Assembly: GCF_001457775.1 (NCBI RefSeq)
Contig: NZ_CYSG01000006.1
Span: 62,001 to 126,000 of the forward strand
Source: Phaeobacter sp. CECT 5382
GTDB lineage: Bacteria; Pseudomonadota; Alphaproteobacteria; Rhodobacterales; Rhodobacteraceae
Direction: 5' to 3'
Length of the DNA stretch: 64,000 bases
In this document: positions 1-64,000 of the stretch, piece after piece
How the letters are laid out: every line of letters starts with the position of its first letter
Numbering within the stretch: position 1 is the first letter of the stretch
Made by a program: the position numbers and the translations under genes
Notes under the pieces: generated by a model
The model's input: only the letters and a program-made list of their open reading frames with translations
Databases searched by the model: none
Told to the model about the DNA's origin: nothing

Positions 1-1
1 G

Positions 2-751
2 GGTTGGTTTCAGTCGGAACATGGCGCAGAACTTGTCACCAGCCGCACCGCCTGGCTCTTTGCCCGCATGCTGACGCTGGATGTGCAGGACAACTGGCCG
101 GAAGAGACACTGGCCTATTACCGCTCTGCCGGGATGGCCGCTGATATCTATGAAAAGCGCGTGGCTGATCGCCCGTTCAATTTTGCCGATACGGTCTATC
201 CGATGCCGCTGGGATTCACCCGTGTGCAACAGGGCGATACCTTCCGTATGGGCGGGCGTGACTGGGATGTGCATATGGGCAATGGTCATGCGCCGGAACA
301 CGCCACCTTTTGGAGCCGCGATGACAATCTGGTGATCACCGGCGACCAGATCCTGGCCTCTATCAGCCCCAATATCGGGGTCTACGCGACCGAACCGATG
401 GCGGATCCGCTGGGCGAATGGCTGGAGGCCTGCGAACGGCTGGCGCCCTTGGCGCGCCCGGAACACCTTGCTTTGGGGGGACATAAACTGCCGTTCACCC
501 GCCTTCCGCTGCGCATGCGGCAGCTGATCGACAACCATCACGGCGCATTGGACCGTCTGATGAATCATCTGGACGCGCCCCGTACAGCTGCGGATTGTTT
601 TGCGCCGCTGTTCAAGCGTAAGATTGGCGAAGGGGAATATGGGCTTGCACTGGTCGAGGCGGTGGCCCATGTCAATCATCTGTACCACACAGACCGCGTC
701 AGCCGCGTTAGGCGCGACGACGGGGCTTGGCTGTACCAACGCAAAGACTAG
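2..751 (+). CDS. MBL-fold metallo-hydrolase (5' end outside window)
   Basis: The frame is open from base 2, so the start and the N-terminal HxHxDH metal motif lie upstream of the window. The visible part holds later metallo-beta-lactamase-fold landmarks: GHAPEH (third metal-binding site region), ITGDQIL with the bridging Asp, and a C-terminal GGH. These resemble glyoxalase II-like hydrolases, which are dinuclear zinc enzymes acting on thioesters or similar substrates in the cytoplasm. The substrate cannot be read from the sequence. The C-terminal extension rich in His/Leu is typical of Rhodobacteraceae members annotated only as MBL-fold hydrolases. The next gene follows after 35 bp and may be co-transcribed. 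Confidence 0.85.
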   Translation, partial: GWFQSEHGAELVTSRTAWLFARMLTLDVQDNWPEETLAYYRSAGMAADIYEKRVADRPFNFADTVYPMPLGFTRVQQGDTFRMGGRDWDVHMGNGHAPEHATFWSRDDNLVITGDQILASISPNIGVYATEPMADPLGEWLEACERLAPLARPEHLALGGHKLPFTRLPLRMRQLIDNHHGALDRLMNHLDAPRTAADCFAPLFKRKIGEGEYGLALVEAVAHVNHLYHTDRVSRVRRDDGAWLYQRKD

Positions 752-786
752 GCACCGGGGGCACGCCTCCGGCAAGGGGAGTGCCC

Positions 787-1263
787 ATGGACAACAAGAT
801 TTCAACCAGCGCTGAGGCGATCGAGGCGGCAATTCTGCCCCGCGTCCATGAGGTGCATTCCGACCCTGAGGCCGGTGCGGGCCTGACTGAGGTTCCGAAA
901 AAGCTGCAGCAGTCCGACGAGGCCAAAAGCGAGGCGCGCTGGGCCTATGAGCGGCTGATCCTCTATATCCAGAATTTTGAAAAGCAACTGGACGCAGAAC
1001 ATGAAGTCGCCATGGGCTTTGTTGGTGGCGACGCCGGGGTTCTCCGGATTGAGGGTATGGGCTATTTTGACCCGGACATCGTGACCTTTTATGGCACCGA
1101 AGGTTCTGGTGCAAAGACACAGCTGGTGCAGCATGTCAGCCAGATGAACGTGATGCTGCGTGCTCTGCCCAAGGGCAAACCAGAAGCGCCTGCCAATCGC
1201 ATCGGTTTTCGTCTGGCCAGTGACCTGACGGGTGAGACCGAAGAAACTCCGGCTCAGGACTAA
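787..1263 (+). CDS. Conserved hypothetical protein
   Basis: A 158-residue soluble protein with no signal peptide or membrane segment. I chose the ATG at 787 because an AGGGGAG-type ribosome-binding site sits a few bases upstream; the longer reading frame from 727 overlaps the preceding gene. The middle (residues about 45-115) is well ordered, with RWAYERLILYIQNFEKQLD and later FDPDIVTFYG, and looks like a compact alpha/beta domain. It resembles a small DUF family common in Rhodobacteraceae (possibly DUF6173), but I cannot confirm the family. The stop codon region lies inside a 17-bp direct duplication (1249-1282). Confidence 0.75.
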   Translation: MDNKISTSAEAIEAAILPRVHEVHSDPEAGAGLTEVPKKLQQSDEAKSEARWAYERLILYIQNFEKQLDAEHEVAMGFVGGDAGVLRIEGMGYFDPDIVTFYGTEGSGAKTQLVQHVSQMNVMLRALPKGKPEAPANRIGFRLASDLTGETEETPAQD

Positions 1264-2053
1264 GACCGGCTCAGGACTAAGTCTGGGGCCAGACTGGCAC
1301 CTGCCAAGTGACAAGAGGCGAGATTTGCCAGACCCAGTGCTTTCAGACCCAGTGCTTTCAGATTCTGTGCTTCCAGACCCTGTTTTGCCAAACCTTGCCG
1401 AGACACCGCGCACCGCCTTTCGGACCCGAAACCGGATCCGGGGGCGGTGTTTGTCTTTTTGGGTTCTGTCTGGCGTCGCCTTGCAGCTGGTGTTGCTGCC
1501 TGAAAACCTGTCGGCGCAGCACTCAGAGGCAATCCCAGAAGCACCGGCGACATCGATGATGGACCGGTTCGAACTGGATCAGTGGGGCCGGTTCTGGGAG
1601 CTGATGGCACATGAACGCTTGCTGGCTGTGATCGCAGCACCCAAGAACACGCTGTCCCCCTTCACCTCGGATGGCTGCAGCGGCGGATTTTCCTCTAGCT
1701 GGGAACAGATCGCGGGTTATTGGCCGGGCTTTGCCGACCGCTATCAACAAGAGCCGCCGTTTGAGAGCTGCTGCATCACCCATGACCGGGCCTACCATGA
1801 TACCACCGGCGCCGCAGATGCAGCCTACAGCTACGGCGCGCGGCTGCGGGCTGACCGGGAGCTGCGCCACTGCGTCTGGCAGACGGCACAGGACCAGCGC
1901 GCCGAATTGGCCAGGCTTTACAGTGTCTCGGAGGAGGTGCTGGAGTTGGGCTTTGGCCAGCTTGGCTGGGCGATGTTTTACGCGGTGCGATTCGGCGGCC
2001 AACCCTGTTCTGGCCTGTCCTGGCGCTGGGGATATGGCTATCCGGACTGCTGA
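1232..2053 (+). CDS. Phospholipase A2-like secreted protein (start uncertain)
   Basis: The C-terminal half carries the hallmark of the phospholipase A2 fold: a DGCSGG segment and then CCITHD (C180, C181, H184, D185 counted from 1232), the Cys-Cys-x-x-His-Asp active-site helix. Prokaryotic PLA2 enzymes hydrolyse the sn-2 acyl ester of phospholipids, normally outside the cytoplasm. A hydrophobic stretch ending LSAQ (about residues 74-96) looks like a signal peptide. The given start is the GTG opening the maximal frame; no ATG exists before the signal peptide. Better-placed alternatives are TTG codons at 1385 or 1451, the latter after a GGGGGCGG stretch, in which case the pentapeptide repeat is untranslated. 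Calcium-loop residues are not obvious, so catalysis is inferred. Confidence 0.6.
   Translation: MRPKKLRLRTKTGSGLSLGPDWHLPSDKRRDLPDPVLSDPVLSDSVLPDPVLPNLAETPRTAFRTRNRIRGRCLSFWVLSGVALQLVLLPENLSAQHSEAIPEAPATSMMDRFELDQWGRFWELMAHERLLAVIAAPKNTLSPFTSDGCSGGFSSSWEQIAGYWPGFADRYQQEPPFESCCITHDRAYHDTTGAADAAYSYGARLRADRELRHCVWQTAQDQRAELARLYSVSEEVLELGFGQLGWAMFYAVRFGGQPCSGLSWRWGYGYPDC
1249..1282. repeat. 17-bp tandem duplication spanning a stop codon
   Basis: The unit CCGGCTCAGGACTAAG plus one base occurs at 1249-1265 and again at 1266-1282. The first copy contains the stop codon of the preceding gene; the second is downstream. Seen directly. It looks like a replication-slippage duplication. Confidence 0.9.
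1329..1388. repeat. 15-bp tandem repeat, about four decaying copies
   Basis: Units of CAGACCCAGTGCTTT begin at 1329, 1344, 1359 and 1374. The first two are identical; the third and fourth carry several changes. In the overlapping phospholipase-like frame they encode a pentapeptide series (S/P)DPVL. Whether this part is translated depends on the uncertain start of that gene. Confidence 0.85.
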
Positions 2054-2195
2054 AACGGCTCAAACGCGCAGCAAAGATGTGGCCATATGTAGTCGGCTCA
2101 GGATTTTGCTGCCCCTGTGCGGCAATGACGTGGTGACAGCTAATTTGAAATCCAGTATCCATCTTAGAAATCTACGCGAATAGGACGACCTAATT

Positions 2196-2330
2196 ATGGC
2201 TGATCACAAACACGGCACCATGGATATCACTGTTCAGGAAGACACCTACGAAGGTTTCATCCGCTTCACCACGCGCTTTACCATCTTCCTGATCGTTCTC
2301 GCGCTGTTCCTTGCTATTTTCGCAACCTGA
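2196..2330 (+). CDS. aa3-type cytochrome c oxidase subunit IV
   Basis: A 44-residue protein with a short charged N-terminus (MADHKHGTMD), the segment YEGFIRFTTR and one C-terminal membrane helix (about residues 27-44). This matches the small bacterial aa3 oxidase subunit IV family, a single-helix subunit of the terminal oxidase in the cytoplasmic membrane of alphaproteobacteria; it is not essential for catalysis in studied species. The catalytic subunits are not in this window, and in this family the gene is often away from ctaCDE. It starts at ATG 2196 and ends nine bases before the following lipoprotein frame. Confidence 0.9.
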   Translation: MADHKHGTMDITVQEDTYEGFIRFTTRFTIFLIVLALFLAIFAT

Positions 2331-2387
2331 TAGCTGCAAATGAAACTGGGAAGTGTGCTGCGGTGCCAGACACCGGATCGTGTTTCT

Positions 2388-2996
2388 ATGCGTGTTGCCC
2401 TGCTGGCGAGCTGTATTGCGCTGGTGGGTTGTGCTGAGCAAAAGAAACCCAATGCGGATGCTGCAACGCTCGCCTCGGCCAGCTATAGCCATAATGGCCC
2501 GCCTGCGCTGACGCTTTTTACCATGGTCAACAACCGCACCGGCAGCGGGGGGCATACCTCGCTGATGGTCAATGCCTCCGAGCGGGTGATCTTTGACCCG
2601 GCCGGCTCTTTCTACGCCGATGTGGTGCCAGAGCGCGACGATGTGCTTTTTGGCATCACCCCCGGTGTGGTGCTGGCCTATCGCGGTGCTCATGCCCGCA
2701 GCACCCATCATGTGGTGATGCAGCGTGTCGAGGTGACGCCAGAGCAGGCACAGCATGCCTATAAGCTGGCGGTTTCAAATGGCCGTGTGCCCGGTGCTTA
2801 TTGCGCCAATTCGACCTCTTCGATCCTGAGCCAGATCCCGGGGTTCGAGGGGCTGAAGACGACCTTCTATCCGGTCAAGCTGTCTGATCAGTTCGAGACT
2901 CTTCCAGGTGTTGTCACAACGAAATACTACGAAGATGACGACGAAGATCTGCAAAAGGCGCTGGCTGAAGGCAATGTCGTTTTGAACAACAGCTGA
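2388..2996 (+). CDS. Predicted lipoprotein, possible permuted NlpC/P60-like fold
   Basis: Starting at ATG 2388 gives an ideal lipoprotein signal, MRVALLASCIALVGC, with the lipidated Cys at residue 15; a longer frame opens at 2340. The mature part contains GGHTSLMV (H56), FDPAGSF, and later AYCANSTSSIL (C139). A His before a Cys in this order, with the flanking pattern, resembles circularly permuted NlpC/P60 or papain-like (DUF4105/LRAT-type) folds. That assignment is inference; no family was recognised with certainty. The C-terminus is acidic (EDDDED). Probably anchored to a membrane facing the periplasm. Confidence 0.7.
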   Translation: MRVALLASCIALVGCAEQKKPNADAATLASASYSHNGPPALTLFTMVNNRTGSGGHTSLMVNASERVIFDPAGSFYADVVPERDDVLFGITPGVVLAYRGAHARSTHHVVMQRVEVTPEQAQHAYKLAVSNGRVPGAYCANSTSSILSQIPGFEGLKTTFYPVKLSDQFETLPGVVTTKYYEDDDEDLQKALAEGNVVLNNS

Positions 2997-3124
2997 GGCT
3001 TTTGCCGTAGCTGATGGTTTCACGCCCGAACCGGGAGATCGGTTTGGGCGTTTCCATTTGGAGTCGCAAAAAGACCCGCTGCGAGCCCTCTTTGCTTGGC
3101 TTGCGTCTGATCAGACGCACAGGT

Positions 3125-3457
3125 TCAGCTCAGCAGATAGAACAGCAGCAAAAAGCCACTGACTCCGCTCAGGAGCGCCCAGAGCACATTGCGGGTGAGA
3201 TAACCCACCGCAAAGGTCAGCGCCGCCACAGCCAGATGCGGCAGGCTGGGCTCACCTCCCGTGGTCGAGGGCCAGACCACCAGCGGGGCCACCAGCGCCG
3301 GAATGATCGCCACTGCCGTATAGCGCAGATGCCGCATCAGCCAGGCAGGCATGGGCCGCCCGCCCATAAAGCCGATAAAGGCAAAGCGCAGGCCGAAACT
3401 GCCCAGGGCAAGCCCGATGATAACAACCCAAAGCTCAAACTGACCAAAACCGTTCAT
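3125..3457 (-). CDS. azlD: AzlD family transporter subunit
   Basis: A 110-residue hydrophobic protein with about four membrane helices, matching the small AzlD partner of branched-chain amino acid exporters. AzlCD pairs form a two-component efflux system in the cytoplasmic membrane; the AzlCD family exports branched-chain amino acids in Bacillus and Corynebacterium (BrnFE). Features include GLRFAFIGFMGGRP near the N-terminus and NVLWALLSGVSGFLLLF at the end. Its start overlaps the azlC stop by four bases (ATGA), implying translational coupling. The actual substrate here is not visible in sequence. Confidence 0.9.
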   Translation of the reverse strand: MNGFGQFELWVVIIGLALGSFGLRFAFIGFMGGRPMPAWLMRHLRYTAVAIIPALVAPLVVWPSTTGGEPSLPHLAVAALTFAVGYLTRNVLWALLSGVSGFLLLFYLLS

Positions 3458-4194
3458 GACTGGCGCTCCCGTTTAGCGGTCTGCCGGGCGGCGGCGCGTT
3501 CAAGCCATAGTTCAGCCTGTGCCCCCGCCATCATGCCAGCCAGACCGGCGACAATCAGCCCCAGATTATAGGGCAGCAGGGTAGCGGGCAGAGATACGGC
3601 AATGGCGACAAAACAGGCCACCAGATGCGCAGGGGTGCGCAGCATTGGCCCGATCATTGCCAAAAAGGCCAGCGGCAGTACAAAATCCAAGCCCCAGCTC
3701 TCGGGGATTTGCGCACCCACCAGTGCACCAGTGATGGTGGCAATCATCCAGCCCGGCGCCACCAGGCCGTTGGTGCCAAAGAAATAGGCCATGCGCTGTG
3801 GCACGGTCATGTCGGGCTCTGTCTCGAATTTCACCACCGACAGCGCATAGGACTGATCCACCACCAGATAGGCGGCGCAGGCGCGCTGCCACAGCGGCGC
3901 ATCCCCCAGATAGGGCGTCAGCGAAGCGGAATACATCGCCACTCGCAGGTTCACCGCCAGCGCCGAGACCAGCACGATCATCAGCGGCGTGTTCTCCTGC
4001 AGCAGTTGCAGCGCGGTGAACTGGGCAGACCCGGCAAAGACCGCCAGCGAAAAGGTGAAAGCCTCGGGGACATTTAGTCCGGCCTCCGCCGCCAGCACGC
4101 CAAACAATAGCCCAAAAGGTCCAGAGACCAGAAGAAAGGGCGCGCTGTCGCGAACCCCTCGCCAAAAGGCTGATTTCGTGGTGGTGAAAGCCAT
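3454..4194 (-). CDS. azlC: AzlC family branched-chain amino acid permease
   Basis: A 246-residue polytopic membrane protein. It begins FWRGVRDSAPFLLVSGPFGLLFGVLAAEAG and contains FAGSAQFTALQLL, ALAVNLRVAMYSASLTPYL and a DQSYALSV segment, all characteristic of AzlC/YgaZ/BrnF. With AzlD it would export branched-chain or related amino acids. The C-terminal tail after the last helix is charged. Divergent from fdhD, with 55 bp between the two starts. High confidence in family, low in substrate. Confidence 0.92.
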   Translation of the reverse strand: MAFTTTKSAFWRGVRDSAPFLLVSGPFGLLFGVLAAEAGLNVPEAFTFSLAVFAGSAQFTALQLLQENTPLMIVLVSALAVNLRVAMYSASLTPYLGDAPLWQRACAAYLVVDQSYALSVVKFETEPDMTVPQRMAYFFGTNGLVAPGWMIATITGALVGAQIPESWGLDFVLPLAFLAMIGPMLRTPAHLVACFVAIAVSLPATLLPYNLGLIVAGLAGMMAGAQAELWLERAAARQTAKRERQS

Positions 4195-4249
4195 GCGCGC
4201 GTCCTAAGTTCAATGCCAACTTGGTAGGCAGCTTCAAAGGGTTCTGCAA

Positions 4250-5152
4250 TTGGTAAAAACACCTGACCTTCCTGAGATCCTGTCAGAGTATCTGATCGCG
4301 CCGGCCCCGCCCCGCGCGGGCCTCCCCCGCGCCGTTGAGGGGCGCGATGAACAGGGCAACCCGGTGGCGCTGTCGGTGGTCGAAGAACGGCCATTGACCA
4401 TCTATCTGAACCGGCAGGAAATTGTCACCGCCATGACCATTGGCGACTACCCGGAATATCTGGCGCTGGGGTTTTTGCGCAATCAGGGCATGCTCTCGCC
4501 GGACGAAGAAATCCTGCGCGTCGATTATGACGATGAACTCGAAACCGTGGTGGTGCGCACCGCGATTGAGACGTCCTATGAGGAAAAGCTGCAGAAAAAG
4601 ACCCGCACCTCTGGCTGCGCCGTGGGCACCGTGTTTGGCGATATGATGGAGGGGCTGGAGGGCGTGCAGCTGCCTGCGACCCCGGTGAAAACCTCCTGGC
4701 TCTATGCGCTGGCGCATAAGATCAACCGCACGCCGTCCTTGTACCTAGAGGCCGGTGCCATCCATGGCACGGTGCTGTGCCACCAAGACCGCCCGCTGGT
4801 CTATATGGAGGACGTGGGACGTCATAATGCGGTGGACAAAATCGCCGGCTGGATGCTGTCAGAGCGCATCAAAGCGGCGGATAAGATCATGTATACCACC
4901 GGGCGCATGACCTCTGAGATGGTGATCAAGACCGCGATGATGGGTATCCCGGTGCTTGCGTCGCGCTCGGGCTTTACCGCTTGGGGTGTCGAGATCGCGC
5001 AGCAGGTGGGCCTGACGCTGATAGGCCGGATGAAAGGGCAAAGGTTTGTCTGTCTTGCTGGGGATGAGAGGTTAGAGCGCGACATGGACCCGAAGGATGC
5101 ACCGGTTGAGGCAAAGAAGCATCGCAGGAAAAGTGCCGAGGCCCATGATTGA
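4250..5152 (+). CDS. fdhD: Formate dehydrogenase accessory sulfurtransferase FdhD
   Basis: FdhD transfers sulfur from a cysteine desulfurase to the molybdenum cofactor (bis-MGD) before its insertion into formate dehydrogenase. This 300-residue protein shows ALGFLRNQG, the sulfur-relay loop TSGCAVGT (C123), EDVGRHNAVDKIAG, TTGRMTSEMV and SRSGFTAWGVEIA. Only one Cys is present in the loop, where E. coli FdhD has two (CxxC). The only sensible start is TTG at 4250, with AAAGGG upstream. It heads a molybdenum-cofactor operon (mobA, mobB, moeA) and overlaps the next gene by 8 bp. Confidence 0.92.
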   Translation: MVKTPDLPEILSEYLIAPAPPRAGLPRAVEGRDEQGNPVALSVVEERPLTIYLNRQEIVTAMTIGDYPEYLALGFLRNQGMLSPDEEILRVDYDDELETVVVRTAIETSYEEKLQKKTRTSGCAVGTVFGDMMEGLEGVQLPATPVKTSWLYALAHKINRTPSLYLEAGAIHGTVLCHQDRPLVYMEDVGRHNAVDKIAGWMLSERIKAADKIMYTTGRMTSEMVIKTAMMGIPVLASRSGFTAWGVEIAQQVGLTLIGRMKGQRFVCLAGDERLERDMDPKDAPVEAKKHRRKSAEAHD

Positions 5153-5597
5153 TCCATGGTGGATAGTACTTTTTGTTTGCGGCTGGGTCGGGCTGGGGGC
5201 CTTTGGTCTGATCGTGTTTTGGAAGACGCGATCAGGTCTTAGTGGCTACTTAGAAAGCATGCGGTCCGTTCCCGCAACTGAGAGAGTAAGATTTGGGCTT
5301 CCAGAGGACAATCCTTTACTGCCTAAAATGGGTATGGTTGCACAAATAAAACAAAGACGAGTGCTGAATAGACTTATGATATGGGGTGCTCCCCCTATCC
5401 AGGGCACGCCGGATGACGCGCTTGCCGCATTGAAATCGGCCCGTGTGTGGGGCTGTGCCGGGCTACTGCCCGTGCTCTGTTTTCTGGCGTTTTTTGCAAT
5501 ATTGAGTTTGAAAGCATTTCTGTTCTTGGGCGGGATTTGGGCGTTTTGCCTTTTTTGTACCCTGCCTCACAATTGGAGGCGGCATGACCCTGAATAA
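5145..5597 (+). CDS. Hypothetical membrane protein in the molybdenum-cofactor operon
   Basis: A 150-residue protein beginning MIDPWWIVLFVCGWVGLGAFGLIVFW (first helix), with a soluble central part and one or two further hydrophobic segments near residues 106-140. The ATG at 5145 overlaps the end of fdhD, and its own end overlaps mobA by 14 bp, so it is probably translated with the operon. The stretch about 5220-5390 is visibly less GC-rich than its neighbours, with AGA and TTA codons, suggesting a recently acquired or fast-evolving gene. I recognise no family. Confidence 0.7.
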   Translation: MIDPWWIVLFVCGWVGLGAFGLIVFWKTRSGLSGYLESMRSVPATERVRFGLPEDNPLLPKMGMVAQIKQRRVLNRLMIWGAPPIQGTPDDALAALKSARVWGCAGLLPVLCFLAFFAILSLKAFLFLGGIWAFCLFCTLPHNWRRHDPE

Positions 5598-6225
5598 ACC
5601 CTTTGGAGTGATTCTCGCAGGCGGTCTCGCCACCCGGATGGGCGGCGGTGACAAGGGCCTGTTGCAGATCGGTGGCCAAAGCCTGTTGACCCGCGTACGC
5701 GATCGGCTTGACCCGCAGGTTGCGGGGCTGGCGCTCAACGCGAATGGTGATGCGGCGCGGTTTGACGATCTGGGCTTGCCTGTGGTTGCCGACAGCATCG
5801 AAGGCTTTGCCGGCCCCCTTGCGGGGGTGTTGGCTGGGCTCGATTGGGCTGCCGAACAGGGCGCAGACAGCATTGTCACCGCCGCTGCGGATACGCCCTT
5901 TTTCCCGACCGATCTGGTGGCGCGACTGCTGGCGGCCTCGGAAGGGCAGGCGCAGCCCTTGGTGCTGGCGACCACGCCGCGCACCGGGGAGGAGCTGAAA
6001 TCGGGGGGACGCAGCAAGGTAAACCGGCATCCGACCTTTGGCCTTTGGCCGGTGGCGCTGCGCGATGATCTGCGCGCGGCGCTGAATGATGGGCTGCGCA
6101 AGGTGGTGATCTGGACCGATCAGCACCAGGGGCGCGAAGCGCTGTTTGACGCGACCCCCTTTGACCCCTTTTTCAACGTCAACACGCCCGAGGATCTTGC
6201 GCGGGCCGAGGAGTTGCTGAAATGA
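5584..6225 (+). CDS. mobA: Molybdenum cofactor guanylyltransferase MobA
   Basis: MobA joins GMP from GTP to molybdopterin, giving the MGD form of the cofactor. The 213-residue protein has the nucleotidyltransferase signature LAGGLATRMGGGDKGLL (residues 11-27), the AAADTPFFP metal site, and the C-terminal FNVNTPEDLARAE. Cytoplasmic. It overlaps the upstream membrane protein by 14 bp and mobB by 4 bp, so the set is tightly coupled. Size and motifs are normal for alphaproteobacterial MobA. Confidence 0.93.
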   Translation: MTLNKPFGVILAGGLATRMGGGDKGLLQIGGQSLLTRVRDRLDPQVAGLALNANGDAARFDDLGLPVVADSIEGFAGPLAGVLAGLDWAAEQGADSIVTAAADTPFFPTDLVARLLAASEGQAQPLVLATTPRTGEELKSGGRSKVNRHPTFGLWPVALRDDLRAALNDGLRKVVIWTDQHQGREALFDATPFDPFFNVNTPEDLARAEELLK

Positions 6226-6713
6226 AAATATTCGGAATTACCGGCTGGAAGAACTGCGGCAAGACCGGGCTGATGGAGCGGCTGGTGACAGAGTTCACCG
6301 AGCGCGGCCTGACGGTCTCGACCATCAAACACGCCCATCACAGCACCGATGTGGATCAGGCGGGGACCGACAGCCATCGTCATCGTATGGCGGGGGCCTC
6401 TGAGGTGATCCTGGCCTCGACCCATCGCATCGCAATCATGCAAGAGCTGCGCGGCGCCGAAGAGCCGCCGTTGGCCGACCTGTTGGCGCGGCTCACGCCA
6501 GTGGATCTGGTGCTGGTGGAGGGGTACAAGCGTGAGCCTCACCCCAAGATCGAAGCGCATCGCAAGGCGGCCGAACAACCTTTGATCGCCCCCCATGATG
6601 CCAGTATCCGTGCACTTGCCAGTGATGTGAGGCTCGAGGTTGACCGACCCGTCTTTGATCTGGACGACACAGGAACGATTGCGGATTTCATTGCCGCAGA
6701 TCTGAATCTCTGA
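6222..6713 (+). CDS. mobB: Molybdopterin-guanine dinucleotide adaptor MobB
   Basis: A 163-residue GTP-binding P-loop protein that assists MobA. The Walker A is GWKNCGKTGL (residues 8-17), followed by STIKHAHHS and the DVDQAGTDSHRHRMAGA segment typical of MobB. LVLVEGYKREPHPKIE marks the Walker B region. Translation starts within the mobA stop (ATGA). MobB is not strictly essential in studied bacteria but raises MGD synthesis. Confidence 0.92.
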   Translation: MKIFGITGWKNCGKTGLMERLVTEFTERGLTVSTIKHAHHSTDVDQAGTDSHRHRMAGASEVILASTHRIAIMQELRGAEEPPLADLLARLTPVDLVLVEGYKREPHPKIEAHRKAAEQPLIAPHDASIRALASDVRLEVDRPVFDLDDTGTIADFIAADLNL

Positions 6714-6746
6714 TCCTGCCGGGATATTTGTGAAAGTGAGACCTGG

Positions 6747-8003
6747 ATGACCCTGAAGCCGCCGCCTCTGCGAAATGACTGTTTTGCCCTGCCCGCCGGT
6801 GTCGACTGGACCCCGGTGGACGAGGCTCTGGCGCTGTTGCGGGATCGGCTGGATGTGGTGACAGGCCGCGAGATCCTGCCACTGGGGCAGGCCCTCGGGC
6901 GGGTGTTGGCCTGCGATGTTCTGGCGCGACGCTCAAACCCACCACAGCCCAATACGGCAGTGGATGGCTATGGATTTGCCGGTGCTGTGCCCGAGGGCGC
7001 ACATGTTTTGCCACTGGTGCAGGGGCGCGCCGCAGCCGGGCTGGCCTATGAGGGCGAGGTGCCCGCAGGCCGGGCAATCCGTATCCTGACCGGGGCCGCA
7101 CTGCCCGCAGGGGTCGACACGGTGATCCTGGAAGAGGATGTCACCCTTGGGGCGGAGGAAATCGCCTTTCACGGGCCGTTGAAGCAGGGCGCCAATACCC
7201 GCAAGGCTGGCGAGGATGTGGCAGCTGGGGATGTTATCCTGAGCGCAGGCCGGGTGGTGACCCCGGCGGACCTGGCGCTGGCGACCGCCACAGGTCTTGC
7301 AGAATTTGAGGTCTATCAGCCCCTGCGCGTCGGGGTGCTGTCTACGGGCGATGAGCTGCGCGACGTGGGCCAGACGGCTGCACCGGGGCAGATATATGAC
7401 GCCAACCGGCCGATGCTTTTGGCGCTGCTCGGGCAGATGGGTTTCACCCCGGTGGATCTGGGGCGGGTGCGTGATGACCGCGCTGCCCTGCGTGCGCGGC
7501 TGAACAGTGCGGCCTCTGAGGTTGACGTGATTCTGACCAGTGGTGGCGCTTCGGCAGGGGATGAGGATCATGTCTCGGCTCTGCTGCGCGAAGCGGGCGC
7601 GATGCAGGAATGGCGCATCGCGCTGAAACCGGGACGCCCCTTGGCTTTGGCGATGTGGGACGGCGTGCCAATCTTTGGCCTGCCGGGCAATCCGGTTGCG
7701 GCCCTGGTCTGCACCCTGATCTTTGCCCGCCCGGCCATGGGGTTGATGGCGGGCGCCAGTTGGCAGTCGCCACAGGGATTTGAGGTGCCCGCAGGGTTTG
7801 AAAAGCGCAAAAAACCCGGTCGACGTGAATATCTGCGCGCGCGCATGCGGGACGGACGGGTGGAGGTGTTCAAATCCGAAGGCTCGGGGCGGATATCTGG
7901 CCTGAGCTGGGCCGAAGGGCTGGTGGAGCTGAGGGATAGCGCGGCCGACATCTCAAGCGGAGACCCGGTGCGCTTTATCCCCTATGATAGCTTCCGGCTC
8001 TAG
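6747..8003 (+). CDS. moeA: Molybdopterin molybdenumtransferase MoeA
   Basis: MoeA inserts molybdate into adenylated molybdopterin. The 418-residue protein shows NTAVDGYGF (69-77, in place of the more usual SAMDGYA), the MPT-binding core GVLSTGDEL, TSGGASAGDEDHV and LPGNPVAALVC, and a short C-terminal beta domain (KKPGRREYLRAR). It follows mobB by 33 bp in the same direction. The spacer contains CCGGGATATTTGTGAAAGTGAG, part of a short element that also appears near 39.8 kb. The downstream spacer holds several hairpins that may end the operon. Confidence 0.93.
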   Translation: MTLKPPPLRNDCFALPAGVDWTPVDEALALLRDRLDVVTGREILPLGQALGRVLACDVLARRSNPPQPNTAVDGYGFAGAVPEGAHVLPLVQGRAAAGLAYEGEVPAGRAIRILTGAALPAGVDTVILEEDVTLGAEEIAFHGPLKQGANTRKAGEDVAAGDVILSAGRVVTPADLALATATGLAEFEVYQPLRVGVLSTGDELRDVGQTAAPGQIYDANRPMLLALLGQMGFTPVDLGRVRDDRAALRARLNSAASEVDVILTSGGASAGDEDHVSALLREAGAMQEWRIALKPGRPLALAMWDGVPIFGLPGNPVAALVCTLIFARPAMGLMAGASWQSPQGFEVPAGFEKRKKPGRREYLRARMRDGRVEVFKSEGSGRISGLSWAEGLVELRDSAADISSGDPVRFIPYDSFRL

Positions 8004-8021
8004 CTCAGGCTTTGGCAAAGG

Positions 8022-8059
8022 CCAAATGCTCCCGCCCGTCCCAAATGCTCCCGCCCGTC
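8022..8059. repeat. 19-bp perfect tandem duplication
   Basis: CCAAATGCTCCCGCCCGTC occurs at 8022-8040 and again, directly abutting, at 8041-8059, 19 bases after the moeA stop. Confidence 0.95.
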
Positions 8060-8248
8060 ATTGGCCCCCAAAAGGGGCCGCTTCCCGTTGGGCGTGGCGC
8101 CGCAGCTGCGCTGCGGCGCGGGCTCTGTTTGGCCTGTGATGCGCTAGACCAAGTTTTCCTAGCGCTGGGGGATCTCGGGCTTGGGGGACATCGTCTTCCT
8201 ATAAATGCCTCCACCGGAAGCTGTCACCCGCGGGACAATTTTTTAGCC

Positions 8249-8286
8249 GCCAGTATTTTGACAGCCAGTATTTTGACAGCCAGTAT
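8249..8286. repeat. 15-bp tandem repeat, 2.5 copies
   Basis: GCCAGTATTTTGACA at 8249-8263 and 8264-8278, followed by a partial copy to 8286. A separate 13-bp pair, CCTCCCGTAGGAA, follows at 8290-8319. Confidence 0.95.
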
Positions 8287-8327
8287 CAGCCTCCCGTAGG
8301 AATTAACCTCCCGTAGGAACGCCCTCT

Positions 8328-9395
8328 TTAATCAAAGGTTCCGGCAACCCGGCCCAGCAGCATAAAGGCACGGGCCGTGCGGGTGTCACCAAGGGCTGAG
8401 ATCTCTCCATCGCTGGCCTGCGCTTCGAATTCTGCGAACATGCGGTCAAAGCGGCGCAGGAAGTGATGCGCCGCATCGCGAAAGATCGGGTCCTGCTTCA
8501 TCCGTGCCGAGGTCAGCGCCAGTGATGTGCGATCCCGTACCCCGCCCAACGGCGCCACGGCGCGACCGCGCGTGCCCTGGGCAAACTGGCGCCAGATCTC
8601 GGGGCGGGCCATATCGGGGCGCAGATCATCCATGTAGATGCCATCCTGGCTGAGCAGGGTCAGAACATCCTGTGCGGCTTGTACCACCTGCGCGGCCTTG
8701 CGGTCCTTGAGGGCGGCACGCAGCGCGGCAAAGCCCTCTTCGTCTTCGGCAGTTTCGGGGAAGTTCAGCGCCCGGATGAATTGTTCGGCGGGCAGGGGCA
8801 GGGCCATGTCTTCGGCCGAGGTGCCAAGCGCCAAGCTGCCTTGATCTTCGGCGGCAAGCTTGCTGGCTTCGGCCGGAATTGCAGGGCGTGTCGGCGCATG
8901 ACGACTGCTTTGGAAGGTCGCCAGCGCCGTCTCGGTCTTGCGAGCGGCCTCGGCGATTTCTTCCAGTTTCTGACTTACGGTCGGCTCCCCCGCGGCGGCC
9001 GATTGCTGAGCATGGGTGAGATAGCTGTGGCGCAGGTTGTCGATAGCGGCTTGCAGGCGGCGGCATTCAGCGCGCATCACCCGGGCAGAGCGCAGCGCCG
9101 AGGTGCCGACCCAGATCATCACCAGCGGCAGAGCCACGGCCAGCGCTGTCAACAGGGTCGGGGTCCAATGCGCAAGTCCCTGGCCCGTAGGGGCCAGCAG
9201 ATAGAGCGCCAGAACAACCAGCAGCCAAAGGCAGGAGAGCAGCACTGCGATCATTTCCGCGCTGCCCATTCCCCCGTCAGAACGGTCGCCACCGGTCGGG
9301 CCAAGACCGGAAGGCGCGTTACCCGTGCGCCCCTCAGGTGTCCCAAGCCCGGTTGGGGAAGATCGGTGATTAGAGGCAGCATCCTGGGCAGTCAT
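8328..9395 (-). CDS. Hypothetical membrane protein with coiled-coil
   Basis: A 355-residue protein. Residues 1-45 are polar and Gly/Ser/Pro-rich, two membrane helices follow (about 47-68 and 78-100), then a helical, probably coiled-coil region (about 105-165, RAECRRLQAAIDNLRHSYLTH) and a conserved soluble C-terminal domain (about 195-350) containing ALLSQDGIYMDDLRPD and RRFDRMFAEFE. I recognise it only as a protein conserved in Rhodobacteraceae without a known function. The start used is the first ATG of the frame; a later start near the first helix is possible. Confidence 0.8.
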   Translation of the reverse strand: MTAQDAASNHRSSPTGLGTPEGRTGNAPSGLGPTGGDRSDGGMGSAEMIAVLLSCLWLLVVLALYLLAPTGQGLAHWTPTLLTALAVALPLVMIWVGTSALRSARVMRAECRRLQAAIDNLRHSYLTHAQQSAAAGEPTVSQKLEEIAEAARKTETALATFQSSRHAPTRPAIPAEASKLAAEDQGSLALGTSAEDMALPLPAEQFIRALNFPETAEDEEGFAALRAALKDRKAAQVVQAAQDVLTLLSQDGIYMDDLRPDMARPEIWRQFAQGTRGRAVAPLGGVRDRTSLALTSARMKQDPIFRDAAHHFLRRFDRMFAEFEAQASDGEISALGDTRTARAFMLLGRVAGTFD

Positions 9396-9652
9396 GGGCG
9401 GGCTCGCAATGCGGGAACAAAGGTGGAGAAACGAAGAAATCTATTGGAAGGCTAGCGCATTCCCGAAAACGGGCAAGAGCAACTGTCAATGCGGGGCAAA
9501 GAGCGGCGCAGTTGCGCCACCTTCTTGTTTTTAAGTCCGGCCCGTTTTTAGATCCGGGGTGGGGGCCGGATTTTGCCCGACTGTATCCAATTCTGCCCGG
9601 CTGTACTCGGCTGAAAGAGCCGGATTGTTGGTCGGATTTTCAGGCCCTAATT

Positions 9653-10123
9653 TCAGGCGTATACGATGGACAGAATTTCGTAGCCGCGCACACCACCGGG
9701 GGTGCGGACCTCGACGCTGTCGCCTTCTTCCTTGCCGATCAGAGCACGGGCGATGGGGGATTTGATGTTCAGCAGCCCGGCCTCGATATTGGCTTCGTGT
9801 TCGCCAACGATTTGCCAGGTTTTTTCCTCGTCGGTGTCTTCGTCCACCACGGTGACCTTGGCGCCGAATTTGATCGAGCCAGATAGTTTCGCAGGGTCAA
9901 TGACTTCAGAAAGGCTCAAGATACCCTCGAGCTCTTTGATGCGACCCTCGATGAAGGAATGCTTTTCGCGCGCAGAGTGGTATTCGGCGTTCTCCGACAA
10001 ATCACCCAGCTCACGCGCTTCGGCGATGGCCTGAATGATGGTCGTGCGCTCAACCGTTTTCAGGTTCTTTAGTTCACCTTCCAGTGCGGTGTAACCCGCA
10101 GAAGTCATCGGAATCTTTTCCAT
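9653..10123 (-). CDS. greA: Transcription elongation factor GreA
   Basis: GreA rescues backtracked RNA polymerase by stimulating transcript cleavage. The 156-residue protein has the N-terminal antiparallel coiled coil (1-75) with the tip motif [13 protein letters not shown], whose acidic residues act in the secondary channel, and a C-terminal FKBP-like domain ending [16 protein letters not shown]. Length and motifs are normal. The 273-bp leader side (10124-10396) contains two strong hairpins. Confidence 0.97.
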
Positions 10124-10183
10124 ATCGTGGGTCCAGGTCGTTTGGCTAAGGAGTTTAGCTCTTGGTTGGCTCTTGTCATTTCG

Positions 10184-10231
10184 ACGAATGGCAGAGCCCC
10201 GCTACAGCACTGCAGCGGGGCCTTCATTCGT
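10184..10231. other. Long two-part hairpin upstream of greA
   Basis: ACGAATG (10184-10190) pairs with CATTCGT (10225-10231), enclosing an inner stem GCCCCGCT (10196-10203) with AGCGGGGC (10214-10221). Both stems are perfect, separated by a small internal loop. No T-tract follows on either strand, so it may be an RNA structure or a terminator of the VOC gene rather than a clear intrinsic terminator. Confidence 0.6.
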
Positions 10232-10296
10232 GTTGGCAATTACCTGACCCAATCTGCGCACAAATTTCAAGAGGGCGCGATGCGCTGTCCACAGGC

Positions 10297-10330
10297 AAAT
10301 CCGCTCAATCAGCGGATTTTATTGCTTTTA
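10297..10330 (+). terminator. Terminator-like hairpin with T-rich tail
   Basis: AAATCCGCT (10297-10305) and AGCGGATTT (10311-10319) form a perfect 9-bp stem with a 5-nt loop, followed by TATTGCTTTTA on the plus strand. There is no plus-strand coding gene directly upstream, so it may end an unrecognised transcript. On the minus strand it could end the VOC gene, but the tail there is poor. Confidence 0.5.
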
Positions 10331-10396
10331 TAACCAAGGTTGCGCGGAAAGATGCCGCGATCCGGCAGCTGAGGCAGGCTGGCCTGCCACAAAAGA

Positions 10397-10780
10397 TCAA
10401 TCATCGTATTGCACCACCTCGAATTCGATCCCGTCCTGATCATTGAAATAGAACCGCCGACCGGGTTCGTAATCCGCGTGGTTTTGCGGTGTGAAACCAG
10501 CGGCCTTTACGGCGACCTCAACGGCGTCAATATCATCGACCACCACTGCCAAGTGGTTGAGCCCGCCCCGGGTGGTGTAGCTGTCAGTGGGGTCTTGCGG
10601 CGTGCTTGGCGGGGCATAGAGCGCCAGATAGCTGTCGGCGCCGCCGACATGCAGGCTGATGCCGTTGTGGATCGATGACCCTGACCAGCGGGTGTGCCAG
10701 CCAAAGACTTGCTGCATCCATTTGGCCGTGGCTTCGGGGTTGGCGACGGTGATGTTGGCATGTTCCAAAATAGCGCTCAT
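10397..10780 (-). CDS. VOC (glyoxalase/bleomycin resistance) family protein
   Basis: A 127-residue vicinal oxygen chelate protein: two beta-alpha-beta-beta-beta units with LEHANITVANPEATAKWMQQVFGW at the start, GLNHLAVVVDDID in the middle and FYFNDQDGIEFEVVQYD at the end, giving His/Glu metal ligands. Such proteins act as dioxygenases, isomerases, glyoxalases or drug-binding proteins; the substrate is unknown. ATG 10780 is preceded by AAAGGAGAGAG. It is divergent from soxR, and its promoter carries a SoxR-type operator (10833-10848), so it is probably induced by redox-cycling compounds, which favours a detoxification role. Confidence 0.85.
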   Translation of the reverse strand: MSAILEHANITVANPEATAKWMQQVFGWHTRWSGSSIHNGISLHVGGADSYLALYAPPSTPQDPTDSYTTRGGLNHLAVVVDDIDAVEVAVKAAGFTPQNHADYEPGRRFYFNDQDGIEFEVVQYDD

Positions 10781-10822
10781 CAGCTCTCTCCTTTTTAATG
10801 GCATTTTGACCTGAGTCTCCCT

Positions 10823-10853
10823 ACGGTAATTTCTAAACCTAACTTTAGCTCAA
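10823..10853 (-). promoter_or_regulatory. SoxR-type promoter/operator of the VOC gene
   Basis: On the minus strand TTGAGC (10848-10853) and TACCGT (10823-10828) are separated by 19 bp, the long spacer characteristic of MerR/SoxR-activated promoters. Centred in the spacer is CTAAAGTTAGGTTTAG (10833-10848), which matches the E. coli core operator CTCAAGTTAACTTGAG at 12 of 16 positions and has a 5-bp dyad CTAAA/TTTAG. The adjacent divergent gene is soxR. Confidence 0.75.
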
Positions 10854-10896
10854 GATATAATTTGCAGATCTCTGCATTTTTTTTCGAAAGGGAGAG

Positions 10897-11379
10897 ATGA
10901 TGGCAAAATCGGCAGGGGTGGCGATTGGATATCTGGCGGAGCGAACCGGGCTGGCGGTTTCAGCGATCCGTTACTACGAAGCACAGGGCCTGCTGGAGCC
11001 CTGGCGCAATGCAGGAGGGCAGCGCCGGTTCCATCGCGCCGATATTCGGCGTCTCAGTTTTATCATGATCGCGCAGCAGTTCGGGTTTTCGCTGCCAGAC
11101 ATCCGTGGATTTCTGAAGGATCTGCCGGGCGGGCGCACGCCGACACCAGAGGACTGGGCGCGAATCTCGCAGGGGTTTCGCACCCATCTGGACGCCCGAA
11201 TCGAAACCCTGCAGAAACTGCGCGACAACCTCGATGGCTGCATCGGTTGCGGCTGCCTGTCTTTGCCAAAATGCGCGCTTTATAATCCCAAGGATCTGGC
11301 GGCAGATAAAGGCAAGGGGCCGCGCTATCTGATGGGGGACTCGCCGGAGACTGCACATGAGCCGTCAGCTGAGTCTTAA
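10897..11379 (+). CDS. soxR: Redox-sensitive transcriptional activator SoxR
   Basis: MerR-family regulator. The winged HTH (residues 11-50) includes GYLAERTGLAVSAIRYYEAQ and GGQRRFHRADIRRL; the dimerisation helix follows. The [2Fe-2S] cluster motif is C115-x2-C118-x-C120-x5-C126, exactly the SoxR spacing. Oxidation of the cluster by redox-active compounds lets SoxR activate promoters with overlong spacers. Two ATGs in tandem (10897, 10900) follow AAGGGAGAG; the first was chosen. The divergent VOC gene carries a SoxR-like operator and is the likely target, as often seen outside enterics, where SoxR controls a few genes directly. Confidence 0.95.
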   Translation: MMAKSAGVAIGYLAERTGLAVSAIRYYEAQGLLEPWRNAGGQRRFHRADIRRLSFIMIAQQFGFSLPDIRGFLKDLPGGRTPTPEDWARISQGFRTHLDARIETLQKLRDNLDGCIGCGCLSLPKCALYNPKDLAADKGKGPRYLMGDSPETAHEPSAES

Positions 11380-11612
11380 CCCGACTTGGGAGCGGAGTTT
11401 TCGCCAGAGACGGGCTCTGAGCCGCAAAAAGAGGCCTGAGTGACGAAAACAGGCGCTCGCCCTGCGGCAAAGCGCGGAACTGTCGTAACTAACGCAGAGT
11501 TTGGATTGACCTTGTATGTTGCCAAACGCTAAGCAACCGCGAAAGAAAATTGCGCCCAGGCAAGATGCCGTTCTGGGACCGGTAGCGAATAATATAGCCA
11601 AGGAGCACCTCT

Positions 11613-13262
11613 ATGGCCGAGATCGAACGCGAAACGATGGAATATGACGTAGTGATCGTTGGGGCCGGCCCCGCCGGTCTGTCCGCTGCGATCCGTCTGA
11701 AACAGCTGGATGCCGACCTTGAGGTCGTGGTTCTGGAAAAAGGCTCCGAAGTGGGCGCGCATATCCTGTCGGGCGCGGTTCTGGATCCCTGCGGTCTGGA
11801 CGCGCTGATCCCTGACTGGAAGGAAAAGGGCGCGCCTTTGACCGTGCCGGTCAAGGAAGACAACTTCTACATGCTGGGCGAAGCGGGCGAAGTCCGCATC
11901 CCCAACTTCCCGATGCCGCCGCTGATGAACAACCACGGCAACTACATCGTGTCGATGGGAAATGTCTGCCGCTGGATGGCAGAACAGGCCGAAGAGCTGG
12001 GCGTCGAGATCTTCCCCGGCATGTCCTGTTCTGAGCTGGTTTATGGTGACAAGGGTGAAGTCAAAGGCGTGGTCGCCGGTGTCTTTGGTCTCGAAGAAGA
12101 CGGCTCCTACGGCCCCAACACCGAGCCAGGCATGGAGCTGCACGGCAAATATGTCTTCCTCGGTGAAGGCGTGCGCGGCTCGCTGTCGAAAGAGGTTATC
12201 GCCAAATACGACCTGCAGGCAGGCAAGGACGTGCAGAAATACGGCGTCGGCATGAAAGAGATCTGGGAGATCGATCCTGCCAAGCACAAAGAGGGCACCG
12301 TTACCCATACCATGGGCTGGCCGCTGAACTCCAACGCCGGTGGTGGCTCGTTCATCTATCACCTGGACAACAACCAGGTCTACGTCGGCTTTGTGGTGCA
12401 CCTGAACTACAAGAACCCGCACCTTTATCCTTACATGGAATTCCAGCGTTTCAAGCATCACCCGATGGTTGCGGACCTGCTGAAAGGCGGCAAACGCGTG
12501 GCTTATGGTGCACGTGCGATCACCGAAGGTGGTTATCAGTCGATGCCCAAACTGGTCGCGCCCGGCGTGGCCCTGCTGGGTTGTTCTGCCGGCATGGTCA
12601 ACGTGCCGCGCATCAAAGGCAACCACAACGCCATGCTGTCGGGTAAATCCGCAGCTGAAGCCGCCTATGCCGCAATCAAGGCGGATCGCTCTGGCGACGA
12701 GCTGCCCGACTATGAAGCGGCCGTGCGCGATGGCGCCATCGGCAAGGACCTCAAGAAGGTGCGCAACGTCAAGCCGATGTGGTCCAAGTGGGGCATGATG
12801 CCATCGCTGGCGCTGGGTGGTCTGGACATGTGGACCAACACGCTCTTTGGTCTGTCGCTCTTTGGCACGCTGAAGCACGGCAAAAACGATGCCGAGTCGA
12901 CCGAGGAGGCCTCCAAGCACAAGGATATCGACTATCCCAAGCCCGACGGTGTGCTGTCCTTTGACCGACTGACCAATGTGTCCTTTGCGGCCACCAACCA
13001 CGAGGAAAGCCAACCCTGTCACCTGCGTCTGGCTGATCCAAACCTGCCGATCTCGACTAACCTTCCGAAATTTGACGAGCCAGCACAGCGCTATTGCCCT
13101 GCCGGTGTCTATGAGGTGGTGGAAAAAGACGGCAAGCCCGAGTTCGTGATCAATTTCCAGAACTGCGTGCACTGCAAGACCTGCGATATCAAGGATCCAA
13201 GCCAGAACATCACTTGGACCACACCGCAGGGTGGTGACGGTCCAAACTATCCAAATATGTAA
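11613..13262 (+). CDS. Electron transfer flavoprotein-ubiquinone oxidoreductase
   Basis: ETF-QO passes electrons from ETF (fatty-acid and amino-acid oxidation) to ubiquinone at the inner membrane. The 549-residue protein has an FAD-binding GAGPAG (17-22), the membrane/quinone-binding middle with GWPLNSNAGGGSFIYH, and a C-terminal 4Fe-4S ferredoxin-like motif (C495, C518, C521, C524; RYCPAGVYE and NCVHCKTCDIKDP). Length is typical. AAGGAG lies before ATG 11613. A hairpin (13276-13299) follows. The etfAB genes are not in this window. Confidence 0.96.
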   Translation: MAEIERETMEYDVVIVGAGPAGLSAAIRLKQLDADLEVVVLEKGSEVGAHILSGAVLDPCGLDALIPDWKEKGAPLTVPVKEDNFYMLGEAGEVRIPNFPMPPLMNNHGNYIVSMGNVCRWMAEQAEELGVEIFPGMSCSELVYGDKGEVKGVVAGVFGLEEDGSYGPNTEPGMELHGKYVFLGEGVRGSLSKEVIAKYDLQAGKDVQKYGVGMKEIWEIDPAKHKEGTVTHTMGWPLNSNAGGGSFIYHLDNNQVYVGFVVHLNYKNPHLYPYMEFQRFKHHPMVADLLKGGKRVAYGARAITEGGYQSMPKLVAPGVALLGCSAGMVNVPRIKGNHNAMLSGKSAAEAAYAAIKADRSGDELPDYEAAVRDGAIGKDLKKVRNVKPMWSKWGMMPSLALGGLDMWTNTLFGLSLFGTLKHGKNDAESTEEASKHKDIDYPKPDGVLSFDRLTNVSFAATNHEESQPCHLRLADPNLPISTNLPKFDEPAQRYCPAGVYEVVEKDGKPEFVINFQNCVHCKTCDIKDPSQNITWTTPQGGDGPNYPNM

Positions 13263-13275
13263 ATCAAGGGTGGCA

Positions 13276-13299
13276 AAACAGGCGGTGAAACGCCTGTTT
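13276..13299. terminator. Hairpin after ETF-QO gene
   Basis: AAACAGGCG (13276-13284) and CGCCTGTTT (13291-13299) form a perfect 9-bp stem with a 6-nt loop, 13 bases after the stop. The T-tract is short, so termination is likely but not certain. Confidence 0.65.
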
Positions 13300-13330
13300 C
13301 ATCGGATGATTGTGGAAATCACGTTAAATT

Positions 13331-13352
13331 GGGGCGGCCTTCGGGTCGCCCC
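13331..13352. other. Stable UUCG-loop hairpin upstream of the TPR gene
   Basis: GGGGCGGCC (13331-13339), loop TTCG, GGTCGCCCC (13344-13352): nine pairs including one G-T, capped by an exceptionally stable UUCG tetraloop. No T-run follows. It lies 70 bases before the TPR start and may be leader RNA structure or a second terminator element. Confidence 0.6.
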
Positions 13353-13422
13353 ATTGCGTGTCGGCATGTCCCGCACTACGCTTTGATCCCAAGCGACAAA
13401 CACACGCATAGGAGAGCTCCGG

Positions 13423-15168
13423 GTGCCGGTATCTTATCTTCGCAATCTGCCAGCGCTGGCATGGGTTGCGCTTTCTGCAACAGGATCTCTTGCACTGCCC
13501 GCAGCGGCACAGTCCGAAGGGGTCTCGAACGGGTTGGCCGGGGCCTATCTGGCGGGACGCGCCGCCACCTATGAAAGCGACTTTTCGGCTGCGGCCGACT
13601 ATTACACCCGTGCACTGGTGCGCGATCCTGCCAACCCGGTGCTGATGGAAAACGTTATCTTTGCGCAATTGGCACAGGGCAACGTAAAGCGCGCCATTCC
13701 CGTGGCAAAACGCCTTGCCGAATCTGGGGTGCGCAGCCAGGTCGGCAATATCGTTTTGGTCGGGGCGCAGGTGCTGGCCCAGGACTATCAGGCGATCATT
13801 GAGCGTGACCGCGAGGCGCGTCAGATCCACCCCTTGGTGGATGGTTTGCTGGACGCCTGGGCGCATATGGGCGCAGGCTCGGTTGATGACGCACTCGTCG
13901 CCTTTGATGCAATCGCCAAGCAAGAGGGGCTGCGCCCCTTTGCTGACTACCACAAGGCGCTGGCGCTGGCTTCTGCCGGCAATTACGGCGGCGCCGAGGC
14001 GTTGTTTGCTGCCGAAGATGGCAAGCTGACCCGGATGTCGCGTCGCGCCGCTCTGGCCCGGATCGAAATCCAGTCGCAGCTGGGAGAAAACGCTCTGGCC
14101 CTCGCCACACTGGACGAGGCTTTTGGTGGGGGCTTTGACCCGACACTTGCCGATATGCGGCAGCGCCTTGAAGCCGGGGAGGCGCTTGGTTTTAACATTG
14201 CCAGCACCGCACAGGATGGCATTGCAGAGGTGTTTTTCACCCTCGCCGCGGTGATGAATGGCGAAGCTGCCAATGACTTTGTGCTGATGTATGCCCGCAT
14301 GGCGGCGGCTCTCAGCCCCGAACATGTGGATGCGGTGCTTCTGAGCGCAGAATTGCTGGACCAGCTGGGCCGTTACGAGCTGTCGATCACCACCTACAAA
14401 CAGGTGCCGCGCGCACATCCCGACTACTACGCCGCCGAAATGGGTCGCGCAGAAGCGCTGCGCCGGGCGGCAAAGCCCGATGCCGCTGTCGAAGTGCTGG
14501 AACAGCTGGTGGGAGAATTCCCCACCCTGCCGCAGGTCTCGATCAGCCTTGGCGATCTGCTGCGCCAGCAGGAAGACTACGCCGGGGCCGTGGCCGCCTA
14601 TGATACGGCTCTGGAACACATGCCCGAAAGCTCTGGCAGTCGCTGGTTCCTGCTTTATGCCCGTGGAATTTCGCTTGAACGCCTGTCGCAATGGCCCCGC
14701 GCCGAGGCCGATTTCCGCGCCGCCCTGGTGCTGCGCCCGGACAGCCCGCAGGTGTTGAACTACCTTGGCTATTCGCTGGTCGAAAAAGAAGACAAGCTGG
14801 ATGAGGCACTCGATATGATCGAGCGGGCGGTCGCGGCGCGGCCAGACTCTGGCTACATCGTCGACAGCCTCGGCTGGGTGCTTTACCGCCTTGGCCGCTA
14901 CGATGAGGCCGTAGCTCATATGGAGCGCGCGGTAGAGCTGATGCCAGTGGATCCGGTGGTGAATGATCATCTGGGCGATGTCTACTGGGCGGTTGGTCGC
15001 CAGCGCGAGGCCGAATTCCAGTGGAAGCGGGCGCTGTCCTTCATTCGCTCGGGCGAAGGTGATGGCGAGGCTGACCCGGATCGCATCCGCAGTAAGTTGG
15101 ACATCGGGCTGGATGCGGTGTTGCAGCAGGAGGGCGCGAAGCCCTTGCATTTCGCCAATGAAGGCTGA
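13423..15168 (+). CDS. Secreted tetratricopeptide-repeat protein
   Basis: A 581-residue protein with an N-terminal signal peptide (cleavage near AAAQS, residue 30) followed by TPR-type helical repeats almost to the end; the clearest are about 270-300 and 360-540 (for example RPDSPQVLNYLGYSLVEKE and VVNDHLGDVYWAVGRQREAE). Such proteins are periplasmic scaffolds; close relatives occur before ispE in Rhodobacteraceae. The start is GTG 13423, with AGGAGAG just upstream. It overlaps ispE by 11 bp, implying co-translation. No enzymatic motif was seen. Confidence 0.88.
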   Translation: MPVSYLRNLPALAWVALSATGSLALPAAAQSEGVSNGLAGAYLAGRAATYESDFSAAADYYTRALVRDPANPVLMENVIFAQLAQGNVKRAIPVAKRLAESGVRSQVGNIVLVGAQVLAQDYQAIIERDREARQIHPLVDGLLDAWAHMGAGSVDDALVAFDAIAKQEGLRPFADYHKALALASAGNYGGAEALFAAEDGKLTRMSRRAALARIEIQSQLGENALALATLDEAFGGGFDPTLADMRQRLEAGEALGFNIASTAQDGIAEVFFTLAAVMNGEAANDFVLMYARMAAALSPEHVDAVLLSAELLDQLGRYELSITTYKQVPRAHPDYYAAEMGRAEALRRAAKPDAAVEVLEQLVGEFPTLPQVSISLGDLLRQQEDYAGAVAAYDTALEHMPESSGSRWFLLYARGISLERLSQWPRAEADFRAALVLRPDSPQVLNYLGYSLVEKEDKLDEALDMIERAVAARPDSGYIVDSLGWVLYRLGRYDEAVAHMERAVELMPVDPVVNDHLGDVYWAVGRQREAEFQWKRALSFIRSGEGDGEADPDRIRSKLDIGLDAVLQQEGAKPLHFANEG

Positions 15169-15979
15169 GGCCTTTGCCCCCGCCAAGATCAACCTGACCC
15201 TGCATGTGACCGGCCGCCGCAATGACGGCTATCACCTGCTGGATTCACTGGTGGTCTTTGCTGATGTGGGGGATCGGCTGCATCTTGAGACAGGCCCAGA
15301 GCTGGGCATCACCCTGTCCGGATTGTTTGCCGAAGGTGTTCCCGAGGATGCCCGCAATCTGGTCTGGCAGGCGGCCGATGGCGCAGGCTGGTGTGGCCAG
15401 ATTGCGCTGAACAAACAGCTGCCCCATGGGGCGGGGATTGGTGGTGGCTCGTCTGATGCTGGGGCGGTCTTGTCTGTGCTGGCAAAAAACGGCTTTGACA
15501 TTCCGGCGGACCTGCCGCTTTCGCTGGGGGCGGATGTGCCCGTTTGCATGGGCGCGCGGGCGGCCCGGATGCAGGGCATCGGGGAAAAGATCACGCCAGT
15601 GGTTTTACCCGAACTGCATGCGCTCTTGGTGAACCCGGGTGCACATGTGCCGACGGGGGCCGTTTTTTCTGGCCTGCAAAGCCGCGACAACGCCCCGATG
15701 CCAGCCGATATCCCGGATTTTGCCTCGGCGCAGGACTGCGCTGCATGGCTGGCAGAGCAACGCAACGATCTGGAAGCCCCGGCGCGGCGTGTGGCACCGG
15801 AAATTGATCGAGTGCTGGGGGATCTGAGCGCCAGCAATCAGGCGATGCTGGCGCGCATGTCGGGCTCTGGTGCGACTTGTTTTGCGCTCTATCCAACAAA
15901 AAAGGCCGCCCATATGGCGGCCTATGAAATCGGAACAGAACAGCCCGATTGGTGGATCCGGGCTGTCAGCCTCACGTGA
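15158..15979 (+). CDS. ispE: 4-diphosphocytidyl-2-C-methyl-D-erythritol kinase IspE
   Basis: IspE phosphorylates CDP-ME in the MEP pathway of isoprenoid synthesis. The protein (273 residues from ATG 15158) starts with AFAPAKINLTLHVTGRRNDGYH, which holds the conserved Lys and Asp substrate-binding residues, and has the GHMP-kinase ATP loop LPHGAGIGGGSSDAGAVL and a C-terminal MSGSGATCFALY loop. Cytoplasmic. I used the internal ATG because the longer frame is antiparallel to family homology and lies inside the TPR gene. Supplies precursors for the prenyl synthase encoded nearby. Confidence 0.95.
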   Translation: MKAEAFAPAKINLTLHVTGRRNDGYHLLDSLVVFADVGDRLHLETGPELGITLSGLFAEGVPEDARNLVWQAADGAGWCGQIALNKQLPHGAGIGGGSSDAGAVLSVLAKNGFDIPADLPLSLGADVPVCMGARAARMQGIGEKITPVVLPELHALLVNPGAHVPTGAVFSGLQSRDNAPMPADIPDFASAQDCAAWLAEQRNDLEAPARRVAPEIDRVLGDLSASNQAMLARMSGSGATCFALYPTKKAAHMAAYEIGTEQPDWWIRAVSLT

Positions 15980-16003
15980 TGCGCTGCAGAGGCTGAGCTA
16001 GAG

Positions 16004-16750
16004 CTAGAGCTGAAGGTGAATATGATCGTCGTGCCGTGCCGCTCGGCAGCCTTGAAAGCGGATCTTTTCGCTGGTCAGACCCAGCGTTTTTCGCAGGTGC
16101 GGCTCGACAAAGATCTTGCTGATACGCCTGTCCTCAACAAGGGTCTGGATCAGCAGGCCTGTCCGATGCCGGTCCAGCGTATAGGGTTTCCACAAGCGCT
16201 GCACAGGTGCCAGATCCCAGCGCAGGCTGATCCAGCTGTCCGGGCAATCTGACGGTCCCGGCTCAAAGGCGAAATAGCCCAGCGGGCTGCGGGTCTGTCC
16301 CGCCAGAAAGGTCCCGCTCGCATCGCGATAAAACAACGCCAGATCGACCTTTTCGCCGTCATCATGGGACAGATGTGGAAGCAGCGGAAAGCCGGTGAGA
16401 AAAGGAAACCCTGCATCCAGAACAAGCGTTTGTGTGCCAGGATGTGCAGCGGCGACAGATGCCGCGACCTCTTGCAAGCTGGCTTTGAGCTCTGGCGTGA
16501 CATAGGTGCGATTTGTAGCGCAGTAAAACCAGGACTGCACCTGCAGGGGACCCTGTTCAAAACAGGACAGCGCGGTTCTGCCGACCAACGGCGCAATCCA
16601 GACCGCGAGGATTGCCAACCCTACATACAGGCCGCCAAAGGCCAGCAGGGGCCTGCGAAACAGCCGCGACAGTGCCCAGGCAATCCCGCCTAGCTGGGTT
16701 AGTGCGGTGAGGGCGACAACCGCGAGGATGTGAAAGAAAATACGCAGCAT
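16004..16750 (-). CDS. Membrane-anchored LAS-type metallopeptidase candidate
   Basis: A 248-residue protein with two N-terminal membrane helices (about 5-28 and 36-58) and an exported-looking domain. The domain has LSHDDGEKVDLAL (H129-x6-D136) and ends in HDDHIHLQL (H243, H245). The H-x6-D ... HxH arrangement is the zinc site of LAS peptidases (D-Ala-D-Ala carboxypeptidases, M15/M74 murein endopeptidases), so a cell-wall hydrolase role is inferred. Four Cys in the domain could form disulfides. The start at 16750 was chosen because the longer frame reads through the terminator of the upstream prenyl synthase gene. Function unproven. Confidence 0.7.
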   Translation of the reverse strand: MLRIFFHILAVVALTALTQLGGIAWALSRLFRRPLLAFGGLYVGLAILAVWIAPLVGRTALSCFEQGPLQVQSWFYCATNRTYVTPELKASLQEVAASVAAAHPGTQTLVLDAGFPFLTGFPLLPHLSHDDGEKVDLALFYRDASGTFLAGQTRSPLGYFAFEPGPSDCPDSWISLRWDLAPVQRLWKPYTLDRHRTGLLIQTLVEDRRISKIFVEPHLRKTLGLTSEKIRFQGCRAARHDDHIHLQL

Positions 16751-16803
16751 GAGGGAGCATTCGGATGCAGGGCAGGGTGGTCGCACCAAAGCACAAAAGA
16801 AAA

Positions 16804-16823
16804 CGCCCGCAAAGATGCGGGCG
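16804..16823 (-). terminator. Rho-independent terminator of the prenyl synthase gene
   Basis: CGCCCGCA (16804-16811) and TGCGGGCG (16816-16823) make a perfect 8-bp stem with a 4-nt loop; on the minus strand it is followed by TTTTCTTTTG. It lies 27 bp after the stop of the prenyl synthase gene. Confidence 0.85.
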
Positions 16824-16849
16824 CGTTTCAAAGTGTTGTCTCAGAGAAC

Positions 16850-17848
16850 CTAGTTCAGGCGGGAGACCACGTATTCTGCCAGATCGTGCAGCATCTGGCG
16901 GATTGGGTGCTCGGGCAGCGCATTCAGGGCCTCTGTCGCCTTCTCCGCCCAAAGCAGTGCGTCCTGGCGGGTGGCCTCCAAGGTGGCGTATTTCGCCATC
17001 AGCGCCAGTGCCTGCTCCAGATCACCCTCTTGTTGGCGCCCCTTTTCGATGGTGCGCTGCCAAAAGGAGCGCTCCTCGTCGGTGGCCTGCGCCACGGCTT
17101 TGATCACCGGCAGGGTCAGTTTGCGTTCGCGGAAATCATCGCCGACATTCTTGCCGGTGGCCTTGCTGTCACCTTGATAATCTAGCAGATCATCGGCAAT
17201 CTGAAAGGCAATCCCCAGCGCGTCGCCATAGTCGAACAGGGCCTTGATCTGGGCCGCATCGGCGTCGGCGATGACGCCGCCGACCTCTGTTGCGGCGGAA
17301 AACAGCGCGGCCGTCTTGCCGCGTACAACCTGCAGATAAACCGCCTCGTCGGTGGCCAGATTTGACGCAGCCGTCATTTGCAGCACTTCGCCCTCGGCGA
17401 TGGTGGCCGAGGCATTGGCGAGAATATCGAGCACCCGCAGCGAGCCGGTTTCGACCATCAGCTGGAAGCTGCGGGAAAACAGATAATCACCGACCAGGAC
17501 CGAGCTTTTGTTGTCCCACAGCAGATTGGCGGTGGGGCGGCCACGGCGCTGGCCGCTTTCGTCGACTACATCATCATGGAGCAGGGTCGCGGTGTGGATG
17601 AATTCCACCGTGGCGGCCAGTTTGATGTGGTGCTCGCCCTCATAGCCGCAAAGCCGCGCCGCAGCGAGGGTCAGCATAGGGCGCAGGCGTTTGCCGCCGG
17701 CCTCGACCAGATGTGCTGTCACCTCTGGAATGCGGGGCGCGTGTTTCGAGGCCATCCGTGTCTGGATCAGCGTGTTCACGGCGGCCATTTCGCCGCTCAA
17801 GGTAGCGGCCAGCAGTTCATGTGGCTTCTGCGTCTTGACTTCGTTCAT
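16850..17848 (-). CDS. ispB: Polyprenyl diphosphate synthase (probably for ubiquinone side chain)
   Basis: A 332-residue trans-prenyltransferase that condenses isopentenyl diphosphate units into a long all-trans chain. It has the first aspartate-rich motif LLHDDVVDE, GGKRLRPML, GDYLFSRSF and the second aspartate-rich motif FQIADDLLDY. This long-chain class makes the octa- to decaprenyl tail of ubiquinone; chain length cannot be read reliably. Start chosen at ATG 17848 (GGGAA upstream); 11 extra residues are possible. Divergent from the DUF2007 gene with 57 bp between. Confidence 0.93.
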   Translation of the reverse strand: MNEVKTQKPHELLAATLSGEMAAVNTLIQTRMASKHAPRIPEVTAHLVEAGGKRLRPMLTLAAARLCGYEGEHHIKLAATVEFIHTATLLHDDVVDESGQRRGRPTANLLWDNKSSVLVGDYLFSRSFQLMVETGSLRVLDILANASATIAEGEVLQMTAASNLATDEAVYLQVVRGKTAALFSAATEVGGVIADADAAQIKALFDYGDALGIAFQIADDLLDYQGDSKATGKNVGDDFRERKLTLPVIKAVAQATDEERSFWQRTIEKGRQQEGDLEQALALMAKYATLEATRQDALLWAEKATEALNALPEHPIRQMLHDLAEYVVSRLN

Positions 17849-17905
17849 TCCATTCCCGGCTTTCAGGCTCGACAAGGCCACGGCCTTGCCCTTAGATCCA
17901 TCCCC

Positions 17906-18127
17906 ATGAAAGAACTTCTGCGCAGCACCGATCCAACCGTCCTGGCCTTTGCATCCGCCCTTCTTGAGGGAGAGGATATAGACTGCTTTCAGATGGACGT
18001 AAATATGAGCATCCTCGAAGGCGGCATTGGTATTTTCCCCCGCCGTCTGATGGTGCGTGAGGCGGATTACGATCTGGCCCTGCGGGCGATGCGGGACAAT
18101 GAAATTCCCCTCGGCAACGAGAAATGA
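17906..18127 (+). CDS. DUF2007 family protein
   Basis: A 73-residue protein starting MKELLRSTDPTVLAFASALLEGEDIDCFQMDVNMS, typical of the DUF2007 (putative signal-transducing, PII-like) family: it binds no recognised ligand, and function is unknown. It overlaps the following methyltransferase gene by four bases (ATGA), so the two are probably coupled. Confidence 0.88.
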   Translation: MKELLRSTDPTVLAFASALLEGEDIDCFQMDVNMSILEGGIGIFPRRLMVREADYDLALRAMRDNEIPLGNEK

Positions 18128-18930
18128 CCGCCACGCCCTGTGACCCCTCTCTGTCGGGCGTCGGCTTTGCGCCTGATGCGCTGTCGCTGAATGATTTTCT
18201 GGGTGGTCGTGTCAGGCTGTGGCAGCCCTTGCAGGGCTATCGCGCCGGGGTGGACCCGGTGCTGCTGGCGGCGGCCGTGCCTGCGCGGGCCGGTGAACGC
18301 GTGCTGGAGCTGGGTTGTGGCGGCGGGCAGGCGCTGTTGTGCCTTGGGGCACGAGTGCCCGGCCTCATGCTTTGCGGTGTAGAGCTGCAGGCAGAGTATG
18401 CCGATCTGGCGCGGCGTAACGGGGCGCAGAACAACCAGCCGCTCGAGGTTTTCGAGGCCGATCTCAGTGTTTTGCCGATGGCGCTGCGTCAGCGCCAGTT
18501 CGATCACGTGCTGGCCAATCCCCCCTATTATCGCGCCGGTGCCCATAGTCCGGCCGAAGACGCCGGGCGGCAAATTGCATTGGGAGGGGCAACGCCGCTT
18601 GCGATCTGGATCACCACGGCGGCCAAACGGCTTGCGCCCAAAGGCTATCTTCACATGATCCAGCGCGCGGACCGTCTGCCAGAAATGCTGGTGGCCTGCA
18701 GCGGCTGTCTCGGGTCTGTCGAGATCTTGCCCTTGGCGGCGCGACAGGGGCGGGCCGCAGAGCTGGTATTGCTGCGTGCGCGCAAAGGCGGACGCGCAGA
18801 TTTCCGGTTGCACGGGCCGTTGATTCTGCATCAGGGCGACCGCCATCTGGCAGATGCGGAAAGCTACCGTGATGAAGTCGGCGCGATTTTGCGCCAGGGG
18901 GCGGCCTTGGTTTGGCCGACGCTTAAATAG
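18124..18930 (+). CDS. TrmN6-like tRNA/N6-adenine methyltransferase
   Basis: A 268-residue SAM-dependent methyltransferase: motif I VLELGCGGGQALLCLG (about 60-75), acidic loop GVELQAEYADLA, and catalytic NPPYY (about 136-140), the NPPY motif of N6-adenine methyltransferases. Closest in design to E. coli TrmN6/YfiC, which methylates A37 of tRNA1(Val). The target here is inferred from family only. Cytoplasmic. Coupled to DUF2007. Confidence 0.85.
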   Translation: MTATPCDPSLSGVGFAPDALSLNDFLGGRVRLWQPLQGYRAGVDPVLLAAAVPARAGERVLELGCGGGQALLCLGARVPGLMLCGVELQAEYADLARRNGAQNNQPLEVFEADLSVLPMALRQRQFDHVLANPPYYRAGAHSPAEDAGRQIALGGATPLAIWITTAAKRLAPKGYLHMIQRADRLPEMLVACSGCLGSVEILPLAARQGRAAELVLLRARKGGRADFRLHGPLILHQGDRHLADAESYRDEVGAILRQGAALVWPTLK

Positions 18931-19100
18931 GTATTTGGTGCCGGATGCGCAAGAATGGGCCGATTGATTTTCGCGTTTTGCGGCCAATTCACCCTTGTAA
19001 ATAGGGTTTTTGGCGGGCTTTGGCCGATATAACAAATTCATGACAAAAACTTTGCGCCTGCAGCGTGACAGACCGCGAAACTTGTGGTCCACTCATAAAT

Positions 19101-19120
19101 GGGCCCGGTGGTTCGGGCCT
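19101..19120 (+). other. Leader hairpin before ydcH-type gene
   Basis: GGCCCG (19102-19107) and CGGGCC (19114-19119) form a stem in the 5' leader, followed by TTTGTCTCGCTTT and then the very strong AAAAGGAGG ribosome-binding site. It could be an attenuator-like structure; no direct evidence. Confidence 0.45.
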
Positions 19121-19147
19121 TTGTCTCGCTTTAAAAGGAGGAACGCC

Positions 19148-19327
19148 ATGAGCCTCAGCTCGCATCTCACCGAACTTAAAAAGAAGCATGAGCATCTGAG
19201 TACGGAAGTAGAGCACGCCCAACGATCGCCCAGTACTGACGGGTTGGAAATCGCTGGGTTGAAAAAGCAGAAGCTAAAACTCAAGGAAGAGATTGAGCGC
19301 CTGTCGAGCGAAGCTGTGACTGCATAG
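19148..19327 (+). CDS. YdcH (DUF465) family small protein
   Basis: A 59-residue, charged, coiled-coil protein (MSLSSHLTELKKKHEHLSTEVE ... KKQKLKLKEEIERL) matching the YdcH/DUF465 family of short helical hairpins found in most alphaproteobacteria. Function unknown. An AAAAGGAGGAACGCC leader gives an unusually strong ribosome-binding site, and a strong terminator follows (19408-19437), suggesting an abundant monocistronic mRNA. Confidence 0.92.
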   Translation: MSLSSHLTELKKKHEHLSTEVEHAQRSPSTDGLEIAGLKKQKLKLKEEIERLSSEAVTA

Positions 19328-19407
19328 TTCTGCGTCATTTTCCTACGCCATGACAGCTTGCGCCATGAGGGTGTGACTGGCGTAACAGCGTTTACGGATA
19401 ATTTCCG

Positions 19408-19437
19408 GGGCTGCCAGATTTGGCAGCCCTTTTTTTG
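19408..19437 (+). terminator. Rho-independent terminator
   Basis: GGGCTGCCA (19408-19416), loop GATT, TGGCAGCCC (19421-19429), then seven to eight T residues. A textbook terminator 80 bp after the YdcH-type gene. Confidence 0.95.
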
Positions 19438-19492
19438 TTTGCTGATCCTGATACCGGAACTGACCCACAGCTGTGGCGGGCTTTGCGGCGGG

Positions 19493-20347
19493 TCAGCTGC
19501 TTTTGGCGGCGATCACAGCACCCAGGGTGATCAAGGCGGCAGCCAGGGCCAGCGCCCAGCTGGGATCGGCAACCCCAGCCAGCACCAGAACCAGCGTAGA
19601 CAGCAAAGGTGCCGCATAGGAACTGGTGCCCAGCATCTGGATGTCACCCTGTTTGACGCCGATATCCCAGACATAAAAGGCCAGCCCAACCGGGCCCAGC
19701 CCAAGCCCCAAAGTAGAGGCCCAACCCAGTGCGCCTTGCGGCCAGACAGTTTCTTCAACCGCGAAATGCAGTCCCCAGGAGGCGACGGCCGTGACGAGGC
19801 AAAACACCGCGACCGAACTGGTCGGCGCAGATCCCACAAGCCGCGACAGCACCGAATAGCTAGACCAGGTCAAGGCACAAAGGAAAGCCAACGCATAGCC
19901 GGTGGCATATTCTGCTTGAAAGCCGCCTGATCCACCGGTGATGATCGCTGCGGCCCCGGCAAAGCCAAGCAAAGCCCCCAGTAGATGCCCGGGGCGCAGG
20001 CGCTCCCCCGGTAATAGCCCGGAAAACAGCACGATCATCAGCGGCCAGAGATAGGCAATCAGCCCTGCTTCAGCCGCCGGGGCCAAGCGCAGGGCGGAAA
20101 AATACAGCGCGTGATAGCCAAACAACCCAATGGAGCCAAAGGCGTAGACCTTCCAGGAGACCTCACGCAGCTGCGCCAACCCACTGGTGCGGGCGGTCCA
20201 GACCAGCCCCAAGCTGCCGCCAATGGTAAAACAGATCGCGTTGAGCAAAAGCGGTGGTGTCGGGGCACTGCCCACGGTGAACAGGGCCAGAAGCGCCCAA
20301 AGCAGAACTGCGATGAAGCCAATGGCTGTGGCCTTTGAACGGGTCAT
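19493..20347 (-). CDS. EamA/DMT family transporter
   Basis: A 284-residue protein with about ten membrane helices in two EamA repeats (GFIAVLLWALLALFTVGSAP at the start; FLCALTWSSYSVLSRL opening the second half). Drug/metabolite transporters of this type often export amino acids or other metabolites; the substrate is unknown. The ATG at 20347 overlaps the LysR stop by four bases, so it is translationally coupled to, and probably controlled by, that regulator. Confidence 0.9.
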   Translation of the reverse strand: MTRSKATAIGFIAVLLWALLALFTVGSAPTPPLLLNAICFTIGGSLGLVWTARTSGLAQLREVSWKVYAFGSIGLFGYHALYFSALRLAPAAEAGLIAYLWPLMIVLFSGLLPGERLRPGHLLGALLGFAGAAAIITGGSGGFQAEYATGYALAFLCALTWSSYSVLSRLVGSAPTSSVAVFCLVTAVASWGLHFAVEETVWPQGALGWASTLGLGLGPVGLAFYVWDIGVKQGDIQMLGTSSYAAPLLSTLVLVLAGVADPSWALALAAALITLGAVIAAKSS

Positions 20348-21291
20348 ACTGCGGCGATCTCCTCGACGGGAATAATTTTGAAACCGTCTGATATATGCGC
20401 AGTTTTTTCGATCTCCGCCAGAAACCAATCGCGGAATGCCGCAATTTGTGGTCGCTTTTCTGCTCCGGGCAGGCAGAGAAAGCGAAACCGCGCTTTGGTT
20501 TCGATTGCCAGTTTGAACGGGGCGACCAGACGGCCTTCCTGAATGTCTTTGATAATCATCGGACGGCGCCCGAGGGCAACGCCCATACCGGCACAGGCCG
20601 CGTTGATCGCGTGATCCGCATTGGAAAAATGGGTGCCATGTTTGGGATCGAACGCGATGCCCGCAGCCCGAAACCAGGTGGGCCAGTCGCAGGGCGGCTG
20701 CAAGAAATCAATGGAATCGTCAAAGATCAGCGGTGCGTCAACCAGGCTTTCGGGAGTTGGGAATTGCGCTGCCAGCTCGGGTGTCATCACTGGCGTCAGC
20801 CATTCCTTGCGCACCGGTACCGAATACAGCCCGTCATCCTGACCGTAGCCAAAGCGGATCGCCACGTCGACGTCGTCGCGTGCCAGATCCATATTGCGCA
20901 GGGTGGCAGAAAATCTGAGGTCGATCTCGGGGTGGGCGCGGGCAAATTCATAGAGCCGCGGCGCCAGCCATTTCGCAGTGAGCGCAGGCCCCGCCGTCAC
21001 AGTCAACGACGAGTTGTCCTGCAGACGTCGGGTCGCCATCCAGGCGGCAGACAGCGTCTGGAAGCCTTCGCTGGCACCAGGGGCCAGGGTGCGTCCGGCC
21101 TCTGTCAGCTCTACCGCGCGGTTGAGGCGGCGAAACAGCGGCACACCAAGGTGTTCCTCAAGCGATTTGATCTGAAAGGACAGAGCGGCGGGGGTCACGT
21201 TCAATTCCGCTGCCGCCATGGCAAAAGACATATGGCGGGCAGCAGCATCAAAGGCGCGCAGGGCGGTGAGCGGAGGGAGACGATCAGACAT
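20344..21291 (-). CDS. LysR-type regulator (GcvA-like)
   Basis: A 315-residue LysR protein: N-terminal winged HTH (LTALRAFDAAARHMSFAMAAAELNVTPAALSFQIKSLE, residues 8-46), linker helix and a two-lobed effector domain. The HTH and the GVALGRRPMI segment fit the GcvA subgroup. Such regulators bind small effectors and often control a neighbouring transporter; here it overlaps the DMT gene downstream. The effector is unknown. A small ORF lies divergently at 21405. Confidence 0.92.
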   Translation of the reverse strand: MSDRLPPLTALRAFDAAARHMSFAMAAAELNVTPAALSFQIKSLEEHLGVPLFRRLNRAVELTEAGRTLAPGASEGFQTLSAAWMATRRLQDNSSLTVTAGPALTAKWLAPRLYEFARAHPEIDLRFSATLRNMDLARDDVDVAIRFGYGQDDGLYSVPVRKEWLTPVMTPELAAQFPTPESLVDAPLIFDDSIDFLQPPCDWPTWFRAAGIAFDPKHGTHFSNADHAINAACAGMGVALGRRPMIIKDIQEGRLVAPFKLAIETKARFRFLCLPGAEKRPQIAAFRDWFLAEIEKTAHISDGFKIIPVEEIAAV

Positions 21292-21404
21292 GTCAGATAA
21301 GTATTACTTAACTGAAGAGATGAAAAGACTCGTTTGTCCCTTTGGGTCTAAAACATCATATTGGCTTCAGATAGACAATTTTGATCCGAACGGAGGCCAA
21401 GACG

Positions 21405-21560
21405 ATGGGATACTCAGCAAACAGCAGCGTCAAGCAGGCAATGGAACGGGCACATACAGAGCGCAGCCGGGCGCTGTTTTCGGGCGTTTCGTGGTTGTTT
21501 CGGTTCCGTAAAACAGGGACCTCAAAAACTCCGGGTATCAGGTTTTCCCGCTGGGCATAG
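21405..21560 (+). CDS. Small basic protein with strong ribosome-binding site
   Basis: Fifty-one codons (MGYSANSSVKQAMERAHTER at the start) preceded by CGGAGG at good spacing and followed by a strong bidirectional terminator. The protein is Arg/Lys/Ser-rich with one hydrophobic patch (ALFSGVSWLFRF, residues 23-34), reminiscent of small basic proteins of the DUF1127 kind in size, though not by sequence. No function is assigned. Divergent from the LysR gene. Confidence 0.55.
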   Translation: MGYSANSSVKQAMERAHTERSRALFSGVSWLFRFRKTGTSKTPGIRFSRWA

Positions 21561-21586
21561 CGCGCATGTTCTTACGGGATGCAAAA

Positions 21587-21620
21587 GGGCCGGTCCATAT
21601 GGACCGGCCCTTGTTTGTTT
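21587..21620. terminator. Bidirectional terminator
   Basis: A perfect palindrome, GGGCCGGTCC (21587-21596) with ATAT loop and GGACCGGCCC (21601-21610), followed by TTGTTTGTTT on the plus strand and TTTTGC on the minus strand. It lies between the small ORF and convergent phaB. Confidence 0.92.
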
Positions 21621-21644
21621 ACAGCATTTGTCGCAGCAAAAGGA

Positions 21645-22367
21645 TCAGACGAAGAACTGACCGCCGTTTGCGCTGATGGTGGAGCCATTGATGAAGCCCG
21701 CATCATCCGCAGCCAGGAAGGCCACGCAACGGGCGATTTCTTCGGGTTCACCCAGGCGGCCCGTGGGGATCTGGCTGATGATCGAATCGCGCACTTTTTC
21801 GGGCACGGCCATAACCATTTCAGTTGCGATGTAGCCGGGGCAGATTGCATTGGCGGTGATGCCGGCGCGCGCGCCTTCCTGGGCCAGGGATTTCACGATA
21901 CCCAGATCGCCAGCCTTGGTCGCCGCATAGTTCACCTGAGCGAACTGGCCTTTTTGACCATTGATGGACGAGATCACGATGACGCGGCCGAACTTGCGTT
22001 CGCGCATACCGGGCCAGATCGGGTGTACCGTGTTGAAAACACCGGTCAAATTGGTGTCGATCACCTGCTGCCACTGCTCCGGGGTCATCTTGTGGAACGG
22101 CGCGTCGCGGGTGATACCGGCATTGGCCACGACAATGTCGATGGGGCCAAGATCAGCCTCGACCTGCGCGATGCCCGCCTGGCTTTCCTCGTAGGAGCCG
22201 ACGTTCCATTTATAGGTCTTGATGCCGGTTTCTTCGGTGAACTTTGCCGCCGCTTCGTCATTGCCAGCATAGGTCGCTGCGACGTTGCAGCCCTGGGCCT
22301 TCAGAGCCGTTGAGATTGCTGCGCCAATGCCGCGTGATCCGCCGGTGACGAGTGCAGTACGTGCCAT
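21645..22367 (-). CDS. phaB: Acetoacetyl-CoA reductase PhaB
   Basis: NADPH-dependent reduction of acetoacetyl-CoA to (R)-3-hydroxybutyryl-CoA, second step of polyhydroxybutyrate synthesis, and also the entry to the ethylmalonyl-CoA pathway. The 240-residue SDR has GGSRGIG (9-15), NAG (82-84), catalytic S133/S134, Y147 and K151 (YxxxK), and ends NGSTISANGGQFFV as PhaB proteins do. Downstream of phaA on the same strand, but a terminator between them suggests its own promoter. Confidence 0.96.
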   Translation of the reverse strand: MARTALVTGGSRGIGAAISTALKAQGCNVAATYAGNDEAAAKFTEETGIKTYKWNVGSYEESQAGIAQVEADLGPIDIVVANAGITRDAPFHKMTPEQWQQVIDTNLTGVFNTVHPIWPGMRERKFGRVIVISSINGQKGQFAQVNYAATKAGDLGIVKSLAQEGARAGITANAICPGYIATEMVMAVPEKVRDSIISQIPTGRLGEPEEIARCVAFLAADDAGFINGSTISANGGQFFV

Positions 22368-22512
22368 TCAGTATTCCTCCAGTTCGAGATTCTCTCGGTA
22401 ATCTTGCTATAGTTTGATAATGCTATACGCAACAATATTGCGCAATGGATTTTTGCCGCAATGCCGCGTAAATTGTCGCACCTGCAGCAAGCGATGATCG
22501 TACCAATAAAAA

Positions 22513-22531
22513 GGGCGCCAAACTGGCGCCC
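22513..22531 (-). terminator. Rho-independent terminator after phaA
   Basis: GGGCGCCA (22513-22520), loop AAC, TGGCGCCC (22524-22531); on the minus strand followed by TTTTTATTGG. It separates phaA from phaB. Confidence 0.9.
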
Positions 22532-22557
22532 TGTTCTATGTCAAATTGTGCACCCTT

Positions 22558-23733
22558 TTAGGGGCGCTCCAGGCACATGGCGACGCCCATGCCACCGCCG
22601 ATGCACAGGGTGGCAAGACCCTTTTTGGCATCGCGCCGCTGCATTTCAAACAGCAGCGTGTTCAGAACCCGGCAACCCGAGGCACCGATGGGGTGACCGA
22701 TGGCGATGGCACCGCCATTGACGTTGACGATGGCCGGATCCCAGCCCATGTCTTTGTTGACGGCGCAGGCCTGGGCGGCAAAGGCTTCGTTGGCTTCGAC
22801 CAGATCCAGATCGCCGACGGACCAGCCCGCTTTTTCCAGTGCCTTGCGGGATGCGTAGATCGGGCCAACACCCATGATCGAGGGGTCAAGACCGACGGTC
22901 GCAAAGGAGGCGATACGGGCCAGTGGCTGGATGCCGCGTTTTTCGGCGTTATCGGCGCTCATCAGCAGGGTGGCGGCAGCGCCATCGTTGAGACCGGAGG
23001 CATTTGCTGCAGTGACAGAACCGTCTTTGGTGAAAGCGGGGCGCAGTTTCTGCATCGCTTCCATGGTGGCACCGTGGCGGATGTATTCGTCCTGATCCAC
23101 GATGATGTCGCCCTTGCGGGTCTTGACGGTGAAGGCTGCGATCTCGTCGGCGAATTTACCGGCTTTCTGCGCCGCTTCGGCCTTGTTCTGGCTGGCGACG
23201 GCGAATTCATCCTGCATCTCGCGCGAGATCTGCCATTTTTCGGCAACATTTTCGGCGGTCTGGCCCATGTGATAGCCGTTGAAGGCATCCCAAAGACCAT
23301 CGCGGATCATGGTGTCGATGTATTTCATGTCGCCCATTTTGTGGCCGGCACGCAGATGCGCGGCATGTGGCGACAGCGTCATGCTTTCCTGACCACCAGC
23401 AGCGACGATATCGGCGTCACCCAGCTGAATATGCTGTGCGCCCAAAGCAACTGCGCGCAGGCCGGAACCGCAGACCTGGTTAATGCTCCAGGCAGCGCTT
23501 TCCTGTGGCAGACCCGCGTTGACATGGGCCTGTCGGGCAGGGTTTTGCCCCTGGGCGGCGGTCAGGACCTGGCCGAGAATGGTCTCGGAGACCTCGGACT
23601 TGTCGATGCCAGCGCGCTCTACAACGGCTTCGAGAACAGTGCGACCCAGATCATGGGCGGGGGTGTTGGCGAAGGCACCGCCAAAACTGCCGACAGCGGT
23701 ACGCGCGGCGGATGCAATTACAACATTGGTCAT
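22558..23733 (-). CDS. phaA: Acetyl-CoA C-acetyltransferase PhaA
   Basis: Beta-ketothiolase that condenses two acetyl-CoA to acetoacetyl-CoA. The 391-residue protein has nucleophilic Cys88 in [11 protein letters not shown], His347 in [10 protein letters not shown] and the C-terminal Cys377 in [10 protein letters not shown], the full catalytic set of biosynthetic thiolases. With phaB it feeds PHB storage and the ethylmalonyl-CoA pathway, whose mcl2 and mch genes lie 30 kb away in this window. A PhaR-type palindrome lies about 130 bp upstream. Confidence 0.96.
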
Positions 23734-23858
23734 TTATGTGGGTCCTCTGCCATCAAATACTCTGCGGAAATGTGCCTCGGCTCTGGCCCGTCTTGTGGCC
23801 TGCTTTGGTACAAATCCCCTCCCTAATCTGGAGCCTCGTGTGGGCCAGACATAGTGCA

Positions 23859-23876
23859 TTGCTGCAGTTGCAGCAA
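23859..23876. promoter_or_regulatory. PhaR-type palindrome upstream of phaA
   Basis: TTGCTGCAGTTGCAGCAA is a perfect 18-bp inverted repeat containing CTGC-N4-GCAG (23862-23873), the consensus reported for the PHB regulator PhaR in Rhodobacter/Paracoccus. It lies 126-143 bp upstream of the phaA start, so PhaR control of phaA is inferred. Confidence 0.7.
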
Positions 23877-23937
23877 TTGACAGGGTGTCTCAGTCAGTGT
23901 GCAGGAGTCAACTGGCATATGCGCAAAAAGAAAAACA

Positions 23938-23962
23938 CCGCCTGTCGTAAAGTGACAAGCGG
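23938..23962 (-). terminator. Terminator downstream of the EAL gene
   Basis: CCGCCTGTC (23938-23946) and GACAAGCGG (23954-23962) pair over nine positions with one G-T; on the minus strand TGTTTTTCTTTTT follows. About 140 bp after the EAL gene stop. Confidence 0.75.
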
Positions 23963-24104
23963 CATGTGGTTGCTGCGATGCAGCGCCGATCAGGAGGTGT
24001 CGATCAGGTGGCCGTGTATCTGCGATAACATGGCTGTTACGTCTACCTGCCGCCGAGCATTGTCCCGCCGCCAGCCCGGATCCGTCGTCCGCAAGGCCCG
24101 GATC

Positions 24105-24947
24105 TTAGGCGCGGTTGCGTTCTTTCATCTCTTCCAGCCAGGGCGGAGAGACGGTCGGGGCACCATAGAGGAAACCCTGCAGGCAATCGACGCCAATGGA
24201 GACCAGAAATTCTGCTTCGGCCTGAGTTTCGACGGATTCGGCCACCACCAGCATGTCGAACTGCTTGGCAATGCCCACGAGAGCGCGGGTCACGGCCTGA
24301 TTGTCGAGATTGGAACAGATGCCGCGAATGAACTGGCCATCCACCTTGACGGCATCAAAGAAGAACTCGCGGAAATGGCCGATTGCCGTGGTGCCGGCCC
24401 CAAAATTATCCAGCGCAAAGGCGATGCCGTATTTCTGCATTCGGTCCATGAAGTCGATGACCAGTTCGGGCGCATCCATGGCCGAGGCTTCGGTGATTTC
24501 CAACACCAGCCGTTCACCGATGTTTTTATCCTTTTTCAGGAAATTTTCCAGCACCTTGGTCCAGCGCCGGTATCCGATGGACCGGGCTGACATGTTGATG
24601 GAAAGCCGAATCCGGGGCGAATTGCTCAGGGCGCGCAGCCCGTGTTGCAACGCTAGGCAGTCCAGTTCGCGGCCGATTTCTTTGTCATAGACGACATGCA
24701 TGAAGTCGCGGGCCGGGATGACCCGACCGGTGGCATCCAGCACCCGCATGTAGCCTTCGTAAAAGGCAGTTTCATGCGGCGGCAGGGCCTGCATGACGGG
24801 CTGAAAGGCCAGCATGGTATGATTGTGTTTGACCGCCTCTGCGACCATGTCCAGGGTCGAGACATCCCGTGCCACCACTGCCGATGAAATCGGATCTTCA
24901 GCGCCTTCTGGCAAATTGGCCCGTGTCAATTTTTGTTTGCTTATCAC
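24105..24947 (-). CDS. EAL-domain protein with altered catalytic motif
   Basis: A 280-residue protein that is almost entirely an EAL domain (c-di-GMP phosphodiesterase fold), without a GGDEF or sensor domain. Conserved positions include YEGYMR (for ExLxR), NMSARS, LEITEAS, AVKVDGQFI and VAESVETQ. The normally invariant DDFGTG loop reads DNFGAG, so one metal-binding Asp is Asn; AEGVE is AESVE. This suggests weak or absent hydrolysis and perhaps a c-di-GMP receptor role, but that is inference. Cytoplasmic, single gene. Confidence 0.88.
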   Translation of the reverse strand: MISKQKLTRANLPEGAEDPISSAVVARDVSTLDMVAEAVKHNHTMLAFQPVMQALPPHETAFYEGYMRVLDATGRVIPARDFMHVVYDKEIGRELDCLALQHGLRALSNSPRIRLSINMSARSIGYRRWTKVLENFLKKDKNIGERLVLEITEASAMDAPELVIDFMDRMQKYGIAFALDNFGAGTTAIGHFREFFFDAVKVDGQFIRGICSNLDNQAVTRALVGIAKQFDMLVVAESVETQAEAEFLVSIGVDCLQGFLYGAPTVSPPWLEEMKERNRA

Positions 24948-25107
24948 TTCGACCCCCTGGGTATGCGCCGTTCAAGCTGTCGTCTTGGCATAGTATGCGT
25001 CAGAGGGAACCATCGGGTAAAAGGGTGAATTCTGCCTTAAATTTAAAATCCTAATGGTTTTTTGTTGCGCTGACGCTGGGGCAGCAGAGACGCGCGCGAG
25101 CCAGGCC

Positions 25108-25131
25108 GAAACTACAGGTTGAAACTACAGG
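25108..25131. repeat. 11-bp direct duplication at a stop codon
   Basis: GAAACTACAGG occurs at 25108-25118 and 25121-25131. The second copy includes the stop codon (CTA on plus, 25125-25127) of the sterol-desaturase family gene. Confidence 0.9.
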
Positions 25132-26048
25132 CCAGGGCTGCCGGCATCCTTTGGATTGCGCGCCAGATGTTTGGCCTTGATCGTCTCGGAGCTATCCCGG
25201 CTGCCATCGTGGCTGTAGCCAGGGGGCGCAAAGGCATAGGCGAGGCGTTGTTTCAAGGTCAGGCCCGGTTGGGTCACGTCCTTGTAGATGGCGACCCATT
25301 CGTGAAAGGCGACCCGCAAAGGGTTGAAGGTGGCGATGTTGAAAACCAGGCCATAGTCCACCGGGTCGTCGTCTTGTTCGGGCACAAAGGTTCCGAACAT
25401 CTTGTCCCAGATGATAAAGACCCCCGCGTAGTTGCAATCGAGGTAGCGCGGGTTGCGGCCATGGTGCGCGCGGTGATGGCTGGGGGTGTTCATCACCGCC
25501 TCAAACCAGCGCGGCATCTTTTTGATGGCTTCGGTGTGGATCCAGAACTGATAGACGAGGTTGAGCCCGCCCACGAACAGTACCAGCGCCGGGTGAAACC
25601 CCAAAAGCACCAGTGGCGCGCGCACAATCATCATGAAGGTAAAGGTCCCGGTCCAGGTTTGGCGTAGTGCTGTGGTCAGGTTGTAGTGTTGGCTGGAGTG
25701 GTGATTGACGTGGCTGGCCCAGACCCAGCGAATGCGGTGGCCAAAGCGATGCACCCAGTAATAGCGCAGATCATCCAGTATGAAACACAGGCCGATCACC
25801 CAGATCGAGGTGCCCAGATCGAGCGGTGTCAGTCTCCAGAGCAGCATGAAAAACCCCCAGGCGATAAAGCCCAGAAGAATGCCAGAGGCCACACTGCCTG
25901 CCCCCATGATCAGCGAGGTCACCGCATCACGGGTCTCGTAGCGCCCACCGCGTCCTTTGATTGCGATCCACAGAAATTCACCCAGAATGGCAGCAATGAA
26001 AATCGGCACGGCCAATTGGGTCACGTCCGGAAGAGTAAGCGGATCCAT
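25125..26048 (-). CDS. Sterol desaturase/fatty acid hydroxylase family protein
   Basis: A 307-residue integral membrane di-iron enzyme. Histidine boxes are HRFGH (H100, H104), HVNHH (H113, H116, H117) and HHRAHH (191-196), with further His near the C-terminus, as in the fatty-acid hydroxylase superfamily. Hydrophobic segments surround the boxes. Bacterial members hydroxylate or desaturate lipids, hopanoids or carotenoids; which one cannot be told here. It is followed on the same strand after the gene at 26053, only 4 bp apart, so the two are probably an operon. Confidence 0.9.
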   Translation of the reverse strand: MDPLTLPDVTQLAVPIFIAAILGEFLWIAIKGRGGRYETRDAVTSLIMGAGSVASGILLGFIAWGFFMLLWRLTPLDLGTSIWVIGLCFILDDLRYYWVHRFGHRIRWVWASHVNHHSSQHYNLTTALRQTWTGTFTFMMIVRAPLVLLGFHPALVLFVGGLNLVYQFWIHTEAIKKMPRWFEAVMNTPSHHRAHHGRNPRYLDCNYAGVFIIWDKMFGTFVPEQDDDPVDYGLVFNIATFNPLRVAFHEWVAIYKDVTQPGLTLKQRLAYAFAPPGYSHDGSRDSSETIKAKHLARNPKDAGSPGL

Positions 26049-26052
26049 GGCG

Positions 26053-26478
26053 TTAAGCCTCTGCTAGGGGGGAGTTGATAGCGGAATGGTCAGCGATCAT
26101 CTGCTGCCAGCTATTCGTTTCTGTGGGTGTCAGATGCAACAGCACCCGTGGCGCGGAATAATCAGCAAAGCTGAGGCGCAGGCCATCGTTGGTTCTGGCA
26201 AGATCAATATCCTGCAAGGTGCGGGCCACCGTGTCGGCACCAAAGGACCACACCAGTCCAAGGGGCGCGGATGCCTCCGCGTCTCGGATCAGGGCTGCAT
26301 GGCCGTTGTCCGCGACAATCAGCTGAGAAACCCGGCTTTCAGGAAATTGCCGCTGCCAGGCTGCGCGCGCGGAGGCAGCGCTGAGCACCCGCTTGTTGGA
26401 GCGCCCGGTCAGATGCAGGAGCACCGCAATTGCAGCGATTCCGCCGATAACAAGGATCAACAGCAGTTCCAGCGGCAT
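26053..26478 (-). CDS. Hypothetical membrane-anchored protein
   Basis: A 141-residue protein with one N-terminal helix (MPLELLLILVIGGIAAIAVLLHL), a basic stretch (RSNKR) and a soluble domain of about 115 residues with ADNGHAALI and RLSFADYSAPRVLLHL. GGAGGACC lies just upstream of the ATG. It immediately precedes the sterol-desaturase family gene and may be co-transcribed. No family recognised. Confidence 0.75.
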   Translation of the reverse strand: MPLELLLILVIGGIAAIAVLLHLTGRSNKRVLSAASARAAWQRQFPESRVSQLIVADNGHAALIRDAEASAPLGLVWSFGADTVARTLQDIDLARTNDGLRLSFADYSAPRVLLHLTPTETNSWQQMIADHSAINSPLAEA

Positions 26479-26492
26479 TTGGTCCTCCTTAA

Positions 26493-26519
26493 CAACCCGG
26501 TACCCGACAACCCGGTACC
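26493..26519. repeat. 12-bp direct duplication
   Basis: CAACCCGGTACC at 26493-26504 and 26508-26519, period 15, just upstream of the gene at 26053-26478; a shorter CGGTACCCG follows near 26534. Confidence 0.9.
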
Positions 26520-26652
26520 TGTTCCGCCTGAAAGCGCGGTACCCGTTCAGAATGACGGGCCCCGGGCCGTGCTGTCAAAGGTGGCGTTGCGGCAAGGAGG
26601 GCTTTGGCCGAGGAGGGGCGGCCAAAGTCATGTCAAATTCTACAGAGCTGAA

Positions 26653-27240
26653 TTAGCTCTGATCGGCCTCAGCGATCATTGCTGCAATGATTGCCTTGGC
26701 GCTTTCGGAATTCCATTCCGCATCCCCCAGCAGGCGCGCGACTTCCTGACCGTCGCGGTTCAGCAATACGGTGATCGGCAGGCCGATCACCGCCATCTGG
26801 CGGGCTAGAGCCTGTTTTGGGTCCTGATGACGTGGCAGGTTGGTGATGCCGTTTTCTGCAAAGAACTTCTCGATGCCTGCGGGAGAGTTGCGACCGGTGG
26901 CGATGGTCAGAACTTCGAAATCTTCTCCTCCGAATTCTTCCTGCAGCTCGGCGATCTGCGGCATTTCCTTGCGGCAGGGCGCGCACCAGGTGGCCCAGAA
27001 GTTCAGCAGCACGACCTTGCCCTTGTAGTCTTGCAGAGAGGCCATGCCGCCCTCGTCTTCGAGGAAGAATTCGGCATCCGAGACATCGCGAGGGCTGGAA
27101 TGGATCACCAGACGTTTGAGGCTATCCGCACGCAGGGCCTCCAGCGCGGCTACATCCGCAGCAGCCGAAGGCGCGACAAAGGCCGCATTTGCACCCAAGC
27201 TCAGGGCCATATAAAGGGAAAGCTGACGTAACAGACGCAT
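26653..27240 (-). CDS. TlpA-like thiol-disulfide oxidoreductase
   Basis: A 195-residue periplasmic thioredoxin-fold protein: signal peptide (residues 1-27), [17 protein letters not shown] with active-site C86-x-x-C89, and the cis-Pro loop GLPITVLLN. TlpA/ResA types keep periplasmic cysteines reduced, often for cytochrome c or oxidase assembly. Divergent from argH with only 20 bp between, a typical Rhodobacteraceae arrangement. Confidence 0.92.
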
Positions 27241-27260
27241 ATTATCTCCGGGATTGCACC

Positions 27261-28655
27261 ATGACAGATCAAGCCTCGAACCAGATGTGGGGCGGCCGCT
27301 TTGCCGCCGGTCCAGACGCGATCATGGAGGCGATCAACGCCTCGATCGGTTTTGACAAGCGGATGGCAGCCCAAGACATTGCTGGCTCCAGGGCCCACGC
27401 AGCGATGTTGGCTGCAACAGGCGTTATAAGCGATAACGACGCCGAGGCAATTCGGGAAGGCCTGCTCACGGTCTTGTCAGAGATCGAGACCGGGACGTTC
27501 CAGTTCTCCACCGCGCTGGAAGACATCCACATGAACGTCGAGGCCCGCCTGAAAGAGGTGATTGGTGAACCTGCAGGCCGTCTGCACACGGGGCGGTCAC
27601 GTAACGATCAGGTGGCGACAGATTTCAAACTTTGGGTGCGGGATCAGCTGGATGCGGCTGAGTCGGGTCTGTTGGCGCTGATCAAGGCGCTGTTGGGGCA
27701 GGCCGAAGCCGGTGCCGATTGGGTGATGCCCGGTTTTACCCACCTGCAGGTGGCACAGCCGGTGACCTGGGGCCACCACATGATGGCCTATGTCGAAATG
27801 TTTGGACGCGATCTGTCGCGGGTGCGCGACGCGCGCAAGCGCATGAACGAATCTCCATTGGGCGCGGCAGCACTCGCCGGCACCTCTTTTCCGATTGATC
27901 GCGACATGACCGCCGCTGCGCTGGGCTTTGACCGCCCAGCTGCGAATTCGCTGGATGCGGTGTCTGATCGTGACTTTGCGCTGGAGTTCCTGTCGGCGGC
28001 CTCAATCAGCGCCATTCACCTTAGCCGCTTTGCCGAAGAGCTGGTGATCTGGTCCTCGGCGCAGTTCCGCTTTGTGACCCTGTCGGACCGCTTCTCGACG
28101 GGCTCATCCATCATGCCGCAAAAGAAAAACCCGGATGCCGCCGAGCTGATCCGCGCCAAGGTGGGCCGGATCTTTGGTGCCAACACGGCGCTGATGATGG
28201 TGATGAAGGGGCTGCCGCTGGCCTATTCCAAAGACATGCAAGAAGACAAGGAACAGGTCTTTGATGCCGCCGACAGCTGGATGCTGGCCTTGGCCGCAAT
28301 GGAAGGCATGGTCAAGGACATGACGGCAAATCGCGAAGAGCTGGCGGCGGCTGCCGGTACAGGCTTCTCAACGGCGACCGATCTGGCCGATTGGCTGGTG
28401 CGGGTGCTGGGCTTGCCGTTCCGCGATGCGCATCACGTGACAGGATCGCTGGTGGCACTGGCCGAAGGCCGTGGCTGTGATCTGCCGGATCTGACGCTGG
28501 CAGACATGCAGAACGTGCACGGTGAGATCACTCAGGATGTCTTTACTGTTCTGGGTGTTGAAAACTCGGTAAACTCGCGCCTGTCCTATGGTGGCACCGC
28601 CCCCGCCCAAGTGCGTGCGCAGGTGGCCCGTTGGACTACGATCCTGGCGGGCTGA
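27261..28655 (+). CDS. argH: Argininosuccinate lyase
   Basis: Last step of arginine synthesis: argininosuccinate to arginine plus fumarate. The 464-residue protein has [10 protein letters not shown] (109-118), FTHLQVAQP with the catalytic His161 region, and the superfamily signature [12 protein letters not shown] (281-292) with the catalytic Ser. The start at 27261 was chosen ([14 protein letters not shown]), matching the conserved MWGGRF near residue 10. The fumarate product enters the TCA cycle encoded later in the window. Confidence 0.97.
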
Positions 28656-28757
28656 TTGCCGCCGAGCTGACGAAAATGCTGCGCAAGGAGCTTGTTTAGG
28701 CTCTTTGCGTCCCCAGATTGGTGCTACCTTCGCAAGAAGGCATTGAACGGAGGCAAG

Positions 28758-28937
28758 ATGATGCGCGGATGGATCTTTGGCCTGATTGGCTTGGTTCTGG
28801 TGAGCGCCTGTGGCGTCGATGGCGAGCCGGTGCGCCCGTCGCTGAATGCCGGCGTTGGTGTCTCCAACAGTGGCGTTCATGCCGGTGGATCAGTTGGTCT
28901 GCACAAGGGACCGGTGAATATCTTCCTTGGCTTCTAG
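28758..28937 (+). CDS. Small lipoprotein (argH-lysA interval, first)
   Basis: A 59-residue protein with a lipoprotein signal, MMRGWIFGLIGLVLVSAC, and a short Gly/Val/Ser-rich mature part (NAGVGVSNSGVHAGGSVGL) ending in an aromatic residue. GGAGG precedes the ATG by a few bases. Expected in the outer or inner membrane. Lies between argH and a second mini-lipoprotein. No family recognised. Confidence 0.75.
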   Translation: MMRGWIFGLIGLVLVSACGVDGEPVRPSLNAGVGVSNSGVHAGGSVGLHKGPVNIFLGF

Positions 28938-29002
28938 CACGAATGGCTTCGATTTGGAAAAATGTCCGCACTAGGGGCCCGCGACAGGTCAAGGAACACG
29001 TG

Positions 29003-29167
29003 ATGATACGACTTTTTTTGGTGCTGGGCGTTGTTGCGCTGGCAGCCTGTGATCTGCCACAGAGCTATGCCACGCCGCCCAAAGACGAGCCGAAACAGGA
29101 AAAACCAGCAAAGAGCGGTGTTTCCGTTTCTGGCTATGCCCGCGTCGGCGTTTCGCATCGCTTCTGA
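29003..29167 (+). CDS. Small lipoprotein (argH-lysA interval, second)
   Basis: A 54-residue protein: signal MIRLFLVLGVVALAAC, Lys/Pro/Glu-rich linker, and a short C-terminal strand SGVSVSGYARVGVSHRF. AAGGA lies upstream; a GTG one codon earlier is an alternative start. Its C-terminal alternating pattern loosely resembles that of the preceding mini-lipoprotein, so the two may be diverged duplicates. Function unknown. Confidence 0.72.
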   Translation: MIRLFLVLGVVALAACDLPQSYATPPKDEPKQEKPAKSGVSVSGYARVGVSHRF

Positions 29168-29252
29168 AATCTGAGGCGCTTGGTGCAGGAAAGCCGGGCG
29201 ATGAGGTGGGAATCATTTGCCTCAGAACCCGGTTTTGGCTAATCGCCAAGGT

Positions 29253-30518
29253 ATGGATCACTTTCTCTACCGCGACGGCGCGCTTTACGCCGAAGATGTG
29301 CCGGTTGCCGAAATCGCGGCTGCTGTGGGCACTCCGTTCTATGTCTATTCCACAGCGACGCTCCAGCGCCACTTCCGGCTGTTTGACGAAGCGCTGGAGG
29401 GCATGGATCATCTGGTCTGCTATGCCATGAAGGCTGCGAGCAATCAGGCGATCCTTAAGACTCTGACGCAGGCCGGGGCGGGTATGGATGTGGTCAGCCA
29501 GGGCGAATACCTGCGGGCCAAAGCGGCTGGTGTGCCCGGCGACAAGATCGTGTTTTCCGGTGTTGGCAAAACCGCCGAGGAAATCCGCGTGGCACTGACG
29601 GGGGGCATTCGGCAGTTCAATGTCGAGAGCGAGCCCGAAATGGAAGTGATCAACGCGGTGGCGCTGGAGCTGGGGCAGGTGGCACCGATCACTATTCGGG
29701 TAAACCCGGATGTCGACGCCAAGACCCATGCCAAGATCGCCACGGGCAAATCCGAAAACAAATTTGGCATTCCCATCGCCCGCGCGCGTGACGTCTATGC
29801 GCATGCCGCCAGCCTCAAGGGCCTCAAGGTGGTTGGAATCGACGTGCATATCGGCTCGCAACTGACCGAGTTGGAGCCGTTCCGGCAAGCCTATCAAAAA
29901 GTGGCCGAGCTGACAGAGACCCTGCGCGCCGATGGTCATGACATCAAACGTCTGGATCTGGGCGGCGGCCTGGGCATTCCCTATACCCGCTCCAACGAGG
30001 CGCCACCGCTGCCGGTGGAATACGGTCAGCTGATCAAGGAAACGCTGGGACATCTGGGCTGTGAGATCGAGATTGAGCCGGGCCGCCTGATCGCGGGCAA
30101 TGCGGGCCTGATGGTCAGCAAGGTGATCTATGTGAAATCCGGTGAGGGCCGTGATTTCTTGATTGTGGATGGCGCGATGAACGACCTGATCCGCCCCGCC
30201 ATGTACGAAGCCCATCATGATATCGTGGCCGTACAAGAGCCCGAAGCAGGCATTGAAAGTCGCCCCTATGATATCGTCGGCCCGGTCTGTGAAACGGGCG
30301 ATACCTTTGCCAAGGAACGCAATATGCCGCCGCTGGATGCGGGCGATCTCATCGCCTTTCGCAGTGCTGGTGCCTATGGTGCGGTGATGGCCAGCGAATA
30401 TAATTCACGGCCCCTGATTCCCGAAGTTCTGGTGCATGGGGATCAATTCGCGGTTATCCGCCCAAGGCCGGACTATGACGAAATGATAAATCGCGATACC
30501 ATCCCTGAGTGGCTGTAA
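29253..30518 (+). CDS. lysA: Diaminopimelate decarboxylase
   Basis: Converts meso-diaminopimelate to lysine with PLP. The 421-residue protein has the PLP Lys60 in VCYAMKAASNQ, GIDVHIGSQL, LDLGGGLGIPY, EPGRLIAGNAG and the CETGD/GAYG C-terminal motifs of fold-type III decarboxylases. I chose ATG 29253 (MDHFLYRDGAL) from family length; a TTG at 29217 has a better GAGGTGGG ribosome-binding site and would add 12 residues. Follows argH and the mini-lipoproteins. Confidence 0.95.
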   Translation: MDHFLYRDGALYAEDVPVAEIAAAVGTPFYVYSTATLQRHFRLFDEALEGMDHLVCYAMKAASNQAILKTLTQAGAGMDVVSQGEYLRAKAAGVPGDKIVFSGVGKTAEEIRVALTGGIRQFNVESEPEMEVINAVALELGQVAPITIRVNPDVDAKTHAKIATGKSENKFGIPIARARDVYAHAASLKGLKVVGIDVHIGSQLTELEPFRQAYQKVAELTETLRADGHDIKRLDLGGGLGIPYTRSNEAPPLPVEYGQLIKETLGHLGCEIEIEPGRLIAGNAGLMVSKVIYVKSGEGRDFLIVDGAMNDLIRPAMYEAHHDIVAVQEPEAGIESRPYDIVGPVCETGDTFAKERNMPPLDAGDLIAFRSAGAYGAVMASEYNSRPLIPEVLVHGDQFAVIRPRPDYDEMINRDTIPEWL

Positions 30519-30581
30519 TCATCCGGGGCTTCATTTCGGATGCGCGGCCATAGCGCAAAGCCGGATGGAGGCAGAGCCGAG

Positions 30582-33308
30582 ATGATGCGAAACCGCAAAA
30601 GGGATCCACGATTGCAGCCGCTGCGCTGGGCGCTTCGGCTGACCCAGGCGGGCATGGTGGCGGAACGGGCCCTGCGCGCGTTCTGGCCCCTTGCCTCGGT
30701 TCTGATGATCACACTGGCTGCGGTTATGCTGGGAGGGCTGGATCTGCTGCCTCTTGGGGTAGTCTGGAGCGGGGCGGTTTTTGTTCTTGTGGCGAGCTTG
30801 TGTGCCTTGGCTTGGGGACTGTGGCATTTTCGCTGGCCGCGTCAGTCGGAAACTCTGGCGCGTCTGGATGCCAGTCTGCCGGGGCGCCCCGTGCGGGCCC
30901 TGCTCGACAGTCAGGCGACTGGCGCCGGGGATGCCGGATCAATGGCGCTGTGGCTGGCGCATCAACAACGCATGGCCCGGGCCGCAGCCGCAGCAAAACC
31001 ACCAACACCCAACCTGCGTATCGCTGCGGCTGACCCTTTTGCCCTGCGCTATGTGGCGCTGTTGGCCCTGGTCATGGCACTTGGCTTTGGCTCGCTCTGG
31101 CGGGTGGGCAGCCTTGGGGCCATGGTGCCGGGGGGGCAGGCTGGGGTGGTAACAGCTTCCTGGGAAGGATGGATCGAGCCGCCGCGCTATACCGGGCTGC
31201 CAGTCCTGTATCTGAATGATCAGCAGGCTGATAGGCTGGAGCTGCCAGAGGGCAGTCGCATCACCCTGCGGTTTTACGGATCGGTTGGGGCGCTGGCCCT
31301 GAAGGAAACTGTTTCTGCTTCTGTCGCTGGGACCGTGGGGACTGCGACTGGGGCTGCGATTGGGTCTGCGGCTGGGACGGAGACCGGGGCCACAGTTGAG
31401 GCCACAGCGCCAGAACATGCCATTGAGGTGCAGCGCAACGGTGATCTTGAAATCAGGGGCGAAGGCGGGCGCAGCTGGTCTGTCGCAGTCCTGCCGGATA
31501 AGCCACCGCAGATTTCGGTGACAGGATTGCCGGAACTGACCGAAGCCGGCGCCCTGTCGCTGCCCTATATGGCGCAGGATGACTATGGGGTGATTGGTGG
31601 TGAGGTGCGGATTGCGCTGGATGAACATGCCTTGCAGCGCCGCCATGGGTTGCGACCGGATCCAGAGCCACGAGAGGTAATTACCCTGCCATTGCCTCTG
31701 CCTTTGAGCGGCAGCCGACAGGAATTCAGCGAGTTTCTGATCGAGGACTTTGCCGGACATCCCTGGGCTAACCTGCCGGTTGTCTTCAGTTTTACGGTCC
31801 GGGATGCTGCAGGGCAAAGCACGACCACGGCCGGTCTTGGGGCGCTGCTGGTGGCGCCGCGGTTCTTTGATCCGCTCGCAGCTGCCGTCGCAGAGCAACG
31901 CCGGGATATTCTTTGGTCAGGGGCAAACGCGGGTCGGATTGCGCAGGTTCTGCGGGCGGTGTCGCATCGGCCAGCAAGTATCTTCCGGGAGGCCGGAAGC
32001 TATCTGCAGCTGCGCGGCATTCTGCGGCGGCTCGAAGGGTTCACCCAGGCTGAACAGGCCGGACCGGGGCTGTCAGGCCCGCCCAGAGACGAGATCGCGG
32101 CGGCGCTTTGGGCTTTGGCGCAGAGTTTAGAAGAGGGCGATATTGGTGATGCTCTGGCGCGCATGCAGCAGGCCAAAGAACGGCTGAGCCAGGCGATGCG
32201 GGATGGCGCCAGTGACGAAGAAATTGCCCAGCTGATGCAAAAGCTGCGCGAGGCGACCCAGGATTACATGCGCCAGTTGCAGCGTCAGGCGCAGCGGGAC
32301 CGGCAATCCGGTGCAGAGGACGGAGAGCAGCAACAGGCGGGCACCACGCTGAGCCAGCAGGACCTGCAGGCAATGATGGATCACATCCAGGAGCTGATGG
32401 AACAGGGCCGCATGGCCGAGGCTGAACAGGCGCTCGAGGAATTCCAGCGGATGATGGAAAACATGCGGATGAGCCAGAACCAGCAGGGCGAAGGCGGCTC
32501 GCAGGGGCAACAGGCCATGGAAGGTCTGGGCGAGACCCTGCGTGAACAGCAGGGGCTGTCGGATCAGGCGTTCCGGGATTTGCAGGAACAATTCAACCCC
32601 AATGCGCAAGCCGGACAAAGCCAGAGCAATGAAGGGCGCAGTGGTGGTCAGGGGCGCGGTCAGCAGCACGAAGGCGGAACTGGTCAGGGCTCAGGTCAGG
32701 GAAATACAGGCCAGAATGGGTCTGGTCAGGACGGGTCCGGCCAAGATGGGTCTGGTCAAGACAGCGCCGGCCAGCAGGGGCAGCCGGGCCAGAACGGGAG
32801 CGGTGGACAGCCCGGTCAGGGCGGCAGTCTGGCAGACCGTCAGCAGGCCCTGCGTGATGAGCTGCGCCGCCAGCAGGAGGGCCTGCCACTTGGCGATGAG
32901 GCGGGCGGCTCGCAGACCCGCGAGGCACTGGACCGCGCCGGTGAGGCGATGGATCAGGCCGGAGAGGCTCTGCGCCAGGGCGATCTCGCCGGTGCAATCG
33001 ATCGTCAGTCCGATGCTATGGAAGCGCTGCGCGAAGGCATGCGCGCTCTCGGAGAGGCGCTGGCGGAAAACCAGCAACCCGGTCAGCAGCCGGGGCAGGG
33101 CCAGATGTCATCTTCCGGTCAGGCGGACCCGCTGGGCCGGGATCGCAACGCTTCGGGGCAAGGCGACGAGCGTGGTGCGCGCATCGGTGAAGGCCGCGCC
33201 CACCGCCGGGCCTGGGATCTTTTGGAAGAGCTGCGCCGCCGGATCGGTGAGCAGGGGCGCAGCGAAAGCGAACGCAGCTACATCGAACGTCTTTTGGATC
33301 AGTTCTGA
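30582..33308 (+). CDS. Large DUF4175 (TIGR02302) membrane protein
   Basis: A 908-residue protein with two N-terminal membrane helices (about 30-82) and a third near 152-180, then a large probably periplasmic region. Residues about 490-640 are helical and Gln/Glu/Met-rich (coiled coil); 676-750 are a Gly/Gln/Ser-rich low-complexity linker with GQDGSGQDGSGQD repeats; the C-terminus is helical (RRAWDLLEELRRRIGEQGRSESERSYIERLLDQF in outline). This matches the TIGR02302/DUF4175 family of alphaproteobacteria, function unknown. An Ala/Thr/Gly insert at about 249-276 arises from DNA repeats near 31320-31390. GGAGG precedes the chosen ATG. Confidence 0.88.
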   Translation: MMRNRKRDPRLQPLRWALRLTQAGMVAERALRAFWPLASVLMITLAAVMLGGLDLLPLGVVWSGAVFVLVASLCALAWGLWHFRWPRQSETLARLDASLPGRPVRALLDSQATGAGDAGSMALWLAHQQRMARAAAAAKPPTPNLRIAAADPFALRYVALLALVMALGFGSLWRVGSLGAMVPGGQAGVVTASWEGWIEPPRYTGLPVLYLNDQQADRLELPEGSRITLRFYGSVGALALKETVSASVAGTVGTATGAAIGSAAGTETGATVEATAPEHAIEVQRNGDLEIRGEGGRSWSVAVLPDKPPQISVTGLPELTEAGALSLPYMAQDDYGVIGGEVRIALDEHALQRRHGLRPDPEPREVITLPLPLPLSGSRQEFSEFLIEDFAGHPWANLPVVFSFTVRDAAGQSTTTAGLGALLVAPRFFDPLAAAVAEQRRDILWSGANAGRIAQVLRAVSHRPASIFREAGSYLQLRGILRRLEGFTQAEQAGPGLSGPPRDEIAAALWALAQSLEEGDIGDALARMQQAKERLSQAMRDGASDEEIAQLMQKLREATQDYMRQLQRQAQRDRQSGAEDGEQQQAGTTLSQQDLQAMMDHIQELMEQGRMAEAEQALEEFQRMMENMRMSQNQQGEGGSQGQQAMEGLGETLREQQGLSDQAFRDLQEQFNPNAQAGQSQSNEGRSGGQGRGQQHEGGTGQGSGQGNTGQNGSGQDGSGQDGSGQDSAGQQGQPGQNGSGGQPGQGGSLADRQQALRDELRRQQEGLPLGDEAGGSQTREALDRAGEAMDQAGEALRQGDLAGAIDRQSDAMEALREGMRALGEALAENQQPGQQPGQGQMSSSGQADPLGRDRNASGQGDERGARIGEGRAHRRAWDLLEELRRRIGEQGRSESERSYIERLLDQF

Positions 33309-33361
33309 GGCAAGCTCTTAAGCATCCTCCCACTGCTGCGGATTGGAAAACTCGCCATGTT

Positions 33362-33433
33362 CAAGACGTCGCAAAGGTACAAGACGTCGCAAAGGTACAA
33401 GACGGTGCACAGGTACAAGACGGTGCTGTGGCT
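33362..33433. repeat. 18-bp tandem repeat, four copies
   Basis: CAAGACGTCGCAAAGGTA at 33362-33379 and 33380-33397 are identical; 33398-33415 and 33416-33433 are diverged copies. Lies in the 259-bp spacer between the convergent DUF4175 and zinc-ribbon genes. Nothing else recognisable in that spacer. Confidence 0.95.
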
Positions 33434-33567
33434 CAACCCGCAGCAGGGCCACAGCAAGGACAGCAAAGGTAGTGCGTCAGGAAGTGCCGGTCCGAGGGTC
33501 GTTGAAGCGAGACTACACTCCGAAATCAGAATGTTAGACTATTTTCTCAAACTCAGACGGGCAAAGC

Positions 33568-34563
33568 TCAAACCTGCGGGGCCTGCAGCGCCTTGACCTG
33601 GGTGTCCAGCCAGAGGCGTGCCTGATCAACCCAAGTGACATAGCTGCTGAGATAGGGATCTGCTTGCGGGATCTGTTCAGCAATCTGAGGCGCGTTGCTG
33701 TAAACCATCACCATTGCCACAATGACAAGAACTGCCAGAGCAAACCCTCGGGTGAACCCGGATTTACGCGGTGCCGGTAGCGCAGGGCCCGCTGTTGGCA
33801 TCGGGGCCGTATCATTGGCGCGCAAAGTGGAGTTTATTTCTTCGATATCCGGCAGGACACCACGTTTCAGCCCGCTGGCTTCGGCAGCCAGTCGGCGGGG
33901 GTCTTCGCCGCGGATCCGCGCCATGCGGTCCTTGGCCTGACGGGTCCGCCGCGCGTTTTCATCTTCGGGTACGTCATCCAGCCCAAGACCGGGCTGGGTT
34001 TCAAGCCCCTGCGGGGGGGCTGCTGCGCGCAGGTTGGCTTCGCGTTCGGCCTCTTCGCGCAAAATACCCGAAAGCGCCGGATCTAATCCACGTTGCTGTG
34101 GGGCCGCTGGTTCGCTGCGACTGCCCTGTTGGTCGTCATGAGTATCTGCCTGAGTTTCTGCAAGCGTATCTTCAGGGGCATCAGTATGGGCATCGACCGC
34201 GTCGCTCGCCGCATTTGCCTCGGTGTCTTCATGGGCAAAACTGGCCTCGCCCGAGGCATCAGAAGTCGCAAACTCACCATCTGGCGCGGTGCCGATTTCG
34301 ATCTCGGCCTCCTGCCTCGGGGCTGTCTCTTCGGCACTCTCGGTATCAGTTTCTGGTGCGGTTTCTGCTGACGGCTGCGCTGCGGGTGATGCCGCGTCGG
34401 GGGCAGAATCCTGCGCCGCTGCCGCAGCCCCTGGATCAAATCCTGCGGCATGCTGAAACCAGGTGTCACCGCAATTGGAGCACTGTACGTCACGACCTTC
34501 TTCGGGAATGACGTCATCCGGCACTTCGTACTGGGCACCGCAATTCGGACAGGTCAGGCGCAT
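33568..34563 (-). CDS. Zinc-ribbon (MJ0042-type) single-pass membrane protein
   Basis: A 331-residue protein. The N-terminus is a zinc ribbon, RLTCPNCGAQYEVPDD with C5, C8, C28, C31; a long acidic Ala/Glu/Thr-rich disordered region follows (about 45-190); then a basic helical part, one membrane helix (273-288) and a short C-terminal domain. This layout is that of alphaproteobacterial MJ0042 zinc-finger proteins encoded beside ftsE; function unknown. The start at 34563 (GGAGAA upstream) begins exactly at the zinc ribbon; the longer frame has no homology-like N-terminus. Divergent from ftsE. Confidence 0.85.
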   Translation of the reverse strand: MRLTCPNCGAQYEVPDDVIPEEGRDVQCSNCGDTWFQHAAGFDPGAAAAAQDSAPDAASPAAQPSAETAPETDTESAEETAPRQEAEIEIGTAPDGEFATSDASGEASFAHEDTEANAASDAVDAHTDAPEDTLAETQADTHDDQQGSRSEPAAPQQRGLDPALSGILREEAEREANLRAAAPPQGLETQPGLGLDDVPEDENARRTRQAKDRMARIRGEDPRRLAAEASGLKRGVLPDIEEINSTLRANDTAPMPTAGPALPAPRKSGFTRGFALAVLVIVAMVMVYSNAPQIAEQIPQADPYLSSYVTWVDQARLWLDTQVKALQAPQV

Positions 34564-34777
34564 CGAGTTCTCCTTGGACCCGGAGACCTCCGGGTGGCTG
34601 TCAGCAGTATTTCCAAATGACAATAGGCAGTTCCGGGCCATCGCGAAAGGGTCAATCGCTTCAATTGCCGCATCCGGGCCTGCTTGGGGGGCCGCTTTGA
34701 CCCCTGACTCGATCCATCGACCATTGAAACTGGCGACCCGCTGAGGCAAAACGGCAGGGCGCAACCAGGGGACTGCC

Positions 34778-35455
34778 GTGATAGAGCTGGAAAATGTGGG
34801 CTACAACTACGGGGGCGGCGAACTGCTGAGCAACCTCTCCGTAAAACTGGCGCCGGGGTCCTTTCATTTCCTGACGGGACCGTCCGGGGCGGGCAAGACC
34901 ACGCTGTTGAAACTTTGCTATGGCGCGCTGACCCCAACCTCGGGACGGGTGCGCGCGTTCAATATGGATGTGCAGGGGCTGGATCGCGACCAGATGGCGC
35001 ATCTGCGCCGCCGTGTCGGGGTGGTGCATCAGGACTGCCGGTTTCTGGACCATCTGCCGGTGATCGAAAACATTGCCTTGCCGCTGATCGTGTCGGGCAA
35101 GGATCTGGGTGCCGAAGAAGCAAACCTGCGCGAATTGCTGAACTGGGTTGGCCTATCGGATCGCGCCAATGCACTGCCACCTGAACTGTCTGGCGGCGAG
35201 CGCCAGCGCGCAGCACTGGCCCGATCGGTCATTTTGTCGCCGGATGTGATCATTGCGGATGAACCCACCGGCAATGTCGATTGGGAAATGTCGCAGCGAT
35301 TGCTGCAGCTGCTGGTCGAGCTGAACCGCATGGGCAAGACCGTGTTGGTCGCCACGCATGATATGTCACTGATCCGCGCTGCCAAAAATCAGGTGCAGGC
35401 GCGGGTACTCAGGATCGCGGCCAAGCAGCTGCACCTAGCGGGGGCAGACCTATGA
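34778..35455 (+). CDS. ftsE: Cell-division ATP-binding protein FtsE
   Basis: ABC-type ATPase partner of FtsX that couples divisome activity to murein hydrolase activation. The 225-residue protein has Walker A GPSGAGKT (34-41), the signature LSGGERQRAALARS, Walker B VIIADEPTGNVD, and the H-loop ATHD. Cytoplasmic face of the membrane. Overlaps ftsX by four bases, giving translational coupling. Confidence 0.95.
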   Translation: MIELENVGYNYGGGELLSNLSVKLAPGSFHFLTGPSGAGKTTLLKLCYGALTPTSGRVRAFNMDVQGLDRDQMAHLRRRVGVVHQDCRFLDHLPVIENIALPLIVSGKDLGAEEANLRELLNWVGLSDRANALPPELSGGERQRAALARSVILSPDVIIADEPTGNVDWEMSQRLLQLLVELNRMGKTVLVATHDMSLIRAAKNQVQARVLRIAAKQLHLAGADL

Positions 35456-36351
35456 GCGAAGGACGTTTGCGTAAACTAATCGTCGGCGATGCACAGGCTG
35501 ACCGGGTTGTTCCCCCCAGCGGCTTTACCGCACAGCTGACACTTTTTGTATCCGGAGCCATGGCCTTTTTGGCGGTCTTTGCGCTGGCGTTGTCGCTGGC
35601 CTCGGGGCGGCTGGCGACCCGCTGGGCGGATGAGCTGGCCCGCGCGGCCACCCTGCGGATCAATGCGCCTGCTGATCAACGTTCGGCCCAGACCGAGGCC
35701 GCCCTGGCGATTTTGCAACAAACGCCGGGCGTGGCCTCGGCACGGGCACTGACGCAGAAAGAGCAGGCCGCCTTGCTTGCGCCCTGGTTTGGTGCCGGCC
35801 TGCCAATCGACAGTTTGCCAGTGCCGCAACTGATCGAGGTGATCGAAGACGATCCCGGCTATGACGGCACTGGCCTGCGCCTGCGCTTGCAGGCAGAGGT
35901 GCCCGGGGCGGTGCTGGATGACCATACCCGCTGGCGCGCACCGCTGGTGGATGCCGCCCGCGCGCTGCGCCGCCTTGGTGCGGTGTCGATCCTGCTGATC
36001 GCGGGGGCAACTGCGGCGATGATCACCCTTGCTGCCAATGCGGCCCTTGCCGCCAATGCGCAGGTGATCGAGGTTCTGCGCCTTGTTGGGGCGCTGGATA
36101 GCTATATCGCGCATGCCTTTATCCGCCGCTTTACCCTGCGCGCACTGGGCGGATCTGCCGCTGGCATGGCGCTGGGTATGTTTGGCGTCTGGCTGATGCC
36201 TGCGGCCTCCAACGAGGGCGGCTTTCTCACCGGGCTCGGCTTTCAGGGATGGTCCTGGCTGTTGCCGCTGCTTATTCCGCTGCTTGGCGCACTGGTGGCC
36301 TTTGCCGCCACCACCCGCGCGGCCAAAAAACGTCTGGGAGATTTGACGTGA
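35452..36351 (+). CDS. ftsX: Cell-division permease-like protein FtsX
   Basis: A 299-residue membrane protein with the FtsX layout: a first helix (about 22-45), an extracytoplasmic domain (about 50-165; QQTPGVASARALTQKEQAALLAPWFG), and three closing helices (SILLIAGATAAMITLAANAAL, then two more). With FtsE it regulates peptidoglycan hydrolases at the septum. ATGA overlap with ftsE upstream; the plsC start follows directly. Confidence 0.93.
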   Translation: MSEGRLRKLIVGDAQADRVVPPSGFTAQLTLFVSGAMAFLAVFALALSLASGRLATRWADELARAATLRINAPADQRSAQTEAALAILQQTPGVASARALTQKEQAALLAPWFGAGLPIDSLPVPQLIEVIEDDPGYDGTGLRLRLQAEVPGAVLDDHTRWRAPLVDAARALRRLGAVSILLIAGATAAMITLAANAALAANAQVIEVLRLVGALDSYIAHAFIRRFTLRALGGSAAGMALGMFGVWLMPAASNEGGFLTGLGFQGWSWLLPLLIPLLGALVAFAATTRAAKKRLGDLT

Positions 36352-37088
36352 TGCTTGCCCTGCAATGGCTCCGGTCGTTTCTTTTTGTGTTTCAGATCTA
36401 TTTCATGATGCCGATCTTTGGTCTGGTGTTTGCCCCCTGGGCGATCTTCAGCAAACGCGGCGCACGGGCCTGCTGCAAAAGCTATTCGCTCTGGGTGTTC
36501 TGGACCGCGCGACTGATGGTGGGCATTCGCTGCGAGGTACGCGGCACGCCACCAACCGGAGAAGTGCTGATCGCCGCCAAGCACCAGTCGTTCCTTGATA
36601 TCATGATGATCTTTACGGCGCTGCCGACGGCCAAATTCATCATGAAGAAGGAAATCCTGCGCACGCCGGTCATTGGCCAATATGCCAAGCTGCTGGACTG
36701 TGTCGCGGTGGACCGTGGCAAACGGGGCGCTGCCATCGACAAGATGGTCGCGGACGTGAAGGCGGGGCGTCAGGATGCCGGTCAGCTGATCATCTATTCG
36801 CAGGGCACCCGCGTCGCACCAGGCGTCAAGGCGGATTACAAGGTCGGCACCGGGGTCCTTTATGAACAGCTGAACCAGCCCTGTGTGCCGGTGGCCACCA
36901 ATGTTGGTGTGCTCTGGCCGCGTACAGGGATCATGCGCAAACCGGGCGTCGCCGTGGTGGAGTTTCTTGACCCCATCGAAGCCGGGCTGGGCCGCAAGGA
37001 ATTCATGGAAATTCTGGAGCAACGGGTCGAGGCGCGATCTGACGCCTTGATGCGAGAGATAGGATTTGACCCCGATGCAGATTCTTAA
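36351..37088 (+). CDS. plsC: 1-acyl-sn-glycerol-3-phosphate acyltransferase
   Basis: Acylates lysophosphatidic acid to phosphatidic acid in the membrane. The 245-residue protein has an N-terminal hydrophobic region (1-32), the catalytic HQSFLD (H78-x4-D83), the FIMKKEI and VDRGKRGAAI blocks, and SQGTR where most members have EGTR. The ATG shares its A with the ftsX stop; a GTG one codon earlier is an alternative. Operon with ftsEX. Confidence 0.9.
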   Translation: MLALQWLRSFLFVFQIYFMMPIFGLVFAPWAIFSKRGARACCKSYSLWVFWTARLMVGIRCEVRGTPPTGEVLIAAKHQSFLDIMMIFTALPTAKFIMKKEILRTPVIGQYAKLLDCVAVDRGKRGAAIDKMVADVKAGRQDAGQLIIYSQGTRVAPGVKADYKVGTGVLYEQLNQPCVPVATNVGVLWPRTGIMRKPGVAVVEFLDPIEAGLGRKEFMEILEQRVEARSDALMREIGFDPDADS

Positions 37089-37680
37089 AACCATCGAAGA
37101 CCTTGAGGCGCTTTACGGGACACCGGGAGCGCCTTCTTTACGAAAAGTCGCGCGTCGGATGACGCCGCTCTATCGCCAATGGATCATGGCTTCAAAGCTT
37201 TGCATGCTGACCACCGTTGGCCCCGACGGCACTGACGATAGCCCGCGCGGTGATGACGGTCCGGTGGTGTTGGAGCTGGATCCAGGCACCCTGGCGCTGC
37301 CGGATTGGCGTGGCAATAACCGACTGGATTCGTTGCGCAACATTATCCGCGACGGGCGGGTTTCGCTGATGTTTCTGGTGCCGGGCTCCAACAATGTGGT
37401 GCGCGTCAACGGCAGTGCGCGGGTGACGGCCGATGCTGACCTGCGCGCCCGGTTTGATCGCAACGGCAAACAGCCCGCTACAGTGACAGTGATTGTCATC
37501 GATGAAATCTACAGCCAATGCGCCCGTGCTCTGATGCGGGCCGGCACCTGGAAAGGTATCGATGAGAGTACAGGCCTGCCCAGCATCGGGGAGATCCTGG
37601 CGGAACAGACCGATGGTGAAGAAGGGGGGCAAGCCTACGATCAGGCCTGGGGCGCACGCGCAGAAAAGACCATGTGGTAG
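37075..37680 (+). CDS. PPOX-type flavin-binding protein (MSMEG_1061-like)
   Basis: A 201-residue pyridoxamine 5'-phosphate oxidase-like split-barrel protein. It shows LCMLTTVGPDGTDDSPRGDDG, PDWRGNNRLDSLRNI and VNGSARVTAD, the pattern of FMN-binding members often named MSMEG_1061 family. Reaction unknown. It starts at ATG 37075 inside the plsC end and is probably expressed with ftsEX-plsC. Confidence 0.87.
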   Translation: MQILKTIEDLEALYGTPGAPSLRKVARRMTPLYRQWIMASKLCMLTTVGPDGTDDSPRGDDGPVVLELDPGTLALPDWRGNNRLDSLRNIIRDGRVSLMFLVPGSNNVVRVNGSARVTADADLRARFDRNGKQPATVTVIVIDEIYSQCARALMRAGTWKGIDESTGLPSIGEILAEQTDGEEGGQAYDQAWGARAEKTMW

Positions 37681-37856
37681 CAGGTCAAATCACGCACGAG
37701 GCCTGAATTTAACATAGATCTTGAATATATCTTCATGAAGTTGGAGTATTTGAAAATGCAGCGACGGAACCAATGATTAGGTCCGCTGCGATAGCAACGC
37801 GCATCCATGCCCGATGGTTGCGGCAGCACTCACGTGATACAGCCCAACGGCTGTTC

Positions 37857-37886
37857 AGGCCGGTGGAAATTTTTTACCACCGGCCT
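37857..37886. terminator. Strong hairpin between convergent genes
   Basis: AGGCCGGTGG (37857-37866) and CCACCGGCCT (37877-37886) form a perfect 10-bp stem around an A/T loop. Lies between the ends of the PPOX and EthD genes, so it probably terminates in both directions; T-tracts are short. Confidence 0.7.
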
Positions 37887-37930
37887 ATTCTCTATCCCAA
37901 ACCACCCAGATTCGGTCGCTGACAGGTACC

Positions 37931-38239
37931 TTAGCTGACGACCTCTCCGATCAGGACCTGTGGCTGCAGGTTGGTGAAATTCGCAACATCTGCCATCACC
38001 GGCCCCGACTGCTTCATCGCGGCTGACATAGAAGCCTGATCGGCAAAGACCATTGTTGCCACCGCATGATAGGCAGGGGGCTCTTTGGGGCCACCGGCGA
38101 TGCCCTTGGTCACCAGAGCCTGGTCGATATACTCTCCCATGTGTTTGGCTACCAGTTTCATATGAGTGTCGGCGTAGTAGTCATGGTCAAATGTACTGCT
38201 ATCACTGATCGGATAGATCACTTGTAGTGAGACGGCCAT
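37931..38239 (-). CDS. EthD family protein
   Basis: A 102-residue ferredoxin-like (dimeric alpha/beta barrel) protein: SLQVIYPISDSSTFDHDYYADTHMKLV at the start is the EthD signature. EthD proteins support ether or small-molecule degradation in actinobacteria, but most homologues are of unknown role. It stands alone, 118 bp from lpdA. Confidence 0.85.
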   Translation of the reverse strand: MAVSLQVIYPISDSSTFDHDYYADTHMKLVAKHMGEYIDQALVTKGIAGGPKEPPAYHAVATMVFADQASMSAAMKQSGPVMADVANFTNLQPQVLIGEVVS

Positions 38240-38357
38240 GCTGTGTCCTCCTGTGGTTGTCTAACCTGAAGTAGAGCCGGGAAAAACCGCAGTGCCAACC
38301 AAAAAAGGCAGCCCCGAAGGACTGCCCCTTTGTGCCGCGAAAAGAAAGAAGGGCGGA

Positions 38358-39749
38358 TCAGCTGTGAATTGCGCCGCCACCACAGGCAAGCGCGGCTTCA
38401 CGCACGGCCTCGGAATAGGTGGGGTGGGCATGACAGGTGAGGGCGACGTCTTCGGCAGAGGCGCCGAATTCCATCGCAACGCAAAGCTCGTGGATCAGAT
38501 CGCCGGCGCCGGGACCAATGATGGCGGCACCCAGAATACGGTCGGTTTCCTTGTCTACGATCAGTTTGACAAAACCGCCTTCGGCCTGATGCACGGCCTT
38601 GGCGCGGGCATTGGCCATGAAGTTGAACTTGCCCACCTTGATCGCACGACCCTCGGCCTTGAGCGCGTCTTCGGTGGCGCCCACGGTGGCGACCTCTGGT
38701 GTGGTGTAGACCACACCGGGGATGACGCCGTAGTTCACGTGACCATGTTTGCCTGCGATCACATCGGCGACCGCCATGCCTTCATCTTCGGCCTTGTGGG
38801 CCAGCATCGGGCCTTCAATCACATCGCCAATGGCAAAGATACCGGGCACATTGGTGCGCCACTGGGCGTCTGTTGCGATCTGGCCGCGTTCGGTCAGTTT
38901 TACGCCCAAGGCGTCCAGTCCCAGACCGTCAGCATAGGGTTTGCGGCCTGTTGCCACCAGCACCACATCGGCGTCGATGACTTCTTCATCACCGCCCTTC
39001 TTGGGCTGGTATTTTACCTTTGCCTTGGTCTTGCTGGCCTCGACACCCTGAACGGCGGCGCCCATGATGAAGTTGAGGCCCTGCTTTTCCAGGATGCGTT
39101 TGAAGCCACGCTGGACGTCCTTGTCCATCCCCGGACAGACCGCATCCATGTATTCAACCACGGTGACCTCAGACCCCAGACGGGCATAGACCGAGCCAAG
39201 TTCCAACCCGATAACGCCGGCACCGATCACCACCATTTTCTTGGGGATCTTTGGCAGATCCAGCGCACCGGTGGAGGTGACGACGACCTTCTCGTCGACC
39301 TCGACACCGGGCAGGGAAGAGGGCACAGATCCGGTGGCCACGACGATATTCTTGGCCGTGTGGGTTTCATCGCCGACCTTGACCTGACCGGCCGCCGGGA
39401 TCGAGGCCCAGCCTTTCAGCCAGTCGATCTTGTTCTTTTTCATCAGGAATTCTACGCCGCCGGTGTTCTGGCCAACGACATCTTCCTTGTAGGATTTCAT
39501 CTGGTTCCAGTCGACCGAAGGCGACTTCCCTTTGAGGCCCATACCGGCAAAGTTATGCTCGGCTTCGTGCAGCATATGGGTTGCATGCAACAGCGCCTTG
39601 GAGGGGATACAGCCGATGTTGAGGCAGGTGCCGCCGAGGGTCTCGCGGCCCTCTACGATGGCGGTTTTCAGACCCAGCTGGGCACAGCGGATGGCGCTGA
39701 CATAGCCGCCGGGGCCCGCACCGATGATGATTACGTCGTAGGATGCCAT
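38358..39749 (-). CDS. lpdA: Dihydrolipoyl dehydrogenase (E3)
   Basis: Reoxidises dihydrolipoamide of 2-oxoacid dehydrogenases with NAD. The 463-residue flavoprotein has FAD GAGPGG (10-15), the redox disulfide [12 protein letters not shown] (C42, C47), the NAD motif [10 protein letters not shown], and the C-terminal catalytic HAHPTYSEA. It ends the sucA-sucB series, so it is most likely the E3 of 2-oxoglutarate dehydrogenase. Three genes downstream of sucA in the same direction. Confidence 0.96.
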
Positions 39750-39778
39750 TTTCAGAGGGTCCTTTGCGGTTGATGGGA

Positions 39779-39836
39779 GAGGAGGGGGCGTTGCCCCCAG
39801 CCCATGCGGGCCTCCCCCGGAATTATTATGGAAAGA
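39779..39836. repeat. GC-rich intergenic hairpin element
   Basis: Contains GGGGGC-GTT-GCCCCC and then GGGCCTCCCCCGGAATTATTATGGAAAGATGAAAG-like sequence (read in two parts). The CTCCCCCGG...AGATGAAAG pattern looks like a dispersed intergenic element I associate with Rhodobacteraceae genomes; a related CCGGGATATTTGTGAAAG occurs near 6720. Assignment by memory, not search. Confidence 0.4.
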
Positions 39837-39843
39837 TGAAAGC

Positions 39844-40233
39844 TCATAGCAGGGCCGCGATCAACATGAATGTCGTGGCGAAGAAGCCGATGGCCCAGAC
39901 GATGGAGCGCCATGGGGTAAGCCCCAGGGCATAGGCGGGCACATAGAGAATGCGCGCGCCGAGGTAGGTCCAGGCGCAGCCCGTGGTGAAAGGTGTGGAC
40001 TGATCGCCCAGCGTGACCACCAGGCAGGCGATGGTGAAGAGGATCAGCCCCTCGAAGTGGTTTTCCAGCGCACGTTTCAGCCGCCCGGCCGTGCCAGTGA
40101 GCTGCACGGGTTCGTCGCGCGGGCCAAGCGCCACCTTGCGGCTGACCTGTCGGTTGGCGGTAAAGGAATAGGCGAAGAACTGCAGGCATTGCAGCAGCCC
40201 AGCGAGGGTGAGGATGGTGAGTTCGGTGGTCAT
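39844..40233 (-). CDS. MAPEG family membrane protein
   Basis: A 129-residue protein with four helices and the MAPEG pattern: [17 protein letters not shown] after helix 1, [20 protein letters not shown] in helix 2, and [25 protein letters not shown] proteins include glutathione transferases and peroxidases; bacterial roles are mostly unknown. The start overlaps the preceding small membrane-protein gene by four bases. It sits between sucB and lpdA. Confidence 0.88.
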
Positions 40234-40454
40234 AGTGAGAGCAGTCTTTCTCTAATTGCGAAAAACAGATGCCAGAGGTCATGAGTGCCCGTTTCAGCCA
40301 GGGAAAGACACTCTACGTGCTCTTGATCACTTTCCTGTTTCATACTGGGATACATGTCTAGCGCTCGTGCATAACGTTGGTTTTCGATATAAGCGATCGT
40401 CGCCCCAAAGGTCAGAAGCAACAAGGCCAACACCAAAACCAGTACATTCTTCAT
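40230..40454 (-). CDS. Small membrane protein coupled to the MAPEG gene
   Basis: A 74-residue protein starting MKNVLVLVLALLLLTFGATIAYIENQ (one helix), then a polar tail with one Cys and [17 protein letters not shown] chose ATG 40454; a longer frame reaches 40526. It ends in an ATGA overlap with the MAPEG gene, so the two are translated together. Composition is less GC-rich than the flanking suc genes. No family recognised. Confidence 0.6.
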   Translation of the reverse strand: MKNVLVLVLALLLLTFGATIAYIENQRYARALDMYPSMKQESDQEHVECLSLAETGTHDLWHLFFAIRERLLSL

Positions 40455-40533
40455 GCGGGCCCCAAAGATTGAAGAACACAAGTTTTGATAGTCTCCCGAG
40501 GCTCTCGTCTCGGGAGACTTCTTCATACAAGTT

Positions 40534-42039
40534 TTACAGATCCATCAGCAGGCGGCGTGGGTCTTCCAGCGCTTCTTTGACGCGGACCAGGAAGGTCACA
40601 GCGCCTTTGCCGTCGACGATGCGGTGGTCGTAAGACAGCGCCAGATACATCATCGGGCGGATGACGACTTCACCGTTGATCGCCATGGGGCGGTCCTGGA
40701 TCTTGTGCATGCCCAAAATGCCGGACTGCGGTGGGTTCAGGATCGGTGAAGACATCAGCGAGCCATAGACGCCGCCATTGGAGATGGTGAAGGTGCCGCC
40801 CTGCATCTCTGCCATCGACAATTTGCCGTCACGGGCGCGTTTGCCCTTTTCCGAGATGGCTTTTTCGATTTCGGCAAAGGACATGGCATCGGCGTCACGG
40901 ATCACTGGAACAACCAGGCCGGTCGGGGTGCCGGCGGCCACGCCCATGTGCACGAAGTTTTTGTAGACCACATCGGTGCCGTCGATTTCGGCATTGACCT
41001 CGGGCACTTCTTTCAGCGCATGGCAGCAGGCCTTGGTGAAGAAGGACATGAAGCCCAGACGCACACCGTGTTTCTTTTCGAACTGGTCTTTGTACTGATT
41101 GCGCAGCGCCATCACCTCGCCCATGTCCACCTCATTGTAGGTGGTCAGCATGGCTGCGGTGTTCTGGCTTTCCTTCAGACGCTTGGCGATGGTCTGACGC
41201 AGGCGGGTCATTTTCACCCGTTCCTCGCGTGACGCATCGTCTGCGGCGACAGGGGCACGTGGCGCGGGAGCTGCGGCGGCTGGGGCCGGTGCTGCAGCGG
41301 CTGCTGCCATAGCGCGGGCCACATCGTCTTTCATGATCCGACCATCACGACCGGTGCCTGCCACATTGGCGGCAGAAAGCCCGGCCTCGGCCATGGCTTT
41401 TTCCGCCGATGGCGCATTGGCGATGTCCTTGCCTGCGGCGGCAGGAGCTGCAGCTGCAGCGGGGGCTGCGGCTGGCGCCGCCGCTACGGCTGCACCCGCA
41501 CCCGAGATGACACCAAGCTTGGCACTGGCTTCAACAGTAGCGCCTTCGGCAGCGGTGATTTCTGCCAGCACACCCGCAGCAGGCGAGGGCACTTCAACCG
41601 AGACCTTGTCGGTTTCCAGCTCACAGAGCATCTCGTCCTGCGCCACGGTATCGCCGACCTTTTTGAACCAGACAGAGACGGTCGCCTCGGTCACGGATTC
41701 ACCTAAGGTTGGCACCATAACATCGGTGCTGCCACCGGAAGCTTCTGGTGTTGCGGCAGCAGGGGCTGCTGCAGCGGCTGGCGCTGGGGCCGCGGCGGCA
41801 CCAGAGGCCGAGATATTGGCCAACAACGCATCAACGCCAACTGTGTCGCCTTCGTTGGCGACGATATCGGCCAGCACACCTGCGGCAGGGGCGGGCACTT
41901 CGACGGTAACCTTGTCGGTTTCCAGCTCACAGAGCATTTCATCCTGGGCCACGGTATCGCCAGGTTTCTTGAACCAGGTGGCTACGGTAGCTTCGGTCAC
42001 GGATTCACCCAGGGTGGGCACACGCACTTCGGTGGTCAT
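40534..42039 (-). CDS. sucB: 2-oxoglutarate dehydrogenase E2 with two lipoyl domains
   Basis: Dihydrolipoyllysine succinyltransferase, core of 2-oxoglutarate dehydrogenase. The 501-residue protein has two N-terminal lipoyl domains (1-77 with K43, and 105-180 with K145, both in ELETDKVxVEV), joined by Ala/Pro linkers, an E1/E3-binding domain (about 205-243), and the catalytic domain ending [13 protein letters not shown] with the active-site His. Most SucB proteins carry one lipoyl domain; the two here are near-identical and look like an internal duplication. Directly downstream of sucA (11 bp). Confidence 0.96.
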
Positions 42040-42050
42040 GTCTGTCTTCC

Positions 42051-45002
42051 TCAGATGCTCAGCGCGTCGTTCACGAGCGCAGCTTGTTGGGCTTTATGTT
42101 GGCTGGCGAGACCGGTTGCAGGCGACGCCGAGGTGGCACGGCCGACGTAAGCGGGCCGGGTGTGCTTGGCCTTGATGCGGCTCAGCACCCATTCGATATT
42201 GGGCTCGATGAAGGTCCAGGCACCCTGGTTCTTGGGCTCTTCCTGGCACCAGACCATTTCGGCCCCCTTAAAGCGCTCCAGCTCCTTGACCAGCGAGATC
42301 GCCGGGAAGGGATAGAACTGCTCGATGCGCATCAGATAGACATCATCGATGCCACGGGCGTCACGCTCTTCGAGCAGATCGTAGTAGACCTTGCCCGAAC
42401 ACATGACGACGCGCTTGATCTTGTCATCCGCCGCCAGTTCGGTTTCCGAATGACCCTTTTGGGCATCGTCCCACAGAACCCGGTGGAAGCTGGAACCGGT
42501 GGTGAAATCCTCGGCGTTGCTGACGGCCAGTTTGTGGCGCAGCAGCGATTTGGGCGTCATCAGCATCAGCGGCTTGCGGAACGAGCGGTGCAGCTGACGG
42601 CGCAGGATGTGGAAGTAGTTGGCCGGGGTGGTGCAGTTGGCAACAATCCAGTTGTCCTGACCGCACATCTGCAGGAACCGCTCCAGACGCGCCGAAGAGT
42701 GCTCAGGGCCCTGGCCCTCAAACCCGTGCGGCATCAGACAGACCAGACCAGACATCCGCAGCCATTTGCTTTCGCCCGACGAGATGAACTGGTCGAACAT
42801 GATCTGCGCGCCATTGGCGAAATCGCCGAACTGGGCTTCCCAGAGAGTCAGCGCGTTGGGTTCAGCCAGCGAGTAGCCATATTCAAAGCCCAGAACCGCA
42901 TATTCCGACAGGGCGGAATCGATCACATCGTAATGTGACTGGCCCGCGCGGATATTGTTGAGCGGGAAATAGCGCTCTTCGGTGTCCTGATTGATGATAC
43001 CGGAATGACGCTGCGAGAAGGTGCCACGAGTGGCATCCTGCCCCGACAGGCGCACGGGGAAGCCTTCTGTCAGCAAGGAGCCGAAAGCCAGCGCCTCGCC
43101 GGTGGCCCAGTCAAAGCCCTCGCCGGTCTCAAACATCTTACCGCGCGCGGCCAAAAAGCGCCCGACGGTCTTATGCATCGGGAAGCCTTCGGGCACGGAG
43201 GCCAAGCTCTTGCCGATCTCGGCCATGGTTTCCGGCGCGATATCCGTACGGCCGCGCTGGTAGTCCTCATCCTTTTTGTCCAGATGCGACCAGCGCCCGT
43301 CCAGCCAGTCGGCCTTGTTGGGTTTGTAGTCCTTGCCGATCTCGAACTCTTCGTTGAGATGGGCCTGGAAGGTCGCCTTCATGTCCTCGATTTCGCCCTC
43401 GGGGATCAGGCCATCCTTGACCAGACGTTCTGTATAAAGGCTGAGCGTGGTTTTGTGACCCTTGATCTTCTTGTACATCAGCGGGTTGGTGAACATGGGC
43501 TCGTCGCCCTCGTTGTGACCAAACCGGCGATAGCAGAAGATATCCAGCACCACGTCCTTGCCGAATTTCTGACGAAACTCGGTCGCAACCTTGGCGGCGT
43601 GCACCACGGCTTCGGGGTCGTCACCGTTGACGTGGAAGATCGGTGCTTCAACCACCAGCGCATTGTCGGTGGGATAGGGGGAGGAGCGCGAGAAATGCGG
43701 CGCGGTCGTGAAGCCAATCTGGTTGTTCACCACGATATGCATGGTGCCGCCGGTCTTGTGACCTTTGAGGCCCGACAGCGCAAAACACTCTGCAACCACG
43801 CCCTGGCCTGCAAAGGCGGCATCGCCATGCAGCAGGATCGGCAGAACATTGGTGCGGCTGCTGTCGCTTTTCTGGTCCTGCTTGGCGCGCACTTTGCCCA
43901 GAACCACCGGGTTCACCGCCTCGAGATGCGAAGGGTTGGCGGTCAGGCTGAGGTGAACATTGTTGCCATCAAATTCACGGTCTGAAGAGGCGCCGAGGTG
44001 ATATTTCACATCGCCCGAACCATCGACATCTTCGGGCTTGAAGCTGCCGCCCTGGAATTCGTTGAAGATCGCGCGATAGGGTTTCTGCATCACATTGGCC
44101 AGAACCGACAGACGGCCCCGGTGCGGCATACCAATGACGATCTCTTCGATACCAAGATTGCCGCCGCGTTTGATGATCTGTTCCATTGCTGGGATCAGGC
44201 TTTCGCCACCATCCAGACCAAAACGCTTGGTGCCCATGTATTTGACGTGCAGGAATTTCTCAAAACCCTCGGCCTCGACCATCTTGTTGAGGATCGCTTT
44301 GCGGCCTTCACGGGTGAATTTGATTTCCTTGTCGTAGCCTTCGATACGCTCCTTCAGCCAGGCGGACTGGCCGGGGTCAGAGATATGCATGTATTGCAGC
44401 GCAAAGGTGCCACAATAGGTACGCTTGACGATATCAACGATCTGGCGCATCGAGGCGACCTGCAGGCCCAGAACATTGTCGATAAAGATCGGGCGATCCA
44501 TATCGGCGTCCATAAAGCCATAGCTTTGTGGATCCAGCTCGGGGTGCGGCGCGTCACTGCGCATCGACAGCGGGTCAAGATCGGCGGCCAGATGACCCCG
44601 GATCCGGTAGGCGCGGATCAGCATCAGGGCGCGGATCGAATCCAGCACGGCGCGTTGGATCTGCTCATCCGAGACCTCAACGCCTGCTTTTGCGGCCTTG
44701 GCGGCAATTTTCTTGCCGGCGGCTTTGGTCTCGACCGGGGCAGGCCATTCGCCTGTCAGCGCCGCTGTCAGATCATCACTGGGTGCAGGTGGCCAGTCGC
44801 CACGCGCCCAAGACGGGCCCTGGGCCTCGGCCTTTACGTCGAGATCTGCATCGCCCATCTGGCGGAAGAACTCAGCCCAGGCGGCATCCACCGCGTTTGG
44901 GTCACTGGCGTATTGCGCATAGAGCTGCTCGAGGTATTCGGCATTGTGCCCCTGCATGAAAGAGGAGGCGTGGAACAGGTCGTTGGGAGAGTTATCTGTC
45001 AT
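42051..45002 (-). CDS. sucA: 2-oxoglutarate dehydrogenase E1
   Basis: Thiamine-diphosphate enzyme that decarboxylates 2-oxoglutarate and succinylates the E2 lipoyl group. The 983-residue protein has the N-terminal E2-binding region [31 protein letters not shown], the ThDP motif [24 protein letters not shown] and the C-terminal [14 protein letters not shown]. Length is normal. I chose ATG 45002 ([10 protein letters not shown]). A hairpin 224 bp upstream separates it from sucD, so it may be expressed both by read-through and from its own promoter. Confidence 0.97.
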
Positions 45003-45225
45003 GGATGTTCTCACTGCAGAGGATCAGAAACTGGAAATCAAAAGGAATAAGCGGTGTCGTGCGAAAGGGGTTCGCAGACTGGTATATTGCAGATGTGTTT
45101 CGCAATACTTACGGCGGACAAAGCGGAACAAAGGCAGTCAGCGCAATTACTTGCGACGCCTGTTGCGATTTGCCTCGGGTATCGGAAACTCTGTGCCATG
45201 TGACCTGCCATATCCGGGTAGAGTG

Positions 45226-45251
45226 TTTGGGGCGACCAAGGCCGCCCCAAA
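45226..45251 (-). terminator. Hairpin after sucD
   Basis: TTTGGGGCG (45226-45234) and CGCCCCAAA (45243-45251), a 9-bp perfect stem with an 8-nt loop, 7 bases after the sucD stop. The T-tract is short, so it may only partly stop transcription into sucA. Confidence 0.7.
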
Positions 45252-45257
45252 AGATCT

Positions 45258-46142
45258 TTAGCCTTTGATCGCTTTCAGAACCGCTTCGCCGAGGCCTGCG
45301 GGGCTTTCGGCGACAACGATGCCTGCGGATTTCATCGCTTCGATCTTGTCTTCAGCGCCACCTTTGCCGCCAGCGACAATTGCGCCCGCGTGGCCCATGC
45401 GACGGCCGGGAGGGGCTGTACGACCGGCAATGAAGCCAGCGACGGGTTTCCAACGGCCTTTTTTGCGCTGCTCGGCGAGGAATTCTGCGGCTTCCTCTTC
45501 GGCAGAGCCACCGATTTCACCGATCATGATGATCGACTGGGTTTCGTCATCGTCCAGGAACAAGTCCAGCACGTCGATGTGCTCGGTGCCCTTGATTGGG
45601 TCGCCACCAATGCCAACAGCCGAAGACTGGCCCAGGCCGATGTCAGAGGTCTGCTTGACCGCCTCGTAGGTTAGGGTGCCGGAGCGCGACACAACACCGA
45701 CGCTGCCGCGCTGGTGGATGTGGCCAGGCATGATGCCGATCTTGCAGGCGTCAGGCGTGATGACACCGGGGCAGTTAGGGCCGATCAAGCGCGATTTAGA
45801 TCCGTCCAGCGCGCGCTGAACACGCATCATGTCCAGCACAGGAATGCCTTCGGTGATGCAGACGATCAGTTCCATCTCGGCGTCGATTGCCTCGAGGATA
45901 GAATCGGCGGCAAAGGGGGGCGGCACATAGATGACGGAAGCGTTGGCTTCGGTCACGTGCTTGGCTTCATGCACGGAGTTGAAAACCGGCAGGTTCAGGT
46001 GGGACTGGCCACCCTTGCCTGGGGTGACGCCGCCGACCATCTTGGTGCCATAGGCGATGGCCTGTTCAGAGTGGAAGGTGCCCTGCGAGCCGGTAAAGCC
46101 CTGACAGATAACCTTGGTGTTTTCGTCGATGAGGACTGCCAT
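45258..46142 (-). CDS. sucD: Succinyl-CoA synthetase alpha subunit
   Basis: Carries the CoA-binding domain and the phosphohistidine of succinyl-CoA synthetase. The 294-residue protein has [14 protein letters not shown] (CoA binding), [22 protein letters not shown] and MGHAGAIV with the phosphorylated His251. With SucC it makes GTP or ATP from succinyl-CoA. Unusually, a methyltransferase gene lies between sucC and sucD. Confidence 0.97.
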
Positions 46143-46157
46143 GAGTCTGGTCCTTGC

Positions 46158-46958
46158 TTAAGAGTTGGTTTTGCGCAGAAGCACCGTGATATTGTCGTCG
46201 ACCGGCAGGGAGAACTTGTTCACCAGATGGGTGGTGAACCCTGCGCGCGCGGCGACATCACTAAGGCTTTGCAGCGTGAAGTAGTTGACGTGATCGGGGT
46301 AGCGGAAACCGCACCATTTTGGCCCGATCACACGGCGATTAAAGGAAGCATAGTTGGGAACCCGGATGAAAACCCCGCCCGAAGGTTTTAGGGCCCGGTA
46401 CGCCCCATCGAGCACTTTCATGACCGCGCTTTCATGTTCCAGATAAGAGAACATGACAACGCCATCAAAGTGTTCAGCGGGGAAATCCCAGATTGCTTCG
46501 GCACCCGGCCCATGCAGGCAATAGCCGCCTTGCTGGCGCATCCAGGCGTCCGCTTTGCTGTGCATCTCAACCGACAATTCAATCCCGAAAGGGGTCATTG
46601 GCGATTTGATGCGCTGGCCCCAGCCGCAGCCGATATCCAGCACCAGCCCATCGTTGAACCACTTGCGAAATTGCGGGGTTTTATCCCGGTACATCCCCAA
46701 GCCGTTGCGGATTTTGCGTGCCATGGGGCTAAAGGGCGTCGAGCCATTTGAAGCCGATTTCTTGGCCTCATAGGTCTTTTCCCAGGCAAAATCCTCTTCG
46801 AGGGCTTCATAGGCGGGCGGGTTGCGCAGAAAGACGAACTGGCACGGATCACAGCTGACAACGTCCCAAGGTTTCGGCGAATAGGCCGAAACCGAGTTCG
46901 CGTCCTTGCTCCCGCAAGCGGGGCAAGTGCGATTTACGTCTGTATGATCCAATGCCAT
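46158..46958 (-). CDS. Class I SAM methyltransferase with N-terminal Cys4 motif
   Basis: A 266-residue protein: a Cys4 zinc-ribbon-like start (C12, C15, C36, C39), then a methyltransferase domain with [13 protein letters not shown] (motif I) and [14 protein letters not shown], and a C-terminal half with [30 protein letters not shown]. This layout matches small-molecule or sugar methyltransferases near polysaccharide genes. It lies 7 bp from sucC and 15 bp from sucD on the same strand, so it must be transcribed with them. A link to the glycosyltransferase at 48.6 kb is possible. Substrate unknown. Confidence 0.85.
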
Positions 46959-46965
46959 GCTCGGT

Positions 46966-48159
46966 TCAGCCTTTAACCGCTTTCACGATTTTCTCGGCGC
47001 CGTCGGACAGGTTGTCGGCAGCGATCACATCAAGACCGGAGTTGTTGATGATGTCTTTGCCGGCTTCCACATTGGTGCCCTCAAGGCGAACAACCAGCGG
47101 AACTTGCAAGCCAACTTCTTTCACCGCGGCAACTACGCCCTCGGCGATCACATCGCAGCGCATGATGCCGCCAAAGATGTTGACCAGGATGCCTTTGACC
47201 TGTGGGTCCGAGGTGATGATCTTGAAGGCCTCGGTGACTTTCTCTTTGGTGGCGCCGCCGCCAACGTCAAGGAAGTTTGCAGGCTCTGCACCGTAGAGTT
47301 TGATGATGTCCATGGTGGCCATCGCCAGACCCGCGCCGTTCACCATGCAGCCGATCTCACCGTCGAGCGCGATGTAGTTCAGGTCGTACTTCGATGCTTC
47401 GAGCTCTTTGGGGTCTTCTTCGGTGGTGTCGCGCAGTTCGGCCACATCGGGGTGGCGATACATGGCGTTGCCGTCAAAGCTGACCTTGGCGTCGAGCACT
47501 TTCAGATCACCGGTGTCCGACACGATCAGCGGGTTGATCTCCAGCATCTCCATGTCTTTTTCGACGAAGGCTTGATAGAGCTGACCCATCAGTTTGACGC
47601 ACTGCTTGATCTGCTGACCCTCAAGACCCAGCGAGAAGGCAACGCGGCGACCGTGGAACGCCTGATAGCCGGTGGCCGGATCGACGCTGAACGACAGAAT
47701 CTTTTCGGGGGTGGCGGCTGCCACTTCCTCGATGTCCATGCCGCCCTCGGTGGAGCAAACAAAAGAGATGCGCGAAGTCTGGCGATCAACCAGCAGCGCC
47801 AGGTACATTTCTGTCTGAATGCCGGAACCTGCTTCGATGTAGATGCGGTTCACTTGCTTGCCGGCTGGGCCAGTCTGATGCGTGACCAGGGTGCGGCCCA
47901 GCATCTTCTTGGCTTCCTCGGAAGCCTCTTCGACCGATTTGGTCAGGCGGACACCGCCTTTTTCACCGGCATCGGCTTCTTTGAAGGAGCCCTTGCCGCG
48001 ACCGCCGGCATGGATTTGTGCTTTTACCACCCAAAGCGGGCCGTCAAGCTCGCCTGCGGCGGTTTTGGCTTCGTCGGCCTTCAACACGATGCGACCGTCG
48101 GAAACTGGCGCTCCGTAGCTGCGAAGAAGGGCCTTGGCCTGATATTCGTGGATGTTCAT
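46966..48159 (-). CDS. sucC: Succinyl-CoA synthetase beta subunit
   Basis: ATP-grasp subunit of succinyl-CoA synthetase. The 397-residue protein begins [16 protein letters not shown] and has [29 protein letters not shown] and [14 protein letters not shown], plus [15 protein letters not shown] in the ligase half. Length is normal. The region upstream holds two GTGATCAC palindromes (48272-48300) shared with the sdh operon, the likely operator of the whole suc operon. Confidence 0.97.
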
Positions 48160-48267
48160 GAGAAACTGTCCCGTCTGGCTTCAATAATCTCTGTCATAAC
48201 GCCGTCATAAGACGAATGTTTAAAGGGTTTTTTGACAGTTCACGGGGAAATGATGAAGATTTTCCAG

Positions 48268-48304
48268 ATATGTGATCACACTTTTGGACCGTGTGATCAC
48301 ATAT
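48268..48304. promoter_or_regulatory. Paired GTGATCAC operator of the suc operon
   Basis: ATATGTGATCACAC (48268-48281) and GTGTGATCACATAT (48291-48304) form a perfect 14-bp inverted repeat. Each arm is itself a TGTGATCACA palindrome; the octamers GTGATCAC start at 48272 and 48293, exactly 21 bp apart. The pair is centred 127 bp upstream of the sucC start. The same pair with the same spacing precedes sdhC. Confidence 0.8.
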
Positions 48305-48346
48305 CGAAAAGCGGTTAAATCTTGTCGATTCGTTCGGTGTAGTCCC

Positions 48347-48667
48347 ATGACGCGTCGCTGGCGGCGACGGGTCAAGTTCATTTGCGATGGCTCAGACTGG
48401 CTGGCCTTCGGCCGCGTCGCACGTGACGCGGGGCAATTGCGGGTGCGTTTGTGCGGCGACACGGATTGGACCGGTGCAGAACAAAGAACACCCGGCAAAG
48501 ACTGGTTCTCGCAGGCTGTCGATACCGTTGCTGCGGGGAAAGGATCTGTCAAACGATCCAAAAGAGAGAGCCGCCGCCTCCAGATGCAAGCGATGTTGCA
48601 ACGTTCTATGGTAAATCGTAAACCGGACTGGCGGTTTTTATGGACTGATCGTTCTGCCGTGCCCTGA
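48347..48667 (+). CDS. Doubtful hypothetical protein
   Basis: A 106-codon frame starting MTRRWRRRVKFICDGSDWLAFG. Its first half has coding-like third positions and a protein-like composition, but no ribosome-binding site was found, its 3' end overlaps the convergent glycosyltransferase by 62 bp, and codon use becomes less typical toward the end. It may be a real small gene, a gene remnant or chance. If it is not a gene, the 446-bp stretch 48160-48605 holds only the suc operator. Confidence 0.3.
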   Translation: MTRRWRRRVKFICDGSDWLAFGRVARDAGQLRVRLCGDTDWTGAEQRTPGKDWFSQAVDTVAAGKGSVKRSKRESRRLQMQAMLQRSMVNRKPDWRFLWTDRSAVP

Positions 48668-49457
48668 CAAGACGCTCGTAGGTTTTCGGAGAGACAAATT
48701 CCCGCAAACTAATGGGCTTTTTCGGGGAAAGCTGTGGCGCTTGATGCAATGGGCGAACGTGCAGGCAGCGCACCGCTCCATTGTGGGGCCCCCACCTATC
48801 CAGGATGGCCAGTTTGATCAGGTTGTACTCTTGGCCCAGAACTAGCGGAATGAATTTGTGGCGAAACAGAACCCCCCGGAGAATTGGCTGATCCTTCCTG
48901 AGAGGGGAGTTGTGGAAGCTATGGTCCCAGTCTGTCAGGATATCCTTTGTGATCTTACATTTTTTGATACCCACGAAACCGCCGTTCAAGAGCGGAAAAC
49001 CGTGCGGAATTCCTTTCATATAGGAAATCATTTCGACGCGGCGCCGCGAAACACCCAAGGCGCCAACCATTGGCCTGATTTCAAGGAGATCAAAAACATC
49101 TGACAGGTCTTCCAGGACGACAATATCTGCATCCAGATAGATCGTTTTGTCAAAGCGCGAATTCAGAAGCGAGCACATTTTGGGGCGTGGGCCGCTGCGA
49201 TCCACCGGGTGGATCTGGTTGAAAACGGGATCCGAAATCTCCTGATCAGTGAAAAGGTCAATCTTGGCCTCTGGCATGGCCAGACGGAGGGTTCGCGCAG
49301 CACGGCGGGCAAGGTTGGTATACTCCAGACCAGTCGTGGCAAAAACAAACCCGTTGTTCCGGTTTTTGGTCTTGGTCGAAGCCGAAGCTTGCGAAGCAAT
49401 TTTCCTAAAAATTCGTTTAAAGAACATGTCGGCCTGCTGCTGGCTGGTGAAAATCAA
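48606..49457 (-). CDS. Glycosyltransferase (GT8-like)
   Basis: A 283-residue GT-A type sugar transferase. It has a DxD metal motif in TIYLDADIVVLEDL, an upstream NNGFVFATTGLEYTNLARRAAR, GALGVSRRRVEMI and LLNGGFVGIKK. Such enzymes add sugars to surface polysaccharides or proteins; the acceptor is unknown. Base composition is lower in GC than the flanking mdh and sucC, suggesting horizontal acquisition. The start may instead be ATG 49427. It interrupts the mdh-suc order on the same strand. Confidence 0.8.
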   Translation of the reverse strand: MIFTSQQQADMFFKRIFRKIASQASASTKTKNRNNGFVFATTGLEYTNLARRAARTLRLAMPEAKIDLFTDQEISDPVFNQIHPVDRSGPRPKMCSLLNSRFDKTIYLDADIVVLEDLSDVFDLLEIRPMVGALGVSRRRVEMISYMKGIPHGFPLLNGGFVGIKKCKITKDILTDWDHSFHNSPLRKDQPILRGVLFRHKFIPLVLGQEYNLIKLAILDRWGPHNGAVRCLHVRPLHQAPQLSPKKPISLREFVSPKTYERLVRARQNDQSIKTASPVYDLP

Positions 49458-49518
49458 ATGGCGGCTTGCTGAGCGAAAGCCGACTGCTCAAAACCAAACT
49501 AAAAAAGCAAAAAAAGCG

Positions 49519-49546
49519 CATAAGCCCGGAATGCTCCGGGCTTATG
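49519..49546 (-). terminator. Rho-independent terminator of mdh
   Basis: CATAAGCCCGGA (49519-49530) and TCCGGGCTTATG (49535-49546), a perfect 12-bp stem with a 4-nt loop, followed on the minus strand by GCGCTTTTTTTGCTTTTTTAG. 25 bp after the mdh stop, so mdh is transcribed separately from suc. Confidence 0.95.
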
Positions 49547-49571
49547 GACAACATCATTTCTAGGTTGTGGC

Positions 49572-51023
<1,452 letters not shown>

Positions 51024-51518
51024 GTGTCAGATATCGTCACAACGCGGGCATTGGCGGCAACAGATTACGACGATCTTATTTCGTTGTATCGAGAGCTTAT
51101 GGGGAAGTTGCCAGTACTGGCCGGTACACAAGGATATCGCCGCTTTGAGGAGATCCTGACCCATCCTGGAACGCATATCATTGGCGCAGTTGCAACGGGG
51201 CGCAATGATGGCGGCCAGTCAGCGGGACGGGTTGTTTCTGTCGCGACCTTGCATGTTTTGGCGAACCTTACCCATGAAGGACGGCCCTATGCCTTGATTG
51301 AAAACGTGGTCACATTACAGTCCTGGCGCGGGCAGGGGCTGGCCCGTCAGGTTATGTTGCACGCACAGGATCTCGCCTGGCAGCGGGATGCCTATAAGAT
51401 CATGCTGTTGACAGGGAAAGCGGCGGGGGCACGGGCTTTCTACCAAAAACTTGGCTATCGAAGCGATGAGAAACACGCCATGACTCTGCGGCGAGCCCCG
51501 CTACGGATCACTGAGTGA
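51024..51518 (+). CDS. GNAT family N-acetyltransferase
   Basis: A 164-residue acetyltransferase of the GNAT fold: LAATDYDDLISLYRELM at the start, YALIENVVTL, then the acetyl-CoA loop SWRGQGLARQVM (Q/RxxGxG/A pattern) and ARAFYQKLGYR near the end. The substrate is unknown. I chose GTG 51024, with AGGAGG six bases upstream; the longer frame begins at a TTG without a site. Confidence 0.88.
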   Translation: MSDIVTTRALAATDYDDLISLYRELMGKLPVLAGTQGYRRFEEILTHPGTHIIGAVATGRNDGGQSAGRVVSVATLHVLANLTHEGRPYALIENVVTLQSWRGQGLARQVMLHAQDLAWQRDAYKIMLLTGKAAGARAFYQKLGYRSDEKHAMTLRRAPLRITE

Positions 51519-51524
51519 GCGGGG

Positions 51525-51558
51525 GCGCTTCAGGCGGGCGGGCACTGCGCTTCAGGCG
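51525..51558. repeat. 12-bp direct duplication at a stop codon
   Basis: GCGCTTCAGGCG at 51525-51536 and 51547-51558; the second includes the stop codon (TCA on plus, 51552-51554) of the minus-strand secreted protein gene. Confidence 0.9.
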
Positions 51559-51878
51559 TCGTTGTCGACAGTAGGAACGGCTTCGGCCAGGGCCTCAAAT
51601 GACTGCCCAGAGGCCATCAGACAGGTCATGCCGGTGGGCATCGTTACCGTGATGGTCCAGCTGCCACTCTCAGCAGAGGCAAATGTCTCCATCACCATGC
51701 CCTGCTGGCCAATGCCGATGGCCTGCCGACTTTCGCCGTATTTTTCGGCCAAACGCTGCACGACAACTTCACGCGGCGCGCAATTGCGGCCCTGTGCAGT
51801 TGCCGGGGCGGCAGTGATCAGTGTGGCGGTAAGACCCAGGACAGTCAGGGCAGTCAGGCCAAATGTGGTTTTAAACAT
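51552..51878 (-). CDS. Small secreted hypothetical protein
   Basis: A 108-residue protein with a signal peptide (MFKTTFGLTALTVLGLTATLITAAPATAQ, about residues 1-29) and two Cys in the mature part (NCAPRE and MTCLMASG). GGAGAAGACG precedes the chosen ATG at 51878. The pattern CAPREVVVQRLAEKYGESRQAIG suggests a small periplasmic family conserved in Rhodobacteraceae; no function known. Confidence 0.78.
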   Translation of the reverse strand: MFKTTFGLTALTVLGLTATLITAAPATAQGRNCAPREVVVQRLAEKYGESRQAIGIGQQGMVMETFASAESGSWTITVTMPTGMTCLMASGQSFEALAEAVPTVDNDA

Positions 51879-52333
51879 CGTCTTCTCCATGGGTTTTACC
51901 CTTTGCAGAACGGCCATCCTGAAAGAGAGCAGTCACTTGACCTCTCTGCGAACCCATCAGGCTGGGGCCGGTTACTGTGTGACGTAATCGTTATGCGAGC
52001 CTTTGGCCCAGTCTTTCCTAAAGGGGCATTTTGCCCACGCAGTGAAAGATCACATTGTCAGATCGCGCCCCTGTTCGATGGGCTGTGATCGTGGTTTTTG
52101 ATCTCCGGCCATGGGCCTGTGCGATAGGAAAAGTTTGCCAAGGAGTTTCTGACATTTGGTTAATGCACAGATCCGGACCGATCTTGGGGTTTGGGCAGCG
52201 GATTTTTTTCTTTTTGGAAGGCGGCTTAGGTCTGTGTCGTCAGGTCGTTTCTGCAATGCGGCGTAATTTGCCTTGAAAGTTTACGCCCGAATCTGTAGCC
52301 GTTTGCGCAACAAAATAACTTGGAGATTCCCTC
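51879..52333. other. Gene-free region upstream of mcl2
   Basis: No convincing gene on either strand. It contains T-rich stretches near 52200-52220 and a TTTGCGCAAC near 52301-52310 in front of mcl2 that could be a regulator site, though I cannot assign it. Otherwise nothing recognised. Confidence 0.55.
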
Positions 52334-53188
52334 ATGGATCCGCGCAGCCGCCCCTATCGTTCGGTTCTCTATATCCCCGGTTCCAAACCGCGCGCACTGG
52401 AGAAGGCCAAGACCCTGCCGGTGGACGCGATCATCTTTGATCTCGAAGATGCGGTCTCCGCCGAGGAAAAGGACAACGCCCGCGAGACCCTCGCGCAGGC
52501 GCTGAAAGAGGGTGGTTATGGCGCGCGGGTGAAGATTGTGCGCATCAACGGGCTGGATACCCAATGGGGCGAAGCTGACGCAAAAGCCGCCGCCGAAATG
52601 GATTGTGACGCGATTTTGCTTCCCAAAGTGTCAGATCCGGCAGACCTGGATGCGCTGGCGGCCCTTACCGGTGACAAGCCGCTCTGGGCGATGATGGAGA
52701 CCCCGCGTGGCATGCTGAATGCAGCTGCGATTGCGGCTCATCCCAAATTGCAGGGCATGGTCATGGGCACCAATGATCTGGCCAAAGAGCTGCAGACCCG
52801 GTTCCGGGCTGACCGCCTGCCGATGATGGCAGGGCTTGGCCTGTGCCTGCTGGCTGCCAAGGCCGAAAGCCTGATCATCGTTGATGGCGTTTACAACGCC
52901 TTCAAGGACGCCGAAGGCCTGATGATTGAAAGCACTCAGGGACGTGATATGGGCTTTGACGGCAAGACCCTGATCCACCCGGCGCAGGTCGATGTGGCCA
53001 ACGAAGCCTTTGCTCCGAGCGCCGAGGAAATCGATCTGGCCCGCCGTCAGATCGCCGCCTTTGAAGAGACTGAGGCCTCGGGTCAGGGGGTTGCTGTGGT
53101 TGATGGCAAGATAGTCGAGAACCTGCATGTGGTGACGGCGCGGGAAATTCTTGCAAAAGCAGATGCAATCGCCGCGATTTCCGCCTAG
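52334..53188 (+). CDS. mcl2: (3S)-malyl-CoA thioesterase-like lyase
   Basis: A 284-residue CitE/HpcH-type TIM-barrel protein: RSVLYIPGSKPRALEKA, IIFDLEDAV, ARVKIVRING, ILLPKVS, MMETPRG, MGTNDLAKEL and GFDGKTLIHPAQ. Closely resembles R. sphaeroides Mcl2, which hydrolyses (3S)-malyl-CoA to malate and CoA at the end of the ethylmalonyl-CoA pathway; the true lyase Mcl1 is longer (about 318 residues). Context supports this: mesaconyl-CoA hydratase (mch) lies three genes downstream. Malate then feeds mdh and the TCA cycle in this window. Confidence 0.9.
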   Translation: MDPRSRPYRSVLYIPGSKPRALEKAKTLPVDAIIFDLEDAVSAEEKDNARETLAQALKEGGYGARVKIVRINGLDTQWGEADAKAAAEMDCDAILLPKVSDPADLDALAALTGDKPLWAMMETPRGMLNAAAIAAHPKLQGMVMGTNDLAKELQTRFRADRLPMMAGLGLCLLAAKAESLIIVDGVYNAFKDAEGLMIESTQGRDMGFDGKTLIHPAQVDVANEAFAPSAEEIDLARRQIAAFEETEASGQGVAVVDGKIVENLHVVTAREILAKADAIAAISA

Positions 53189-53189
53189 G

Positions 53190-53206
53190 TGTTAACCAAG
53201 TTAACA
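53190..53206. other. Inverted GTTAAC pair between mcl2 and nnrU
   Basis: TGTTAAC, spacer CAA, GTTAACA: a 7-bp inverted repeat in the 34-bp spacer before nnrU. It could be a weak hairpin or a protein site; the TTAA pair is five bases apart, not the seven of CtrA sites. Confidence 0.4.
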
Positions 53207-53222
53207 TCTTTGGGAGACTGAC

Positions 53223-53774
53223 ATGACACTTCTGGTCCTAGGCATCCTGCTGTGGTGGGGCGCGCATCTGTTCAAGCGCGTGGCCCCCGGCATCCGCGAA
53301 CCAATGGGCGACAAGGGCAAGGGCCTCGTCGCCGTTGTCTTGGTGCTGAGTATCGTTCTGATGGTGCTGGGCTACCGTTCGGCTGAAAGCTATGAGCTGG
53401 CGCTGTATCCACCGTTTTTCCAGCATATCAACAATCTGTTGATGCTGTTTGCGTTGTATTTCACTAGCCCTGGCCCCAGCAAAGGCGCGATTTTCTACAA
53501 GATGCGCCACCCGATGCTGACGGGCTTTGGCCTTTGGGCGATTGCGCATCTTCTGGTCAACTGGGATCCTGCGTCCTTTGTGCTGTTTGGTGGTCTGTGG
53601 GCCTGGTCGATCGTCGAGAAAATCGTTATCAACAAGGCGGAGCCAAACTGGACGCCAAACCCCAAGGGCAGCATCAAAAAGGATGCGATTTTCCTTGTTG
53701 CATCCGTCGTGCTGCTGGGCGTGATCGGCTATGTTCACGGCCTGCTTGGCCCATCGCCCTTTCCAGGAGGCTGA
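53223..53774 (+). CDS. NnrU family membrane protein
   Basis: A 183-residue protein with about six helices beginning MTLLVLGILLWWGAHLFKRVAPG and containing MRHPMLTGFGLWAIAHLLVNWD with His residues in helices, the NnrU/MAPEG-like heme- or quinol-associated pattern. NnrU is linked to nitric-oxide respiration in Rhodobacter but is also present in non-denitrifiers, so its role here is open. Lies 34 bp after mcl2 and 3 bp before the DUF1737 gene. Confidence 0.92.
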   Translation: MTLLVLGILLWWGAHLFKRVAPGIREPMGDKGKGLVAVVLVLSIVLMVLGYRSAESYELALYPPFFQHINNLLMLFALYFTSPGPSKGAIFYKMRHPMLTGFGLWAIAHLLVNWDPASFVLFGGLWAWSIVEKIVINKAEPNWTPNPKGSIKKDAIFLVASVVLLGVIGYVHGLLGPSPFPGG

Positions 53775-53777
53775 GGC

Positions 53778-53981
53778 ATGAAGCTCTATCGGTTCCTGAG
53801 CGAAGACGACACATCCGCCTTTTGTCACAAGGTGACTGATGCGCTGAACAAGGGATGGGAGCTGCATGGCAGCCCCACCCAGACCTTTGACCCCGTCAAG
53901 GGTATCATGCGCTGTGGTCAATCTGTGGTGAAAGAGGTGGATGGCACCTACACACCCGATACGAAACTGGGAGAACACTGA
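53778..53981 (+). CDS. DUF1737 small protein
   Basis: A 67-residue soluble protein (KLYRFLSEDDTSAFCHKVTDALNKGWELHGSP) matching DUF1737, a short family with a TNF-like WELHG motif and unknown function. Its stop shares a base with the mch start, so it is coupled to mch. Confidence 0.9.
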   Translation: MKLYRFLSEDDTSAFCHKVTDALNKGWELHGSPTQTFDPVKGIMRCGQSVVKEVDGTYTPDTKLGEH

Positions 53982-55027
53982 TGGCCAAGACCAGCGCGGC
54001 AAAAACCAATTCAGGCCGATTTTTTGAAGACTACGCCCTCGGCGATGTGATCACCCACGCGGTGCCGCGCACCGTTTCGGGCGGCGAGCGCGCCATGTAT
54101 CATGCGCTCTACCCGGCGCGTCATGCGCTGTATTCTTCAGATGAATTTGCCCGCCGCTCTGGTCTGCCAAAATCGCCACTGGATGATCTGGCGGCTTTCC
54201 ACATCGTGTTTGGCAAGACGGTTCCCGATGTCTCGCTGAATGCGGTGGCCAATCTGGGCTACGCCGAAGGCCGCTGGCTCTTACCGGTCTATGAAGGCGA
54301 CACGTTGCGCTCGACGAGCGAAGTGATCGGCGTCAAGCAGAACTCCAACGGCAAATCGGGCGTGGTCTATGTGCGCACAAAGGGCCTGAACCAGCGCGAC
54401 GAGACTGTGATGGAATATGTCCGCTGGGTCATGGTGCGCAAAGGCAATCTGGACGCGCCTGCGCCTGAAACAGTGCTGCCGGATCTGGCCAAGGTTATCC
54501 CGGCGGATCAGCTGGTGGTGCCTGCAGGGTTGGATTTCAGCGACTATGATTTTGATCTGGCCGGCGAAGCGCACCGCTGGGGCGACTATGTCGTGGGCGA
54601 GACCATCGACCATGTGGATGGCGTCACCATTGAAGAAGCAGAGCATATGCTGGCCACACGTCTGTGGCAAAACACCGCCAAGGTGCATTTTGATAATACA
54701 GCCCGCCCCGACGGCACCCGGCTAATCTATGGCGGTCATGTGATTTCCATGGCGCGCACGCTATCGTTCAACGGCCTGGCCAATGCGCAGATGATTGTTG
54801 GCCTGAACGGCGGGGCACATGCGAATCCCTGCCTGTCGGGGACAACCATTCGCGCCTGGTCCGAGGTGCTGGACAAGGCCGACACCGCAGCCCCCGGCGT
54901 TGGTGCCATTCGCCTGCGTCTGGTCGCCACCAAAGGCGGCGCGCCTTTTGATCTGAAAGGTGAAGACGGAAAGTACCAGCCTGACGTACTGCTCGATCTG
55001 GATTACTGGGCCCTGATGCCGAAATAA
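53981..55027 (+). CDS. mch: Mesaconyl-CoA hydratase
   Basis: A 348-residue double hot-dog MaoC-type hydratase: FFEDYALGDVITHAVPRTVSGGE at the start, HALYPARHALYSSDEFARRSG, and a second MaoC repeat with GYAEGRWLLPVYEGDT and IYGGHVISMAR. In the ethylmalonyl-CoA pathway Mch converts mesaconyl-C1-CoA to beta-methylmalyl-CoA. Length matches R. sphaeroides Mch (about 343). Co-transcribed with mcl2, nnrU and DUF1737, linking C2 assimilation enzymes in one operon. Confidence 0.9.
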   Translation: MAKTSAAKTNSGRFFEDYALGDVITHAVPRTVSGGERAMYHALYPARHALYSSDEFARRSGLPKSPLDDLAAFHIVFGKTVPDVSLNAVANLGYAEGRWLLPVYEGDTLRSTSEVIGVKQNSNGKSGVVYVRTKGLNQRDETVMEYVRWVMVRKGNLDAPAPETVLPDLAKVIPADQLVVPAGLDFSDYDFDLAGEAHRWGDYVVGETIDHVDGVTIEEAEHMLATRLWQNTAKVHFDNTARPDGTRLIYGGHVISMARTLSFNGLANAQMIVGLNGGAHANPCLSGTTIRAWSEVLDKADTAAPGVGAIRLRLVATKGGAPFDLKGEDGKYQPDVLLDLDYWALMPK

Positions 55028-55190
55028 GCGGCAAGCCAAGCAATCTCAAAAATCACTCCGAAAACCATATGGGGCTGCGTGAGAAACCACGCGGCCTTTT
55101 GCTTTTGATGCCACCCGCTTGGATCAACACTTCTGTGAGCACGGTGCAAATTGCGTGACGGTGCAGGATTATCCGGCCTAGACTTCCTTT

Positions 55191-55958
55191 ATGAGCATCA
55201 GAATGAGGATCAAACCGCATATTCTGGCAGCGGGTCTTGCCTTGCTGCCTATGGCTGCGGGCGCCTGTGATCTAGCGCTGGTGCTGGCGGTGGATGTCTC
55301 CGGCTCGGTGGATGCCGGGGAATATCGGCTGCAGATGGATGGGCTGGCCACGGCACTGCGCGATGGTGTCGTATCCGAAGCCCTTGTGCGGGCCGAAGCA
55401 CAGGTCAGCCTGATCCAATGGTCAGGGCAGGCCCGCCAGGAGGTTTCGATCCCCTGGCAGCCAACCCGCAGCTTTGCCGAGGTCGAAGCCTTGGCGCAGA
55501 TGATCGAGGCGACACCACGGCCCTGGCGCAACTATTCCACCGCCATCGGCGAGGCGTTGTCGCTTGGTTTGGCGCAGTTCTCGCAGGTGCCGCAGTGCAG
55601 GCGCCGGGTCATTGATCTGTCGGGAGATGGCTATTCCAACGAAGGTATTGAGCCCGCCGCGCTCAAACCTGCACTGGATGCAGCTGGGGTTACGGTGAAC
55701 GCCATTGCTATTGAACAAAGCGAGCCGGAACTGACCGCCTATTTCTACGAGCAGGTCATCTGGGGAGAGGGTGCTTTTGTTGAGACGGCGTTCAGCTTTT
55801 CCGACTATCCAGAAAAGATTCGCCGCAAACTGGTACGCGAGGTGGCGCGTAAAACAGCCGCAATCCTGTCGCCGTCGGACGGCAGAGTGGCGGTTTTGCG
55901 GAAATTTCAACAAGGCGCGGAGCAGCGGAGGTCTGATTCTGCAAAAGATTTTCAGTAA
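55191..55958 (+). CDS. Secreted VWA-domain protein (DUF1194)
   Basis: A 255-residue protein with a signal peptide (about 1-25) and a von Willebrand A domain: metal site DVSGS (D35, S37, S39), then a conserved DLSGDGYSNEG block (about 143-153). DUF1194 proteins are exported, cation-binding adhesion-like proteins of unknown partner. It ends about 10 bp before the sdh operator, so its 3' end borders the operon control region. Confidence 0.85.
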   Translation: MSIRMRIKPHILAAGLALLPMAAGACDLALVLAVDVSGSVDAGEYRLQMDGLATALRDGVVSEALVRAEAQVSLIQWSGQARQEVSIPWQPTRSFAEVEALAQMIEATPRPWRNYSTAIGEALSLGLAQFSQVPQCRRRVIDLSGDGYSNEGIEPAALKPALDAAGVTVNAIAIEQSEPELTAYFYEQVIWGEGAFVETAFSFSDYPEKIRRKLVREVARKTAAILSPSDGRVAVLRKFQQGAEQRRSDSAKDFQ

Positions 55959-55964
55959 GGTATT

Positions 55965-55999
55965 TTTGTGATCACTTGACTGTGAGCTGTGATCACAAA
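55965..55999. promoter_or_regulatory. Paired GTGATCAC operator of the sdh operon
   Basis: TTTGTGATCAC (55965-55975) and GTGATCACAAA (55989-55999) form an 11-bp inverted repeat; octamers GTGATCAC start at 55968 and 55989, exactly 21 bp apart, as at sucC. The pair is centred 130 bp upstream of sdhC (127 bp at sucC). A further palindrome CTGTTTT-TAAC-AAAACAG follows at 56004-56021. Confidence 0.8.
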
Positions 56000-56111
56000 G
56001 CCACTGTTTTTAACAAAACAGGTCAAATAACCGCAGAAATTTACCTCTGGTTTGCGTGACAGCAGGCAAAAATCAGCTAAAACACCCGTAGCTATTCTGA
56101 AAGGAGCCAAC

Positions 56112-56495
56112 ATGGCCGATGTAAATCGGGGCGATCGCCCGCTTTCGCCACATTTGAAGATCTATCGCCCGCAGATGACCTCAATGTCTTCGATCCTGAC
56201 CCGGATCACCGGCAATGCGCTTATCATCTCGGTGATGCTGATCGTCTGGTGGCTCCTCGCAGCGGCGACGTCGCCTGCCTATTTTGCCACCGCCAACGGG
56301 GTGATGACATCCTGGTTTGGCGATATCGTGCTGGTGCTGTCGACACTGGGCATCTGGTATCATTTCCTGGCCGGGCTGCGTCACCTCTATTTTGATGCAG
56401 GCCACGGGCTGGACATCGAAACCGCCGAGAAACTTGGCTGGGGCATGATGATCGGTTCAGTTGTTCTCACGGTTATCACCGTGCTTGTGGTTTGA
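56112..56495 (+). CDS. sdhC: Succinate dehydrogenase cytochrome b556 subunit
   Basis: Membrane anchor of complex II. The 127-residue protein begins MADVNRGDRPLSPHLKIYRPQ, typical of SdhC, and has three helices; His in IWYHFLAGLRHLYFDAGHG helps ligate heme b. AAGGAG precedes ATG 56112. First gene of sdhCDAB, downstream of the GTGATCAC operator. Confidence 0.96.
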   Translation: MADVNRGDRPLSPHLKIYRPQMTSMSSILTRITGNALIISVMLIVWWLLAAATSPAYFATANGVMTSWFGDIVLVLSTLGIWYHFLAGLRHLYFDAGHGLDIETAEKLGWGMMIGSVVLTVITVLVV

Positions 56496-56505
56496 GGAGC
56501 AAGAC

Positions 56506-56877
56506 ATGCGTTATTTGACCGCTCGCAAACGTGCTGTCGGCAAAGGTGCCTCTGGCACCGGTACTGAACACCACTGGTATATGCAGGTAAGTGCTGTGGC
56601 GCTGGCCTTTCTGGTGCCAACATTTATCTACATCGTGGGCTCTGCCATTGGCGGCACCCAGGAAGAGGTGCTGGCGACCTTTGCACGCCCCTTCCCGGCC
56701 ATCCTCACGGGCCTGACGCTCTATGCCGGGGTGATGCATTTCAACAAAGGCGCGCAGATGATGATCGAAGACTATGCGCGCGGTTCGGCCCGCAAGATTC
56801 TGATCATGTTTGTGATCGGCCTCAGCTACGCCACCATCGCCACCGGGCTTTTTGCCCTGGCCAAGATCGCGCTGTAA
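56506..56877 (+). CDS. sdhD: Succinate dehydrogenase hydrophobic membrane anchor
   Basis: A 123-residue SdhD with three helices: MRYLTARKRAVGKGASGTGTEHHWYMQ at the start and VMHFNKGAQMMIEDYARGSARKI in the middle, matching the alphaproteobacterial anchor that completes the heme/quinone site with SdhC. GAGGAG upstream supports ATG 56506. 10 bp after sdhC. Confidence 0.95.
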   Translation: MRYLTARKRAVGKGASGTGTEHHWYMQVSAVALAFLVPTFIYIVGSAIGGTQEEVLATFARPFPAILTGLTLYAGVMHFNKGAQMMIEDYARGSARKILIMFVIGLSYATIATGLFALAKIAL

Positions 56878-56889
56878 GGGACAAGTAAT

Positions 56890-58695
56890 ATGGCTGCATA
56901 CGAATACGAGACGCATGACTATGACGTCGTGGTCGTGGGTGCCGGTGGTGCCGGACTGCGCGCAACGCTCGGCATGGCCGAACAGGGTCTGCGCACCGCC
57001 TGCGTGACCAAGGTTTTCCCAACCCGTTCGCACACGGTTGCGGCGCAGGGCGGTATTGCCGCCTCGCTGTCCAACATGGGCCCGGATAACTGGCAGTGGC
57101 ATATGTATGACACCGTCAAAGGCTCTGACTGGCTGGGTGACACGGATGCGATGGAATACCTCGCCCGCGAAGCCCCCAAGGCGGTTTACGAGCTGGAACA
57201 TTACGGTGTGCCGTTCAGCCGCACCGAAGAAGGCAAGATCTATCAGCGCCCCTTTGGTGGTCACACCACTGAATTCGGCGAGGGCCCCCCGGTGCAGCGA
57301 ACCTGTGCTGCCGCCGACCGCACCGGCCACGCCATCCTGCACACGTTGTATGGTCAGTCGCTGAAGAACAACGCTGAATTCTACATCGAATATTTCGCCA
57401 TCGACCTGATCATGTCCGACGATGGCCAGTGTCAGGGTGTTGTCTGCTGGAAGCTCGACGATGGCACCATGCATGTCTTCAACGCCAAGATGGTTGTTCT
57501 GGCCACCGGTGGCTATGGCCGTGCCTTCTTCTCGGCGACCTCGGCCCATACCTGCACCGGTGATGGTGGTGGCATGGTGGCGCGCGCCGGTCTGGCGCTG
57601 CAGGATATGGAGTTTGTCCAGTTCCACCCCACAGGCATCTACGGCTCTGGCTGTCTGATCACCGAGGGGGCGCGCGGCGAAGGCGGCTATCTGACCAACT
57701 CCGAAGGCGAACGGTTCATGGAGCGCTATGCGCCCCAGTATAAAGACCTCGCCCCGCGAGACTATGTATCGCGCTCCATGACCATGGAAATCCGCGAAGG
57801 CCGCGGTGTCGGCGCTGATGGCGACCATATCCACCTGAACCTCAGCCACCTGCCACCCGAGGCCTTGGCCGAGCGTCTGCCGGGTATTTCGGAAAGCGCC
57901 AAGATCTTTGCCGGCGTCGATGTCACTAAAGAGCCGATCCCGGTTCTGCCAACGGTGCATTACAACATGGGCGGCATTCCAACCAACTATTGGGGCGAAG
58001 TGCTGAACCCGACTGCCGACAACCCAACCGGCGTCGTGCCCGGCCTGATGGCCGTGGGCGAAGCGGGCTGTGCCTCGGTGCACGGGGCCAATCGTCTGGG
58101 GTCGAACTCGCTGATTGACCTTGTGGTCTTTGGTCGGGCTGCGGCCATCCGCGCGGGCAAGATCGTCGATGCCGAAGCACCAAACCCAGTGCTGAACCAA
58201 GCGTCGGTTGATCAGGCCTTTGATCGTTTTGACGGGCTGCGTAATGCCAATGGCGGCACTGCCACCGCAGATCTGCGTTTGGAAATGCAGCGCACCATGC
58301 AGTCGGATGCTGCGGTGTTCCGCACCGACAAGTCGTTGAAAGAGGGCGTCGAGAAGATGACCGCTATTGCCGGCAAGATGGGCGACCTCAAGGTCACCGA
58401 TCGCTCGCTGGTCTGGAATTCGGATCTGATGGAGACGCTGGAGCTGGCCAACCTGATGCCAAACGCGCTGGCGACCATTCACGGTGCCGAAGCCCGTCGC
58501 GAAAGCCGCGGCGCGCATGCGCACGAAGATTACAGCACACGTGATGATGAAAACTGGCGGGTCCATACCGTCAGCCGGGTTGACGACACCAAGGTGGACC
58601 TCACCTATCGTCCGGTGATCCTGGACCGTCTGACCACCGAAGACGAAGGCGGCATCAGCCTGGCGAAAATCGCGCCAAAGGCACGTACCTTCTGA
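56890..58695 (+). CDS. sdhA: Succinate dehydrogenase flavoprotein subunit
   Basis: Oxidises succinate to fumarate with covalent FAD. The 601-residue protein has GAGGAG (18-23), the FAD-linked His48 in [14 protein letters not shown], the substrate site [13 protein letters not shown] region, and [11 protein letters not shown] and [12 protein letters not shown] near the middle and end. Length is normal. sdhB is not directly next, as is usual, but three small genes later. Confidence 0.97.
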
Positions 58696-58696
58696 T

Positions 58697-58936
58697 ATGG
58701 CACGTTTCTGGGATATCAAAATGGCCCTGCTTGGCTGTTTGGCTTTGCTCTCGGCCTGCGCCGGGACCAAAGCCGTGGTATCCCAGACGCCGCTGCTTTG
58801 GGATTATCCCCTTATGCCCGGCGTTACAGCCCTTTGGGAAAGGCTTGCCAAGGCAGCCCAGCGGCGCGCCCTGACCTATCTTGCCGATGGATCGACCATC
58901 CGTTCTTCGCTAAATGGAGAGTGGTCACCGTGCTGA
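58697..58936 (+). CDS. Small lipoprotein inserted in sdh operon
   Basis: A 79-residue protein starting one base after the sdhA stop, with a lipoprotein signal MALLGCLALLSAC (lipidated Cys21 from the first ATG, or shorter from Met9) and a short mature part (LWDYPLMPGVTALWERLAKAAQRRALTYLADG). No family recognised. Its end overlaps the start of the sulfotransferase-like gene. Confidence 0.65.
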   Translation: MARFWDIKMALLGCLALLSACAGTKAVVSQTPLLWDYPLMPGVTALWERLAKAAQRRALTYLADGSTIRSSLNGEWSPC

Positions 58937-59829
58937 CACAGACCCACAGCTCCCCTGCGCGGGCTTGGCCCGCACTTGGTATCGCCCCCGGACAGGTCCT
59001 GCGGGCCTTTGGCATGCGTCGCTCGGGTAATCACGCGATCATCTCCTGGCTGCAGCGCAATGCGCCGGAGGGCAGGTCGGTGTTCTTCAACAACTGCAAA
59101 CCGGGTCAGCACCCTTTGCAATCCTTTCGTGGCATGGAAGTCAACGGCGCCCATGCACCGCAAAACAAGGCCCGGCGCGACATGGCTTCGGTCACCGGTG
59201 CGGCAGGGGACGGTGCACTGGTGCTGATCTCCTACGAGGACACCAGTCCGGCGGAGTTTGGTGCAGACCGGCAGGTATCAGGCACATTTGACGAGACACG
59301 CTTGTCCCGCAATGTGCTGATCTATCGCAGCTTTCTGAACTGGTCGGCGTCACTGTTGAAAAAACTGCAGGCCAATGAAGGCTATTCCTTGGTGCGCCGC
59401 AATGCGATCCTGCTGCGCGCCATGGATACCTATACCCGGCTGCTGGGGCTGGTGCGCCAGGCCAAGGAGTTGGCGCTGGTGGCGATTTGCTATGACAGCT
59501 GGGTCGCCAAAGACAGCTACCGCACGGCGGTTCTGACGCAGCTTGGGCTTGCAGAACCGGGGCAAGCACCGCGCGACAACAGTCTGGGTGAGGTGCAGCC
59601 CTATGGTGGCGGCTCATCCTTTCAGAAACAGGCCAAAACGGCCGCTGAATTGCAGGTCGACCGGCGTTGGCAACAGATGCGGGGCGATGCTGAATTTCAA
59701 GCACTCTTGCATCTGGCAGCGCGCGATACAGCACTGATCGACGAACTGACGGTACTGTTTCCGCAGGATGCGGAGTTTCTGGCGACGGTGGCGCAGCAGC
59801 CCCCATTGCCACAGGCGGTGCGCGCATGA
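58930..59829 (+). CDS. Sulfotransferase-like P-loop protein
   Basis: A 299-residue protein with FGMRRSGNHAIISWL near residues 27-41, the 5'-phosphosulfate-binding loop type of sulfotransferase-like proteins common in marine Roseobacter, plus DNSLGEVQPYGGGSSF at the end. Such proteins modify sugars or peptides; the target is unknown. The start is GTG 58930 (GGAGAG upstream), inside the preceding lipoprotein gene; a GTG at 58921 is also possible. It lies between sdhA and sdhB, which is unusual. Functional assignment is by motif only. Confidence 0.7.
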   Translation: MLTQTHSSPARAWPALGIAPGQVLRAFGMRRSGNHAIISWLQRNAPEGRSVFFNNCKPGQHPLQSFRGMEVNGAHAPQNKARRDMASVTGAAGDGALVLISYEDTSPAEFGADRQVSGTFDETRLSRNVLIYRSFLNWSASLLKKLQANEGYSLVRRNAILLRAMDTYTRLLGLVRQAKELALVAICYDSWVAKDSYRTAVLTQLGLAEPGQAPRDNSLGEVQPYGGGSSFQKQAKTAAELQVDRRWQQMRGDAEFQALLHLAARDTALIDELTVLFPQDAEFLATVAQQPPLPQAVRA

Positions 59830-59969
59830 GTGCCGCCACACTGGTTTTGAACACGAATACCGCCTCATCCGAGGTGTCACATGATTTTCGGCAGGGCCCT
59901 GCGGCGCTGTTGTTTTATCCTATCTCCTGCCAACCGGTGACTGCGGTCTCTGGTCTGGTGGGCAGCTAA
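59826..59969 (+). CDS. Possible coupled small protein before sdhB
   Basis: A 47-codon frame ([20 protein letters not shown]) starting in an ATGA overlap with the sulfotransferase-like gene and ending 16 bp before sdhB. Coupling supports translation, but the sequence has no recognisable motif and no independent ribosome-binding site, so it may be chance. Confidence 0.35.
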
Positions 59970-59985
59970 GCAAGGAGAACGATCT

Positions 59986-60765
59986 ATGGTCCAATTCGCA
60001 CTTCCGAAAAATTCCAAGATCACCACGGGGAAGACGTGGCCCAAGCCGACCGGCGCGACAAATGTGCGCAAGTTCAAGATCTATCGTTGGAACCCCGACG
60101 ATGGCAAGAACCCGCAGGTCGACACCTATTTCCTCGATATGGACAAATGCGGTCCCATGATCCTGGACGCGCTGATCAAGATCAAGAACGAGATCGATCC
60201 AACGCTGACTTTCCGCCGGTCGTGCCGCGAAGGGATCTGTGGGTCTTGCGCGATGAACGTCGATGGCATCAACACGCTGGCCTGTATCTACGGGCTGGAT
60301 GAGGTCAAGGGCGACGTCAAGATCTACCCGCTGCCCCACATGCCCGTGGTCAAGGATCTGATCCCTGACCTGACGCATTTCTATGCGCAGCATGCGTCAA
60401 TCATGCCCTGGCTAGAGACCAAGACCAACGCCCCGGCCAAGGAGTGGCGTCAGTCCATCGAGGACCGCAAAAAGCTCGACGGTCTTTATGAATGCGTGAT
60501 GTGTGCCAGCTGCTCAACCTCCTGCCCGAGCTACTGGTGGAATGGCGACAAATACCTCGGGCCAGCAGCCTTGTTGCATGCCTATCGCTGGATCATCGAC
60601 AGCCGCGATGAGGCCACACCTGAGCGCCTTGACCAGCTCGAAGATCCCTTCAAGCTGTATCGCTGCCACACCATCATGAACTGCACCAAGACCTGCCCCA
60701 AGGGTCTGAACCCGGCCGAGGCGATCGCGCATATCAAACACATGATGGTTGATCGGGCGGTCTGA
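59986..60765 (+). CDS. sdhB: Succinate dehydrogenase iron-sulfur subunit
   Basis: A 259-residue protein with [2Fe-2S] Cys (C80, C85, C88, C100 in [10 protein letters not shown]...LAC), [4Fe-4S] Cys C170, C173, C176 with C237, and [3Fe-4S] Cys C180, C227, C233. It passes electrons from FAD to quinone. AAGGAG precedes the ATG. Followed by a strong terminator, marking the end of the operon. Confidence 0.97.
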
Positions 60766-60806
60766 TAGCGCTTGCGGGTCTGTGTTTCGGCCCAATCGGT
60801 TTGACT

Positions 60807-60840
60807 AAAAACCCCGGACAGTGATCTGTCCGGGGTTTTT
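60807..60840 (+). terminator. Rho-independent terminator of the sdh operon
   Basis: ACCCCGGACAG (60811-60821), loop TGAT, CTGTCCGGGGT (60826-60836), then TTTT; A-tract upstream makes it bidirectional-like. 45 bp after the sdhB stop. Confidence 0.95.
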
Positions 60841-60959
60841 AAATTCTGCATTGCAGCAAGCGCATGGCAAGACTGCATTTTTGTCCGATGTGCCGGTGAA
60901 GCTGACTGCCTATGTTGTGCGCAGGGGAGAGGTTTCAAAACCGATCAGGACGAAAGACC

Positions 60960-61127
60960 ATGAAAACAGTAGAATATTTGCCCAACGCCAAAGCTGTCGC
61001 AGAGGCCGCATTGAAAGATCTGGAACAGGCTTGGGCCTATTACACGCCAGAAGTGCTGCCGGAAATGACAAGCGACGAACCCGTCGAAGGGACTGAGGGT
61101 TACATGCCTTACTACGCCGCCGCCTGA
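60960..61127 (+). CDS. Small hypothetical protein
   Basis: A 55-residue, acidic, soluble protein (MKTVEYLPNAKAVAEAALKD ... PYYAAA). Good internal composition and its own downstream terminator (61198-61228) argue that it is real. I recognise no family; it seems conserved-type in layout (helical N-terminus, Tyr-rich tail). Confidence 0.65.
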   Translation: MKTVEYLPNAKAVAEAALKDLEQAWAYYTPEVLPEMTSDEPVEGTEGYMPYYAAA

Positions 61128-61197
61128 GCTGCCGCCCGAGCCGCAGCGCGGGTTCACCGTGCCCACGTGTGTGTTACAAGTGATTTGTTGCTTTAAG

Positions 61198-61228
61198 CCC
61201 CCGACCTCCCTCGGTTCGGGGGTTTTTT
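61198..61228 (+). terminator. Rho-independent terminator
   Basis: CCCCCGA (61198-61204) and TCGGGGG (61216-61222), followed by TTTTTTG. Ends the small gene at 60960. Confidence 0.85.
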
Positions 61229-61256
61229 GTTTGAGATTGGCCCCTGTAGCGGGTAA

Positions 61257-61454
61257 ATGCCAGCCATGCCTATTCTACTTCTTCTTTTGCTGACCGGCGT
61301 GTTTGGTTATTTTATCTGGCGTCGTAAGACGACGACATTGACTCGTGATTGCCGGTGGCGGCTGGAACGCTCATTGGGGCATTGGCGCTGCCAGAGTTGC
61401 GGCGAGGTCAAGCCCGGCGAGGCAACACCGCGTGACTGTCTGCGGGGCCGTTAG
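61257..61454 (+). CDS. Small membrane protein with Cys pair
   Basis: A 65-residue protein: one N-terminal helix (PMPILLLLLLTGVFGYFIW), a basic stretch and a C-terminal WRCQSCGEVKPGEATPRDCLRG resembling a small zinc-ribbon (C45, C48, and a later Cys). Start at 61257 or ATG 61266; no strong ribosome-binding site. Function unknown. Confidence 0.5.
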   Translation: MPAMPILLLLLLTGVFGYFIWRRKTTTLTRDCRWRLERSLGHWRCQSCGEVKPGEATPRDCLRGR

Positions 61455-61463
61455 TCTGAAGCT

Positions 61464-61601
61464 ATGCCATGTTTTGAAGTTTTGAGAGAGCCTTTGCCAG
61501 GTTTTGTTGGCCGGTTGAAGAAAACGCTTGATCGACTCGGATCTTTGCCCGATATGGCGGATCAAGACGCCAACGCACGCGCCTCTGTCCCAAGGGCCTG
61601 A
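61464..61601 (+). other. Possible leader ORF of the decarboxylase gene
   Basis: A 45-codon open frame (MPCFEVLREPLPGFVGRLKK at the start) lies in the leader of the decarboxylase. No clear ribosome-binding site. If translated, it could couple ribosome position to the following hairpins. Low confidence. Confidence 0.25.
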
Positions 61602-61676
61602 AACCCCCATGGTTACGTAGCGACGGTAACGTCTCTGATGGAACTGAGCGGCCATATATGGCCGGGTCTTTTGGAG
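61602..61676 (+). promoter_or_regulatory. Structured leader of the ornithine/lysine decarboxylase gene
   Basis: Contains two mutually exclusive stems, GTTAC (61612-61616) with GTAAC (61626-61630), or GACG-GTAA-CGTC (61622-61633, a GNRA loop), and then the perfect palindrome CGGCCATATATGGCCG (61649-61664) just before the TTGGAG ribosome-binding site. In alphaproteobacteria ornithine decarboxylase genes are known to carry a conserved leader RNA (speF motif), so a switch-like leader is inferred; I could not match the motif base by base. Confidence 0.45.
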
Positions 61677-61682
61677 ATGACC

Positions 61683-62900
61683 ATGAACGCACAGGTAACC
61701 GGGGCTGCAGTCGCTGCAGACCAGCCCCTTTTTGACTCCCCTTCAGTGAAACAGTCTGATCTGCACTCCACTGTGCAGGCGCGGCATCTGGACTATATCG
61801 CCAGCCACAGCTTTGAACGCCCGACGCTTGTGGTCGACCTTGAGGCCGTGTCGGCGCAATACCGTGCCCTTGCGCGGGGCCTGGGACGGGCCAAAATTCA
61901 CTATGCGGTCAAGGCCAACCCCGAGGCTGCAATCCTGCGGCGTCTGGTACAGCTAGGCGCGCATTTTGACGCCGCCAGCCGCGCCGAAATCGAGATGTGC
62001 CTAGAGGCCGACGCCACTCCGGCGCAGATCAGCTTTGGCAATACCATCAAGCGACCTGCCGACATTGCCTTTGCCCACGACCTTGGCATCACCCATTTTG
62101 CCGCCGACGCACGCGAAGAGCTGGACAAGCTGGCCACCCATGCGCCCGGTGCGCATGTCTGTCTGCGTTTGATCGTAGACAACAGCGCTGCCGACTGGCC
62201 GCTAAGCCGGAAATTCGGCTGTACACCGGATAAGGCGCTGAAACTGATGAGCTATGCGCGAGATTTGGGCCTGCAGGTGGAGGGGCTGTCCTTTCACGTT
62301 GGCTCGCAAACGCGCGCGCCAGAGATGTGGGACGGAACGCTCGATCAGGTGGCCCAGCTGTGGCAGCGCGCCCAGTCTGCCGGGCACGCGCTGCGGCTGC
62401 TGAATATCGGCGGCGGCTTTCCTGCACAGTATGACCGCGCAGTGATGCCGCCAGAAAGCTACGCCTCGGAAGTGATGAAGCGGGTTCAGACGCGTTTTGC
62501 TGATGTGGCGCATATCATGGCAGAGCCGGGACGCGGGCTGGTCGCAGAAGCTGGTGCGATTGCCGCCGAAGTGCTGCTGGTGTCGAAAAAGCACGAAAAC
62601 GATCTGCACCGCTGGGTCTATCTGGATATCGGCAAGTTCTCTGGTCTGGCCGAAACCATGGACGAGGCGATCCGCTATCGGATCACTACGGCCCGAGACC
62701 ATGAACCCGTGGGGCCTTGCGTGCTGGCCGGCCCCTCTTGCGATAGTGCGGATGTGCTGTATGAAAAACAGCCCGTTCTGCTGCCGCTGGGGTTGCGGGC
62801 TGGGGACGCGGTGGTGATCCATGCCTGCGGGGCCTATACCTCGACTTATGCCACGGTGGGTTTCAACGGCTTTCCACCCCTTGATGTGATCGTGATCTGA
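61683..62900 (+). CDS. Ornithine/lysine decarboxylase (type III PLP, eukaryotic-like ODC)
   Basis: Makes putrescine (or cadaverine) for polyamine synthesis. The 405-residue alanine-racemase-fold enzyme has PLP Lys77 in IHYAVKANPE, SFHVGSQT, NIGGGFP, EPGRGLVAEAG, active-site C353-D354 in GPSCDSADV, and GAYTSTYATVGFNGFPP. Start at ATG 61683 fits TTGGAG six bases upstream. Bacterial homologues accept both ornithine and lysine, so specificity is open. Preceded by a structured leader and followed by a DUF1989 gene. Confidence 0.92.
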   Translation: MNAQVTGAAVAADQPLFDSPSVKQSDLHSTVQARHLDYIASHSFERPTLVVDLEAVSAQYRALARGLGRAKIHYAVKANPEAAILRRLVQLGAHFDAASRAEIEMCLEADATPAQISFGNTIKRPADIAFAHDLGITHFAADAREELDKLATHAPGAHVCLRLIVDNSAADWPLSRKFGCTPDKALKLMSYARDLGLQVEGLSFHVGSQTRAPEMWDGTLDQVAQLWQRAQSAGHALRLLNIGGGFPAQYDRAVMPPESYASEVMKRVQTRFADVAHIMAEPGRGLVAEAGAIAAEVLLVSKKHENDLHRWVYLDIGKFSGLAETMDEAIRYRITTARDHEPVGPCVLAGPSCDSADVLYEKQPVLLPLGLRAGDAVVIHACGAYTSTYATVGFNGFPPLDVIVI

Positions 62901-62983
62901 AAACGACGCCGGGGGCGAGGTCCCGGGCTTGCACTGGGTCGGGGAAACGGGCCTAGTTGGCAAAACTACAGGAAGGTTTTCCC

Positions 62984-63859
62984 ATGTCTCAGGTTCCCAG
63001 CCCGTCTCAGGCCTCTTGTCCGGCGCCTGCCGATGCGGCAGCGCGTCGTGCCATAAAGCCGGTGATTTGCTATCCCAACGAAACCTTGCCAAAGCCGGAT
63101 CTGGATCTCTACAGGATGGCGCGGCAGGGCGCGATCAAAACCGCAGAGGTGCAGGTACCCGCGCGGGATGCGGCTTGTTTTGAGGTGCCTGCCGGGCATT
63201 TTTTCCGAATTTCATCCATCGAAGGACCGCAGGTTGGGGATCTCAACTTGTGGAACTGCGAGGACCTGACTGAACGGTTCTATTCTGGCAAGACCCGCGC
63301 GCTGCACGGCACCCATATCACTACGGGAGAGCAGATGTGGACGAGCTTCCCGACGATGCGGCCCATGGCGACCATCATCGAGGACACGCTGGGCTGGTAT
63401 GGCATCGATGAATTCGGTGGATCTGTACACGATGTGATTGGAACTCGCTGTGACCCCTATACCGGCAATCTGCTGGCAGGCAGCCAATACCACCATTGTT
63501 GCCATTCAAACCTGACTCGGGCGCTTGCGGATCACAAGGGTATCAGCCTGGCGGAGGCAGAACCCTATGTGCATGACGTGCTCAACGTGTTCATGTGCAC
63601 CGGGTTTACGCGTGATACGGGCCAGTATTTCATGAAGGCCAGCCCGGTGCGACCGGGAGATTATCTGGAGTTCTTTGCTGAAATCCCTCTGCTGGGTGCG
63701 CTGAGCGCCTGCCCAGGCGGTGATTGCTCATCAGAGCATTCCAGCGATACCGCCTCTTGCCATCCGATGCTGGTGGAGGTCTTTGCCCCCGAAGAGGGGG
63801 CTTTGCAAGATTGGCAGAGCCCCGCGACAAATGGATATGACGGCAGTCACGGCCGCTAA
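62984..63859 (+). CDS. DUF1989 (urea carboxylase-associated) family protein
   Basis: A 291-residue protein of the UAAP/DUF1989 family: VPAGHFFRISSIEGPQVGDLNLWN, SGKTRALHGTHITTGEQMWT, and a Cys/His-rich block YHHCCHSNLTRAL and SACPGGDCSSEHSSDTASCHP that may bind metal. Family members occur beside urea amidolyase or aminomethyltransferase genes and are thought to act in nitrogen compound breakdown; the reaction is not certain. AGGAAGG precedes the chosen ATG 62984. Follows the decarboxylase by 83 bp. Confidence 0.88.
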   Translation: MSQVPSPSQASCPAPADAAARRAIKPVICYPNETLPKPDLDLYRMARQGAIKTAEVQVPARDAACFEVPAGHFFRISSIEGPQVGDLNLWNCEDLTERFYSGKTRALHGTHITTGEQMWTSFPTMRPMATIIEDTLGWYGIDEFGGSVHDVIGTRCDPYTGNLLAGSQYHHCCHSNLTRALADHKGISLAEAEPYVHDVLNVFMCTGFTRDTGQYFMKASPVRPGDYLEFFAEIPLLGALSACPGGDCSSEHSSDTASCHPMLVEVFAPEEGALQDWQSPATNGYDGSHGR

Positions 63860-63938
63860 GGCACTACCAACGAGAAAACGGGGAACTCCCGCGCGGGGCG
63901 GGCGCATCAAAGATACGCGCAGCCCCCCTTGGGCCCGG

Positions 63939-63960
63939 CAGCGCGCCTAACGGCGCGCTG
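63939..63960. terminator. Hairpin near window end
   Basis: CAGCGCGCC (63939-63947), loop TAAC, GGCGCGCTG (63952-63960): perfect 9-bp stem. No T-tract visible, and the window ends soon after, so its role is open. The rest of 63860-64000 shows nothing recognisable. Confidence 0.5.
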
Positions 63961-64000
63961 TGGCACCGTTCAAAGGAAAGAACTGGCCCAGCCGGAAAAG

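Follow-up and report, generated by a model that had tools for sequence, protein, structure and literature searches.

A conserved twin palindrome upstream of the suc and sdh operons in Phaeobacter and its family as a probable operator of the GntR-family regulator AkgR

In R. sphaeroides, AkgR is described as a GntR-family activator of TCA genes in the portions of two publications considered here (PMC6365646, PMC4344238). The binding sites named for it in the first of these portions include the octamer GTGATCAC (PMC6365646), and in the second the GntR regulator RSP_0981 is predicted to control sucCD, sdh and the alpha-ketoglutarate dehydrogenase genes (PMC4344238). An initial annotation of the DNA examined here had pointed to pairs of this octamer upstream of the suc and sdh operons of a Phaeobacter genome, and had proposed a single shared regulator while knowing of none described for these operons. 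We take RSP_0981 to be AkgR. The supposed lack of a described regulator does not hold, AkgR being known, with the octamer among its sites (PMC6365646) and RSP_0981 predicted for sucCD and sdh (PMC4344238), as far as the excerpts of these publications extend.

The window, meaning the whole stretch of DNA that was analysed, comprises 64,000 nucleotides of Phaeobacter sp. CECT 5382 (contig NZ_CYSG01000006.1, positions 62,001 to 126,000). Its minus strand carries sucC (46966..48159) and sucD (45258..46142), which we take to encode the beta and alpha chains of succinyl-CoA synthetase. On the plus strand lies sdhC (56112..56495), presumably encoding the cytochrome b subunit of succinate dehydrogenase, followed by reading frames that we assume to be sdhD (56506..56877), sdhA (56890..58695) and sdhB (59986..60765). 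Each of these is an open reading frame matched in relatives. Six copies of GTGATCAC occur in the window, where 100 shuffles gave a mean of 0.86 and reached six in 1 of 100. The suc operator has a promoter-proximal copy at 48272..48279 and a promoter-distal copy at 48293..48300; the sdh operator has its distal copy at 55968..55975 and its proximal copy at 55989..55996, and all of these octamer matches are conserved in relatives. Within each pair the centres of the two copies are separated by 21 bp; the midpoint of the suc pair lies 127 bp upstream of the sucC ATG (48159), that of the sdh pair 130 bp upstream of the sdhC ATG (56112). The stray copies at 332 and 54047 fall inside open frames, both reading Val-Ile-Thr. 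Positions, spacing and the coding location of the strays all agree with the initial annotation.

The octamer alone is unspecific because it is a common Val-Ile-Thr coding word. It occurs 180 times in the 4.11 Mb genome, and 10 of 15 copies examined read Val-Ile-Thr in the longest open frame; single octamers were rejected as regulon markers on these grounds. Pairs are another matter. Two octamers separated by N5-25 occur at just two places in the genome (4.1 Mb), suc and sdh, each with N13, so that the pair is indeed not common at random places. With 180 copies spread over 4.11 Mb, simple arithmetic gives a chance expectation of about 0.17 pairs at N5-25 and about 0.008 at exactly N13. Of the 5 copies of the word TGTGATCACA in the 4.1 Mb genome, two lie at suc and one lies at sdh; a fourth stands at the start of P0001, a GntR gene, and the fifth is elsewhere. 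It is the pair, or TGTGATCACA, that provides a specific signature for AkgR targets. The pattern read backwards, used as a built-in control for these counts, is weak because the reversed word contains CTAG, which is rare in many bacteria, and nothing rests on it.

The TGTGA half of the sites resembles a CRP half site, which might point to a regulator of the CRP/FNR type. In CRP sites, however, TGTGA and TCACA stand six bases apart, whereas at suc and sdh the two halves abut. We rejected this assignment on half-site spacing and consider it exceedingly improbable; the octamer is, further, assigned to AkgR in the covered part of the literature (PMC6365646).

The initial annotation had named lack of conservation in relatives as one refutation of its reading; the pair was found in 193 of 195 sampled genomes of the family. 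Among the matches listed, 29 of 30 pairs stand before sucC or sdhC, as do all 20 further chosen N12/N13 pairs. Loci fetched for the regulator rather than for the pair carried it at 8 of 9 sucC and 3 of 4 sdhC genes; in a further 8 sucC loci of that sample the sequence ended too close to the gene for a decision. Promoter statistics were drawn from 31 sdhC and 34 sucC promoters, most of them chosen because the pair was present, after exclusion of repeats identical over the last 200 bp, of matches that began beyond residue 1 and of upstream stretches of <250 bp. Two genes in this set were without the pair: the sdhC gene of L143, preceded by one octamer only, and L209, a 50% identical sucC homologue. 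The spacer measured 13 bp in 60 of the 65 promoters and 12 bp in 5. Other spacers among the matches listed (N5 at the GntR start of G147, N8 in G010, N19 in G078, N28 in G057) were excluded from these statistics. Because the spacers are so uniformly 13 or 12 bp, we infer two dimers on one DNA face, as had been proposed initially.

The candidate regulator in this genome, P0001, is encoded on another contig and has GntR and FCD domains. Its orthology to AkgR is assigned by position, behind sdhB in the Cereibacter-like genome G094. In G094 the genes run suc, mdh, sdh, GntR, the last being the P0001 orthologue; the nearest other FCD gene is 58 kb distant, in agreement with the RSP numbers. The early proposal of one GntR/FadR-type regulator with a shared operator is supported. 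A ygjP-like gene stands upstream of the GntR gene in 78 of 80 named loci. The octamer occurs 10 bp before the P0001 start. Of 30 near relatives, 28 carry it close to the start of the GntR gene, but of 79 Rhodobacter-type loci only 11 do. Its presence at the akgR start suggests autoregulation.

The pair might instead serve another GntR/FCD protein that shares the DNA preference of the AkgR orthologue. The genome holds 16 FCD genes, among which one shares 38% identity with P0001, and the part of PMC6365646 covered proposes GTGATCAC also as the site of a GntR protein from Pseudomonas that has just 32% identity to AkgR. Against such a protein, the octamer occurs at only 2 of the 16 FCD loci, L018 and L029. 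L018, the best-scoring FCD gene, was rejected as the regulator, its octamer sitting inside the upstream gene. Co-occurrence across genomes bears on both sides of the question. Only three sampled genomes, G110, G141 and G023, are missing a close P0001 match, and the two pair-less genomes, G110 and G141, are among these three, which speaks for P0001; neither has an exact octamer in the fetched stretches with the sucC and sdhC genes. G110 encodes a homologue 47% identical to P0001 with the octamer at its start, yet none at suc or sdh. In G023 both pairs are present and the closest match to P0001 reaches 29% identity (E 6.8e-14), which favours another protein; the assembly of G023 is split into about 80 contigs, and the missing orthologue could possibly lie in a gap. 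On balance, use of the pair by such a protein seems quite improbable. Very probably, judging from sequence comparison, the twin palindromes serve as operators for AkgR, the FCD-type GntR-family regulator, which would bind as two dimers on one DNA face and activate the sucC and sdhC operons jointly.

The distance between pair and start codon varies, from 121 to 187 bp in the 31 sdhC promoters and from 110 to 145 bp in the 34 sucC promoters. Accordingly, the initial values of 127 and 130 bp are correct for the window, while their near-equality is peculiar to this genome. For sdhC, the sequence predicts a -35 element GTGACA (56056..56061, plus strand) and a -10 element TAAAAC (56078..56083, plus strand). 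A -35-like GTGACW is present in 27 of the 31 sdhC promoters; in 24 of these 27 it lies 57-60 nt after the pair, and the remaining 3 are off by about one helical turn. GTGACW is absent from the other 4 of the 31 (L077, L079, L090, L110), and the sdhC gene of L079 shows no plausible promoter at all. The conserved distance in sdhC is that from the pair to the predicted promoter, not that to the start codon. The sucC promoter signal is weak and scattered. A two-block search of the 34 sucC promoters found no clear -35/-10 (11.7 bits, vs 7.7-8.0 in shuffles): its starts ranged over offsets 32-64 (20 of 34 fell at 43-44), and it did not agree in placement among the close relatives L001, L111 and L112. 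CCCTTT (48222..48227, minus strand) is a possible sucC -35 of low confidence.

Between pair and promoter, A/T-rich patches recur about every 10 bp in both operons (R 0.89 and 0.92), against an R of about 0.16 in the shifted null. Controls upstream of the pair gave R 0.32 (p 0.042) and 0.37 (p 0.0065), themselves above the shifted null; the sequence downstream from the sdh -10 exceeds that null too (R 0.47, p 0.029, n=16). Twenty extra stretches were hand-picked from the N12/N13 pairs among the matches listed, 4 being dropped as repeats and 16 left; the phase was kept in 16 of 16 further promoters. In the window, the phased stretch runs from the sdh operator to the predicted -35 (55997..56055, plus strand) and from the suc operator to the possible -35 (48228..48271, minus strand). 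The pattern belongs to the family: this genome alone reaches only the 81st percentile for sdh, and a slightly longer suc stretch the 97th. No description of such phasing was found in the literature covered, which did not include the primary AkgR paper (mBio 2015) and in which some papers mention AkgR solely among their references; within that scope, both the pair-to-promoter distance and the phasing are probably new.

The phasing could also be a by-product of an embedded operator for CceR, a LacI-type regulator, and no part of AkgR action. In the portion of PMC4344238 covered, CceR (RSP_1663) is predicted at sdh with the motif GTT-N6-8-AAC. Of the 31 sdhC promoters, 10 have GTTAGC or GCTAAC in the stretch from the pair to the promoter, vs 0.7 in shuffles, and 15 match a 12-base word in at least 9 places; alternating A/T and G/C, such a word would add to the phasing pattern. 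When word-bearing promoters are left out, however, R stays at 0.91 for both the 16 sdhC and the 30 sucC promoters. In sucC, moreover, the word hardly exceeds shuffles (mean 7.12 vs 6.71, largest 7.12; at least 9 places in 4 of 34), while the phasing is equally strong. We regard CceR as an unlikely source of the phasing.

For activation by AkgR, which we infer for this organism as we do its binding, two dimers would sit two helical turns apart on the same face upstream of the sucC and sdhC core promoters, and would activate the suc and sdh operons together. The phased patches would most likely hold the AkgR face in line with RNA polymerase, either by bending the DNA or through minor-groove contacts for the polymerase alpha subunit. 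Their register with the promoter is compatible with alpha-subunit contact, no more. We put it at even chances that a single same-face array is made up of the AkgR sites, the A/T patches and the core promoter. Two dimers, three in some species, would follow one another at 21-bp steps, then minor-groove contacts or bends at 10-bp steps up to RNA polymerase. Evolution would move the promoter by whole helical turns, and the same design would recur in two otherwise dissimilar promoters family-wide. Such a design predicts that a half-turn insertion between operator and promoter abolishes activation and that a full-turn insertion spares it. It would link two operons central to respiration, in a bacterial family widespread in aquatic habitats, to a single named regulator, through a promoter design that is nearly universal and strict in the family.

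Set beside the AkgR (RSP_0981) regulon of R. sphaeroides, as far as the published portions go, the suc and sdh pairs share the octamer GTGATCAC and the predicted targets sucCD and sdh. The GntR/FCD gene lies near sdh in the Cereibacter-like genome and on another contig here, and the same portions make no mention of the twin spacing, promoter distance or A/T phasing seen in these promoters. The Pseudomonas protein mentioned above, PS417_07240 of Pseudomonas simiae, which regulates a deoxyribonate cluster, is likewise of GntR type with the same octamer proposed (PMC6365646). It differs in serving other genes through a single octamer that spans -47 to -40 relative to the start codon, with no pair mentioned in the part covered. 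The layout also recalls a more general arrangement. Some bacterial promoters combine upstream activator sites with UP-element-like A/T tracts. There, as here, activator sites stand in helical register and A/T patches follow in steps of about 10 bp; at suc and sdh, alpha-subunit contact is only putative, and a twin GntR operator serves as the anchor of the phasing.

The palindromic octamer GTGATCAC stands as a pair before sucC and before sdhC, and the positions given for both pairs in the initial annotation proved correct on recheck. Across the whole assembly of the Phaeobacter genome (4,112,935 bases), two octamers separated by 5 to 25 bases occur only in these two places, both times with a 13-base spacer. 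The single octamer has 180 copies, an abundance that is in large part coding, because both stray copies within the window and 10 of 15 further genomic copies (longest open frame) encode Val-Ile-Thr. The sequence TGTGATCACA occurs five times: twice at suc, once at sdh, once on another contig at the start of the gene for P0001, a GntR/FCD protein, and once (L126:1501-1510 = G000:C2:98801-98810) immediately before the ATG of what we take to be a SCO1/SenC-like gene, followed by a presumed RegA-like response regulator gene. At the P0001 gene, the octamer ends 10 bp ahead of the start codon. Between sucC and sucD lies an open reading frame (46158-46958, minus strand) that presumably resembles a methyltransferase.

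The initial annotation had proposed that the pair is a shared feature of the two operons, and relatives bear this out. Among the loci listed, one per genome, 29 of 30 have sucC or sdhC behind the pair; in the other, L067, the spacer is 19 bp and neither gene follows. The same placement was found in all 20 further stretches, which we chose among the 12- and 13-bp pairs listed. Where loci had been fetched for the regulator instead, and enough upstream DNA was available, the pair preceded 8 of 9 sucC and 3 of 4 sdhC genes. The spacer measures 13 bp in 60 of 65 distinct promoters and 12 bp in five, and the flanks tend to TTT ahead and AAA behind. Upstream of sucC, L157 and L166 carry three octamers at 21-bp steps, and L181 has an imperfect third octamer 21 bp further on.

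With spacers of 5 to 30 bp allowed, the pair is present in 193 of 195 genomes taken from the order, all of which belong to the family of the window's genome; 180 carry at least two pairs, 13 carry one and two carry none. In a class sample of 142 genomes, pairs with 10- to 16-bp spacers occur in five, namely both own-family members and 3 of the 140 others, the latter with spacers of 14, 10 and 16 bp.

The window's genome encodes 16 FCD-type GntR genes, and the octamer lies in the fetched stretch of two. One, at L018, was rejected as the regulator, its octamer sitting within the upstream gene. The other, at L029, has the octamer at its own start and encodes P0001 (221 aa; GntR and FCD domains), whose nearest relative in sequence among solved structures is E. 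coli McbR (4p9f, E = 7.2e-21). We take RSP_0981 of R. sphaeroides to be AkgR, a GntR-family regulator of TCA genes. RSP_0981 is predicted to control sucCD, sdh and the alpha-ketoglutarate dehydrogenase genes (PMC4344238), and the octamer is listed as an AkgR binding site (PMC6365646). In G094, a genome resembling Cereibacter in size, number of contigs and gene order, the genes run suc, mdh, sdh, GntR; the P0001 orthologue thus follows sdhB, and 58 kb separate it from the next FCD gene, as the RSP numbers require. The Cereibacter ovatus copy is 96% identical to the G094 protein. Among the 80 named orthologue loci listed, which do not include R. sphaeroides itself, 78 have a gene, presumably ygjP-like, within 240 bp upstream; of the exceptions, the L200 locus is truncated within the GntR gene, and in L204 the ygjP-like gene is 2 kb distant. 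This gene also precedes P0001.

P0001 has a match with E < 1e-80 in 192 of the 195 family genomes. Weaker best matches are found in G110 (1.5e-55, 47% identity), G141 (1.4e-29, 32% identity) and G023 (6.8e-14). G110 and G141, which have no close match, are also the two genomes that lack the pair. G023 is the exception: it has both pairs and no close match, and counts against the AkgR reading. The exact octamer is absent from the fetched stretches with sucC and sdhC of G110 and G141; the G110 homologue has an octamer near its own start. In the class sample, matches at E ≤ 1e-40 occur in 4 of 142 genomes, two own-family and two at 38-42% identity, which may be paralogues, since the window's genome itself has a 38% paralogue of P0001. 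The twin sites at suc and sdh are real and, as a match of site to regulator, most likely accounted for by the known AkgR.

Of 30 near relatives, 28 have an octamer close to the start of akgR, versus 11 of 79 Rhodobacter-type loci, which suggests that akgR is autoregulated in the window's group; judging by octamer position, the effect would be repression. In G147 (L095:1450-1470), a more tightly spaced pair, with a 5-bp spacer, stands shortly before the GntR gene.

Of 31 sdhC promoters, 27 have GTGACA or GTGACT in the 110 nt downstream of the pair (shuffles: mean 1.5, maximum 6). In 24 of these 27, it lies 57-60 nt from the pair, which gives the predicted sdhC promoter a steady distance to the operator; the remaining three, at 47, 48 and 69 nt, are displaced by roughly one turn of the helix in either direction, although they are few and were noticed post hoc. 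The distance of this word to the start codon ranges from 56 to 114. A blind two-block search recovered CGTGAC and a TATTAAG-like block, usually with a gap of 17 between them (13.6 bits versus 8.2-8.6 in five shuffled sets). Among six further sdhC promoters, GTGACW lies at 58-60 nt in five and is lacking in L231. The sucC signal is weaker and more scattered (11.7 bits versus 7.7-8.0 shuffled).

In both operons, the A+T share per column between the pair and the putative -35 oscillates with a period of about 10 bp, peaking about 2, 12, 21-23, 31-32 and 41-42 nt behind the pair. In neither set did any of 5000 column permutations attain the observed power, under a null that ignores neighbour correlation. 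The mean resultant length (R) of per-promoter phase is 0.89 for 31 sdhC and 0.92 for 34 sucC promoters, versus circular-shift means of 0.16 and 0.15 (maxima 0.51 and 0.48). Control stretches are far more weakly phased, yet above zero: R is 0.32 (p 0.042, sdhC) and 0.37 (p 0.0065, sucC) over an equal length upstream of the pair, and 0.47 (16 promoters, p 0.029) downstream of the sdh -10. Mean identity of the phased stretches is 33% (sdhC) and 36% (sucC), and R stays at 0.90 and 0.93 when the sets are thinned until all identities are below 50% (22 and 17 promoters). For the sdh and suc profiles, the correlation r is 0.76 at zero shift and 0.80 at a shift of 10, and 2.4% of circular shifts attain the zero-shift value, which is to be expected when profiles are periodic. 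All 16 previously unused promoters, some of them close relatives of the first set, deviate from the mean phase found before by no more than 60 degrees. Among stretches of the window, the amplitude of its own two promoters ranks at the 81st percentile for sdh and the 97th for suc, so the phasing is recognised across the family rather than in this genome by itself.

A rival source of the phasing would be an embedded operator for the LacI-type regulator CceR. In relatives, the stretch 1-57 nt behind the sdhC pair matches a LacI-type 12-base word in at least nine places in 15 of 31 promoters, chiefly at offsets of about 2, 10 and 20; with promoters having such matches removed, R is still 0.91 in both sets. 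This stretch holds GTTAGC or GCTAAC in 10 of 31 sdhC promoters (shuffles 0.7), and both kinds of word are possible CceR sites.

We infer that two AkgR dimers bind one face of the DNA and activate suc and sdh from upstream; the A/T patches would either bend the DNA or offer contacts to the alpha subunit of the polymerase. In the literature consulted, no description was found of the exact twin spacing, of the distance to the promoter or, most notably, of the A/T phasing. By our arithmetic, the patches fall near -51, -62, -72, -81 and -91 relative to the predicted sdh -10, close to the positions of the alpha subunit in E. coli.
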